A DNA stretch of 39,250 nucleotides from a virus, in IMG/VR virus record IMGVR_UViG_3300025687_000119, positions 1 through 39,250 of that record. The stretch is one strand, 5' to 3'. The translations under genes and the position numbers were made by a program. The notes under the pieces are model-generated. The model was not told the DNA's origin. It saw only the letters and a program-made list of their open reading frames with translations, and did not search any database. Below are positions 1 through 39,250 of this stretch, one piece after another (the stretch's first letter is position 1; every line of letters begins with the position of its first letter).

Positions 1-1
1 T

Positions 2-436
2 CATCCCATTGCACCTGATGCACAGCACACTGGCGATCGTTCAAAGGGTAAAACAGGCAAGACCGGTGAAGATCACGACGGTGCTGAGGAAAAAGGCGAG
101 CCGATTCTAAAGACTTATAACCAATTCATGAAGATGGGTGGTCACGGTGGTGACTCATACAAGGGTGTAGGTAAGTCAGGTGGTGAAAAAGCTGCAGTAA
201 TGCAAGGCTCTTCGAAGATTAAAGAAGAAGTTGAACTTGTCGATGAAGCATTTAAGGCTGGTAATCTCAGACTGAAAGATGGCAAGACAGTAAAAATTGA
301 TAAGGTGACTGCCGAGTCTCTTAATAATGCTATGAGCCAACTTAATTCTACAAACAGAAAGCGTATGGAAGTCGAAGCAATGAAGGATAAAAAATCTTTC
401 GATGCGATGGTTCAATTTGCGAAAGCAGCGGTGTAA
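2..436 (+). CDS. Virion-type protein, C-terminal part (5' end outside window)
   Basis: The frame is open from the first bases of the window to the stop at 434-436, so this is the 3' end of a longer gene and the internal ATG at 128 need not be a start. The visible 144 residues begin with a Gly/Lys/Asp-rich low-complexity stretch, followed by a charged, probably helical tail containing KIKEEVELVDEAF. Similar Glu-rich segments occur in large prohead or virion proteins of marine T4-like phages. The late structural genes that follow support a virion role. No enzymatic motif is visible. The gene running off the other end of the window has the same style, but nothing shows that the two are one gene. 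Confidence 0.6.
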   Translation, partial: HPIAPDAQHTGDRSKGKTGKTGEDHDGAEEKGEPILKTYNQFMKMGGHGGDSYKGVGKSGGEKAAVMQGSSKIKEEVELVDEAFKAGNLRLKDGKTVKIDKVTAESLNNAMSQLNSTNRKRMEVEAMKDKKSFDAMVQFAKAAV

Positions 437-447
437 GGAGATATATT

Positions 448-726
448 ATGCCAAATCAAAATGATACCTTTCAATATTACTACACAAATCCAGAAGATCC
501 AGCAACCAGAGCATTTGCTATTTCAGCAAACGAATCTGCAAATACAGATCACACTACGAGAGCTGTATATGTTGGTGTGACCGGTAATTTAGTAGTCGAA
601 CTATCTGATATGGTTTCAGGAAACACAGTAACATTTACAGCTGTTCCCGCTGGTACAATTCTACCCATTCGTGTTCGTAAAATGAGAACATCGAGTACTG
701 CTAATTCAGTAATAGGGTTGTACTAA
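448..726 (+). CDS. Small structural protein, conserved phage type
   Basis: A 92-residue protein with a good ribosome binding site (AAGGAGA) 11 bases after the preceding stop. The pattern is a beta-rich domain with TRAVYVGVTGNLVV, then TVTFTAVPAGTILPIRVRKM and a C-terminal VIGLY. This matches by recall a widespread roughly 90-residue family found beside head and tail genes of many tailed phages, usually annotated as a virion or hypothetical protein. It has no signal peptide or membrane segment. A decoration or spike role is plausible from size and context but cannot be shown from the sequence. Confidence 0.65.
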   Translation: MPNQNDTFQYYYTNPEDPATRAFAISANESANTDHTTRAVYVGVTGNLVVELSDMVSGNTVTFTAVPAGTILPIRVRKMRTSSTANSVIGLY

Positions 727-747
727 GAGTACTAAGAAAGTAATATT

Positions 748-1572
748 ATGAAAATCGGACTCAGTCCAGGACCCACATCTTCTATCATTACCACCCAGAC
801 AGCAGCGGTTATTTCTGCTGGTGGTGGCGCTGGCCCAAGTTTTACAATTGATAATGCAAACTTTGATGGAAGCACTACTTTAAGTAGAGCTGCTCCTGGG
901 TTGAGTGGAATGTCAGATGGCAAACAATGGGCTTTCTCATTATGGTTTAAAATGGCGGCCGATGCAGATGAAGCCACTAATGTTGTCTTTACTATACGAG
1001 CTAATTCATCAAATAAATTTTTACTACAAAGAAGTCCAACGGCACAGTCGAACAGGATGACTCTCGTTGGCAGAAATGTAGGTGGTACGAATATTTTGTT
1101 CATAGAAACAAACTCTGGGTTTACAAGTGTATTGAATAGTGGTTGGAATCATATGTTGTGCTCAGGAAATCTCGCTACAGGTGCAAGACATATATACATC
1201 AATGACTCTAGTGACATTTTAACCAGCAACTTTGTTAATGATACACTTGATTTTACAGGTTCGTTCGAGATTGGTAGATCTGCTGAGATTACACATCTAC
1301 CTTTCTATGGCTCAATGGCTGAGTTTTGGATGGATAATTCTTATATTGATTTTAGTGTAGAAGCAAATCGTAGAAAATTTTATTCCGCTGCTGGCGCGGC
1401 AGTTGATCTCGGATCCGATGGTTCAACGCCGACTGGCTCCTCTCCACTCATGTACTTACACTTAGATGCTGGTGAAGCTGCAGCTAACTTTGCTCTAAAT
1501 GCCGGAACGGGTGGCGACTTCACAATCAGTGCTGGTTCTCTTACATCAACTGGAGATGCACCAAATGTTTGA
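748..1572 (+). CDS. LamG/concanavalin A-like domain virion protein
   Basis: A 274-residue protein. Residues about 30-215 have the pattern of a concanavalin A-like lectin/glucanase (LamG) fold: FDGSTTLSR at the first strand, WAFSLWFKM, a central W-N-H-M strand (SGWNHMLCSG), ARHIYIND, and FYGSMAEFWMD near the end. Such domains in phage virions usually bind glycans or decorate tails or capsids. The N-terminus (about 28 residues, Gly/Ala-rich) is a linker or attachment segment. The ribosome binding site is weak (AAGAAAG), so coupling to the upstream gene 22 bases away is likely. The stop overlaps a 17-codon open frame discussed separately. Confidence 0.7.
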   Translation: MKIGLSPGPTSSIITTQTAAVISAGGGAGPSFTIDNANFDGSTTLSRAAPGLSGMSDGKQWAFSLWFKMAADADEATNVVFTIRANSSNKFLLQRSPTAQSNRMTLVGRNVGGTNILFIETNSGFTSVLNSGWNHMLCSGNLATGARHIYINDSSDILTSNFVNDTLDFTGSFEIGRSAEITHLPFYGSMAEFWMDNSYIDFSVEANRRKFYSAAGAAVDLGSDGSTPTGSSPLMYLHLDAGEAAANFALNAGTGGDFTISAGSLTSTGDAPNV

Positions 1573-1629
1573 TGTTACTGTCGACACCATTAATGCGCCT
1601 TCAAGATATCAGGTATAAGGTATAAAAAA

Positions 1630-1824
1630 ATGTATCAAACTTGGCCAAATAATTTTAGTTTCAATTCCTCCATTGACACAGCTCTTAGTTCTATATCGTG
1701 GGAATTATCGAATCTTCGTTCAAACGGTTCAACATTTGAATCACACAACGTAGAATTCTTATCAAATCTAGATAAGATTGCTGAAGATTTAAAAGATGTT
1801 CATTATGGATCTCCAGTAGAATAG
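1630..1824 (+). CDS. Small hypothetical protein before the prohead protease gene
   Basis: A 64-residue acidic protein, mostly helical by composition, of unknown function. It starts at an ATG after AAGGTATAAAAAA, with an AAGG element about 9 bases upstream. It lies between the LamG-like gene and the late promoter of gene 21. T4 encodes small prohead core proteins (67 and 68) at the corresponding place upstream of 21, but I see no sequence similarity that would justify those names. No cysteine pairs, membrane segment or catalytic motif is visible. Confidence 0.5.
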   Translation: MYQTWPNNFSFNSSIDTALSSISWELSNLRSNGSTFESHNVEFLSNLDKIAEDLKDVHYGSPVE

Positions 1825-1902
1825 AACACGATTTCATGATCATGGTTCAGCACGATAGTTCTGGTCGAAAGATGGGATTGAAAGTCTTACAGGGTTATTG
1901 AT

Positions 1903-1910
1903 TATAAATA
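1903..1910 (+). promoter_or_regulatory. T4-type late promoter for gene 21
   Basis: TATAAATA exactly matches the T4 late -10 consensus, which gp55-containing RNA polymerase recognises. The expected start of transcription is about six bases after the motif (near 1916). That leaves an 18-base leader containing ATAGGAAC before the gene 21 ATG at 1934. Confidence 0.8.
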
Positions 1911-1933
1911 ATAAAAAGAAATAGGAACATGTT

Positions 1934-2590
1934 ATGAAACTTATCACCGAAATGCTAGAAACGGATGTAGAGTTCATCACCGAAGCCAAGGAAGACGGTG
2001 GTAAGAACTACTTCATAGAGGGTGTTTTTATGCAGGGTAACATCAAGAACCGTAATGGTCGGATGTATCCAATGGAAACACTAATGAAAGAAGTAAAGAG
2101 ATACAATAAAGAGTACGTTGAGCAAAATAGAGCTTACGGCGAACTGGGTCATCCACAAGGTCCAACAATTAACCTAGAGCGCGTATCACACATGATCAAA
2201 GATCTTCACCAGGACGGCAATAACGTAATGGGTAAGGCAAAGATCATGACTGAGACGCCTATGGGTAAGATTGTAAAGAACCTCATGGACGAGGGCGCCA
2301 AGCTCGGTGTATCATCACGCGGTATGGGAACTCTCAAGCCAGGTAGAGATGGTACAAATATGGTTCAATCAGATTTTCAGCTTGCAACTGCAGCTGATAT
2401 TGTAGCCGATCCTTCAGCTCCCAATGCTTTCGTTGAGGGTATTATGGAGGGAGTTGAGTGGTTACAAATTGATGATCGTTGGGTTCCACAGTACATTGAG
2501 GAAACTCAAGAAATGATCAGAAAGGTTTCTAAGAAGAACTTACAGGAAGCAAAGATTGCAGCCTTTGAGAGATTCTTGAAGCAACTCTAA
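1934..2590 (+). CDS. 21: Prohead core protease gp21
   Basis: The 218-residue serine protease (Peptidase U9 / HK97 protease-like fold) that processes the prohead during head maturation; T4 gp21 has 212 residues. Family hallmarks are NRNGRMYP (39-46), GELGHPQGP with the likely catalytic His73, and GVSSRGMGTL with the likely catalytic Ser at 127 or 128. By family knowledge it cuts after Glu in L/I-x-E sites. Matching sites are visible in gp23 (Glu61) and near the ends of several late proteins here. It is the first gene after its own late promoter and is followed by scaffold and capsid genes, the canonical T4 order. Confidence 0.95.
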   Translation: MKLITEMLETDVEFITEAKEDGGKNYFIEGVFMQGNIKNRNGRMYPMETLMKEVKRYNKEYVEQNRAYGELGHPQGPTINLERVSHMIKDLHQDGNNVMGKAKIMTETPMGKIVKNLMDEGAKLGVSSRGMGTLKPGRDGTNMVQSDFQLATAADIVADPSAPNAFVEGIMEGVEWLQIDDRWVPQYIEETQEMIRKVSKKNLQEAKIAAFERFLKQL

Positions 2591-2602
2591 AAGATGTGTT
2601 TT

Positions 2603-2610
2603 TATAAATA
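2603..2610 (+). promoter_or_regulatory. T4-type late promoter for gene 22
   Basis: Perfect TATAAATA 12 bases after the gene 21 stop. The predicted start near 2616 gives a leader of about 35 bases with a strong AAGGAGA ribosome binding site before the ATG at 2651. Confidence 0.8.
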
Positions 2611-2650
2611 ATATGAATGAGAAATTTATTTTCATAAGGAGATAAAACAG

Positions 2651-3769
2651 ATGTCCGAACTAGACTTAGAAGTAATGGAGGACGTTGAGGAGATTCTTGA
2701 TACTCCTGAAGAGATTTCAGACGATGAAGATCTTTTAGAGTTCAAGGCTTCCGCTGGCGATCCTTCAGAAATTCCAGATCCCCAGACAAAAAAGACTGAC
2801 GAAAAGCCAAAAGGCAAAGGCGATCCCATACAGAAAGTTCAGGTACCAGGTACAAAAGCTGGTATGATCAATGCTATGGTTCAAAACATGAATTCAATGA
2901 AGAAAAGTGATCTTGCTGCTGCTTATGGTAAAATCAACGCTGCCATGTACGGCGAAGAAGTCGAAAGTGAAGACGATGCAAAAGAGCAAATCATTGATTC
3001 AGCTCCACGTCAACTCGCTTCTATTTCAGCTGATGATATCGATGTTCAGGAAGACGTTGATGCAATGTTCAACGGCTCAGACCTCGATGAAGAGTTCAAA
3101 GAAAAGGTTACAACAATCTTCGAAGCCGCTGTAGTTTCAAAAGTTAACGAGCAGATTGAAAAGTTTGCGATTGAAGCAGAATCTGATGTCGAAGTAACTC
3201 GCACAGAAATTGTTGATGAACTTACAGAAAAGGTTGACTCATATCTTGACTACGTAGTTCAGGAATGGGTTGAGGAAAATAAACTCGCCATTGAAAAGGG
3301 TGTTCGCGCCGATATGGTTGAGGATTTCCTCAAAGGCCTTAAGGGTCTATTCGAAGAGCATTATGTCGACATTCCAGAAGAGAAGGTTGACGTTGTTGAG
3401 GAACTCATTGCTAAGGTTGATGAGCTCGAAGGCAAGCTTAACGAAGAAACAGACAAGAATGTTGATCTAATCGGTAAAATCAAAGAATTCGAGAAAGATG
3501 CTATCTTTACAGAAGCAACTGACGAACTCACTGATACTCAAATCGAAAAGCTTCGCGGACTTGCTGAAGGAATTGATTTTGATAATGCTGATGATTTTCG
3601 TAAAAAAATCGGCATGTTAAAGTCACAATATTTTGATATTGATGAAGAGACCGATACGGTCATTGTCGATGATGAAGATGGTCCCATTTCTCTTGAAGAA
3701 GAGAACCAAGGTCCTACAGGTGCTATGGCAGTGTACATGAATGCCATTTCAAGATCTGCTAAAAATTAA
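2651..3769 (+). CDS. 22: Prohead core scaffold gp22
   Basis: The 372-residue, very acidic, coiled-coil-rich assembly scaffold around which the capsid forms; gp21 degrades it during maturation. T4 gp22 is shorter (269 residues), and longer acidic versions are usual in marine T4-likes. The assignment rests on position between 21 and 23, composition (Glu/Asp/Lys-rich heptads over residues about 130-290), and a C-terminus with GAMAVYMNAISR, which is characteristic of the family. L-x-E type sites such as ISLEEE (about 348-353) would allow gp21 cleavage. It has its own late promoter and a strong ribosome binding site. Confidence 0.92.
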   Translation: MSELDLEVMEDVEEILDTPEEISDDEDLLEFKASAGDPSEIPDPQTKKTDEKPKGKGDPIQKVQVPGTKAGMINAMVQNMNSMKKSDLAAAYGKINAAMYGEEVESEDDAKEQIIDSAPRQLASISADDIDVQEDVDAMFNGSDLDEEFKEKVTTIFEAAVVSKVNEQIEKFAIEAESDVEVTRTEIVDELTEKVDSYLDYVVQEWVEENKLAIEKGVRADMVEDFLKGLKGLFEEHYVDIPEEKVDVVEELIAKVDELEGKLNEETDKNVDLIGKIKEFEKDAIFTEATDELTDTQIEKLRGLAEGIDFDNADDFRKKIGMLKSQYFDIDEETDTVIVDDEDGPISLEEENQGPTGAMAVYMNAISRSAKN

Positions 3770-3775
3770 TATTAT

Positions 3776-3783
3776 TATAAATA
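3776..3783 (+). promoter_or_regulatory. T4-type late promoter for gene 23
   Basis: TATAAATA six bases after the gene 22 stop. A start near 3789 gives a 35-base leader with AAGGAGAAAA before the capsid gene ATG at 3824. The capsid protein is normally the most abundant late product, so its own promoter fits. Confidence 0.8.
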
Positions 3784-3823
3784 ATCTATGAAGGCTGATT
3801 AATACAGTAAGGAGAAAACAAAA

Positions 3824-5203
3824 ATGTTTCTATCTGAAGAATTACAGAAGAAGTGGCAGCCAGTCATTGAGCATCCAGACCTCAGCGAGATTAAGGATTC
3901 TCATCGTCGGGCCGTTACTGCTACTCTTCTAGAAAACCAAGAAAAGGCTTCACGTGAAGCTGCTTTCGGTTCCGGTGGCTATCAGATGCCATCACTACTC
4001 GGCGAAGCCGCGCCAACGAACGCAATGGGTGCATCAAGCTCCACTGCTTCTGACGGTAACGTCGATATTTTCGATCCAGTGCTAATCTCACTGGTTCGGC
4101 GTTCAATGCCAAACCTCATTGCATATGATGTCTGCGGCGTCCAGCCAATGACAGGCCCAACCGGTCTTATCTTTGCAATGCGTCCGCAGTACAGCTCACA
4201 GGGTGGTACAGAGGCTCTCTACAACGAAGCCAATACAACTCACTCTGCTTCTGCCGCTGCTAACACCAATTCACGTTCCGTCATCGACGGTAGTGCTGGT
4301 GATGTTCAGGCTGGTTCGGATCCAACTGCTCGTGCAACAGGTTCTGGCTACACAGTCACAACCGGCATGACAACTGCCGAGGCTGAAGCTCTTGGTGACG
4401 GTTCTACCAACGCATTCGGCGAGATGGCTTTCTCCATCGAGAAGGTTGCCGTAACTGCAGTGTCTCGGGCACTCAAGGCAGAGTACACCATGGAACTGGC
4501 TCAGGATCTAAAAGCCATCCACGGTCTCGACGCCGAAACAGAACTCAGCAACATTCTTTCCGCTGAGATTCTTGCCGAAATCAACCGCGAGGTTGTTCGT
4601 ACAATTAACTACACCGCTACTACTGGTGCTCAGGACAACACAACAACGGCTGGTACATTTGACCTCGACGTCGATGCTAACGGTCGCTGGAGTGTAGAGC
4701 GTTTCAAGGGTCTGGTCTTCCAGCTCGAGCGTGAAGCCAACCAGATCGCGAAGTCAACACGTCGCGGTAAGGGTAACATCCTAATCTGTGGTTCAGATGT
4801 TGCATCTGCTCTTCAGATGGCTGGTGTCCTAGACTACACACCTGCTCTCAGCGCCAACCTAAATGTGGACGACACAGGCAACACCTTCGCGGGTGTCCTA
4901 AATGGCCGCATGAAGGTCTACGTTGATCCATACTTCACCAGTGCATCTGGTAACCAGTATGCAACTGTTGGATACAAGGGGTCCAGCGCATTTGATGCAG
5001 GTCTCTTCTACTGCCCATATGTACCTCTACAGATGGTCCGTGCAGTTGGGGAAAACACCTTCCAGCCAAAAATCGGATTCAAGACACGCTACGGCATGGT
5101 CGCAAATCCATTCGCAACAACAGCCGCTGATGGTTCCGTCAGCACTGCGGTGAATGATAAGAACATCTACTACCGCATTGTTACTGTCGCAAACCTAATG
5201 TAA
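3824..5203 (+). CDS. 23: Major capsid protein gp23
   Basis: The 459-residue hexameric shell protein with HK97-type fold; T4 gp23 has 521 residues and marine T4-likes about 460. The N-terminal propeptide is predicted to be removed at Glu61-Ala62, where PSLLGEAAPTN supplies the L-x-E signal of the gp21 protease. Typical segments are RRSMPNLIAYDVCGVQPMTG, the GEMAFSIEKVAVTAVSRALKAEY region split here for length, and RYGMVANPFA near the C-terminus. Codon use is GC-richer and more biased than in the neighbours, as expected for a highly expressed gene. A strong terminator follows immediately. Confidence 0.97.
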   Translation: MFLSEELQKKWQPVIEHPDLSEIKDSHRRAVTATLLENQEKASREAAFGSGGYQMPSLLGEAAPTNAMGASSSTASDGNVDIFDPVLISLVRRSMPNLIAYDVCGVQPMTGPTGLIFAMRPQYSSQGGTEALYNEANTTHSASAAANTNSRSVIDGSAGDVQAGSDPTARATGSGYTVTTGMTTAEAEALGDGSTNAFGEMAFSIEKVAVTAVSRALKAEYTMELAQDLKAIHGLDAETELSNILSAEILAEINREVVRTINYTATTGAQDNTTTAGTFDLDVDANGRWSVERFKGLVFQLEREANQIAKSTRRGKGNILICGSDVASALQMAGVLDYTPALSANLNVDDTGNTFAGVLNGRMKVYVDPYFTSASGNQYATVGYKGSSAFDAGLFYCPYVPLQMVRAVGENTFQPKIGFKTRYGMVANPFATTAADGSVSTAVNDKNIYYRIVTVANLM

Positions 5204-5231
5204 TAAAAACAATACGGTTTCGATGAAACTT

Positions 5232-5262
5232 AGAGGGGGGCTTCGGCTCCCCTCTTTTTTTT
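5232..5262 (+). terminator. Rho-independent terminator after gene 23
   Basis: A perfectly aligned 10-base-pair stem (5232-5241 with 5246-5255, one G-T pair) is closed by a stable TTCG tetraloop and followed by eight T residues (5255-5262). It would end late transcripts from the capsid gene and separate them from the next late promoter at 5276. Confidence 0.95.
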
Positions 5263-5275
5263 ATATATTGATCTA

Positions 5276-5283
5276 TATAAATA
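5276..5283 (+). promoter_or_regulatory. T4-type late promoter for the 5336 and tail-tube-like genes
   Basis: TATAAATA just downstream of the gene 23 terminator. The expected start near 5289 falls inside the first possible ATG (5288), so translation must begin further down. This supports the start at 5336. Confidence 0.75.
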
Positions 5284-5335
5284 GTACATGATATACTTAA
5301 AACGAAATGTGGTTACTGTAGAGATCTTATATTAC

Positions 5336-5539
5336 ATGCCAGACTATAATGACATTGTTCAGGAATTTATCTGGCAGACTGACGATATCATACCAGAAAT
5401 ACCTAGAGTTCACAGATTCTTAAACTTCTGGAAAGATCATATCGAAGCAGTAATAAAAGAAGTACAAGTTGGTTATTCGGACAATCACCGTGGATATAGA
5501 ACGGTAGAATTTATAGAAGAGATTAAAAAATGGCATTGA
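5336..5539 (+). CDS. Small virion-associated hypothetical protein
   Basis: A 67-residue protein (MPDYNDIVQEFIWQ start) with aromatic, amphipathic helices and a conserved-looking middle with HRFLNFWKDHI. An in-frame ATG at 5288 is rejected because the late promoter at 5276-5283 would start transcription at about 5289. The reading frame overlaps the next gene by ten bases, so the two are translationally coupled. Context (late promoter, between capsid and tail-tube-like genes) suggests a small structural or assembly protein. I do not recognise the family. Confidence 0.6.
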   Translation: MPDYNDIVQEFIWQTDDIIPEIPRVHRFLNFWKDHIEAVIKEVQVGYSDNHRGYRTVEFIEEIKKWH

Positions 5540-6072
5540 TACCAAAAATTGGAGTTGATCTTCTTGAGTCTGAAACACTGACTCAAAATCTCAACTTTTT
5601 ATCCCCTCTTGGATTCCGTTTTGTTTTAAATAGAGCACCGAATATAGAGTACTTCTGTCAAGCGGCAACGTTACCAACAATATCTATGGTAGAAGCAATT
5701 CAAACCAATCCATTTGTGAACATACCTCGACCTGGAGACAAGATTTCATATGAACCATTTACTCTTACTTTCAGAGTAGATGAGGAGATGAAAAACTATT
5801 TGGAGATATATAACTGGATTATCGGTCTGGGTCATCCAGAAAATTTCAGACAGTACAAAAATCTAGATACATCACGAGCAAGTATATACTCTGATGGAGC
5901 TCTGATTATTTTGTCTTCAAATAATAATCCAATCGTTCGAATTTCTTTTGAAGATATGTTTCCCCTATCGCTATCACCACTTGCTTTTGATGTAACACAA
6001 ACAGATATTGAGTACCTGCAAGCAGAGGTAACATTTAGGTATCGTCAATTTACGGTGAATAATACCGTATAA
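5530..6072 (+). CDS. Tail tube-like (gp19/gp54-type) virion protein
   Basis: A 180-residue protein. NFLSPLGFRFVLNRAPNIEY, FCQAATLPTISM, a PRPGDKISYEPFTLTFRVDE segment, NYLEIYNWIIGLGHPENF and a final strand VTFRYRQF follow the layout of the T4 tail-tube fold shared by gp19 (tube), gp54 (tube initiator) and gp48. T4 gp19 has 163 residues and gp54 320, so size favours a gp19-type or a baseplate-hub variant. Close homologues sit downstream of gene 23 in marine T4-like phages. It is late expressed from the promoter at 5276. The fold family is fairly secure; which of the tube proteins it replaces is not. Confidence 0.65.
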   Translation: MALIPKIGVDLLESETLTQNLNFLSPLGFRFVLNRAPNIEYFCQAATLPTISMVEAIQTNPFVNIPRPGDKISYEPFTLTFRVDEEMKNYLEIYNWIIGLGHPENFRQYKNLDTSRASIYSDGALIILSSNNNPIVRISFEDMFPLSLSPLAFDVTQTDIEYLQAEVTFRYRQFTVNNTV

Positions 6073-6076
6073 TTTG

Positions 6077-6104
6077 TTTACTTTTCAGCTAACCTTGATA
6101 TAAT
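6077..6104 (+). promoter_or_regulatory. Sigma-70-like promoter for iscA/uvsY
   Basis: TTTACT (6077-6082), 16-base spacer, TATAAT (6099-6104). It sits directly after the stop of the tail-tube-like gene and about 30 bases before the IscA-type ATG. It marks the switch from late structural to early/middle genes. The leader carries ATGAGGT as ribosome binding site. Confidence 0.7.
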
Positions 6105-6134
6105 AGGCCTTGAGCCGACTTTATGAGGTATTAA

Positions 6135-6440
6135 ATGGTTACTATTACTGAATCTGCTAAAGATTATCTTAATTCAGTACGCGGTGATGATTTTGTATCA
6201 CTTGGTGTACAGGGTGGAGGATGTGCTGGATTTCAATACACATGGGGACTTAAATCTGATAGCCCAGATATAGAATGGAGTGATCCTATTGATGGTGTGC
6301 TTGTGGTAGATCCAGTAGCGGAATTATATATATTAGGTAGTACGGTTGATTACGTAAATGAATTAGGTGGTTCTTTTCTTACGGTAAAGAATCCAATGTC
6401 AACATCAAGTTGTGGATGTGGAGAAAGTTTCGGTATATGA
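6135..6440 (+). CDS. A-type iron-sulfur carrier, IscA/HesB family
   Basis: A 101-residue protein of the IscA/ErpA/SufA family, which carries and inserts Fe-S clusters into target proteins. The three conserved ligands are present: Cys30 in GVQGGGCAGFQY, and Cys93 and Cys95 in the C-terminal SSCGCGESF. Length matches cellular IscA (about 107 residues). Such carriers occur as auxiliary metabolic genes in some marine T4-like phages, where the target is unknown. The gene follows a sigma-70-like promoter and its stop overlaps the uvsY start (ATGA), so it is cotranscribed with recombination genes. No IscS- or IscU-like partner is in this window, so it would rely on host assembly. Confidence 0.93.
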   Translation: MVTITESAKDYLNSVRGDDFVSLGVQGGGCAGFQYTWGLKSDSPDIEWSDPIDGVLVVDPVAELYILGSTVDYVNELGGSFLTVKNPMSTSSCGCGESFGI

Positions 6441-6874
6441 AAATTGAAGATATTATTGGTATGTGGCAAGAGGATGTAAAGATTGATGAAACCGAGCTAT
6501 CACGAGAAAGTCTAAACATCCCTCTCTTACATGGTAAATATTTGAAGCATTTCTCTGATGAGAGATTGAAGCTTCGTGCCTTCAAGATGAAGCAAAAACA
6601 GCTGCATCAAAGGCTTATGGATTACTATCGTGGAGACTTAAATAATCCAGAAGATTTGGCAGAACTTGGAAGAGAGCCATATCCGTTTAAGAGGTTAAAG
6701 AACGAGGTTTCTTATTATGTAGAAAGTGATTCTGAAATGGTCCAGTTGAATACGAAAATTGCGTACCAACAGGAAATGGTTGATGTATTAGAGGAAATTC
6801 TGAAAGCAGTAAACACAAGAGGTTTTGTGATTAAGAATAGTTTAGATTTTTTGAAATTCACGAGTGGTCAGTGA
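6437..6874 (+). CDS. uvsY: Recombination mediator UvsY
   Basis: A 145-residue homologue of T4 UvsY (137 residues), which loads the UvsX recombinase onto single-stranded DNA covered by gp32. The start is the ATG at 6437, overlapping the iscA stop by four bases (ATGA); an earlier in-frame ATG at 6410 would overlap iscA by 31 bases and is less likely. The protein is helical and charged: MKIEDIIGMWQEDVKIDE at the N-terminus and KIAYQQEMVDVLEEILKAVN in the oligomerisation region, ending KNSLDFLKFTSGQ. Position just before uvsW matches T4-like gene order. Confidence 0.93.
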   Translation: MKIEDIIGMWQEDVKIDETELSRESLNIPLLHGKYLKHFSDERLKLRAFKMKQKQLHQRLMDYYRGDLNNPEDLAELGREPYPFKRLKNEVSYYVESDSEMVQLNTKIAYQQEMVDVLEEILKAVNTRGFVIKNSLDFLKFTSGQ

Positions 6875-6910
6875 TGCTTTATATTATGGACAAAATAACA
6901 ATGAGAACAA

Positions 6911-8416
6911 ATGTCCAAAGCAGCATGGAGTACTTCGAATTTATTATTAGAACAGAATGATATACGTGGGAATACCTTGATTATTTCGAAGGCAAATGAA
7001 GTATATATGAAAGTGGATGCAGAACCTGTAATTCGTCAGGAACTGTCTGATTACTTTACGTTTACTGTACCAGGTGCAAAGTTTATGCCTGCATATCGCA
7101 ATCGCATGTGGGATGGTAAGATGCGGTTGTATAATGCAATGACTAAGGAATTGTATCTTGGTCTATTACCGTATGTTCAAGTCTTTGCTGATGAAAGAGA
7201 CTATGAAATTGATATTAAAGATGATATTGGATTACGAGAAAACTTTTCTGTAAAAGAAGCAAATGAATTTATACAAAAACTCAAAACTAAATTCAGTCCT
7301 CGTGATTATCAGCTGGATAGTTTCGTTCATCTCGTACGAAATAATCGTGGTCTACTTGTTTCTCCAACTGCTTCGGGCAAGTCATTCATTATATGGCTCC
7401 TGACTCAGTGGTACGGTGATTGTAAGACCCTTATCATTGTACCGACCACCTCGTTGGTTCATCAGATGAGATCAGACTTTATTGAGTACGGATCTGATGG
7501 TGATGACATTCATATGATTATGAGTGGACAAGATAAAAATACAGATGCAAGAATTGTGGTGTCCACTTGGCAGTCACTTTATAAAATGAGAAAAGATTAT
7601 TTTGCCCAATATGATGTTGTTGTGGGAGATGAGTGTCACTTGTTTAAAGCAAAATCGCTCACATCTATTATGACAAAACTCATTGACTGCAAGTATCGTT
7701 TTGGTTTTACTGGAACGCTTGATGGAACACAGACTCATAAGTTAGTCCTTGAAGGTCTGTTTGGCAGAGTAAAGCAGTTTGTTAGAACCCGTGAGCTCAT
7801 CGATCAAGATCATCTGGCTAATTTTAAGATTAAAGCTTTGGTGCTAAAATATACTGATGAAGAAAAGAAATTTGTCAGTAAAATGAAATATCAAGATGAA
7901 GTTGATTTTATTGTAAGCAATCAAAGAAGAAATAAATTCATACAAAATTTAACCTTATCACTCAATGGTAATACTCTTTTGTTATTTCAATTTGTTGACA
8001 AACACGGAAGAATATTATATGATAACATATCAAAAGCAATTAAAGACGATAGAAAAGTTTTCTTCGTCTATGGAGGCACTGATGCAGAGACTCGCGAAAA
8101 AATCAGGGCAATTACTGAGGGGCAGAAAAACGCGATTATCATTGCCTCGTACGGCACCTTCAGCACTGGGATTAATATCAGGAATCTTCATAATATTATT
8201 TTTGCTTCTCCCACTAAGTCTCGTATACGTAATCTTCAGTCTATTGGCAGAGGCTTACGTAAGGGTGATGCAAAAGATAAGGCAACACTTTTTGACATTG
8301 CCGACGACTTGAGGCACAAAAGCAAAGTAAACTATACACTCAAGCACTTTTCAGAAAGAGTAAAGATCTATAACGAAGAAGAATTTGAATATAAGATATA
8401 TAACATAAATCTCTAA
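6911..8416 (+). CDS. uvsW: ATP-dependent helicase UvsW
   Basis: A 501-residue SF2 helicase, homologue of T4 UvsW (503 residues). It unwinds branched DNA and R-loops and helps switch from origin- to recombination-dependent replication. Walker A SPTASGKS is at 151-158, DECH box 240-243, motif III GFTGTL at 265-270 and motif VI QSIGRGLRKG at 443-452. The N-terminal about 130 residues form the substrate-recognition domain seen in UvsW (GAKFMPAYRNRMWDGK). The upstream ribosome binding site is poor (AACAATGAGAACAA), which suggests coupling with uvsY, 36 bases away. Confidence 0.96.
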   Translation: MSKAAWSTSNLLLEQNDIRGNTLIISKANEVYMKVDAEPVIRQELSDYFTFTVPGAKFMPAYRNRMWDGKMRLYNAMTKELYLGLLPYVQVFADERDYEIDIKDDIGLRENFSVKEANEFIQKLKTKFSPRDYQLDSFVHLVRNNRGLLVSPTASGKSFIIWLLTQWYGDCKTLIIVPTTSLVHQMRSDFIEYGSDGDDIHMIMSGQDKNTDARIVVSTWQSLYKMRKDYFAQYDVVVGDECHLFKAKSLTSIMTKLIDCKYRFGFTGTLDGTQTHKLVLEGLFGRVKQFVRTRELIDQDHLANFKIKALVLKYTDEEKKFVSKMKYQDEVDFIVSNQRRNKFIQNLTLSLNGNTLLLFQFVDKHGRILYDNISKAIKDDRKVFFVYGGTDAETREKIRAITEGQKNAIIIASYGTFSTGINIRNLHNIIFASPTKSRIRNLQSIGRGLRKGDAKDKATLFDIADDLRHKSKVNYTLKHFSERVKIYNEEEFEYKIYNINL

Positions 8417-8426
8417 GGAAAAAGCA

Positions 8427-8825
8427 ATGAAACCAATTATAAATTACTTCAAGCTTATTAGTGGAGAGCATATTATATCTATGGTAGATAGTCTCGATGA
8501 TGAATACGCAGTTCTTTACAAACCACTGCAGCTGTTTGTTTACAACACATATCGCGGAGCTTCAGTTAAAGTTGCAAAGTGGATACCGTTTACTGACGAA
8601 GTTATATTCTCAATAAGGATGTCAAATATACTCATTCATTCAAATGCGTCTGAAGATATGCAAGACTACTATCTTGGTTGCTTAAATTCTCTTGATGATA
8701 TCCAGGACCAGGATGAGCGTGAACAAAATTTTAATGTAGAAACAAATCATGATGAGGCAGATAATGATGAAGTCACACAAGCTTTCTTTGAAAGATATTC
8801 AAACACAAACATTGTGGTGCACTAA
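8427..8825 (+). CDS. Hypothetical protein, possible Sm-like fold
   Basis: A 132-residue protein between uvsW and the late sigma gene 55, preceded by CTAAGGAAAAAG. The first half (IINYFKLISGEHIISMV, then EYAVLYKPLQLFVYNT) has the strand-turn pattern of small Sm/LSm-like beta-barrel proteins common in marine T4-likes at this position. The C-terminal third is acidic and low complexity, ending in FFERYSNTNIVVH. The function is unknown; an RNA- or protein-binding role is only inferred. Its stop overlaps the next start (TAATG). Confidence 0.6.
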   Translation: MKPIINYFKLISGEHIISMVDSLDDEYAVLYKPLQLFVYNTYRGASVKVAKWIPFTDEVIFSIRMSNILIHSNASEDMQDYYLGCLNSLDDIQDQDEREQNFNVETNHDEADNDEVTQAFFERYSNTNIVVH

Positions 8826-9388
8826 TGGGTAGAACATCAAAAGCTAAAAAAGAGCACTACGTTAATAATAAAGAATTTTTGGCAGCCATGGTAGAGTTCA
8901 AAAACATGGTGAATGAAGCAGCAAGTTTAGAAAAAGAGAGACCAAGAGTGACTCCTTATATCGGAGAGTGCTTCATGAAAATTGCTGTACATCTTTCACA
9001 CAAGCCAAACTTTATTAATTATACATTTAAGGAAGAGATGATCTCCGACGGTATCGAGAACTGCTTGCAGTATATCGATAACTTTGATCCGGAAAAATCT
9101 CAGAATCCATTTGCATACTTTACGCAGATTATCTATTATGCATTTCTTCGACGTATTCAAAAAGAAAAGAAACACCTGTACACAAAGTACAAAATGACAG
9201 ATGAGATGTCTATTATGAACATGGATCACAATGTTCAAGATCACGACACTTCATCATATCTTAATTCTAATAAATCAAATGAATGGTCTCGAGAGCACGT
9301 AGATGTTTTTATTGAATCATTTGAAGAGTCCAAGCGTAGAAAAAAGAACAAAAACACCACAGCAGTTGATGTTCTTATGGAGAATTAA
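8825..9388 (+). CDS. 55: Late-transcription sigma factor gp55
   Basis: The 187-residue sigma-like protein (T4 gp55 has 185) that directs host RNA polymerase to TATAAATA late promoters together with the clamp gp45 and a coactivator. The conserved core region-2-like segment is visible around residues 55-110: KPNFINYTFKEEMISDGIEN, then NFDPEKSQNPFAYFTQIIYY and AFLRRIQKEKK. The presence of seven TATAAATA motifs in proper intergenic positions in this window agrees with an active gp55 system. It is the middle of the uvsW-55-47-46 operon, and the next gene starts at the base after its stop. Confidence 0.95.
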   Translation: MGRTSKAKKEHYVNNKEFLAAMVEFKNMVNEAASLEKERPRVTPYIGECFMKIAVHLSHKPNFINYTFKEEMISDGIENCLQYIDNFDPEKSQNPFAYFTQIIYYAFLRRIQKEKKHLYTKYKMTDEMSIMNMDHNVQDHDTSSYLNSNKSNEWSREHVDVFIESFEESKRRKKNKNTTAVDVLMEN

Positions 9389-10453
9389 TTGAAAGCTGCA
9401 ATTATAACGGATACTCATTTTGGTGCTCGCAATGACAGCCAAATTTATATTAAGTATTTTGAAAAGTTTTATAATGATATTTTCTTTCCATACTTGATTG
9501 ACAACAATATCACCACTGTTTTTCATCTTGGTGATATTGTTGATCGAAGAAAATACATCAGTTACGTTACACTCAGAGAGTTCAAAAGAATCTTTGTTCA
9601 GCCGTGCATTGATAACAAAATAAATCTGGTTGGTATTGTTGGTAATCACGATATTCCATATCGTAATACGAACGAAGTCAATGCCATGAATGAACTGTTT
9701 AAAGAGAACAATATTACCTTTTATGCAGAGCCTATAGACTATACATTTGATGACTGCAGTGTTGCTTTACTTCCTTGGATCAGCAATGGTAACTACGGCG
9801 AGTCCATGGAGTTCATCAAGAATACAAAATCTCAAGTGCTATTCGGTCATTTAGAGCTGAGAGGCTTTGATATGTACAGGGGCATGCCAAATCCACACGG
9901 ACTTGAGTCTGCACTTTTTGATAAATTTGATCTAGTGTGTTCTGGTCATTTTCACACCAAATCATCAAAGGGAAACATTCACTACCTTGGTAATCCGTAC
10001 GAGATGTTTTGGAATGATTATAATGATCAGCGTGGATTTCACGTATTTGATTCTACTAAAAGAGAGTTGACATTTATTCAAAATCCATATAGAATATTTA
10101 ATAAGATATGGTACGATGATACAGATGTGAAACTCGAAGATCTTTTAGAGAAACACGACTTTGATTCTTATAAGGATACCTATGTCAAGGTAATTGTTCA
10201 AAATAAAAATAATCCCTATTGGTTTGATATTGTAATGGATAACTTATACAAAGCGGATCCTGCACACATATCAATAGTAGATGATCATAAAAATCTAGAT
10301 CAGCAGACTGAAGAAGAGATTATCAGTGAAGCTGAAGATACCTTAACATCTCTTTACAAGTATGTCGATCAGATGGATACGCGAGTAGATAAAGCAAAGC
10401 TAAACCAACTGTTTGCTAATTTATATACAGAAGCGCAGAATATGGAGCTTTAA
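9389..10453 (+). CDS. 47: Recombination nuclease subunit gp47 (Mre11/SbcD-like)
   Basis: A 354-residue metallophosphoesterase (T4 gp47, 339 residues). With gp46 it resects DNA ends for recombination-dependent replication and degrades host DNA. The phosphoesterase motifs are all present: DTHFG (8-12), GDIVDRR (48-54), GNHD (86-89), and later GHLE and GHFHT. The start is TTG immediately after the stop of gene 55 (TAATTG), so translation is coupled; no ATG gives full-length motif I. Confidence 0.95.
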   Translation: MKAAIITDTHFGARNDSQIYIKYFEKFYNDIFFPYLIDNNITTVFHLGDIVDRRKYISYVTLREFKRIFVQPCIDNKINLVGIVGNHDIPYRNTNEVNAMNELFKENNITFYAEPIDYTFDDCSVALLPWISNGNYGESMEFIKNTKSQVLFGHLELRGFDMYRGMPNPHGLESALFDKFDLVCSGHFHTKSSKGNIHYLGNPYEMFWNDYNDQRGFHVFDSTKRELTFIQNPYRIFNKIWYDDTDVKLEDLLEKHDFDSYKDTYVKVIVQNKNNPYWFDIVMDNLYKADPAHISIVDDHKNLDQQTEEEIISEAEDTLTSLYKYVDQMDTRVDKAKLNQLFANLYTEAQNMEL

Positions 10454-12169
10454 TTGATACACTTTCATAATGTTCGGTGGCAGAATTTTCTGTCTACTGG
10501 AAATGTGTGGACTGATATTCTATTAGACAAGAGTCCAAACACTCTGGTTATTGGTGAAAACGGTGCGGGTAAGTCCACGATGCTGGATGCATTGTGCTTT
10601 GCTCTATTCGGTAAACCATTCCGAAAAATAAATAAACCCCAGCTAATGAACTCAGTTAATCAAAAAGACATGCTGGTTGAGACAGAGTTTACTGTCGGTA
10701 AATCTCGGTATCGAGTATTAAGAGGTATGAAACCCCATGTATTCGAGATCTATAAAGATAATGTTCTGATAAATCAGACAGCTTCAGTAAGAGATTATCA
10801 GAATTATCTTGAACAAAATATCTTAAAACTGAATTTTAATTCATTCACTCAAATCGTGATATTGGGTTCATCTTCTTTTGTTCCCTTTATGCAGTTACCC
10901 ACGGGTGCTCGTAGAGAGATTATTGAAGACTTACTAGATATCAAGATCTTCACTTCCATGAATATTTTGCTGAAAGAGAAATTGCAGCAGAATAAAAATA
11001 ATTTGAAAGACATCAAGTACAAGATTGACTTGGAGCAAGAGAAGCTTGAAGTCCATCAGAAATATATTGATGAGATGCAGTCAAAAAACAAAGAAAGAAT
11101 TGATAGTCTCAAAGCCGAGATTGAAAAGAGCGAATCGGCAATCAGTCGACTTGAAGTTGACATCACCAACAATAATTCTTCTGTGAAAGAGTTACAGGAG
11201 TCTGTAAATGATGAAGAGTCCGTGCAGAAAAAGCTGAACGAGATTCTTAAAATTGAGTCTAAATTTGAGGAAAAGCTTAAAAAACTGAAAAAAGAAATCA
11301 AGTTCTATCAAGATAATGACCATTGCCCTACGTGTGACCAAGATATAGATGATGAAATCAAATCTAAAAAGGTCAATCAAAATGAGAGTAAAATCTTAGA
11401 GGTTGATGAAGCCTTCGAAAAGCTACAGATTGAGCTAGACAGAGAGAATCAAAGACTTCTTGACATCATGGAGATAAACAAGCAGATACAAGAATTCTTA
11501 GAAAAGGTATCTGATAGTAATAACCAGATCTCATCTCTAAACAAATACATCAAGCAACTCAGAACCAATATTGATACAGAGGTGGATGATGTATCTGATC
11601 TTAAAGATGAGAATAAAAAAGTAAACGATATCAAGAAACAGATCAAGGGATACGAAAAGAAAAGAGAGAATGAGATTCACGAAAAAGAACTTCTGGATGT
11701 TGCCGCTGAGTTACTCAAAGACAAGGGTATCAAGACTCAAATAGTTCGACAGTATGTACCCGTAATGAACAAGTTAGTGAATAAATACTTGGCTGCTATG
11801 GAGTTCTTTGTGAGTTTTGAGTTAAATGAAAATTTTGAAGAGACTATAAAGTCCAGACACAGAGATTCTTTCAGTTATGCATCGTTCAGTGAGGGTGAAA
11901 AGATGAGGATTGATTTGTCTCTGTTACTTACATGGAGAGCCATAGCAAAGATGAAGAACTCGACAAACACCAACCTTTTAATTCTGGATGAGGTGTTCGA
12001 TGCTTCACTAGACTCAAACGGCTGTGATGAGTTCTTAAAATTATTAAACGAACTTGGCAAGGAGACCAATGTCTTTGTAATTTCTCATAAGGGAGATATT
12101 CTTCAAGACAAGTTTCGTTCTGTAATTAAATTTGAAAAACATAAAAACTTCAGTAGGATTGCAGCATGA
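10454..12169 (+). CDS. 46: Recombination nuclease subunit gp46 (Rad50/SbcC-like)
   Basis: A 571-residue SMC-like ATPase (T4 gp46, 560). Walker A GENGAGKST is at 34-42. A long coiled coil (about 180-440) is interrupted by the zinc hook HCPTCDQD with Cys291 and Cys294. The ABC signature FSEGEKMR lies near 476 and Walker B LLILDEVFD near 512. It forms the end-resection complex with gp47. The start is again TTG, abutting the gene 47 stop (TAATTG), the same arrangement as 55/47, which suggests a shared way of throttling translation. Confidence 0.96.
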   Translation: MIHFHNVRWQNFLSTGNVWTDILLDKSPNTLVIGENGAGKSTMLDALCFALFGKPFRKINKPQLMNSVNQKDMLVETEFTVGKSRYRVLRGMKPHVFEIYKDNVLINQTASVRDYQNYLEQNILKLNFNSFTQIVILGSSSFVPFMQLPTGARREIIEDLLDIKIFTSMNILLKEKLQQNKNNLKDIKYKIDLEQEKLEVHQKYIDEMQSKNKERIDSLKAEIEKSESAISRLEVDITNNNSSVKELQESVNDEESVQKKLNEILKIESKFEEKLKKLKKEIKFYQDNDHCPTCDQDIDDEIKSKKVNQNESKILEVDEAFEKLQIELDRENQRLLDIMEINKQIQEFLEKVSDSNNQISSLNKYIKQLRTNIDTEVDDVSDLKDENKKVNDIKKQIKGYEKKRENEIHEKELLDVAAELLKDKGIKTQIVRQYVPVMNKLVNKYLAAMEFFVSFELNENFEETIKSRHRDSFSYASFSEGEKMRIDLSLLLTWRAIAKMKNSTNTNLLILDEVFDASLDSNGCDEFLKLLNELGKETNVFVISHKGDILQDKFRSVIKFEKHKNFSRIAA

Positions 12170-12612
12170 TTTTACACAGTGTTACACCCGATAGAGCTCA
12201 TTTAGTTCAAGATGACCCAGTCCGTCCAAATCTCAGTTATGCCTTTAGAGTATCTACCAACAAGGATTTTTATTGCATTGAAAATGAGATGACAGGTGAT
12301 CCATTTGCCTGCATCTGTATTTCATATAATGATTTTATTCCTACCACTACAAGAGAACTTGTAGAGTTTCCGGACTTTTCTGATCCTCCTCGCATTGCAG
12401 TTTTTTATACTGTTTGGTCATACGAAAAAGGATATGGCAGGGAGATTATATTTAAAGCTGTAGATAAGATTAAAGAGAAGAGACCTGAAGTTATGCGATT
12501 TGTCACGCTATCTCCTAAGACAGAAATGGCTAAAAGATTCCATGAGCGCAATGGTGCAGTCATGATTGCAGATAATCCAGAGAGCTATAATTTTGAGTAT
12601 AGGAATTTATGA
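12166..12612 (+). CDS. GNAT-like acetyltransferase
   Basis: A 148-residue protein. The strand-loop-helix VFYTVWSYEKGYGREIIF (about 88-105) resembles the acetyl-CoA binding motif A of GNAT N-acetyltransferases (Q/R-x-x-G-x-G/A), with FHERNGAVMI as the usual late strand. Related proteins sit next to gene 46 in other T4-like phages. The acceptor is unknown. The start overlaps the gene 46 stop (ATGA), and its own stop overlaps the next start. The N-terminal half lacks recognisable features. Confidence 0.6.
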   Translation: MILHSVTPDRAHLVQDDPVRPNLSYAFRVSTNKDFYCIENEMTGDPFACICISYNDFIPTTTRELVEFPDFSDPPRIAVFYTVWSYEKGYGREIIFKAVDKIKEKRPEVMRFVTLSPKTEMAKRFHERNGAVMIADNPESYNFEYRNL

Positions 12613-13001
12613 TGAAAACAAACTTCGGCCGCGTTGAAGAATTCATGAGAGCTTTTGGGCAAGATGTTGAGACTTGCCCTGGATGGACTAGTGTATCCGA
12701 TTTAAGATATGAACTCATCCGCGAAGAACTAGAAGAGTTAAAGCAAGCAATGGATAATAAAGACATTGTTGAAGTTGCTGATGCACTCACTGACCTTCTC
12801 TATGTAGTATATGGTGCTGGGCATTCTTTTGGAATCAATCTTGATCTGATGTTTGCTGAAGTTCACAGAAGCAATATGAGCAAGTTAGGTGAAGACGGAA
12901 ATCCCATTCACCGTGACGACGGCAAGGTGATGAAGGGCCCAAATTATACACCACCAAATTTAAAGTTCATGATGGAAATACAAAAAATATTGAGGAAATA
13001 A
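12609..13001 (+). CDS. MazG/HisE-like nucleoside triphosphate pyrophosphohydrolase
   Basis: A 130-residue all-alpha NTP-PPase. The metal-binding signature is visible: EELEEL (39-44) followed by EVADALTD (55-62), as in MazG and phosphoribosyl-ATP pyrophosphohydrolase relatives. The C-terminal segment HRSNMSKLGEDGNPIHRDDG is typical of phage and cyanobacterial members. Proposed roles include dNTP sanitation or altering nucleotide alarmones; the exact substrate is unknown. The start is ATG at 12609 or 12612 (both within ATGATG, overlapping the previous stop). The deformylase gene follows after two bases. Confidence 0.85.
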   Translation: MMKTNFGRVEEFMRAFGQDVETCPGWTSVSDLRYELIREELEELKQAMDNKDIVEVADALTDLLYVVYGAGHSFGINLDLMFAEVHRSNMSKLGEDGNPIHRDDGKVMKGPNYTPPNLKFMMEIQKILRK

Positions 13002-13003
13002 AT

Positions 13004-13525
13004 ATGGGTCTTTATACTCTTATTGATAATAGTCATCCTATTCTCAAACAACCCACAGATAAATTTGATTTTGAGAATCCACAAATACCACCAGATCAAC
13101 TGGCATCTCAGTTGGGTGAAACTATGATTTACAATCATGGTATAGGACTTGCAGCACCACAGGTTGGTATACCGCTTTCTGTTTTTGTAGTCGGGGATCC
13201 CGATAACAGAGAGAGTGTGATCTGCATGTTTAATCCTAGCATAGTTGATACATTCAGTGAAGATGTCTACTACGAAGAGGGGTGTTTGAGCTTTCCTGGA
13301 CTGTACATTAAAATCAAGAGACCAGGAGCAATTCGTATTCGCTTTACCGACATGAACGGTGAGACTACCACCACTAAATATACGGGTATGACGGCAAGAG
13401 CAATCCAGCATGAATATGATCACTTGCAGGGAACTCTCTATCAGACTAGAGCAAACAGGATCCATAGAGATCGGGCCATGAGACAATACAAGCTTTTGAT
13501 GAGAAGAAGAAAAAAAGCTAAGTAG
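13004..13525 (+). CDS. def: Peptide deformylase
   Basis: A 173-residue metalloenzyme that removes the N-formyl group from new proteins. All three PDF motifs are intact: GIGLAAPQVG (46-55), EGCLS (92-96, Cys94 metal ligand) and HEYDH (136-140, two His ligands and the catalytic Glu). Length matches bacterial PDF (about 170). Marine phages carry PDF as an auxiliary gene, thought to keep up with rapid translation or to favour particular host proteins. The last gene of this operon; a promoter for the next one follows at once. Confidence 0.97.
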   Translation: MGLYTLIDNSHPILKQPTDKFDFENPQIPPDQLASQLGETMIYNHGIGLAAPQVGIPLSVFVVGDPDNRESVICMFNPSIVDTFSEDVYYEEGCLSFPGLYIKIKRPGAIRIRFTDMNGETTTTKYTGMTARAIQHEYDHLQGTLYQTRANRIHRDRAMRQYKLLMRRRKKAK

Positions 13526-13549
13526 TTCAAAACATTACATAAAAAAGTA

Positions 13550-13578
13550 TTTACATAATTAGCATTATATGATAGTAT
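13550..13578 (+). promoter_or_regulatory. Sigma-70-like promoter, TTTACA-N17-TAGTAT
   Basis: TTTACA (13550-13555), 17-base spacer, TAGTAT (13573-13578), preceded by an A-tract. Expected transcription start is about 13585, exactly the A of the next ATG, within CATATGATG. The same -35/-10 pair recurs at 23169 and 31477. Confidence 0.7.
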
Positions 13579-13584
13579 AATCAT

Positions 13585-14289
13585 ATGATGAACATTACAA
13601 ATACAGAAACCATCCCCATGGCTTTCCTAGAGTCTCTAGGTGACTATGTTTATATGTATCGGGACCTTGCAGGAAAACCAAAATACACAGGCAAGGGTCG
13701 TGGCAATCGTTGTCTGTCTCATATAAACTCGAAGGGTTATGACATCAATGATCTTTGGATTGTTGCATGCAATCTTGAAAGGTTTAGACTTGACGAAAAA
13801 GATGCATCTTTTGTTTTAGAGTCGTATCTTATATCCACACTGCAACCAACCGATAATGCCGTTGCTGGGCATTACAAGGAGTGTTTTATTATGTCGAAGT
13901 TTTCTGAAATTTTTGGAACTTGGAAAGAAGATCAAATTGACAATCTGGAGAGTCTGCCATCGTGGTATACGGATAACTATGGCTTTATCAAAGGTCGAAG
14001 TGGCAAGCTCACGATTACCGCTACCTCAACGATTTTTGAAAGTGTAACTCGAAACGGAGTCCAAGTTGGTTGGACGACAATGCCGAATGGTGATGTAAAT
14101 GAAATTACGTTCATGTTGGGCAAATCAGAGTTCAAGAAAAATCTGGAAGCTTGGGCAAAAGAACTTGGTCTGCAAGACTTAGAAAATGTCGGCAGTGGTG
14201 ACAGAAAAGATCGGCGATTTACGGCTTCAGTTTCTGATGCCAATCAGGCTCTCGACATCTTCAAAGATCTGTTCGGAATCAATGATTGA
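13585..14289 (+). CDS. GIY-YIG nuclease-like protein
   Basis: A 234-residue protein. The N-terminal 50 residues, with YVYMYRDLAGKPKYTGKGRG and then NRCLSHI, match the GIY-YIG nuclease core of the LEM-3/COG3680 type (Y-V-Y for GIY and K-Y-T-G-K-G for YIG). The rest (about 110-234) is a separate domain of unknown function ending at FKDLFGIND. It may be a free-standing homing or repair endonuclease, or act on modified DNA. The start ATG lies at the predicted transcription start of the promoter at 13550 with no Shine-Dalgarno sequence, so the message may be leaderless. The gene overlaps the next by eight bases. Confidence 0.6.
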   Translation: MMNITNTETIPMAFLESLGDYVYMYRDLAGKPKYTGKGRGNRCLSHINSKGYDINDLWIVACNLERFRLDEKDASFVLESYLISTLQPTDNAVAGHYKECFIMSKFSEIFGTWKEDQIDNLESLPSWYTDNYGFIKGRSGKLTITATSTIFESVTRNGVQVGWTTMPNGDVNEITFMLGKSEFKKNLEAWAKELGLQDLENVGSGDRKDRRFTASVSDANQALDIFKDLFGIND

Positions 14290-14755
14290 GAAATACTACC
14301 TCAAAGAATCCTTTGCTGAAAGGATAGGGGTTCTTGATCCGCGCCATCGCCTCAGTAATGAGGTGATGGTTTGCGGCTTTTGTCCTTCTGGATGGGATAC
14401 GTGCGTGTACTCTTCTGGTGAAAAGTACAGCAAGCAAGACACATACCAGACACTCACTGACTGGATGCACGCAGCACGTTGCTATGAATGGGACTGGCAG
14501 AATGTAATACCGCATGATGTGAATGTCGATCCAGATATCAAAAATGTAAAATTTGATCTGCTAACTCCAAGACTAGAGCCATTCAGAGGTAAAAAAATTA
14601 TTGCTCTAGGATCCTTTGTGAGCAAAGTACTAAATAAAATGAATCTGGACCACTTGAGGATCTATCACCCGTCTGGTAGGACTAGACAGCTGAATGATTT
14701 TGAAGTTCGTTTAGACCAGATTAGAAAAATATATAAGTACTTGAATAACCATTGA
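14282..14755 (+). CDS. Uracil-DNA glycosylase superfamily-like protein
   Basis: A 157-residue protein. CGFCPSGWD (31-39) matches the position of the G-x-x-P-G/S water-activating motif, ALGSFVSKVL (108-117) the central strand, and HPSGRTRQLN (129-138) the minor-groove His-Pro-Ser motif of the UDG superfamily. The substrate is uncertain because the motif I acid/Asn is not obvious. It may be a base-excision enzyme or a member adapted to modified bases. The start is ATG 14282, inside the end of the preceding gene; an earlier in-frame start at 14186 is unlikely. It adjoins the glycosyltransferase cluster. Confidence 0.6.
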   Translation: MIEKYYLKESFAERIGVLDPRHRLSNEVMVCGFCPSGWDTCVYSSGEKYSKQDTYQTLTDWMHAARCYEWDWQNVIPHDVNVDPDIKNVKFDLLTPRLEPFRGKKIIALGSFVSKVLNKMNLDHLRIYHPSGRTRQLNDFEVRLDQIRKIYKYLNNH

Positions 14756-14780
14756 CAAACACGAAGGAATATATTAGTAT
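14752..14780 (+). promoter_or_regulatory. Sigma-70-like promoter, TTGACA-N17-TAGTAT
   Basis: TTGACA (14752-14757, overlapping the stop of the UDG-like gene), 17-base spacer, TAGTAT (14775-14780). Expected start near 14787-14788, coinciding with an in-frame ATG of the following gene. It would drive the glycosyltransferase operon. Confidence 0.65.
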
Positions 14781-15093
14781 GTCTACTATGAACTCTGTAC
14801 CTGACACATCAAAAGATTATGATGATCTTGTAGGCTATACGGCTGAAGAAAATGTGCCGTCTGACCTATCAGCGTTTATTGGTGTAAAATCAAATCAAGA
14901 ACCAAATATCAAACCAAAACAAGTCGACCCAGAATTTCCTGAGGAGTGGCAAAATCTTTTTGTCAATTTTGACTGTCTTGAGGACTATGCAGCATTTATG
15001 AATAAAATGGGCGAAGCACCCGTTCCAAAATTGACTAAATACATTTACAGTAGACAAAAAGATGATGGTCTACTTAGCTTTTTTGGAGACTGA
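14779..15093 (+). CDS. Small hypothetical protein, paralogue of the next gene
   Basis: A 104-residue acidic protein. Two in-frame starts compete. ATG 14779 has AAGGA ten bases upstream and could be used by read-through transcripts. ATG 14788 coincides with the expected transcription start of the promoter at 14752 and would be leaderless. The C-terminal half, EEWQNLFVNFDCLEDYAAF, shares the pattern W-x2-hydrophobic-x-V/I-x-F-x2-x-E-D-x2-x-A-F with the following gene. I do not recognise a function. Its place at the head of the glycosyltransferase operon suggests an accessory role in DNA modification, which is inference. Confidence 0.55.
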   Translation: MSTMNSVPDTSKDYDDLVGYTAEENVPSDLSAFIGVKSNQEPNIKPKQVDPEFPEEWQNLFVNFDCLEDYAAFMNKMGEAPVPKLTKYIYSRQKDDGLLSFFGD

Positions 15094-15094
15094 A

Positions 15095-15361
15095 ATGAAA
15101 GCATATAACAAGAAACAACTACAGAATGAGTGGCGCAACCCATACCTTCAGTGGTGGGCTGCGGGCATGCCATCGTTTGAGACTCAAAAACTGGATCCTT
15201 GGAAACAAATTACCATTAAATTTAAAACCAAAGAGGACCGCCAAGCTTTTTCTGAGCTATACGACTATGAGTTAACTGATAAAACTCCTGTAGTTTGGTA
15301 TCCTAAAAAAGATAGAGAATCAAATATTAAAAATGGATATGTAGATGAAAATGAACTTTGA
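15095..15361 (+). CDS. Small hypothetical protein with shared F..ED..AF domain
   Basis: An 88-residue protein starting at ATG 15095, six bases after a GGAG site and one base after the previous stop. DPWKQITIKFKTKEDRQAF (about 34-52) aligns with the C-terminal half of the preceding gene product, followed by TPVVWYPKKDRE. The N-terminus NEWRNPYLQWWAAGMPSF is tryptophan-rich. The two proteins look like a diverged duplicated pair. Such small proteins accompany DNA-modification genes in some phages as far as I recall, but no activity can be assigned. Confidence 0.55.
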   Translation: MKAYNKKQLQNEWRNPYLQWWAAGMPSFETQKLDPWKQITIKFKTKEDRQAFSELYDYELTDKTPVVWYPKKDRESNIKNGYVDENEL

Positions 15362-16316
15362 GACTAGGTACCCGATTTATATTCTGTCAAAGGGTCGATG
15401 GAAACAGCGTATGACTATGCGTGCTTTAGATCGAATGGGTGTGACATCTTATAAAATTGCTATCGAGCCGCAGGAATATGATAACTATGCTGAGACTTGT
15501 GGTGAAGATAAATTGCTTGTATTGCCATTCAGCAATCATGGTAAGGGATCGGGCCCCGCTCGTAATTGGTGCTGGGAGCACTCAATATCTGAGGGCCACG
15601 AGCGTCACTGGTTAATGGATGACAATATCTATGAGTTCTGGCGCTTGCACAAAAACAGGCGATATCGTGTTCGACGCGGCTCTGGTATCTTTCGTGCAAC
15701 TGAAGATTTTGTTGATCGCTATGAAAATATTGCACTGACTGGTTTTCAATACAAGTTTTTTTGTGTTGATGATTATCCATATCCGCCATATATCTTAAAC
15801 TCACGCATCATGTCTTGTTTTTTGATTCAAAATAAAATTGAGCACAGATGGCGTGGTCGGTACAATGAGGATGTAGACCTGTCCATTCGAGTATTAAAAG
15901 ATGGTTTGTGTACTTGTCTGATCTATGCATTCCTGCAGGGTAAAGCCAGAACTGGTACTGTAAAGGGTGGTAACACGACTGAAGTTTATAATAACTATGA
16001 GGAAGATGCATCGCTGAGAAAGTCACAGATGCTTGTTGAGATGCATCCCGATGTTGTCACTCTTGTTGAGAGGTATGGTCGAGTTCACCACCATGTTGAT
16101 CTTGATGCGATCAAGACTAAAGATGGTCAGCCAGCAAGACAAAATGCTTTAATTTTAAAGGATGATGTAGAGTTACTAAATAGAGTAGACAACTACGGAA
16201 TGAACTTGTATCGAGGTGTGGATGACAACATGGATAACTATCCGATCACAGATAACTCGATCATCGATAAAAGTTTTTCTGAAAATAAATTTCCATTAGG
16301 AAGGAAAGAGTTTTGA
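15351..16316 (+). CDS. TET-associated-type glycosyltransferase (TAGT-like) 1
   Basis: A 321-residue protein (ATG 15351; ATG 15345 would add two residues). It shows the features I associate with the TET/JBP-associated glycosyltransferase family: a YPIYILSKGRW start, IEPQEYDNY, a NHGKGSGPARNWCWEHS loop, the acidic HWLMDDNIYEF motif, NEDVDLSIRVL, and KGGNTTE. The DDN and ED pairs are likely metal/nucleotide-sugar and catalytic residues of a GT-A-like fold. Established members add sugars to oxidised bases in phage DNA. A second paralogue lies 0.8 kb downstream with an epimerase between them. No TET/JBP dioxygenase is in the window, so the acceptor base is open. Confidence 0.75.
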   Translation: MNFETRYPIYILSKGRWKQRMTMRALDRMGVTSYKIAIEPQEYDNYAETCGEDKLLVLPFSNHGKGSGPARNWCWEHSISEGHERHWLMDDNIYEFWRLHKNRRYRVRRGSGIFRATEDFVDRYENIALTGFQYKFFCVDDYPYPPYILNSRIMSCFLIQNKIEHRWRGRYNEDVDLSIRVLKDGLCTCLIYAFLQGKARTGTVKGGNTTEVYNNYEEDASLRKSQMLVEMHPDVVTLVERYGRVHHHVDLDAIKTKDGQPARQNALILKDDVELLNRVDNYGMNLYRGVDDNMDNYPITDNSIIDKSFSENKFPLGRKEF

Positions 16317-17164
16317 AAGTATTAGTGACTGGTGGTGCTGGTTTTGTTGGCTCACATCTATGTGAGAGATTGGTAAATCAAGGCCACGATGTAACTTCTA
16401 TAGATAACTACTTTACGGGATCTGAAAATAATCATGTGCAAGGTGTCTGGTACAAAAATCTTGACACGAGAGATGTATCAGATTTACCTGCTGATTTTGA
16501 TATTGTTTATCACTTGGGTGAATACTCTAGAGTCGAACAGTCATTCGATGATTTTGATAAAGTTTGGGAATACAATAAAATTGGTACTAAATGTATTCTC
16601 GACTTTGTTAAAAAGTGTGATGCAAAACTTGTGTATGCTGGATCAAGCACAAAATTTACAAACGAGCATTTGGGATACATAAAAAGTCCTTATACCTGGT
16701 CAAAAGAGACTAACACAGAATTTGTAAAATTATTTTGTGAGTGGAATTCTATTGACTATGCCATCACATATTTTTATAATGTATATGGACCTAGAGAAAT
16801 TGAAAATGGACCATATGCTACTCTAATTGCAATGTTCATTAATAAAGTAAAAAATGGTGAACCTCTCACGATCGTTCAACCAGGTACACAGAAAAGAAAC
16901 TTTACTCATATTGATGATATTATAGATGGACTTATTCTTGTTGGAAAAGAGGGGTATGGAGACGAATACGGCATTGGGTGCGATGATTCATATACAATTA
17001 TCGATGTTGCAGCAATGTTCGGGATCAATACAAAGATCGAGATGCTACCTCAAAGAAAAGGTAATAGGATGTCAGCAAAAGTAGTAACGGATCGAACACG
17101 TGCTCTTGGATGGTCATCTAAACGGAATTTAAAGGATTATATTAGTGCTAGAACAGCAAGCTGA
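16313..17164 (+). CDS. Nucleotide-sugar epimerase/dehydratase (extended SDR)
   Basis: A 283-residue Rossmann enzyme of the GalE/WcaG type. GGAGFVG at 7-13 binds NAD, YHLGEYSRV (66-74) is the usual second region, the catalytic triad is Ser111/112 with Tyr127-x3-Lys131 (YTWSK), and YNVYGPRE follows. It is shorter than typical GalE (about 330 residues), mainly at the C-terminus. It probably makes or interconverts the NDP-sugar used by the flanking glycosyltransferases. The start is TTG after GGAAGGAAAG, overlapping the preceding stop. It is AT-rich compared with the replication genes. Confidence 0.9.
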   Translation: MKVLVTGGAGFVGSHLCERLVNQGHDVTSIDNYFTGSENNHVQGVWYKNLDTRDVSDLPADFDIVYHLGEYSRVEQSFDDFDKVWEYNKIGTKCILDFVKKCDAKLVYAGSSTKFTNEHLGYIKSPYTWSKETNTEFVKLFCEWNSIDYAITYFYNVYGPREIENGPYATLIAMFINKVKNGEPLTIVQPGTQKRNFTHIDDIIDGLILVGKEGYGDEYGIGCDDSYTIIDVAAMFGINTKIEMLPQRKGNRMSAKVVTDRTRALGWSSKRNLKDYISARTAS

Positions 17165-17993
17165 AACTTTGCTTCACGATATAGACAATATAACTGGATC
17201 AGTAAAGTATCCAGTATATGTTCCGTCTCGTGGTCGAGCTGATGTTTCTTTAACTACACGTGAGTTGAAAAATAGTGGTATTTCCTTTTATGTTGTTGTT
17301 GAGCCACAAGAATATGAAAAGTACTTAGAGAACTATGATATCTCATCTGTTCTAAAAATGGATCATAATAACCGTGGTATATCGTATGTAAGAAATTATT
17401 GTAAACAACATTCCATTGAAAATGGTGCAAAATTTCATTGGCAGTTTGATGATAACATTACATCTTTTAGATATAGAGCACCAACAAAGAATGTAAAATG
17501 TGAAGCTTTTAAGTGTATTATAGCTTGTGAGTCTATTTGTGATTCTTATGAGAATATCGGCATTGCTGGCATGTCACATACTATGTTTGCATTTTCTAGA
17601 AGTAATCATGTTGGAATCAATCAGCAAGTATATAGTGGTGTACTGGTAAACAATGATCTTGATATCTGGTGGCGTGATGATGTTATTGAAGACACAGACT
17701 ATTCCCTACAAGTTCTTGATACTAAATACTACTGCACTCTATTGTTCAATAAGTTCTTAATTGACAAAGCAGCAACCATGACTATCAAGGGTGGTAATAC
17801 AGACACATCTCATGCCGGTGATAATAGAATGAAGCGCTCTTTAAAACTGCAAGAATATTGGCCGCAAGCTAATTTTCAAATCACAAATCAATATGGAAGA
17901 ACAAAGATCAAGCCGTCGAACATCTGGAAAAGTTTTGTTCACGGACCGATTCCCAAGTCTTTTAATTCACCCCTTATGGAGTTCTTAAAGTGA
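17145..17993 (+). CDS. TET-associated-type glycosyltransferase (TAGT-like) 2
   Basis: A 282-residue paralogue of the 15351 product: YPVYVPSRGRA, VEPQEYEKY, NNRGISYVRNYC, HWQFDDNITSF, EDTDYSLQVL and KGGNTD occur in the same order. The start is GTG 17145 with AAAGGA eight bases upstream, 20 bases inside the epimerase gene. Sequence divergence from the first copy is high, so the two probably differ in acceptor or donor, for example adding a first and a second sugar; this is inference. No transmembrane segment, consistent with a cytosolic DNA-modifying enzyme. Confidence 0.75.
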   Translation: MLEQQAETLLHDIDNITGSVKYPVYVPSRGRADVSLTTRELKNSGISFYVVVEPQEYEKYLENYDISSVLKMDHNNRGISYVRNYCKQHSIENGAKFHWQFDDNITSFRYRAPTKNVKCEAFKCIIACESICDSYENIGIAGMSHTMFAFSRSNHVGINQQVYSGVLVNNDLDIWWRDDVIEDTDYSLQVLDTKYYCTLLFNKFLIDKAATMTIKGGNTDTSHAGDNRMKRSLKLQEYWPQANFQITNQYGRTKIKPSNIWKSFVHGPIPKSFNSPLMEFLK

Positions 17994-18262
17994 TGTATAA
18001 ATATAATGAAGGCGATCTTATTGCCGAAATAAAAGACTATATTGATGGTACCTACGGTGAACACTACTCCACAAACAATTACCAAGCAACTGAGTTCATC
18101 ATTGACGGTGGTCATGGTGAGGGCTTTTGTATTGGTAACATCATGAAGTATGCACAAAGGTACGGCAAGAAAAATGGATATAACCGAAAGGATCTTATGA
18201 AGATTATACACTATGCAATAATTGCAATGTATAATCATGATCTATACCATGAGGAGAAGTAG
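17990..18262 (+). CDS. DUF3310 protein
   Basis: A 90-residue protein (GTG 17990, or ATG 17993 directly after it). It has the DUF3310 pattern: NNYQATEFII, FCIGNIMKYAQRYGKK and DLMKIIHYAI. This small helical family is common in phages, often near nucleotide-metabolism genes, and is sometimes labelled nucleotide kinase without good evidence. The function is unknown. A TATAAATA string at 17996-18003 lies inside its first codons and is treated as chance. The gene overlaps the stop of the second glycosyltransferase, so it belongs to the same operon. Confidence 0.75.
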   Translation: MMYKYNEGDLIAEIKDYIDGTYGEHYSTNNYQATEFIIDGGHGEGFCIGNIMKYAQRYGKKNGYNRKDLMKIIHYAIIAMYNHDLYHEEK

Positions 18263-19108
18263 ATGCCTGAAATTGAGATTTCGGTAGAGGAACTAAGAAA
18301 AAGAAAATTATTTGTTGCCACTCCCATGTATGGTGGGATGTGTGGAGGTCAGTACACCAAATCCTGTGTAGACCTTGCAAAGCTTTGTGCACATTATCAG
18401 GTTGAAGTTGACTTCTTTTATCTGTTCAATGAGTCACTTATTACACGAGCGAGAAACTATTGCGTGGATGAGTTTTTAAGAAACGAAAAATATACTCACT
18501 TGATGTTTATTGACTCAGATATTGGGTTCAATCCAAATGATGTATTAACACTGACAGCTCTAGCGGATCCAGAAGGTGATAAAGACATTATCTGCGGACC
18601 TTACCCAAAGAAAACTATCTCTTGGGAAAAGATCAAGATGGCAGTTGACAAGGGGTTTGCGGATCAAAACCCACAGAAACTATCAAACTATGTTGGTGAC
18701 TATGTTTTTAATCCAGCGAATGGTGTAAATGAGATTCCACTAGATCAGCCAGTCGAAGTTCTCGAAGGTGGTACTGGATTCATGATGATCCAGCGCAAGA
18801 CATTTGAAAAGTTCGAAGAAAAATATCCAGAACTAAAATACACACCAGATCATGTGAGATCAGAAAATTTCGACGGTTCACGACAGATCATGTGTTATTT
18901 TGATGCTCTGATTGATGAGGAGTCTAATCGCTATCTTTCGGAGGACTACATGTTCTGTCAGTGGTCAAGAAGGATTGGTCTCAAAGTCTGGATGTGCCCG
19001 TGGATGAATATGTCACACACCGGATCTTATGTGTTTGGTGGAAGCTTGATTGATCTCGCAAATATCGGAGCCGCCGCTACTGCTGATGTAAATCAAAAAC
19101 TAAAATGA
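18263..19108 (+). CDS. Glycosyltransferase, GT-A fold, phage type
   Basis: A 281-residue protein. FVATPMYGGM at the first strand, ESLITRARNYCVDEFL, and FIDSDIGF (82-89) with a D-S-D metal/nucleotide-sugar motif mark a GT-A glycosyltransferase. EGGTGFMMIQRKTF, SEDYMFCQW with the candidate catalytic acids, and MSHTGSYVF at the end complete the pattern. It is the third glycosyltransferase in 4 kb and closes the operon before gene 45. DNA-base glycosylation fits the neighbours; glycosylation of virion or host surface is an alternative. Confidence 0.8.
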   Translation: MPEIEISVEELRKRKLFVATPMYGGMCGGQYTKSCVDLAKLCAHYQVEVDFFYLFNESLITRARNYCVDEFLRNEKYTHLMFIDSDIGFNPNDVLTLTALADPEGDKDIICGPYPKKTISWEKIKMAVDKGFADQNPQKLSNYVGDYVFNPANGVNEIPLDQPVEVLEGGTGFMMIQRKTFEKFEEKYPELKYTPDHVRSENFDGSRQIMCYFDALIDEESNRYLSEDYMFCQWSRRIGLKVWMCPWMNMSHTGSYVFGGSLIDLANIGAAATADVNQKLK

Positions 19109-19117
19109 GTATTTTTG

Positions 19118-19146
19118 TTTACTTAAGCTACTATGTGTGATATTAT
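19118..19146 (+). promoter_or_regulatory. Sigma-70-like promoter for clamp gene 45
   Basis: TTTACT (19118-19123), 17-base spacer, TATTAT (19141-19146). The following leader of about 40 bases carries TATGAGGATAAG before the ATG of gene 45. It probably drives 45-44-cupin-cytidylyltransferase-62-regA. Confidence 0.65.
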
Positions 19147-19191
19147 TATTGAGTTAACTACTAAATTTTGTCATTTATATGAGGATAAGAA

Positions 19192-19842
19192 ATGAACATC
19201 TCTCAAAACACTCTTTCTGTTCTGAAGAGTTTTACTTCAATTAATCCATCTTTGTATGTCAATTCTGGAAACGTTGTGAAAACGATCTCTCCACAAAAGA
19301 CTATTATTGCTCGAGCAGAGGTCGATGATTCTTTTGAAACACCATTCGGAATTTATGATCTGAATCAGTTTCTCAGTACCGTAAGTATTTTCGAGTCACC
19401 TGATTTTGATTTTGGTGATCGTTCTGTCGAGATCAAGAATGGTGTGTCATCAGTCACCTACGGTTATGCTGATGCTAACATGATTATGCAGGCCCCAGAA
19501 AAAGATCTTGATCTGCCTGATATTGTCGTTGAATTTGAACTTAAAGATGATGTGTTCAAGAAAACAATGGCTGCGGCAAGTGTTCTTCAACTTCCAAATT
19601 GGTCGGTGATTGGTTCAGGCGGTGATGTAACTCTAGTTGTTGGTAACTCTAAAGATGAATCATCCAATACTTTCCGCACTGTGGTCGGTTCAACCGATCT
19701 TGAATTTGATCTGGTGTTTAAGGTCGAAAATCTAAAGTTCATGCCAGCAGACTACACTGTTCGGATTTCTTCGAAGGGCATCAGCCACTTCTCAACTAAT
19801 GGAGGTAAGCTGCAGTACTACATTGCAACGGAAAGCCGGTAA
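19192..19842 (+). CDS. 45: Sliding clamp gp45
   Basis: A 216-residue trimeric DNA polymerase processivity clamp (T4 gp45, 228), which is also the moving enhancer of late transcription with gp55. The start MNISQNTLSVLKSFTSINPS and the patterns SVEIKNGVSSVTYGYADAN, FELKDDVFKKTMAAASVLQL and MPADYTVRISSKGISHF match marine T4-like gp45. The order 45-44-62-regA is the T4 replication cassette. It is followed by a short zinc-finger gene. Confidence 0.93.
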   Translation: MNISQNTLSVLKSFTSINPSLYVNSGNVVKTISPQKTIIARAEVDDSFETPFGIYDLNQFLSTVSIFESPDFDFGDRSVEIKNGVSSVTYGYADANMIMQAPEKDLDLPDIVVEFELKDDVFKKTMAAASVLQLPNWSVIGSGGDVTLVVGNSKDESSNTFRTVVGSTDLEFDLVFKVENLKFMPADYTVRISSKGISHFSTNGGKLQYYIATESR

Positions 19843-19849
19843 TAGTAAA

Positions 19850-19981
19850 TTGGTAAAGTGTGAAAAACATCCTGATTATACCGGTTCTAAAAAACCTAGA
19901 ACCAAATGTGAAAAGTGTAAAGAGATCTGGGAAACGGCAGAGCTGCTAAAGATTCCAGATTTTCTGAAACGCAAACCTTAA
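19850..19981 (+). CDS. Small zinc-finger protein
   Basis: A 43-residue protein with one putative zinc site: KCEKHPDYTG then TKCEKCKEIW, giving C-x2-H and C-x2-C ligands, followed by a short helix. The first codon is taken as TTG 19850, eight bases after the gene 45 stop. An in-frame ATG at 19799 lies inside gene 45 and would add 17 residues. Similar tiny zinc proteins occur next to the clamp gene in marine T4-likes. The function is unknown; interaction with the clamp or with RNA is only a possibility. Confidence 0.6.
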   Translation: MVKCEKHPDYTGSKKPRTKCEKCKEIWETAELLKIPDFLKRKP

Positions 19982-19995
19982 CTAAGGATTATATT

Positions 19996-20928
19996 ATGCA
20001 AGAATTGTGGGTAGAGCGATATCGTCCGTCCAAGATCGACGATTGTATTCTTCCAGCAGAGCTTAAGCAAACATTTGTCAACTTCGTGGGCAAAAACTAT
20101 GTGCCAAATCTTCTCCTCACCGGCGGTCCTGGTGTTGGCAAGACTACGGTTGCAAGGGCGATGCTGGAAGAATGCGGCTTTGATTATATCGTAATTAATG
20201 GTTCGATGAATGGTAACATCGATACGCTTCGTGTGGAGATTAAAAACTTTGCATCGACAGTATCTCTTACTGGTGCTCGTAAATATGTAATCCTTGACGA
20301 GGCTGACTATCTAAATCCTCAGTCGACTCAGCCTGCTCTCCGTAATTTTATGGAAGAGTATTCCAAGAACTGTGGATTTATTCTAACATGTAACTTCAAG
20401 AATCGAATCATCGAGCCACTACACTCTCGGTGCTCGGTTATTGAGTTCAAGATTCCGACAAAAGAAAAACCAAATATAGCATCTGGGTTTATGTCTCGGG
20501 TTCAGACAATTCTTAAATCAGAAAATGTGACTTTTGATCCACAGGTGATTGCAGAACTGATTAAAAAGCATTTTCCTGATTGGAGGAGGGTACTTAATGA
20601 ACTACAACGGTATTCTGCTACTGGTAATATTGACACTGGCATTCTTGTCAATCTGGGCGATGACAATTACAAAAAACTCATCTCTTTTTTAAAGGACCGA
20701 AATTTCAAGGAGATGCGTAAATGGGTAGGCCAGAACTCTGATATTGAACAATCGGTGCTTTATAGGAAACTTTATGATACTTCCTCTGAGTACATAAACG
20801 AAAGATCGATACCACAACTCGTTCTTCATATTGCAGACTACTCCTACAAATCTGCTTTCGTTGTAGATCAGGAAGTCAATCTGGTCGCTTGTTTAACTGA
20901 AATTATGACAGACTGTGAGTTCAAATGA
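19996..20928 (+). CDS. 44: Clamp loader large subunit gp44
   Basis: A 310-residue AAA+ ATPase (T4 gp44, 319) that opens and loads gp45 with gp62. Walker A GGPGVGKT is at 43-50, Walker B LDEADYL at 100-106 with sensor I TCN at 131-133, and the HSRC arginine-finger segment at 143-146. The start MQELWVERYRPSKIDDCILP is typical of RFC-like loaders. An AAGGAT ribosome binding site precedes the ATG. The stop overlaps the cupin start (ATGA). Confidence 0.96.
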   Translation: MQELWVERYRPSKIDDCILPAELKQTFVNFVGKNYVPNLLLTGGPGVGKTTVARAMLEECGFDYIVINGSMNGNIDTLRVEIKNFASTVSLTGARKYVILDEADYLNPQSTQPALRNFMEEYSKNCGFILTCNFKNRIIEPLHSRCSVIEFKIPTKEKPNIASGFMSRVQTILKSENVTFDPQVIAELIKKHFPDWRRVLNELQRYSATGNIDTGILVNLGDDNYKKLISFLKDRNFKEMRKWVGQNSDIEQSVLYRKLYDTSSEYINERSIPQLVLHIADYSYKSAFVVDQEVNLVACLTEIMTDCEFK

Positions 20929-21290
20929 TTAGAGAAAATATTAACAAATGGGACGTTGGTAATGTTTTTCCCTTAGTTGAAATCGGCGGTGATATCGTAA
21001 AGCAAGACGATAGATATCTGGTCAAGGATAACAACTTACTAAATAATCTTATCGTTAGTTCAACACGCTTGAATGCAAACAAAAGTACCTCTGGCCACAC
21101 TCATCCAGGGCAGGAAGAAGTATATATGTTCATGGAGGGCAGTGGTATGATGGAACTAGATGAAAAGCATTTTCCCTTCAATGAAGGTGATATGGTTCTT
21201 GTAGAAGACGGTGTATTTCATAGAGTTCATGCTGGAGCAAAGGGGTGCTACTTTGTTTGTGTCTTTGATGGTAAGAGGTCACATCAATGA
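20925..21290 (+). CDS. Cupin-domain protein
   Basis: A 121-residue single-domain cupin. Cupin motif 1 is clear: GHTHPGQEEVYMFMEG with His58, His60 and Glu64 as metal ligands. Motif 2 contributes EGDMVLVEDGVFHRVHAG with His99. Small cupins of this size include sugar-phosphate isomerases and NDP-sugar epimerase relatives. The neighbouring cytidylyltransferase and the upstream epimerase and glycosyltransferases make a sugar-related role likely, but the substrate is unknown. It is wedged between clamp-loader genes 44 and 62 with overlapping stop/start junctions on both sides. Confidence 0.8.
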   Translation: MIRENINKWDVGNVFPLVEIGGDIVKQDDRYLVKDNNLLNNLIVSSTRLNANKSTSGHTHPGQEEVYMFMEGSGMMELDEKHFPFNEGDMVLVEDGVFHRVHAGAKGCYFVCVFDGKRSHQ

Positions 21291-21703
21291 TAGTAGCTCT
21301 TACGGCTTCTACTTTTGATTTACTACACGCTGGGCATATTCAAATGCTCAGAGAAGCCAAAAGCAAGTGTGATTACTTAATATGTGCCTTGCAAACCGAT
21401 CCAACACTGGATAGACCCAAAGAGAAAAACAAGCCCGTACAGTCAATAGTTGAGCGATACATTCAGCTCAGTGCTGTAAAGTATGTCGATGAAATAATTC
21501 CATATTCAACCGAACAAGATCTTGAAGATATTTTAGAGGCTTTTGATTTACAAGTAAGGATCCTTGGTGTAGAATATAGAGATAAGGATTTTACTGGTAG
21601 AGACATATGCAAGCGCCGAGGCATTGATCTGTATTTTAATACTAGAGACCACAGGTTCTCTACTACTGAACTTCGAAAGCGTGTTTGTGATGAATCCATT
21701 TGA
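21287..21703 (+). CDS. Cytidylyltransferase-like nucleotidyltransferase (TagD/HldE type)
   Basis: A 138-residue enzyme. HAGH (14-17) is the HxGH nucleotide-binding motif, followed by GVEYRDKDFTG (94-104) and STTELRKRV (125-133), equivalent to the I-S-S-T-x-x-R motif. Length matches glycerol-3-phosphate cytidylyltransferase and the C-terminal domain of HldE. It would activate a sugar or polyol phosphate as a CDP or ADP derivative, a sensible donor source for the glycosyltransferases at 15-19 kb. It overlaps the cupin stop (ATGA) and the next start lies 14 bases inside its end. Confidence 0.88.
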   Translation: MIVALTASTFDLLHAGHIQMLREAKSKCDYLICALQTDPTLDRPKEKNKPVQSIVERYIQLSAVKYVDEIIPYSTEQDLEDILEAFDLQVRILGVEYRDKDFTGRDICKRRGIDLYFNTRDHRFSTTELRKRVCDESI

Positions 21704-22079
21704 TTATGTGAATGCAATAAATTCTGGTAAGGACATCATGTCAAATACTGATAATGATGAACTAGCCGAAAGGGGATACAACCCATATCTAACCAACCGT
21801 CAGTTCTCATATTTTGAAGATACTGTTCACTATGCCAACGTGATGAATATGTATTCACACCTGGAAAGTAAACTGCAATTTTCATTTTTAATAAATATGA
21901 TTAGGCCCAAAAGGCGATTTGCCAAATGGGCCAAGACTGAACATCACGATGATCTTGAGGCGGTGGTAGAGTATTATGGGTATAGTTATGATAAAGCCAA
22001 ACAGGTCATGGATATTCTGTCTTCTCAACAGATAAAAGAAATAAAAGCAAAGCTTGAGAAGGGTGGTTTGAAAAAATGA
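21690..22079 (+). CDS. 62: Clamp loader small subunit gp62
   Basis: A 129-residue protein beginning MNPFDYVNAINSGKDIM. T4 gp62 has 187 residues; shorter versions are usual in marine T4-likes. The start ATG 21690 overlaps the cytidylyltransferase gene by 14 bases, and an earlier in-frame ATG at 21624 would overlap it by 80 bases. YNPYLTNRQFSYFEDTVHYAN and a helical C-terminus match the family. In T4 the 44 and 62 genes are adjacent and coupled; here two sugar-related genes separate them, which is unusual. The stop overlaps regA (ATGA). Confidence 0.85.
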   Translation: MNPFDYVNAINSGKDIMSNTDNDELAERGYNPYLTNRQFSYFEDTVHYANVMNMYSHLESKLQFSFLINMIRPKRRFAKWAKTEHHDDLEAVVEYYGYSYDKAKQVMDILSSQQIKEIKAKLEKGGLKK

Positions 22080-22486
22080 GTTTCGATATAAACAACCTCG
22101 TCGAGGTGCGTCTGAAAAGCGAGGATGACTTTTTAAAAGTCAGAGAGACTCTCACTCGCATCGGCGTTGCATCTAAAAAAGAACAAATACTTTATCAGTC
22201 ATGCCATATTCTGCACAAGCAGAAAAGGTACTTCATTGTGCACTTCAAGGAGCTATTTGCACTTGACGGTAAACCTTCGAACATGTCAGATTCAGATACT
22301 GCTAGAAGGAACACGATTGCTAATCTGCTGAAGGAGTGGGATCTCGTAGAGATCTTGAGTCCGTCTCAGACTGATAACCCAGTGGCTCCTATCAGTCAGA
22401 TCAAAGTTCTACCATTTAAAGAGAAAAATGACTGGGAGCTGGTGGCGAAGTACAATATCGGCAAGAAAAAAATTATAAGTGATTGA
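22076..22486 (+). CDS. regA: Translational repressor RegA
   Basis: A 136-residue homologue of T4 RegA (122), which binds the start regions of many early phage mRNAs and blocks ribosome loading. Typical segments are SFDINNLVEVRLKSEDDFLK, VRETLTRIGVASKKE, YQSCHILHKQKRYFIVHFKE and LFALDGKP. The extra length is at the C-terminus. It ends the clamp-loader operon. Several early genes here have ATG-proximal transcription starts, which limits the leader RegA could recognise. Confidence 0.95.
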   Translation: MSFDINNLVEVRLKSEDDFLKVRETLTRIGVASKKEQILYQSCHILHKQKRYFIVHFKELFALDGKPSNMSDSDTARRNTIANLLKEWDLVEILSPSQTDNPVAPISQIKVLPFKEKNDWELVAKYNIGKKKIISD

Positions 22487-22517
22487 GTTCTTTACATAAA
22501 AAAAATCAAAAAAACGG

Positions 22518-22546
22518 TTGACATATTATCTTCCACGATATAGAAT
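22518..22546 (+). promoter_or_regulatory. Sigma-70-like promoter, TTGACA-N17-TAGAAT
   Basis: TTGACA (22518-22523), 17-base spacer, TAGAAT (22541-22546), with long A-tracts upstream of the -35 (22497-22514) resembling an UP element. The start is expected near 22553, within TATATGATGA, just before AAGGAG. It drives two small genes and probably the tRNA pair. Confidence 0.8.
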
Positions 22547-22573
22547 GTATATATGATGAATAAGGAGATGAAC

Positions 22574-22786
22574 ATGTGTAGCGAATGGAAGAAATCGGAT
22601 TGGCGCACCACGGAAACGTGGGAGTCTGTTAATTGCTCGAGCGGTGAAGTTCGTATCACTAAGATTGGCGATAGATTCATAGGTCGCGACCCTAACGGCA
22701 TGCTGGTTTCACAGTTTCCTGATACCTGGGAAAACACTGTTCGTATGATGGAATCTTGCTTTACCTGGCACATCAAGGTTGCGTGA
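22574..22786 (+). CDS. Small early-type hypothetical protein
   Basis: A 70-residue protein starting at ATG 22574 with an ideal AAGGAG six bases upstream. In-frame ATGs at 22553, 22556 and 22568 exist; the first two sit at the predicted transcription start and could give a slightly longer, leaderless product. The sequence is Trp-rich (MCSEWKKSDWRTTETW start) with a beta-like core SGEVRITKIGDRFIGRDPNG. Function unknown. The promoter strength and position ahead of tRNAs suggest an early host-takeover gene, which is inference. Confidence 0.6.
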   Translation: MCSEWKKSDWRTTETWESVNCSSGEVRITKIGDRFIGRDPNGMLVSQFPDTWENTVRMMESCFTWHIKVA

Positions 22787-22787
22787 A

Positions 22788-22985
22788 ATGGGTGACATTA
22801 TCAAAATCCGTGGCTTGACACGACATGGTAAGAACCGTGTTCGTGAGCACGGTGAGATGTGGGAAGTGACTGACTGGAAGTCACCACTGCGTCCTGGTGA
22901 ACAATCAATCCGCTCGCTTAAAACTGGTGAAGAGCGTTGGCTCGATTCAGAAAATTTTGAAATCGTTTTACCAGAAAGGTTTTGA
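22788..22985 (+). CDS. Small early-type hypothetical protein
   Basis: A 65-residue basic protein beginning MGDIIKIRGLTRHGKNRVRE, one base after the previous stop; a TTG at 22779 in the same frame would add three residues. The repeated G-E-x-W strands (HGEMWEVTDW, GEERWLDSENFEIV) suggest a small SH3-like or beta-barrel fold. I recognise no family. It is coupled to the upstream gene and ends five bases before tRNA-Asn, so transcripts probably run into the tRNAs. Confidence 0.6.
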   Translation: MGDIIKIRGLTRHGKNRVREHGEMWEVTDWKSPLRPGEQSIRSLKTGEERWLDSENFEIVLPERF

Positions 22986-22990
22986 ATTAT

Positions 22991-23065
22991 TCCTCAGTAG
23001 CTCAGTGGTAGAGCTGACGGCTGTTAATCGTCCGGTCGGTGGTTCGAATCCATCCTGAGGAGCCA
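22991..23065 (+). tRNA. tRNA-Asn (GTT)
   Basis: Complete cloverleaf of 75 bases with encoded CCA. The acceptor stem pairs 22991-22997 with 23055-23061, the D stem is GCTC/GAGC, the anticodon stem 23016-23020 with 23028-23032 encloses CTGTTAA (anticodon 23023-23025), and the T arm has TTCGAAT. It reads AAC and AAU. Confidence 0.95.
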
Positions 23066-23070
23066 AATTT

Positions 23071-23146
23071 GCCGGCGTAGCTCAGTTGGGAGAGCAGTTC
23101 ACTTGTAATGATCAGGTCCGCGGTTCGAGTCCGTGCGCCGGCACCA
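23071..23146 (+). tRNA. tRNA-Thr (TGT)
   Basis: A 76-base cloverleaf with encoded CCA, five bases after tRNA-Asn. The acceptor stem GCCGGCG pairs with CGCCGGC (23136-23142), the D stem is GCTC/GAGC, the anticodon loop CTTGTAA gives anticodon TGT (23104-23106), and the T loop is TTCGAGT. The anticodon stem has one T-T mismatch. It reads ACA, a frequent Thr codon in this phage. Confidence 0.92.
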
Positions 23147-23168
23147 CAAAAAAATATTAGAAAATCTA

Positions 23169-23197
23169 TTTACAAACAATGTAGGATGTGATAGTAT
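23169..23197 (+). promoter_or_regulatory. Sigma-70-like promoter, TTTACA-N17-TAGTAT, for the hammerhead leader
   Basis: TTTACA (23169-23174), 17-base spacer, TAGTAT (23192-23197), with A-rich DNA upstream. Transcription should start near 23204-23205, in ACATAATGAT, about 15 bases before the hammerhead ribozyme. Confidence 0.75.
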
Positions 23198-23219
23198 ATA
23201 AACATAATGATTAATCAAT

Positions 23220-23268
23220 CTGTCTCTGATGAGTCCGTAGGGACGAAACCCCGAAAGGGGTCAGACAG
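23220..23268 (+). ncRNA. Type I hammerhead self-cleaving ribozyme
   Basis: All hammerhead core positions are present in order. Stem I is 23220-23225 paired with 23263-23268 (six pairs). The core CTGATGA is at 23226-23232. Stem II is GTCC/GGAC (23233-23236 with 23241-23244), loop GTAG. The core GAA is at 23245-23247. Stem III is ACCCC/GGGGT (23248-23252 with 23257-23261), GAAA tetraloop. The cleavage triplet is GTC, with cleavage expected between C23262 and A23263. Stem I is the open stem, so it is type I. It lies in the 5' leader of the 23407 gene and would remove about 58 bases and leave a 5'-hydroxyl RNA. Confidence 0.93.
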
Positions 23269-23381
23269 CAGCCGACCTTGTGGTGTAGGTGCTAGCAGTG
23301 TAAAGGTTCTGAGGTTAGATATATCCGATAGGATTGCCATGGCGGTCCGTGTAGGCATCCAAGGATAAACCACATTTTTTT
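23263..23381 (+). ncRNA. Structured leader or small RNA downstream of the ribozyme
   Basis: The 119 bases after the cleavage point contain no gene but can form nested long-range stems: 23279-23284 with 23369-23374, 23322-23326 with 23363-23367, and 23331-23338 with 23354-23360 (one bulge). A small hairpin 23275-23278/23287-23290 holds the 5' strand of the first stem in its loop, so a pseudoknot is possible. Seven T residues (23375-23381) follow the last pairing strand. This looks like either a processed small RNA ending at the T-run or a regulatory leader for the next gene. I do not recognise a known RNA class. Confidence 0.5.
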
Positions 23382-23406
23382 GAAACTGAAAAGGAAGTGA
23401 CTAATT

Positions 23407-23652
23407 ATGACTAAAACTGAAAAGGTACTAACCGCTCTTCAAAGCGGTGAAACTCTCACTGGAAAGCAAATCGAATCTCGTTTCGGTGTTGGTAATGCTC
23501 GTGCCACCGTCAGTGATTTGCGCATGAAGGGCTTTGCTATCTATGCAAATCCACGCACGAACAGTAAGGGTGAGACAAAGAGCTTCTATCGTCTCGGTAC
23601 TCCTTCACGTGAGGTTGTTGCAGCCGGCTATCGCGCTCTAGCAGCAGCGTAA
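23407..23652 (+). CDS. Small winged-helix/HTH DNA-binding protein
   Basis: An 81-residue protein with a helix-turn-helix pattern: TKTEKVLTALQSGETLTGKQ, then IESRFGVGNARATVSDLRMK (recognition helix) and a wing GFAIYANPRTNSKGETKSFY. Conserved small proteins of this type occur in many marine T4-like phages and are thought to bind DNA or regulate transcription. The ATG has AAGGAAG about nine bases upstream. Codons are GC-richer than in neighbours, suggesting high expression. Its transcript leader carries a hammerhead ribozyme and structured RNA, and its 3' end a pseudoknot-capable element. Confidence 0.75.
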   Translation: MTKTEKVLTALQSGETLTGKQIESRFGVGNARATVSDLRMKGFAIYANPRTNSKGETKSFYRLGTPSREVVAAGYRALAAA

Positions 23653-23655
23653 GTT

Positions 23656-23730
23656 ATAGGGGGAGCGGGATCATCATATTCTCCTACTGTTCATCTCCTC
23701 CCGCTCCCCTATTGACTTTAGTAGGAGAAT
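23656..23730 (+). repeat. Interleaved inverted repeats, pseudoknot-capable 3' element
   Basis: Stem 1 pairs 23656-23670 with 23699-23712 (14 pairs, one bulged G). Its loop contains 23678-23688, which is an exact 11-base complement of 23720-23730 beyond the stem. The order of strands (1, 2, 1', 2') is that of an H-type pseudoknot with connecting loops of 7, 10 and 7 bases. No T-run follows either stem, so it is not a standard terminator. Confidence 0.7.
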
Positions 23731-23735
23731 AACTA

Positions 23736-23743
23736 TATAAATA
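23736..23743 (+). promoter_or_regulatory. T4-type late promoter for the Hsp20 gene
   Basis: Perfect TATAAATA. The expected start near 23749 coincides with the first bases of the terminator-like hairpin at 23748-23774, so late transcripts of the Hsp20 gene would begin with that hairpin. Confidence 0.65.
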
Positions 23744-23747
23744 AAAC

Positions 23748-23774
23748 GAGAATGCCTTATGGGTTCTCTTTTTT
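23748..23774 (+). terminator. Terminator-like hairpin
   Basis: GAGAA (23748-23752) pairs with TTCTC (23764-23768), with an inner CC/GG after a small internal loop and a TTAT apical loop, followed by six T residues. It would end early transcripts of the 23407 gene. It also lies at the 5' end of the late transcript from 23736, where it may act as a protective or attenuating hairpin. Confidence 0.65.
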
Positions 23775-23803
23775 ATAAACCTTGCTAACCATAGGAGGTA
23801 ATA

Positions 23804-24286
23804 ATGGTTACACATAATGCGGCGGCACTACGCAGATTTGATCCTTTCTTTGTTGGTTTTGATCATTTATGGCAAGAGATTGATCGGCTTGATCGTACAG
23901 ATGCTTTTGCAAAGCCACAATCATATCCACCCTATAACATTCGTAAACATGAAGATGATGAAACTTATTCCATTGAACTAGCAGTTGCTGGTTTTAAGGA
24001 ACAAGACATCAACGTTGTATTGGAAGATTCAAAACTTACAGTTCAGGGAGAAATCAAGGAGACAGATGGAGGAAATCTTCTTCACAAGGGAATTGCTCTA
24101 CGAGCATTCACAAGACACTTCACGCTGTCCGACACTATCGAAGTGGAGGGAGCAGAACTCAAAGACGGGTTACTCGTCATCAGACTCAAGAACATCATCC
24201 CAGATCATAAAAAGCCTCGCCAAATCCCGGTTACGTCCGGAGGTAAAGTACTTGAGGCGAAAAAGGAACTCCTAACTGAAGAGTAA
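23804..24286 (+). CDS. Small heat-shock protein, Hsp20 family
   Basis: A 160-residue IbpA-like chaperone. The alpha-crystallin domain spans about 40-140: YPPYNIRKHEDDETYSIELA, VAGFKEQDINVVLEDSKLTV, a GIALRAFTRHFTLSD segment, and ELKDGLLVIRLKNIIPDHKK. The N-terminus RRFDPFFVGFDHLWQEIDRL resembles bacterial IbpA. The ATG has an optimal TAGGAGGT. Hsp20 is a frequent T4-like cyanophage and marine phage gene, thought to protect folding during rapid protein synthesis. It is served by a late promoter, so its product may act in head or tail assembly. Confidence 0.96.
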   Translation: MVTHNAAALRRFDPFFVGFDHLWQEIDRLDRTDAFAKPQSYPPYNIRKHEDDETYSIELAVAGFKEQDINVVLEDSKLTVQGEIKETDGGNLLHKGIALRAFTRHFTLSDTIEVEGAELKDGLLVIRLKNIIPDHKKPRQIPVTSGGKVLEAKKELLTEE

Positions 24287-24291
24287 AATTG

Positions 24292-24320
24292 TTGACTTTT
24301 GAAATCTTAAGTGATATAAA
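24292..24320 (+). promoter_or_regulatory. Sigma-70-like promoter for DNA polymerase
   Basis: TTGACT (24292-24297), 17-base spacer, TATAAA (24315-24320). The start is expected about 24327-24328, the very position of the polymerase ATG (24328), so the mRNA would have no leader. Confidence 0.75.
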
Positions 24321-24327
24321 TTAGAGT

Positions 24328-26823
24328 ATGGCAACATTCTACACATCAGTTGAGAGGACGTCCAACGACATCCTGTACGTTGGATATCACGAAGGGCGAA
24401 GAGTGGTCGAAAAGATTAGGTTCAAACCGACCCTCTTCGTTCCTACCCGTAACAAAACAAAATTTCGTACACTAGACGGAATTAACGTCGACACGATTGA
24501 ACCTGGCACCATGATGGATTGTCGGGACTTCATTCGAGAAACAGAGGCCGATAACTTCCGAGTGTACGGTAACAGAGACTATGTAGCTCAATTTATAGCA
24601 GAAAAATTTCCTGATGGTTGTGTACCCGATACATCGACGATGAATGTCACTTTCATTGATATCGAGGTGCAGTCCGATCAGGGGTTTCCAGAACCAAATC
24701 TTGCACAGCAGCCCGTTACTGCCATCACCATTAAAAATAATGTTGATGATACTTTTTATACTTGGGGCATCGGCGGGTTTGAGGTTGGTAACTCAATCGT
24801 TGAGGACAAACGGATCGAGTATATCCGCTGTCAAGACGAGCATACTTTGCTTAAAAGTTTCCTGTCACACTGGAACAAAAATATTCCCGATATTATCAGC
24901 GGCTGGAACTCCGAAGAGTTCGATATGCCATATCTCATCAACCGCATTGCTCGTGTTCTTGGTGAGGATCAACTGCGTAAGTTCTCACTCTTTAATATCA
25001 AGCCAGAAGCTCGTGATACTACATATAATATTCTTGGTACTACTCAGCTTGACTTCATGCTTCTATTCAAGAAGTTTGGTTACACATACGGCAATCAGGA
25101 GTCATATAAACTTGACAACATAGCGAATGTCGTTCTCGGTGAAAAGAAACTCGACTATTCTGAGTACTCCTCCCTTGCGGCCCTATACCGAGAAAACCAT
25201 CAGAAGTTCATTGACTATAATATTCGCGACACTCAGCTTGTAGAGCGCATGAATGAGAAAACTGGTCTAATTGATCTTGCACTTACTCTTGCTCACAAAG
25301 CAAATGCAGTATATGTTACCGCATTTGGATCCGTGAAAATCTGGGACACATACATATATAATGTACTCAAAAAACATGATATTGTTCTCAGTCCACAGGA
25401 CGAGGTTTCAGGTGACCGGCGTATCGAGGGTGCATATGTCAAAGATCCACAGAAGGGTATGCATGAATGGGTCTGTTCATTTGACTTGAACTCCCTGTAT
25501 CCGCATCTTATCATGCAGTACAACATGTCGCCTGAAACTATCATGGACGGTGTTCTGCCTGGTGTGGATGTGGAAACTCTTTTACAGCAAGTAAACCTTA
25601 AAATACCAAAAGATGTCTGTGTGTCATCCACGGGTCAGTTATTCAGTACCAAAACACACGGTGTATTTCCACAAATCGTTGATAGCCTCTACAACGAGCG
25701 AACGGTAGTCAAGAAAAAAGCGCTTGATGCTAAACAGAAACTTGAAAACACACCCAAGGACAAAGTCTACGAGAGAGGTCAGATAGAAAAAGACATTGCC
25801 AGGTTCGATAACGAGCAGATGGCAGTTAAAATTATGATGAACTCACTCTATGGTGCTATGTCAAATAAGTGGTTCCGATATTATGACATTCGTATGGCGG
25901 AGGCGATTACCATCTCTGGCCAGCTCACAATTCGTTGGGCCGAAAACACCATTAACAAATATCTTAATGAGGTCCTAAAAACAAATAAAGTTGACTACGT
26001 GATTGCGATTGATACGGACAGCCTTTATGTTCGTATGGGTGATCTTGTAAAGCAGGTAATGCCCAACGAGACCGATCAAGATAAAATCTGTAAATTTATC
26101 GATAAGGTTGCTGAACAGAAAATCGAGCCTCTACTAGAAAAAACCTATGATTCCCTCAAAAATTATGTGCACGCCTATGAACAACGCATGCACATGAAAC
26201 GGGAAGTTATTGCGTCTAAGGTTATCTTTACTGGCAAAAAGCGATACATTGCAAACGTGCTCAATAATGAGGGTGTCCAGTATGCAAAGCCAAAAATCAA
26301 GATCACTGGTATTGAATCCGTACGGTCTTCGACTCCACAGGTCTGTCGCAAGCTCATTGAAAAAACTCTATCCATTATTATGAATGACGACGAATTTGCC
26401 GTACAGAAATTTATTAAAACTGCCAGAAGTGAATTTCAAAAACTAAACCCAGAGGATGTTGCCTTTCCTCGTGGTGTATCTAATCTGTGGAAACAACAAA
26501 AAGAAGGTGTTGGAGTTCCCATTCACGTTCGTGCATCTCGCCGATATAATCAACTCATAAAAGAACTAAATATAAATAATAAGTATGAAGAGATTAAAAA
26601 CGGCGATAAGATTAAATTTGCTTATCTTAGAATGCCTAATCCGGCAAAGCAAAATGTAATTGCTTTTCCAATTATATTACCACCTGAATTTGATTTAAAA
26701 AGATTTATTGATTATGATATGCAGTTTGATAAATCTTATGTAGATCCAATTCGCCATATTCTTGATGCTATCGGGTGGTCAGTGGAAAGACAAAACACTT
26801 TAGAGGACTTTTTTAATGGCTGA
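24328..26823 (+). CDS. 43: DNA polymerase gp43, family B
   Basis: The 831-residue replicative polymerase (T4 gp43, 898; marine T4-likes about 830). The exonuclease motif I is DIEVQSD (111-117), exo II NSEEFDMPYL, exo III YNIRDTQL. The polymerase motif A is DLNSLYPHLI (about 384), motif B KIMMNSLYGAMSN (about 500-513) and motif C DTDSLYV (about 561-567). It works with gp45, gp44/62 and gp41. There is no Shine-Dalgarno upstream of the ATG, which sits at the predicted transcription start. The gene is uninterrupted (no intein or intron). The 3' end overlaps the next gene by eight bases. Confidence 0.98.
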   Translation: MATFYTSVERTSNDILYVGYHEGRRVVEKIRFKPTLFVPTRNKTKFRTLDGINVDTIEPGTMMDCRDFIRETEADNFRVYGNRDYVAQFIAEKFPDGCVPDTSTMNVTFIDIEVQSDQGFPEPNLAQQPVTAITIKNNVDDTFYTWGIGGFEVGNSIVEDKRIEYIRCQDEHTLLKSFLSHWNKNIPDIISGWNSEEFDMPYLINRIARVLGEDQLRKFSLFNIKPEARDTTYNILGTTQLDFMLLFKKFGYTYGNQESYKLDNIANVVLGEKKLDYSEYSSLAALYRENHQKFIDYNIRDTQLVERMNEKTGLIDLALTLAHKANAVYVTAFGSVKIWDTYIYNVLKKHDIVLSPQDEVSGDRRIEGAYVKDPQKGMHEWVCSFDLNSLYPHLIMQYNMSPETIMDGVLPGVDVETLLQQVNLKIPKDVCVSSTGQLFSTKTHGVFPQIVDSLYNERTVVKKKALDAKQKLENTPKDKVYERGQIEKDIARFDNEQMAVKIMMNSLYGAMSNKWFRYYDIRMAEAITISGQLTIRWAENTINKYLNEVLKTNKVDYVIAIDTDSLYVRMGDLVKQVMPNETDQDKICKFIDKVAEQKIEPLLEKTYDSLKNYVHAYEQRMHMKREVIASKVIFTGKKRYIANVLNNEGVQYAKPKIKITGIESVRSSTPQVCRKLIEKTLSIIMNDDEFAVQKFIKTARSEFQKLNPEDVAFPRGVSNLWKQQKEGVGVPIHVRASRRYNQLIKELNINNKYEEIKNGDKIKFAYLRMPNPAKQNVIAFPIILPPEFDLKRFIDYDMQFDKSYVDPIRHILDAIGWSVERQNTLEDFFNG

Positions 26824-27214
26824 CATTCCTGCAGAATATCAAAATTTGGATTTTGGTTTCAGTGCCATTGATGAAGCTACATATGTAGCAAATCAAGAGA
26901 GCGCTACCGAAACTCCACCTTCTATTGACGAGAATGATTTAACTCGTGTGGTACTCAATGCGCTTGCTCCTCTGGAGGATAAGCTTGACACTCTTCTGAC
27001 AAGAAGAAATGTTGAAGAATCAGATGATGTGCAGCTTGCCATTGCACAAGCTCAAGATGAAGTAAGAGGTAAAATAACTGAATTGGAAAAACTAATCATG
27101 CCTCTGCTTGTAAATCTCTTAAAGACTGCTGACAAAGAATATATTCATTGGCCAAATAGAGCCACACAAGTTCAGTCTACAATAGATAAAGTTTTAGCTA
27201 TCACTCGGGGCTAA
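26816..27214 (+). CDS. Hypothetical protein downstream of gene 43
   Basis: A 132-residue acidic, helical protein with a short coiled coil (about 42-100) and a final segment KEYIHWPNRATQVQSTIDKV. Proteins with this YIHWPNR ending are found after gene 43 in related marine phages, annotated as hypothetical. The start overlaps the polymerase stop, and the membrane-protein gene starts two bases after its stop. Function unknown; a role at the replisome or membrane is only suggested by neighbours. Confidence 0.7.
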   Translation: MADIPAEYQNLDFGFSAIDEATYVANQESATETPPSIDENDLTRVVLNALAPLEDKLDTLLTRRNVEESDDVQLAIAQAQDEVRGKITELEKLIMPLLVNLLKTADKEYIHWPNRATQVQSTIDKVLAITRG

Positions 27215-27215
27215 A

Positions 27216-28241
27216 ATGTTTATGGCGTTACTCACATTACTAGTGGCGATTGCCATTTCTGGAGTTGCTGCATGGTACAGCATCGTTGGTCTTATGGCCA
27301 TCTTTGCTGCCGCTGCAATGCCTATTGCTATTATGGGCGGTGTGCTCGAAGTAGGTAAACTACTTACGGCATCCTGGCTCTATCAAAACTGGAAGACATG
27401 CCCGAAGTTATTAAGGGCATATTTAACATCGGCAGTTGTAGTGCTGATGTTCATTACATCGATGGGTATCTTTGGTTTTCTATCCAAGGCTCATATCGAT
27501 CAGACGTTGGTTGGGGGAGATAATTCTTTAGAGATTCAATCCATAGACCAACAGATTGGTCAAGAGCAAAGGAGAATTAAAGATGCAGAACAAGTCATTA
27601 GCCAACTCGATAAGGCTGTCGAGACGCTCATCGAGTATGATCGGATTAGAGGGCCAGAGGGTTCTATCGCCGTGCGTGAAAGCCAACGTGTGGAAAGAAG
27701 CACACTCGCCGGAATCATTTCTGATGCGAGCAACAGAATTAAACAGCTTCGAGACAATGCAAGACCCCTACAGAAACAGCAACTTCAACTCGAAGCTGAA
27801 GTAGGACCTATCAAGTATATCGCTGCTCTTTTTTACGAAGAAACTAATAAATCAGTTCTTGAAGAAGCAGTACGGTGGGTAATAATCACTATCATTTTTG
27901 TTTTTGATCCTCTTGCAGTTTTATTGCTCATTGCAGCGAACATGACGTTGCTAAAACCAAAAGCGATAAAAAAAGCAGTCAATGTAGCAGACGAGTGGAA
28001 TGAAATCGAAGTTGAAACTGAAGATGAACCAGAAGAATTTATTGTTGCCGTTGATGAAATTGACCCAGATGCCACGGTAGAAATAACTACAGTCGAGAAT
28101 CTAGATATTGAAGACAATTGGAAAGAACCATTGTACAATGATGAAAAGCTGAATGTGAAAGAAAAAAGATTAAAAAATAATGAATCAGCACTTCGTCAAC
28201 AGGGAACATTTGGGCGTAACAATAAATCAGAAACTGATTGA
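27216..28241 (+). CDS. Membrane protein with periplasmic or cytoplasmic coiled coil
   Basis: A 341-residue protein with about four transmembrane segments: residues 2-22, 24-45, 66-90 and 215-240 (VIITIIFVFDPLAVLLLIAA). A coiled coil (about 105-195, rich in Gln/Glu/Arg) lies between the third and fourth, and an acidic tail (about 255-341) follows the last. The coiled coil contains IDQQIGQEQRRIKDAEQVIS. Proteins of this plan are conserved near gene 43 in marine T4-likes; the function is unknown. Membrane anchoring of replication, or superinfection exclusion, are possibilities. The start is ATG 27216 or 27222. Confidence 0.75.
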   Translation: MFMALLTLLVAIAISGVAAWYSIVGLMAIFAAAAMPIAIMGGVLEVGKLLTASWLYQNWKTCPKLLRAYLTSAVVVLMFITSMGIFGFLSKAHIDQTLVGGDNSLEIQSIDQQIGQEQRRIKDAEQVISQLDKAVETLIEYDRIRGPEGSIAVRESQRVERSTLAGIISDASNRIKQLRDNARPLQKQQLQLEAEVGPIKYIAALFYEETNKSVLEEAVRWVIITIIFVFDPLAVLLLIAANMTLLKPKAIKKAVNVADEWNEIEVETEDEPEEFIVAVDEIDPDATVEITTVENLDIEDNWKEPLYNDEKLNVKEKRLKNNESALRQQGTFGRNNKSETD

Positions 28242-28266
28242 CTTTTTTAGAATTATAAATTATAAT
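28238..28266 (+). promoter_or_regulatory. Sigma-70-like promoter for uvsX
   Basis: TTGACT (28238-28243, overlapping the upstream stop), 17-base spacer, TATAAT (28261-28266). The start is expected near 28273-28274 in CATATATG. The leader then carries TAGGAGG, well placed for the uvsX ATG at 28299. Confidence 0.8.
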
Positions 28267-28269
28267 TCT
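28249..28269. repeat. Perfect palindrome over the uvsX -10 (candidate operator)
   Basis: AGAATTATAA (28249-28258) and TTATAATTCT (28260-28269) are perfect inverted 10-base arms around a single A. The palindrome covers the spacer and the whole -10 hexamer and ends before the expected transcription start, so it would act as DNA rather than as an RNA hairpin. Confidence 0.6.
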
Positions 28270-28298
28270 CCATATATGCTTTTATAGGAGGTTACTGA

Positions 28299-29372
28299 AT
28301 GACTGATTTTTTTCGTAATATTGTCAAAGAACTAAACGACGAGAATACACATGTTGCAGCTGACGGACTGGGCTCTAGTGAGTTTAGCGATACTATTGAT
28401 ACCGGCTCTTATATTTTTAATGCCGCTCTTTCTGGCTCCATTTTTGGTGGTGCCCCAAATAATAAAGTACTTGCGCTCGCTGGTGAAAGCGCTACAGGAA
28501 AAACCTTCTTTGCTCTGGGTATGGTTCGGCGTTTCCTCAGTGATAATCCCACTGGTGCTGTTTTCTACTTTGATACTGAAGCTGCTGTTACAAAGTCCAT
28601 GATGGAGGAACGAGGCATTGATGCAGAGCGCGTCATCGTCTCAGAACCTGACACTATTCAAAAGTTTCGGCATACAGCTATCCAGATCTTGGACAACTAT
28701 GCTAAAGCTGATGCTGATGATCGCCCTCCCATGCTCATGGTTCTTGATTCTCTCGGTCAGCTATCAACCACGAAAGAGGTTGAAGATACTACAGAGGGTA
28801 AAGAGACTCGTGACATGACTAAGGCTCAGCTTATCAAAGCCACATTCCGTGTACTAAATCTCAAACTTGCAAAAGTCAATGTTCCAATGATTATTACCAA
28901 TCACGTCTATGATGTTATCGGTTCATATGTGCCGATGAAAGAGATGGGTGGTGGTTCTGGCCTCAAGTATACAGCATCACAGATTGTGTTTTTATCCAAA
29001 AAGAAAGACAAAGACGGCAAGGATGTTATCGGTAATATCATTCGGTGCCGGATGATTAAGTCTCGCTTTACTAAAGAGAACAAAGATGTTGAAGTGAAAC
29101 TAAGTTATAGCACTGGACTAGACAGGTATTATGGGTTGCTTGATCTTGCCGAAAAATATAATATCATTAAAAAGGTCAGCACTCGATACGAACTTCCCGA
29201 TGGTAGAAAAGTTTTTGGCAAAGCAATTAATGAAAAACCATCTGACTACTTCACGGATGATATACTACAGCAACTCGAAGATGCAGCTCGTAAAGAGTTC
29301 ATGTATGGTCAAACTGATAGTGAAGTAATCGATTTAGAAGAAGAGAGTGAAGATGTCGCAGTTGCAGTATGA
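28299..29372 (+). CDS. uvsX: Recombinase UvsX (RecA-like)
   Basis: A 357-residue homologue of T4 UvsX (390) that forms presynaptic filaments with UvsY for strand exchange. Walker A GESATGKT is at 62-69, Walker B MLMVLD at 145-150, and the [20 protein letters not shown] segment (89-108) follows the catalytic Glu. [18 protein letters not shown] is the L2/DNA-binding neighbourhood. The C-terminal tail is acidic ([15 protein letters not shown]), as in other T4-likes. It has its own promoter and a candidate operator, and its end overlaps the next gene. Confidence 0.97.
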
Positions 29373-29673
29373 TGTTCTATTCGATGAAAATGTAGATGAA
29401 AAGCTAGCAAGAATCAAATTGACAGATGATAAATTTTGTGGTATAGTATACAGATATGATGTGGTATCATTTCAAGAAAGTGAAAATGATGAAGCCACAC
29501 TAAAATTTGATTATGAAATTCTAGAGTCACCAGATAACATTGACCTAGATTCATTGACAGAAGAAGATCACTCTCAATTTGAGACCACACTCGGCGACAT
29601 CTTAGTTGAAATCATAACGGAGGCTACATCTAGTGAGAATAGAGCAGACGATACTGGCAAATCTAATCTTTGA
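29353..29673 (+). CDS. Hypothetical protein between uvsX and 41
   Basis: A 106-residue acidic protein starting at ATG 29353 (a GTG at 29347 would add two residues), overlapping uvsX by 20 bases and the helicase gene by 41. [20 protein letters not shown] is followed by a beta-like core [14 protein letters not shown] and an acidic tail. Genes of this size and place are conserved in marine T4-likes without a known function; helicase loading is a possible role from position only. A promoter-like pair inside it (29419-29447) is discussed separately. Confidence 0.65.
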
Positions 29674-31051
29674 TGAAGACTATGCAAGGAGAGTCTTACC
29701 ATTTATCCAAATTGAGTACTTTCAAGATCACACTGAGCAGATCCTGTTTCAGGAGATTGATAAGTTCGTAACAAAATATAATGGCTTGCCTACCAAAGAA
29801 ACTCTACTCATTGAGATTAATAAAAAAGAATCCGTACCAGAGCAGACATTTAAGAGTCTGATTGAATATATAGATCAGCTCTCATTCGAGAAAAAGGACC
29901 CCACATGGCTGACTGATAATACAGAGAAGTTCTGTCAAGAACGAGCTGTATATAATGCAATCATGGAGTCTATTAACATCATTGATGGTAACTCTAAGAC
30001 TTATAATAAGGAGGCCATTCCATCCATTCTCGCTGAGTCACTAAGTGTGTCGTTTGACAATCATATCGGCCATGACTTCATTGAAAATGCAGATGATCGA
30101 TATGAATTCTATAATCGAGTCGAGGATAGAATACCATTTGACATTGAGTACATGAATAAGATAACCAAGGGTGGTTTGCCAAATAAAACTCTCAACGTAC
30201 TGCTTGCTGGTACTGGTGTCGGTAAAACTTTAGCAATGTGTCACTTTGCCGCATCCAATTTACTAGATGGCAAGAATGTCTTGTATATTACTCTTGAAAT
30301 GGCAGAAGAAAGAATTGCTGAGAGGATTGACTCAAATCTACTCAATATCCCACTCGATGAACTACAGGGTTTTCCGAAAAAGATTTACGACGACAAGATC
30401 AATCGTCTCAAGAAAAAAACTACTGGGAAACTCATCATCAAGGAGTTTCCAACTGCAACTGTTGGATCAGGTCATTTTCGTCACTTGCTGAATGAACTGA
30501 GTCTCAAAAAAAACTTCAGACCAGATGTTGTCTACATTGACTATATCAACCTATGCACTTCCAGCAGATTAAAATACGGATCCAATGTCAACAGCTATAC
30601 CTATATCAAGTCTATTGCCGAAGAGCTTCGAGGTTTGGCCGTTGAAAAAAATCTGCCAATTATCAGTGCTACACAGCTGAATAGAACAGGTTTCACTAAC
30701 AGTGATCCTGGTCTTGAAGATACTTCAGAGTCGTTTGCTCTACCAGCAACGGTCGACTTTATGTGTGCTTTGATCTCAACTGAAGAGATGGAGCAACTTG
30801 GTCAGATTATGGTAAAGCAACTCAAGAATCGCTACAATGATCCATCTATCCACAAACGATTTGTTGTCGGTGTGGATCGAGCAAAGATGAGGCTGTTCAA
30901 TGCAGAGCAGTCTGCTCAAACTAATATTGTAGATGATCGTCCAGTTATGGACAAAGCGGAATTTGGTCAGCGCTATGACGAAGCGGAAAACATGAAGTGG
31001 ATGACCAAAAAGGCTGGGAAAAAAGACTTTAGTGTTCTGTTCAATTCATAG
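29633..31051 (+). CDS. 41: Replicative DNA helicase/primase-helicase gp41 (DnaB-like)
   Basis: A 472-residue DnaB-family hexameric helicase (T4 gp41, 475). Walker A GTGVGKT lies near 192-198, the next strand VLYITLEMAEERIAERI is the usual H1a region, Walker B DVVYIDYINL near 298-307, and SATQLNRTGF the H3 sensor segment. The N-terminal domain ([20 protein letters not shown]) resembles DnaB. The start is GTG 29633 with a strong GGAGG nine bases upstream, inside the previous gene. Confidence 0.96.
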   Translation: MRIEQTILANLIFDEDYARRVLPFIQIEYFQDHTEQILFQEIDKFVTKYNGLPTKETLLIEINKKESVPEQTFKSLIEYIDQLSFEKKDPTWLTDNTEKFCQERAVYNAIMESINIIDGNSKTYNKEAIPSILAESLSVSFDNHIGHDFIENADDRYEFYNRVEDRIPFDIEYMNKITKGGLPNKTLNVLLAGTGVGKTLAMCHFAASNLLDGKNVLYITLEMAEERIAERIDSNLLNIPLDELQGFPKKIYDDKINRLKKKTTGKLIIKEFPTATVGSGHFRHLLNELSLKKNFRPDVVYIDYINLCTSSRLKYGSNVNSYTYIKSIAEELRGLAVEKNLPIISATQLNRTGFTNSDPGLEDTSESFALPATVDFMCALISTEEMEQLGQIMVKQLKNRYNDPSIHKRFVVGVDRAKMRLFNAEQSAQTNIVDDRPVMDKAEFGQRYDEAENMKWMTKKAGKKDFSVLFNS

Positions 31052-31060
31052 GAGTAAAGA

Positions 31061-31234
31061 GTGAAACATATAGAATTATGGATAATGGAAGAGGGTGAAC
31101 TCGGTATAGGTGGTACTGCTACTGCCGGCAATATATCAATACGTGAGTTTGAGGATGGTGAGTGGGTTGGAGGATGCTATGCGTCTTTTGACAATCTAGT
31201 CGATAAAGTAAAGGAAGCACTGTGTGATGTATGA
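31061..31234 (+). CDS. Small hypothetical protein (57 residues, GTG start)
   Basis: A 57-residue acidic protein read from GTG 31061 behind an AGGAGTAAAG ribosome binding site, nine bases after gene 41. The sequence runs MKHIELWIMEEGELGIGGTA at the N-terminus and has a conserved-looking GEWVGGCYASFDNLVDKV tail. The spacing, the site and the 3' overlap with the following gene (eight bases from its ATG) support translation. Function unknown. Confidence 0.6.
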   Translation: MKHIELWIMEEGELGIGGTATAGNISIREFEDGEWVGGCYASFDNLVDKVKEALCDV

Positions 31235-31427
31235 AGTTCGTAAAGCTGGAAATGTATATCGGGTCTACGATAAGGCAAATGAGATTTATGTATGCCATAC
31301 AAGGGATGAGGATAAAGCAAATCTGTACGCGAGTGACAAGCTGAGATACAGCTCGTTCGAGGGGAGCATTCCTAGTTTTTTTGTTCAAGATCTGGAGTTC
31401 GGCATCAACCTAGATAAAAAAATGTAG
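31227..31427 (+). CDS. Small hypothetical protein
   Basis: A 66-residue protein (ATG 31227, or GTG 31224 giving one extra residue) with AAGGAAG upstream inside the preceding gene. MYEVRKAGNVYRVYDKANEI and the following YVCHTRDEDKANLYASDKL form a beta-hairpin plus helix pattern like small phage modulators. Function unknown. It ends the gene 41 operon, and an A/T palindrome plus a new promoter follow. Confidence 0.6.
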   Translation: MYEVRKAGNVYRVYDKANEIYVCHTRDEDKANLYASDKLRYSSFEGSIPSFFVQDLEFGINLDKKM

Positions 31428-31457
31428 AAAAATGCTAAGTGTTTGATATGTAACAAA

Positions 31458-31475
31458 ACTTTTTTTAAAAAAAGT
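31458..31475. repeat. A/T palindrome next to a promoter
   Basis: ACTTTTTTT immediately followed by AAAAAAAGT forms an 18-base perfect palindrome one base upstream of the -35 at 31477. It could be an UP-like A-tract, an operator or a weak bidirectional terminator of the preceding gene. Confidence 0.45.
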
Positions 31476-31476
31476 G

Positions 31477-31505
31477 TTTACATACCTTGAAGTACCTGTT
31501 AGTAT
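31477..31505 (+). promoter_or_regulatory. Sigma-70-like promoter, TTTACA-N17-TAGTAT
   Basis: TTTACA (31477-31482), 17-base spacer, TAGTAT (31500-31505). The start is expected near 31512, in CATATGATGA, followed by AAGGAGA and the ATG at 31536. It is nearly identical in layout to the promoters at 13550, 22518 and 23169. Confidence 0.8.
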
Positions 31506-31535
31506 GTACATATGATGATTGATAAGGAGACTTCA

Positions 31536-31727
31536 ATGGATTACACCTATACCACGATGATTGACGTCCTCAAGCGGATCGCAGAGGATAGCAGCCCTCT
31601 CCACATCCACCGTCAGCTCAAGCGGCTGACCTCCGATGAGAGGCGTAAGGTACGTGATCTCATGAAATATGTCGAGATGGAAATCACCGACATCGAGTAT
31701 GACGAACTTTTCAAGGAGACTGCATAA
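31536..31727 (+). CDS. Small early-type hypothetical protein
   Basis: A 63-residue helical, charged protein starting at ATG 31536, six bases after AAGGAG. ATGs at 31512 and 31515 are in frame and lie at the predicted transcription start, so a leaderless form with eight extra residues is possible. MDYTYTTMIDVLKRIAEDSS and RRKVRDLMKYVEMEITDIEY give no recognised family. It is more GC-rich than its neighbours. The stop overlaps the next start (TAATG). Confidence 0.6.
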   Translation: MDYTYTTMIDVLKRIAEDSSPLHIHRQLKRLTSDERRKVRDLMKYVEMEITDIEYDELFKETA

Positions 31728-32035
31728 TGGCTATCACACTGATCGATACCGAAGCTTCTGTTAGCGGTACCTCGCTGGTGGGTTACATCAAGACCAACTA
31801 TAACGATCTCGTCGAAGTTTTCGGTGAGCCTCGTTACACCAGCAGCGGCGATGATAAGGTTACCGCTGAGTGGAACCTCGAGTTTCTCGTTGATGATGAG
31901 TATGTTACAGCCACGATCTACGATTGGAAGCTCGGTCATACGCCTTATCGTACATACGACTGGCACATCGGTGGTTTCTCCACTCAAGCCGCTCACGTAG
32001 TTGCAAAATACATGAAGGATGCAAATGCAGAGTGA
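31727..32035 (+). CDS. Hypothetical protein
   Basis: A 102-residue alpha/beta protein preceded by AAGGAGA. The segment GYIKTNYNDLVEVFGEPRYT, then KVTAEWNLEFLVDDEYVTAT and IYDWKLGHTPYRTYDWHIGG, is a conserved pattern of small proteins found in several phages of marine and soil bacteria; function unknown. It belongs to the early-type operon starting at 31477. Its last codons contain the ribosome binding site and start of a 28-residue membrane peptide. Confidence 0.65.
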   Translation: MAITLIDTEASVSGTSLVGYIKTNYNDLVEVFGEPRYTSSGDDKVTAEWNLEFLVDDEYVTATIYDWKLGHTPYRTYDWHIGGFSTQAAHVVAKYMKDANAE

Positions 32036-32111
32036 TTTCTTTCTTGGAGTGTTGGTGGGAGTCTCGATGACTCTCACCACCTATGCAATACTTGTACTGA
32101 GAGTTTGGTAA
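32025..32111 (+). CDS. 28-residue single-span membrane peptide
   Basis: A short reading frame (ATG 32025) with GAAGGA five bases upstream, overlapping the previous gene by 11 bases and ending exactly where the next ATG (32112) begins. The peptide starts MQSDFFLGVLVGVSM and continues TLTTYAILVLRVW, one hydrophobic helix of about 21 residues with an Arg near the C-terminus. Tight packing on both sides and a good ribosome binding site support translation. A small inner-membrane modulator is likely; no family is recognised. Confidence 0.55.
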   Translation: MQSDFFLGVLVGVSMTLTTYAILVLRVW

Positions 32112-32573
32112 ATGATCGACGTAGACATCACAGGTGGTCTTAAAAAAGACCGTGAACTTGCTAGCGAGGTTGTCTGGTGGTGTATGGATATGCTGATGCC
32201 TCGACACCGCTCTATGGGTATCACCTTGGAGTTCAAAAAGACATTTGAGGAAGGTGCCCAAGGTTTCTGTTATCAGGGCGATGATGATCGTGATTTGTAT
32301 ATCGATATAGATCAACGACTGAGTCGTTCCGTTTCAAAAGAGGAATTTATATCTTGCATCATGCATGAAATGGTGCACGTGTGGCAAATTGCGACTGGTC
32401 GTCTCAAAGATAGATTTCGTGGTGGTTATAAAAAACTCTGGAAATGCAAGGACGGCAAATATCGTGATTACAATAATATAGAATACTTAAAACAGCCATG
32501 GGAAGTTCAGGCCCGAAAAATGGAGGGTCAGCTGACAGTAGCCTTTATGGAACAATATGGACATGAAAGATAA
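32112..32573 (+). CDS. HExxH zinc metallopeptidase-like protein
   Basis: A 153-residue protein with HEMVH at 85-89 (zinc ligands His85 and His89, catalytic Glu86) in a helix preceded by FISCIM. Glu131 in PWEVQARKME is a candidate third ligand. DLYIDIDQRL precedes the motif, as in SprT-like or small phage peptidase families. The substrate is unknown. No signal peptide, so it should act in the cytoplasm or virion. It is coupled to the membrane peptide upstream and overlaps the deaminase gene by 17 bases. Confidence 0.7.
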   Translation: MIDVDITGGLKKDRELASEVVWWCMDMLMPRHRSMGITLEFKKTFEEGAQGFCYQGDDDRDLYIDIDQRLSRSVSKEEFISCIMHEMVHVWQIATGRLKDRFRGGYKKLWKCKDGKYRDYNNIEYLKQPWEVQARKMEGQLTVAFMEQYGHER

Positions 32574-33021
32574 ACACCTACGAGCTCATATGAAGGCAGC
32601 ATTTGTCTATGCTGAATGCTCGACTGCAAAGAAACTACAAGTTGGTTGTGTCATTGTTAAAGATGAACGTATCATCAGCATCGGTTATAATGGAACACCA
32701 AGCGGTTGGGATAATCGATGCGAGGATCTAGTTTTCTTTGACGACCATGGCAAGCAAATGCTGGAACCACAACTGAAAACGAAACCGGAAGTACTGCATG
32801 CAGAATCTAATGCGATTGCAAAACTGGCTAGAAGTCCAGAAAGTGGTGAGGGAGCGATAGCGTTTATCACGCATCAGCCCTGTATCGGATGTGCAAAACT
32901 TTTATACCAAAGCGGTATTAAAAAGGTATATTTTGCACGTGGATACCGATCGTGTGAGGGTGTCCAGTTTTTGGAGAAGTGTAACATCGAAGTGGAGAAA
33001 ATTGAAAATGACCGAGTTTGA
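32557..33021 (+). CDS. cd: dCMP deaminase
   Basis: A 154-residue deoxycytidylate deaminase (T4 Cd, 193 residues) that supplies dUMP for dTTP synthesis. The zinc site is HAE at 81-83 and PCIGC with Cys109 and Cys112. The GYNGTPSGWDNRCED segment (43-57) is the substrate-binding loop typical of dCMP rather than free cytidine deaminases. The start is ATG 32557 (or 32563). A second deaminase-like gene follows within 110 bases. Confidence 0.93.
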   Translation: MDMKDKHLRAHMKAAFVYAECSTAKKLQVGCVIVKDERIISIGYNGTPSGWDNRCEDLVFFDDHGKQMLEPQLKTKPEVLHAESNAIAKLARSPESGEGAIAFITHQPCIGCAKLLYQSGIKKVYFARGYRSCEGVQFLEKCNIEVEKIENDRV

Positions 33022-33157
33022 AGAAGCAATCCGTGAACGTGCCTTACTATGGTGGGGTGACAATACCTTTGCTCCTAAGACTGAGCAAGAGATCATAGAG
33101 CATTTCTGGGCATGGTACCTTGGTTATGAATACCGATCGCGACAGTCGTATCATTAA
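33008..33157 (+). CDS. Small hypothetical protein (49 residues)
   Basis: A 49-residue protein (ATG 33008) that overlaps the dCMP deaminase end by 14 bases and the next deaminase start by 32. A GGAG lies ten bases upstream. The sequence MTEFEEAIRERALLWWGDNT, then QEIIEHFWAWYLGYEY, is aromatic and helical. Function unknown. The long overlap with the next gene makes it less certain than its neighbours. Confidence 0.5.
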   Translation: MTEFEEAIRERALLWWGDNTFAPKTEQEIIEHFWAWYLGYEYRSRQSYH

Positions 33158-33539
33158 CAACCTCTTCCGGTTGGCTCAAGATATAGAACCTGTGAAGTCG
33201 AGTCGGCTTGCGGCTTGTCTCATTCTCAAAAATAGTGTGTTAGGGTATGGCTTCAGTCAAATGAAGAGCCATCCATTTCAGGCTGAGTTTGCAAAGAATC
33301 CTGAAGCCATCTTTCTCCATGCTGAAACTGATGCAATTAAGAATGCTCTAAAAAGAGTATCATCAGAGGATGTAAGCAAGGCAACTCTATATATTGCAAG
33401 AGCTAAAAAAGATCATAACACGAAGAGATGGATGTATGGAATGGCAAAACCATGCATTGGTTGTGCAAGAGCCATCGCAACATTCGATATTTCAAATGTT
33501 GTTTATACTTTGGATGGGGAGGATTATAAATATATGTAA
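33126..33539 (+). CDS. Second deaminase-like protein (CDA superfamily)
   Basis: A 137-residue protein (ATG 33126; TTG 33120 possible) with the CDA-superfamily zinc site: HAETDAIKNAL with His65 and Glu67, and PCIGCARAI with Cys110 and Cys113. It lacks the GYNGTP loop of the neighbouring dCMP deaminase and has LGYGFSQMKSHP instead, so its substrate is probably different (another base, nucleoside or a tRNA/DNA base). The T4-type late promoter of the next gene lies inside its last codons. Confidence 0.8.
   Translation: MNTDRDSRIINNLFRLAQDIEPVKSSRLAACLILKNSVLGYGFSQMKSHPFQAEFAKNPEAIFLHAETDAIKNALKRVSSEDVSKATLYIARAKKDHNTKRWMYGMAKPCIGCARAIATFDISNVVYTLDGEDYKYM
33525..33532 (+). promoter_or_regulatory. 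T4-type late promoter inside the deaminase-like gene
   Basis: TATAAATA read through the final codons of the deaminase-like gene. The expected start is near 33538, one base before its stop ends. A leader of about 20 bases with GTAGGGA leads to ATG 33559. It puts the following nuclease and ligase-like genes under late control. Confidence 0.65.
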
Positions 33540-33558
33540 ACAAACGTAGGGATTTTTG

Positions 33559-34512
33559 ATGCCTATATCCAAAAGTGCTTTAGAAAACCAGTTGAAAAAA
33601 TTTGGTAAGGTCAAAGTTTCAGGCAACTCATTTAAAGTTTTGCTTGAAGATGGATCTGCTAAATCTAGAATTGATTTTTTAAAAACAATCAATGATGTTT
33701 TAATTGGTTATAAACCGAGAATAATGAATGACAATCCAAACTTCAGCAGCGTTGGATATGTAAAAATAGATAATTTTCGTGTTGCAGGCAAACCAGCAAA
33801 ACGCCAAGGAATGGGATCTGCTGGATTAGGTAACGAAGAAACTTTTATAAACAGTATCAACAAAGCAATTAAACAAGCTGGTGGGTCAATTGATGTTTGT
33901 TTGATTGGTAAAAACAATGTTAAATTTACAGCAAAAGAAGTAACAAAAGCTGTAGAAATGGGTCGGCAAACTTCAGGCGGTGCAAAGTCTGATGTTGATT
34001 TAATAGGAGCAGAAGTTTACAAGATTTCCTTAAAACAAGATAATGCTGAAATGTGGGAGTCTGCAGATACTCGATATGGTGCTTTCATAAAGGGAAAAAT
34101 AGAAGAAGCACAAAGAAAAGGTTCCGTTACATTAGAACCAGTTTTAGATGTTACTGGTAAACCAAAAATGAATAGAGGCAAAACTGTTGTTAAGTTGGTT
34201 CCCGAATCTAAAATTAAAATATCTGATGCTGAGCAAAAATCTGTAGTATTTGGCAGTGATATAAAAGAAGGTAAAGGTGCTGTGGTCAAAAGAACCTTCT
34301 CTCAAAACGATTTTATTTATGAAAACGATTGTTTAAATATATCTTGTACAAAAGTTTTTAGAAAACTTTCTGATGTTAAAGCAGCAAGAGAAACTCCAAC
34401 TATTCTAATCCGAAGCGATGCCAGTAGAAATAGTAAAGAGTTGGGAATACCAGGTCTGAGAATCATTGTTTCTATTGAAAATTCTAGGGTACAAAGGGCA
34501 TTATCAATATGA
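33559..34512 (+). CDS. PD-(D/E)XK nuclease-like protein 1
   Basis: A 317-residue protein (ATG 33559; a TTG three bases earlier is less likely). GNEETFINSINKA (91-103), KSDVDLIG (143-150) and YKISLKQ (154-160) form the E...D...S-x-K arrangement of PD-(D/E)XK nucleases (candidates Glu94, Asp145/147 and Lys159). Many phage endonucleases and restriction enzymes share the ISLKQ strand. No N-terminal packaging sequence is obvious. The gene is distinctly AT-rich with AAA-dominated lysine codons, unlike the dCMP deaminase upstream and the 35711 gene downstream, suggesting separate ancestry. Confidence 0.6.
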   Translation: MPISKSALENQLKKFGKVKVSGNSFKVLLEDGSAKSRIDFLKTINDVLIGYKPRIMNDNPNFSSVGYVKIDNFRVAGKPAKRQGMGSAGLGNEETFINSINKAIKQAGGSIDVCLIGKNNVKFTAKEVTKAVEMGRQTSGGAKSDVDLIGAEVYKISLKQDNAEMWESADTRYGAFIKGKIEEAQRKGSVTLEPVLDVTGKPKMNRGKTVVKLVPESKIKISDAEQKSVVFGSDIKEGKGAVVKRTFSQNDFIYENDCLNISCTKVFRKLSDVKAARETPTILIRSDASRNSKELGIPGLRIIVSIENSRVQRALSI

Positions 34513-35711
34513 AAACATTTAAAACATATTTAGAAGAAGGTGGTAGTTCTACTGGAGCTACTGATATGGAACAGTATATTGTGATAGCCTTCAATGGTGG
34601 ATACGAAAAAGCACCTGATACATTTGGTGTAAAAAAAGAAAAGTATGAAGCTAGTCGCAAAATTGCAGAAAATATTGCAAAAGATATCAGATCAAAAACT
34701 AACGCACCACCAAATTCAATGATACATTTTGGCAAGGGTAATGGCAAAATGGTTAAATGGTGGGAAGGGAATCCCACACCTAAAACAGATTTATATTCAT
34801 CAAAAGGAAATGTAAATATCTCGCTAAAACAGCAGGGTGGTTCACAAGTCATGTCTGGACTTGCAGGTGAGACTAGGTCGACATTTAGAGCAGCTGTTAA
34901 ATATATGGGAGACAAAGCACCTGATGATATTGAAAAGTTGATAAGCGACCTAGAACCTGTGTTAACAAAAATTACGGTTCAGGGTAATATCAACAGTATG
35001 GCGGCCGCTGTCAAAAGTAAAATTATTCCACAACGACAAGATATAAAAACGACTTCTAAAAAAGACATAACGGTGGTTATAGATAAAAAGAAATACGAAG
35101 AGGAAATGAAACAATTTGTTGATTGGAAACAAAAGATGAAAGAACTACAACCATTCTTTCAAAATTATTTCCAAACCAATAAAGAATTTGCGAAATATTT
35201 TGTTTACGAGGCTGCTACAGGAGAAACTAAATTTTCACCAGATAAGTTTGCTTATTCAAATTGGGTTGTTGAATTTGATCCAAAAACAGGCACAAAAAAT
35301 AAAATTAACAGGTTATCAGATGGAAAAGGTATTCCGTCTGCATACTGTGAGAGTTTAGCAAAAAAAGTAAAAATTCGTATAAGTCCTAAAACACCAACGG
35401 GTTCAAAGGTTAACGCTCAAGGTATGGGATCTTCTTCTGGATCATTTAGATTAGATCTCAAAGAAAATTTTACAACTTTTATGGAAAAAGAAACAAAGGG
35501 TTTTTACGAGTCGTTATTATTGACTGAAGAAAATCTTGATGAAATTACATTGTTTGGGAAAATTAAAAACTGGTTCAAAGAAATATTTGTAAAGGTTTGG
35601 GGTAAAGTAAAAGCTCTTGTAAAAAAAGGTCTTGAGTATGTCCTAGATTTTTTTGAATATGAACCTAAAATCGTTCGAACCTCTGGATTAGAATTGTTTG
35701 GGTATAAGTAA
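34509..35711 (+). CDS. PD-(D/E)XK nuclease-like protein 2 with packaging-type N-terminus
   Basis: A 400-residue protein. Its start MKTFKTYLEEGG closely resembles the T4 internal-protein capsid-targeting sequence (MKTYQEFIAE type), with Leu-Glu-Glu as a gp21-like cleavage site. A nuclease core follows: Glu21, KTDLY with Asp94, and ISLKQ with Lys107, the same D...ISLKQ pattern as the preceding gene. The rest is long and Lys-rich with an amphipathic C-terminal region (TLFGKIKNWFKEIFVKVWGK). It is AT-rich like its partner. An injected nuclease is the working idea; this is inference. Confidence 0.55.
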   Translation: MKTFKTYLEEGGSSTGATDMEQYIVIAFNGGYEKAPDTFGVKKEKYEASRKIAENIAKDIRSKTNAPPNSMIHFGKGNGKMVKWWEGNPTPKTDLYSSKGNVNISLKQQGGSQVMSGLAGETRSTFRAAVKYMGDKAPDDIEKLISDLEPVLTKITVQGNINSMAAAVKSKIIPQRQDIKTTSKKDITVVIDKKKYEEEMKQFVDWKQKMKELQPFFQNYFQTNKEFAKYFVYEAATGETKFSPDKFAYSNWVVEFDPKTGTKNKINRLSDGKGIPSAYCESLAKKVKIRISPKTPTGSKVNAQGMGSSSGSFRLDLKENFTTFMEKETKGFYESLLLTEENLDEITLFGKIKNWFKEIFVKVWGKVKALVKKGLEYVLDFFEYEPKIVRTSGLELFGYK

Positions 35712-36940
35712 TGATCAAATTCAAAACATTCATCGTCGAAGAAAAGAACACTCATATGACTCACATCGAGGAGCTTTTGTTCCTTGGTGGTGTTAATGGT
35801 ACTCGTCAGGCAATTAACTTCCTTCGTGATCTAAGAGATATGCTGAAGGGTAATGCATCCTCTGCTGTCGACATCACTGTGAAGTGGGATGGAGCTCCTG
35901 CTATCTTTGCCGGTGTCGATCCAGCAGACGGTAAGTTCTTTGTGGCAAAGAAGGGTCTGTTCGCTAAGACCCCTAAGATGTACAAGACGAATGCTGACAT
36001 TGACAAAGAGCTCAAGGGTGACCTTGCCAAGAAGTTCAAGGTAGCACTCGCTGAGTTCTCAAAGCTCGGCATCAAGTCTGGTGTATACCAGGGTGATATG
36101 ATGTTTACAAAGGGTGATGTCAAAGTAGAGACTATTGATGGTCAGAAGTACTACACGTTTCAGCCCAACACGATTGTATATGCAGTTCCCGTAAACACAC
36201 CACTCGGAAAGAAAATTGCAAGGGCGAAGATAGGTGTTGTATGGCACACAACATATACTGGCAGTACGATTCAAAATATGAGTGCATCATTCGGTAAACA
36301 GATTGCCAGCAAGTTTAGAGCACCCTCTACCATCTGGATGGACGATGCCACGTACCGAGACGTGTCGGGTAAGGCACTATTCAACGCAAAGGAATCCGCT
36401 GCGTTTGATAAGCTATTGAGTAATGCAGGTAAGTTATTCCGCACAGTCGATGGTGATGCATTCCGAATGATTGTAGCCGACGAAGAACTGCGTCAGAAGA
36501 CAATGACTTTTGTTAATACATATATCCGTGGTGGATCAAACTTTCCTGCGTCTGGTACGATGGCCACGGGGCTTGTCCAGTACCTTAATGATTGGTTTCA
36601 AAAAGAAATCGACAAAAAGAAAACTGATAAAGCTAAAGAGCAATGGAAGCAGCGCAGAGATAATCTCGTTAAGAAAGTCATCATGAATAAGAGTCAACTC
36701 ATTGCTATGTTTGAGCTCATGAAGGTCCTCGTAGAAGCAAAGGGTATGGTCATAGCACAGTTTGACAAGACACAGGAACTTGATACCCTATTAAGGACAG
36801 CAAATGGTTTTCAGGTAACAAGACAGGAAGGTTTTGTTGCTATTGATAAATTAAAAGGTGGTGCGGTTAAACTTGTCGATCGCCTTGAATTCAGTAAGGC
36901 GAACTTCTCACCGGAGATAATTAAGGGCTGGCAAAAATAA
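35711..36940 (+). CDS. Ligase/nucleotidyltransferase-like protein (KxDG), packaging-type N-terminus
   Basis: A 409-residue protein. KWDG (58-61) in DITVKWDGAPAIFAG is the adenylation motif I of DNA/RNA ligases. YQGDMMF (126-132) matches motif III and KIGVVWHTTY (173-182) motif IV, so a covalent nucleotidyltransferase fold is likely. Similar phage proteins are annotated as hypothetical or structural. The start MIKFKTFIVEEKN resembles the packaging sequence of the previous gene, again with an I-x-E site. Codons return to GC-richer use. It may repair nicks in injected DNA or act on RNA; substrate unknown. Confidence 0.65.
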   Translation: MIKFKTFIVEEKNTHMTHIEELLFLGGVNGTRQAINFLRDLRDMLKGNASSAVDITVKWDGAPAIFAGVDPADGKFFVAKKGLFAKTPKMYKTNADIDKELKGDLAKKFKVALAEFSKLGIKSGVYQGDMMFTKGDVKVETIDGQKYYTFQPNTIVYAVPVNTPLGKKIARAKIGVVWHTTYTGSTIQNMSASFGKQIASKFRAPSTIWMDDATYRDVSGKALFNAKESAAFDKLLSNAGKLFRTVDGDAFRMIVADEELRQKTMTFVNTYIRGGSNFPASGTMATGLVQYLNDWFQKEIDKKKTDKAKEQWKQRRDNLVKKVIMNKSQLIAMFELMKVLVEAKGMVIAQFDKTQELDTLLRTANGFQVTRQEGFVAIDKLKGGAVKLVDRLEFSKANFSPEIIKGWQK

Positions 36941-36945
36941 TTTTT

Positions 36946-36953
36946 TATAAATA
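36946..36953 (+). promoter_or_regulatory. T4-type late promoter for the 36990 gene
   Basis: Perfect TATAAATA six bases after the preceding stop. A start near 36959 gives a leader of about 31 bases with CTAAGGAAAA before ATG 36990. Confidence 0.75.
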
Positions 36954-36989
36954 ATAAAAAATAAACCGATAAGTCTAAGGAAAACTCGG

Positions 36990-39250
36990 ATGTCAAAAAC
37001 AGTTATTACGTGGGGGCGTATGAATCCTCCCACGGTCGGCCATCAAAAATTAGTTGACAAAGTCAAAGCGGAAGCCAAAAAGCGTGGGGCAATGCCTCAT
37101 GTTTATATTACGCATACGCAGGATAAGAAAAAGAATCCACTCGACTATAATACCAAATATGAAATTGCTCGCAAGGCTTTTGGTACGTCAGTCACCAAAT
37201 CAAATTCAAAAACTATCATTCAAGTCATGCAAGAGCTTGAGAAGATGGGTCACACTGAAGTGACTCTTGTCGTGGGCTCAGATCGACTGAATGAATTCAA
37301 AACATTTCTCAATAGGTATAATGGTAAAGATTTCAAGTTCGATAAACTTGAAATCGTGTCGGCTGGTGCCCGTGATCCGGATGCAGAAGGTGTGTCTGGC
37401 ATGTCAGCCTCGAAGATGAGAGCCGCAGCACAGTCTGGTGACTACGATTCATTTAAAAAGGGGACACCTCGATCAATGTCCGAAAAAGAAAAGAAAGATA
37501 TGTATGATAAGATCCGATCCGTAATGGGCGCTACAAATGAAGCCATTGAATGGGATGAAACTGATTTTGATTTTACCGACGAGGAACTAGACGCCTTTGT
37601 TGAAATGACCGACCTCGAGGAACTCGATGAAGATTTAGAAATTGATGAAGAGTTTGAGGAATATCTTGAAGAGGTACGTAAACCACTTTCAGTACAGCAG
37701 AGAATGGCTATTGGTCGTCGTATGAAAAGACTTGCTCCTCGTATGGCTCGCATGCGTAAGATACGTAAGATGAGAATGGCTGATAGACCGAGACTTGAAA
37801 GAAGAGCTCGTAAGGCCGCAATCAAGTTACTGAGAAAAAGATTTGCTGGTAAACAGGGAGCAAATTATGCATCGCTTGCACCAGGTGCAAAGATGCAAGT
37901 CGATAGAATCATCCAGAAAAAAATGGCCATGGTCGGCAAGATAGCCAAGCGACTGTTACCTAAAGTTCGTAAAGGTGAGATGGAACGACTAAAAAGTATG
38001 AGATCATCTAAAGCAGCTGCTAAGAAAAATACTCGTGCAGCACACCCATGGAGTGAAAGTTATAAAAAAGAAGAATTCATTTGGGAAGAAGAAGACGAGG
38101 GAACAAACCAAAAACTGATTACAATACTCCGACAGGCTTTTAGAGATCCTACCGAAAGAAATCTTGTCATCAGAGCTCTAAAGGGTGGCGAGAAGTCTCT
38201 CAAAAATCCAAAGTTGCGGCCATTTATGCTAAAGCTATTGACACGACTTCTTGATGCCACTCAAGATGATCCAAGCATGCTGGCAAAAATGAGAGACAAA
38301 CTACGGCGCATGAGTCAAGCTGATGATGTGAAAGAAGCAGAAGATCCTGATATCGGTCACCGCAAGGGAAGTCAGCCAGCCAAATATCACGCCGGTCTCT
38401 CAGTCTCCACTAAAAAGAAAAGAGATGCACATTTTAAAAAGCATGGTCCAATGGCTGATGATGATCCACGTGGATACAAGCCAGCACCCGGTGACGCTAC
38501 GGCTAAGACTAAACCATCAGTACATACAAAGAAATACAGGCAGATGTACGGCGAAGATTTTAATGCCGCATTTAATAACTTTATGGCAGAGCAATATATT
38601 GAAGAAAAGGCTCTGGAAGGTCTTAAGAAAAAATCAGAAAAATCTGGTATACCATACTCGATTTTGAAAAAAGTATATGATCGTGGTATGGCCGCTTGGC
38701 AAACTGGACACAGGCCTGGCACTACTCCACAGCAGTGGGCTTATGCTCGTGTAAACTCATACATCACAAAAGGCAAGACTTATCATACCACTGATAAAGA
38801 CCTTCGTGAAAACGAAGAGGAAGATAGAGCTAAAGAAGCCATCAAAAGAGAAAAACAAGCTGATAAAAGAAAACACGACTCTATGCTAGATCGTGCTCGT
38901 TTGCGTGACACAAGAGCAAAAAACAGAGCTGAATCAGTAAACGAAAAATTTGAAAATATGCTATCCGAACAGTTCACTGCAGGTATTTCTGATACAATGT
39001 ACGCGATGGATTTTAAGGAGCACAAAGTACAAGGTGGGTTTGCTTTACATCCATCTGTTATGGAGCAAGGCGGCGCTGGTGAAGAGGGTACAGATAAACT
39101 TGTAAAAAAGTATAAAAAAGACACTCCTGGTGAATGGATGATCCATGCGATGACAGAAGCCATTGAGTTTATGAAAAAGCACGATATTGATATTGTTGAA
39201 AATATCTATCGTCCTCTTTCAGAAAAGTATTTTGAGTTCTTCCGTGAAGC
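36990..39250 (+). CDS. Large virion-type protein with N-terminal nucleotidyltransferase domain (3' end outside window)
   Basis: The frame is open from ATG 36990 to the end of the window (at least 753 residues). Residues 1 to about 170 are a nucleotidyltransferase: WGRMNPPTVGHQKL carries the H-x-G-H-like motif and GMSASKMRAAA (about 137-147) the I-S-x-x-x-x-R-like motif. A very acidic stretch (180-225) and a very basic helical stretch (about 230-350, RRMKRLAPRMARMRKIRKMR) follow. Residues about 552-605 (GIPYSILKKVYDRGMAAWQT then GHRPGTTPQQWAYARVNSYI) match a domain I recall as DUF5824 from marine T4-like phages. Many L-x-E sites could be cut by gp21. It has its own late promoter, so it is probably packaged. 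Confidence 0.75.
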   Translation, partial: MSKTVITWGRMNPPTVGHQKLVDKVKAEAKKRGAMPHVYITHTQDKKKNPLDYNTKYEIARKAFGTSVTKSNSKTIIQVMQELEKMGHTEVTLVVGSDRLNEFKTFLNRYNGKDFKFDKLEIVSAGARDPDAEGVSGMSASKMRAAAQSGDYDSFKKGTPRSMSEKEKKDMYDKIRSVMGATNEAIEWDETDFDFTDEELDAFVEMTDLEELDEDLEIDEEFEEYLEEVRKPLSVQQRMAIGRRMKRLAPRMARMRKIRKMRMADRPRLERRARKAAIKLLRKRFAGKQGANYASLAPGAKMQVDRIIQKKMAMVGKIAKRLLPKVRKGEMERLKSMRSSKAAAKKNTRAAHPWSESYKKEEFIWEEEDEGTNQKLITILRQAFRDPTERNLVIRALKGGEKSLKNPKLRPFMLKLLTRLLDATQDDPSMLAKMRDKLRRMSQADDVKEAEDPDIGHRKGSQPAKYHAGLSVSTKKKRDAHFKKHGPMADDDPRGYKPAPGDATAKTKPSVHTKKYRQMYGEDFNAAFNNFMAEQYIEEKALEGLKKKSEKSGIPYSILKKVYDRGMAAWQTGHRPGTTPQQWAYARVNSYITKGKTYHTTDKDLRENEEEDRAKEAIKREKQADKRKHDSMLDRARLRDTRAKNRAESVNEKFENMLSEQFTAGISDTMYAMDFKEHKVQGGFALHPSVMEQGGAGEEGTDKLVKKYKKDTPGEWMIHAMTEAIEFMKKHDIDIVENIYRPLSEKYFEFFRE

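Follow-up and report, generated by a model that had tools for sequence, protein, structure and literature searches.

Why would a T4-like phage carry a self-cleaving ribozyme shortly ahead of a small gene, and what becomes of the RNA that starts at the cut? The locus lies in a window of 39,250 nucleotides, the whole stretch of viral DNA that was analysed, which is part of the genome of a T4-like phage known only from uncultured material. The window encodes head proteins (the major head protein, phrog_138, and the head protease), replication and recombination proteins (UvsW, gp46-like, the clamp gp45, the clamp loader gp44, the DNA polymerase gp43, UvsX and gp41-like) and Hsp20, and its DNA polymerase is about 45% identical to the cyanophage enzymes. 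Elsewhere in the window, two TET-associated glycosyltransferase (TAGT) genes (15345-16316 and 17145-17993) flank a sugar epimerase gene, an arrangement that hints at hypermodified cytosine DNA.

The clamp-loader gene is followed by tRNA-Asn, tRNA-Thr, a promoter, the hammerhead and a winged-helix gene, and then by hsp20 and gp43. The original prediction had placed a complete hammerhead in the mRNA leader of the winged-helix gene, and the promoter, the two upstream tRNA genes and the small downstream gene that it named were all recovered (Table 1). A promoter score of at least 9 out of 12 is found just 5' of about half of the hammerheads in related contigs, compared with 6% of random 75-mers.

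Table 1. Features of the hammerhead locus, numbered from the first nucleotide of the window
Feature	Position	Strand	Evidence
tRNA-Asn(GUU)	22991-23065	+	
tRNA-Thr(UGU)	23071-23146	+	
Promoter TTTACA-17-TAGTAT, sigma-70-like, extended -10	23169-23197	+	
Type I hammerhead ribozyme, open stem I	23220-23268	+	RF00163 match and covariation
Stem I 5' strand CUGUCU, partner AGACAG at 23263-23268	23220-23225	+	covariation analysis
Core CUGAUGA	23226-23232	+	invariant in the alignment of relatives
Stem II GUCC/GGAC, loop GUAG	23233-23244	+	covariation analysis
Core GAA	23245-23247	+	invariant in the alignment of relatives
Stem III ACCCC/GGGGU, GAAA tetraloop	23248-23261	+	two-sided changes in 3 of 5 pairs
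Predicted cleavage site C23262/A23263, GUC triplet	23262-23263	+	hammerhead consensus position
RNA-X, conserved pseudoknotted RNA, 112 nt, from the cleavage site	23263-23374	+	alignment, covariation, model R1 (121.9 bits)
RNA-X loop ACCU, proposed partner AGGU at 23304-23307	23275-23278	+	conserved, hardly varies, little covariation support
RNA-X pseudoknot 5' strand UGUGGU, partner 23369-23374	23279-23284	+	covarying pairs
RNA-X pseudoknot 3' strand ACCACA	23369-23374	+	covarying pairs
Winged-helix protein gene, 81 aa, HTH_39, phrog_4973	23407-23652	+	

The hammerhead ribozyme

Judged by its sequence and by the changes among its relatives, the element is a real and complete type I hammerhead. 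It has the CUGANGA and GAA core, the A-U closing pair of stem III and a NUH triplet, which is GUC at 23260-23262 in the window and GUA in contigs L214 and L219. The covariance search proposed as a check on the prediction returned a full-length match, with RF00163 (Hammerhead_1) spanning exactly the predicted interval and all 45 of the 45 model positions aligned by cmscan, at 27.6 bits (E 6.2e-5 in a 281-nt search and 2e-6 in the whole record). The Rfam gathering score for this family is 34 bits, which is a search cut-off and not a structural feature of the family; the match is thus below threshold yet unambiguous, and relatives score up to 33.9 bits. Because 27.6 bits falls under the cut-off, the ribozyme is missing from a gathering-level Rfam scan, and automatic annotation misses it.

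No core base varies among 15 distinct relatives, and 99.6% of their stem cells form pairs. Covariation scores 0.243, above both shuffled alignments (0.098±0.016) and slid partners (at most 0.076). Stem III shows two-sided changes many times, including CCC/GGG, GCC/GGC, UCC/GGA and GCA/UGC among others, and stems I and II show one such change each. A strict scanner, requiring exact CTGATGA and GAAA with three stems of at least 4, 3 and 4 pairs on either strand, found one site in the window and one site in a set of 1000 order-1 Markov windows. The score under the gathering cut-off might suggest a chance fold or a dead relic, but conservation, covariation and the rate expected by chance render this explanation extremely improbable. 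The hammerhead consensus places the predicted cut between C23262 and A23263.

The ribozyme resembles the phage and prophage hammerheads described by Perreault et al. 2011 (PMC3088659) in its common core, three stems, open stem I and intergenic phage position, and the processing of phage transcripts was already proposed for those elements. It differs from known type I hammerheads in that stem I is short (6 bp), nearly fixed in sequence and has no identified tertiary contact, and in that a structured partner RNA begins at its cleavage site. Loop II is mostly NUAG, and inspection revealed no contact between stem I and loop II, a feature that is common but not universal, so the speed of the ribozyme at cellular magnesium is uncertain. 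The predicted probability of stem I falls to 0.1-0.3 in longer transcripts, as calculated by a folding model that cannot form pseudoknots.

Several relatives are more elaborate. A structured RNA of about 85 nt is inserted in stem III of L011, L214 and L219 and of L207 and L208 (in L011, 1253-1400), and in the first three of these contigs it is accompanied by GUA, not GUC, as the cleavage triplet. Long stem III inserts also occur in L227 and L258. The inserts may possibly be a second domain on the ribozyme. Other structured RNAs lie 5' of the hammerhead in L003/L209 and L206/L220, and such an RNA would therefore be freed with the ribozyme at its 3' end.

Phage hammerheads had been described as rare, a view that does not hold for uncultured phages. 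IMG/VR holds at least 120 matches to the pattern CTGATGAGTCC-N3-9-GGACGAAAC, and among the matches listed, 56 of the 80 distinct sites with enough sequence have an ATG within 60 nt past the cut (counting ORFs of at least 40 codons), compared with 26% of random positions. Hammerheads ahead of phage genes are therefore frequent in uncultured phages. An isolate provides a further case: a similar hammerhead immediately precedes gp13 in Agrobacterium phage OLIVR1. Contigs L194, L138, L125 and L134 each carry multiple hammerheads, with five pattern matches in L138, and most copies lie shortly 5' of a gene start, as though each gene of a phage operon were cut off in turn.

The RNA that begins at the cleavage site

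The predicted position of the hammerhead, in a phage gene's leader, was correct, but the 112 nt past the cut are not plain leader; they form a conserved pseudoknotted RNA, which we call RNA-X. Its architecture is that of a 5' hairpin whose loop forms a pseudoknot with the 3' end of the RNA itself and is proposed to form a second one. Helix P1 directly follows AGACAGC and carries the loop ACCU-N6-RUA, in which N6 pairs with the last six bases and ACCU can pair with AGGU. The interior consists of a two-helix inner domain, with a variable arm in longer members. Conserved bases outside the clear helices are ACCU..GGUGUA, GCA, GGUUAGA and GUAGGC.

In an alignment of 15 distinct sequences, 90.5% of cells are paired and 19 of the 29 pairs show two-sided changes. 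The covariation score is 0.412, compared with 0.181±0.019 for shuffled alignments (none of 500 reaches it) and at most 0.111 for slid partners, numbers that lean in the structure's favour because the structure was partly derived from the same alignment. The helix joining the loop to the 3' end was spotted by eye in a few sequences first and then recurred in all the remaining ones, with the variants UGUGGU/ACCACA, GGUGGU/ACCACC, UAUGGU/ACCAUA and GAUAGU/ACUAUC, and RNAalifold predicts it when no structure is supplied. Minimum-energy folding of the whole leader gave a z of -0.8 and is uninformative here because the key helix is a pseudoknot. A GAY/RTC helix flanking the inner domain was dropped as several members cannot form it, and the RNAalifold helices were used instead.

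RNA-X has no entry in Rfam 15, and a BLAST search with the leader and three RNA-X variants did not find it in 50,697 phage records. Two matches to the hammerhead-plus-AGACAGC pattern in 84,980 bacterial and archaeal genomes were spurious, and there were no others there. We found no description of it in the openly accessible papers that were searched. An HDV-like fold, suggested by the topology, had no Rfam support. The COG2908 RNA (RF02939) shares ACCUU..GGUGUA with RNA-X and gives 11-15 bits to three RNA-X sequences; the best score, 15.3, lies far from the gathering cut-off of 58.7 bits, and the COG2908 model has neither the pseudoknot to the 3' end nor the hammerhead, both of which RNA-X has. 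On comparative grounds RNA-X appears to be a previously undescribed, covariation-supported RNA family.

Linkage and genomic settings

The exact core CTGATGAGTCCGTAGGGACGAAAC is present in 31 contigs. Behind the cut in each of the 37 carriers examined there is either RNA-X (23 of 37) or a CTGTC hairpin partner (14 of 37). The association was also approached from the other side, by two scans built on RNA-X bases alone, so that the linkage is not a product of the hammerhead search. A scan with the 3' half of RNA-X returned 13 contigs, all 13 of them already known hammerhead carriers. A scan with the loop returned 49, mostly by chance, among which covariance model R1 recognised L227 (E 4e-14) and L258/L259 (E 1.5e-6), as well as L233, whose match (19.9 bits, E 0.07) is not significant by score and rests on the structure. 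In all four, a hammerhead ends at the 5' end of RNA-X; that of L233 has stem I GUCCUU/AAGGAC and the core CUGACGA, and its P1 and pseudoknot still pair. Model R1 detected no RNA-X in 71 winged-helix-gene loci without this hammerhead family. RNA-X occurs once per contig. The proposed family is defined by the 5' hairpin, the ACCU-N6-RUA loop, the pairing of N6 with the 3' end, the inner two-helix domain and the hammerhead at the 5' end, all of which the copy in the window has.

So constant an adjacency, together with the many conserved bases in unpaired regions, as in ligand-binding RNAs, and the fact that one strand of stem I is the start of RNA-X, could indicate that RNA-X is a sensor switching the hammerhead, that is, a natural allosteric ribozyme of large T4-like phages under ligand, protein or tRNA control. 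The hammerhead is nevertheless complete without RNA-X in the 14 hairpin-type carriers, no gene with an obvious metabolite link is consistently downstream, and by inspection stem I and an RNA-X helix exclude each other in some members only. We thus hold this kind of control to be distinctly unlikely.

RNA-X is found in two main settings. In the first, it lies in the leader of the winged-helix gene after tRNA-Asn, tRNA-Thr and the promoter (the window, L145, L203, L210, L214, L219 and others). In the second, it lies in tRNA arrays that contain no protein gene (L111/L170, L185, L211, L213, L223 and L227); in L111/L170, for example, hammerhead and RNA-X stand between tRNA-Asp and tRNA-Ile, and the next tRNA begins 6-8 nt past the 3' end of RNA-X in L170, L185, L213 and L227. 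Further contexts are provided by L233, L258 and L222. On the short contig L222 (1473-2714), hammerhead and RNA-X lie directly 5' of a DUF1501 gene, which is unusual for a phage, and near a tRNA-Thr.

In the 14 hairpin-type carriers, the winged-helix gene comes straight after the leader, and the leader includes a CUGUC. Once the cut has released the GACAG strand of stem I, the two can pair, and the resulting hairpin lies a single base from the new 5' end. The hairpin is at the predicted new 5' end in six of these leaders, with leader energies of -5.6 to -10.2 kcal/mol. Since some hammerhead leaders lack RNA-X, the hammerhead has a use apart from it. Winged-helix proteins 95-100% identical to that of the window have quite different leaders, and the RNA modules in the slot before this gene are therefore exchangeable. 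In L003 the hammerhead is preceded by another structured RNA and followed by the hairpin form. The leader of a 95% identical winged-helix gene in L005/L006 (~300-507) has no hammerhead and contains a different, strongly paired RNA (CCGAGA/TCTCGG and GAAGTAAGG/CCTTACTTC). Most of L008-L018, also without a hammerhead, share yet another conserved leader (L016 2390-2480, for instance), with ACACG..CGTGT and CCTG..CAGG, which looks pseudoknotted and has no Rfam match; a pistol ribozyme was considered for the L016 leader and had no Rfam support.

These settings bear on whether the cut serves the message only, with the triphosphate exchanged for a 5'-OH that tunes the stability of the winged-helix mRNA and RNA-X being merely a folded leader. 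The closeness of phage hammerheads to start codons, the OLIVR1 element and the hairpin-type leaders of the winged-helix gene would all suit such a device. RNA-X, however, shows conservation of both sequence and structure and persists in tRNA arrays where no gene follows it, and a role confined to mRNA is too narrow because the pair occurs there as well. We regard this explanation as rather unlikely, although likelier than the sensor.

The arrays also recall the theta ribozymes, HDV-like elements that likewise cleave themselves in phage tRNA arrays (PMC10879173). By analogy with these tRNA-linked ribozymes, the hammerhead could trim the 3' trailer of the preceding tRNA, and it does start 2-6 nt past a tRNA in L211 and L170. 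Theta ribozymes, however, have a different fold, the double pseudoknot of HDV, and cut exactly at the tRNA 3' end, whereas the hammerhead would cut where RNA-X begins. This point is some 45-50 nt past the end of the tRNA, and the cut would leave the ribozyme on the tRNA. In the window, the promoter separates the tRNAs from the ribozyme. The cleavage site does not coincide with the end of a tRNA, and Rfam scans gave no HDV-type match. A part in tRNA maturation therefore seems very improbable.

Proposed function

The comparative data speak for the hammerhead, the structure of RNA-X, their linkage and the two settings. On balance, we favour the reading of a two-part RNA element in which the hammerhead generates the 5' end, and whose product would be a structured phage RNA that here is also the leader of the winged-helix mRNA. 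As relatives always join the hammerhead to the hairpin or to RNA-X, the latter also among tRNA genes, the cut is probably more than an oddity of a single message and likely determines how a new phage RNA begins.

Hammerhead cleavage leaves a 2',3'-cyclic phosphate on the upstream product and a 5'-OH on the downstream product, and removes the 5' triphosphate. From the arrangement of the locus we infer cleavage, release as a separate RNA and an effect on stability, in the following way. Transcription from the promoter at 23169, or through the tRNA array in other phages, would produce the hammerhead, which would cut after C23262, and the short upstream piece with its cyclic phosphate would be discarded. 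The downstream RNA, with a 5'-OH at AGACAGC, would fold into RNA-X, a compact structure closed by the pseudoknot that joins the first loop to the final bases. Where RNA-X sits in a tRNA array, maturation of the tRNA starting 6-8 nt farther on may free its 3' side, and a distinct small RNA some 110-180 nt long would result. In the window, RNA-X would remain attached to the winged-helix mRNA as its folded 5' end, and as no terminator follows it there, it may never leave the message. The 5'-OH and the fold would then slow decay that starts from this end. Where relatives lack RNA-X, the stem I strand released by the cut could instead build a hairpin of 5 bp at the start of the downstream RNA, perhaps a minimal version of the same job.

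RNA with a 5' monophosphate is the preferred substrate of RNases E and G, and during T4 infection the 5'-OH ends made by RegB need phosphorylation by PNK before attack (PMC3014915). Given this preference, a 5'-OH followed by RNA-X or a hairpin should resist 5'-end-dependent decay.

Since in the arrays one end of RNA-X would be fixed by the ribozyme and the other could come from tRNA processing, RNA-X is most simply a small phage RNA, and its likeliest class appears to be a structural or regulatory RNA kept by phages with their tRNAs. In size and place it is similar to T4 RNAC and RNAD (rnaC and rnaD), small stable RNAs of 119-139 nt in the T4 tRNA cluster whose role is unknown. Homology to these was rejected, with nothing above 2 bits over rnaC and rnaD even with filters off.

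Bacterial and phage hammerheads are many and their purpose is unproven; here, a conserved RNA partner has its 5' end defined by one, in a system small enough for testing. RNA-X would add a covariation-supported family to those catalogued. For the T4 group, it would represent a second, independent type of RNA in tRNA arrays, one that brings a processing ribozyme with it, beside the two tRNA-cluster RNAs that still lack a known role.
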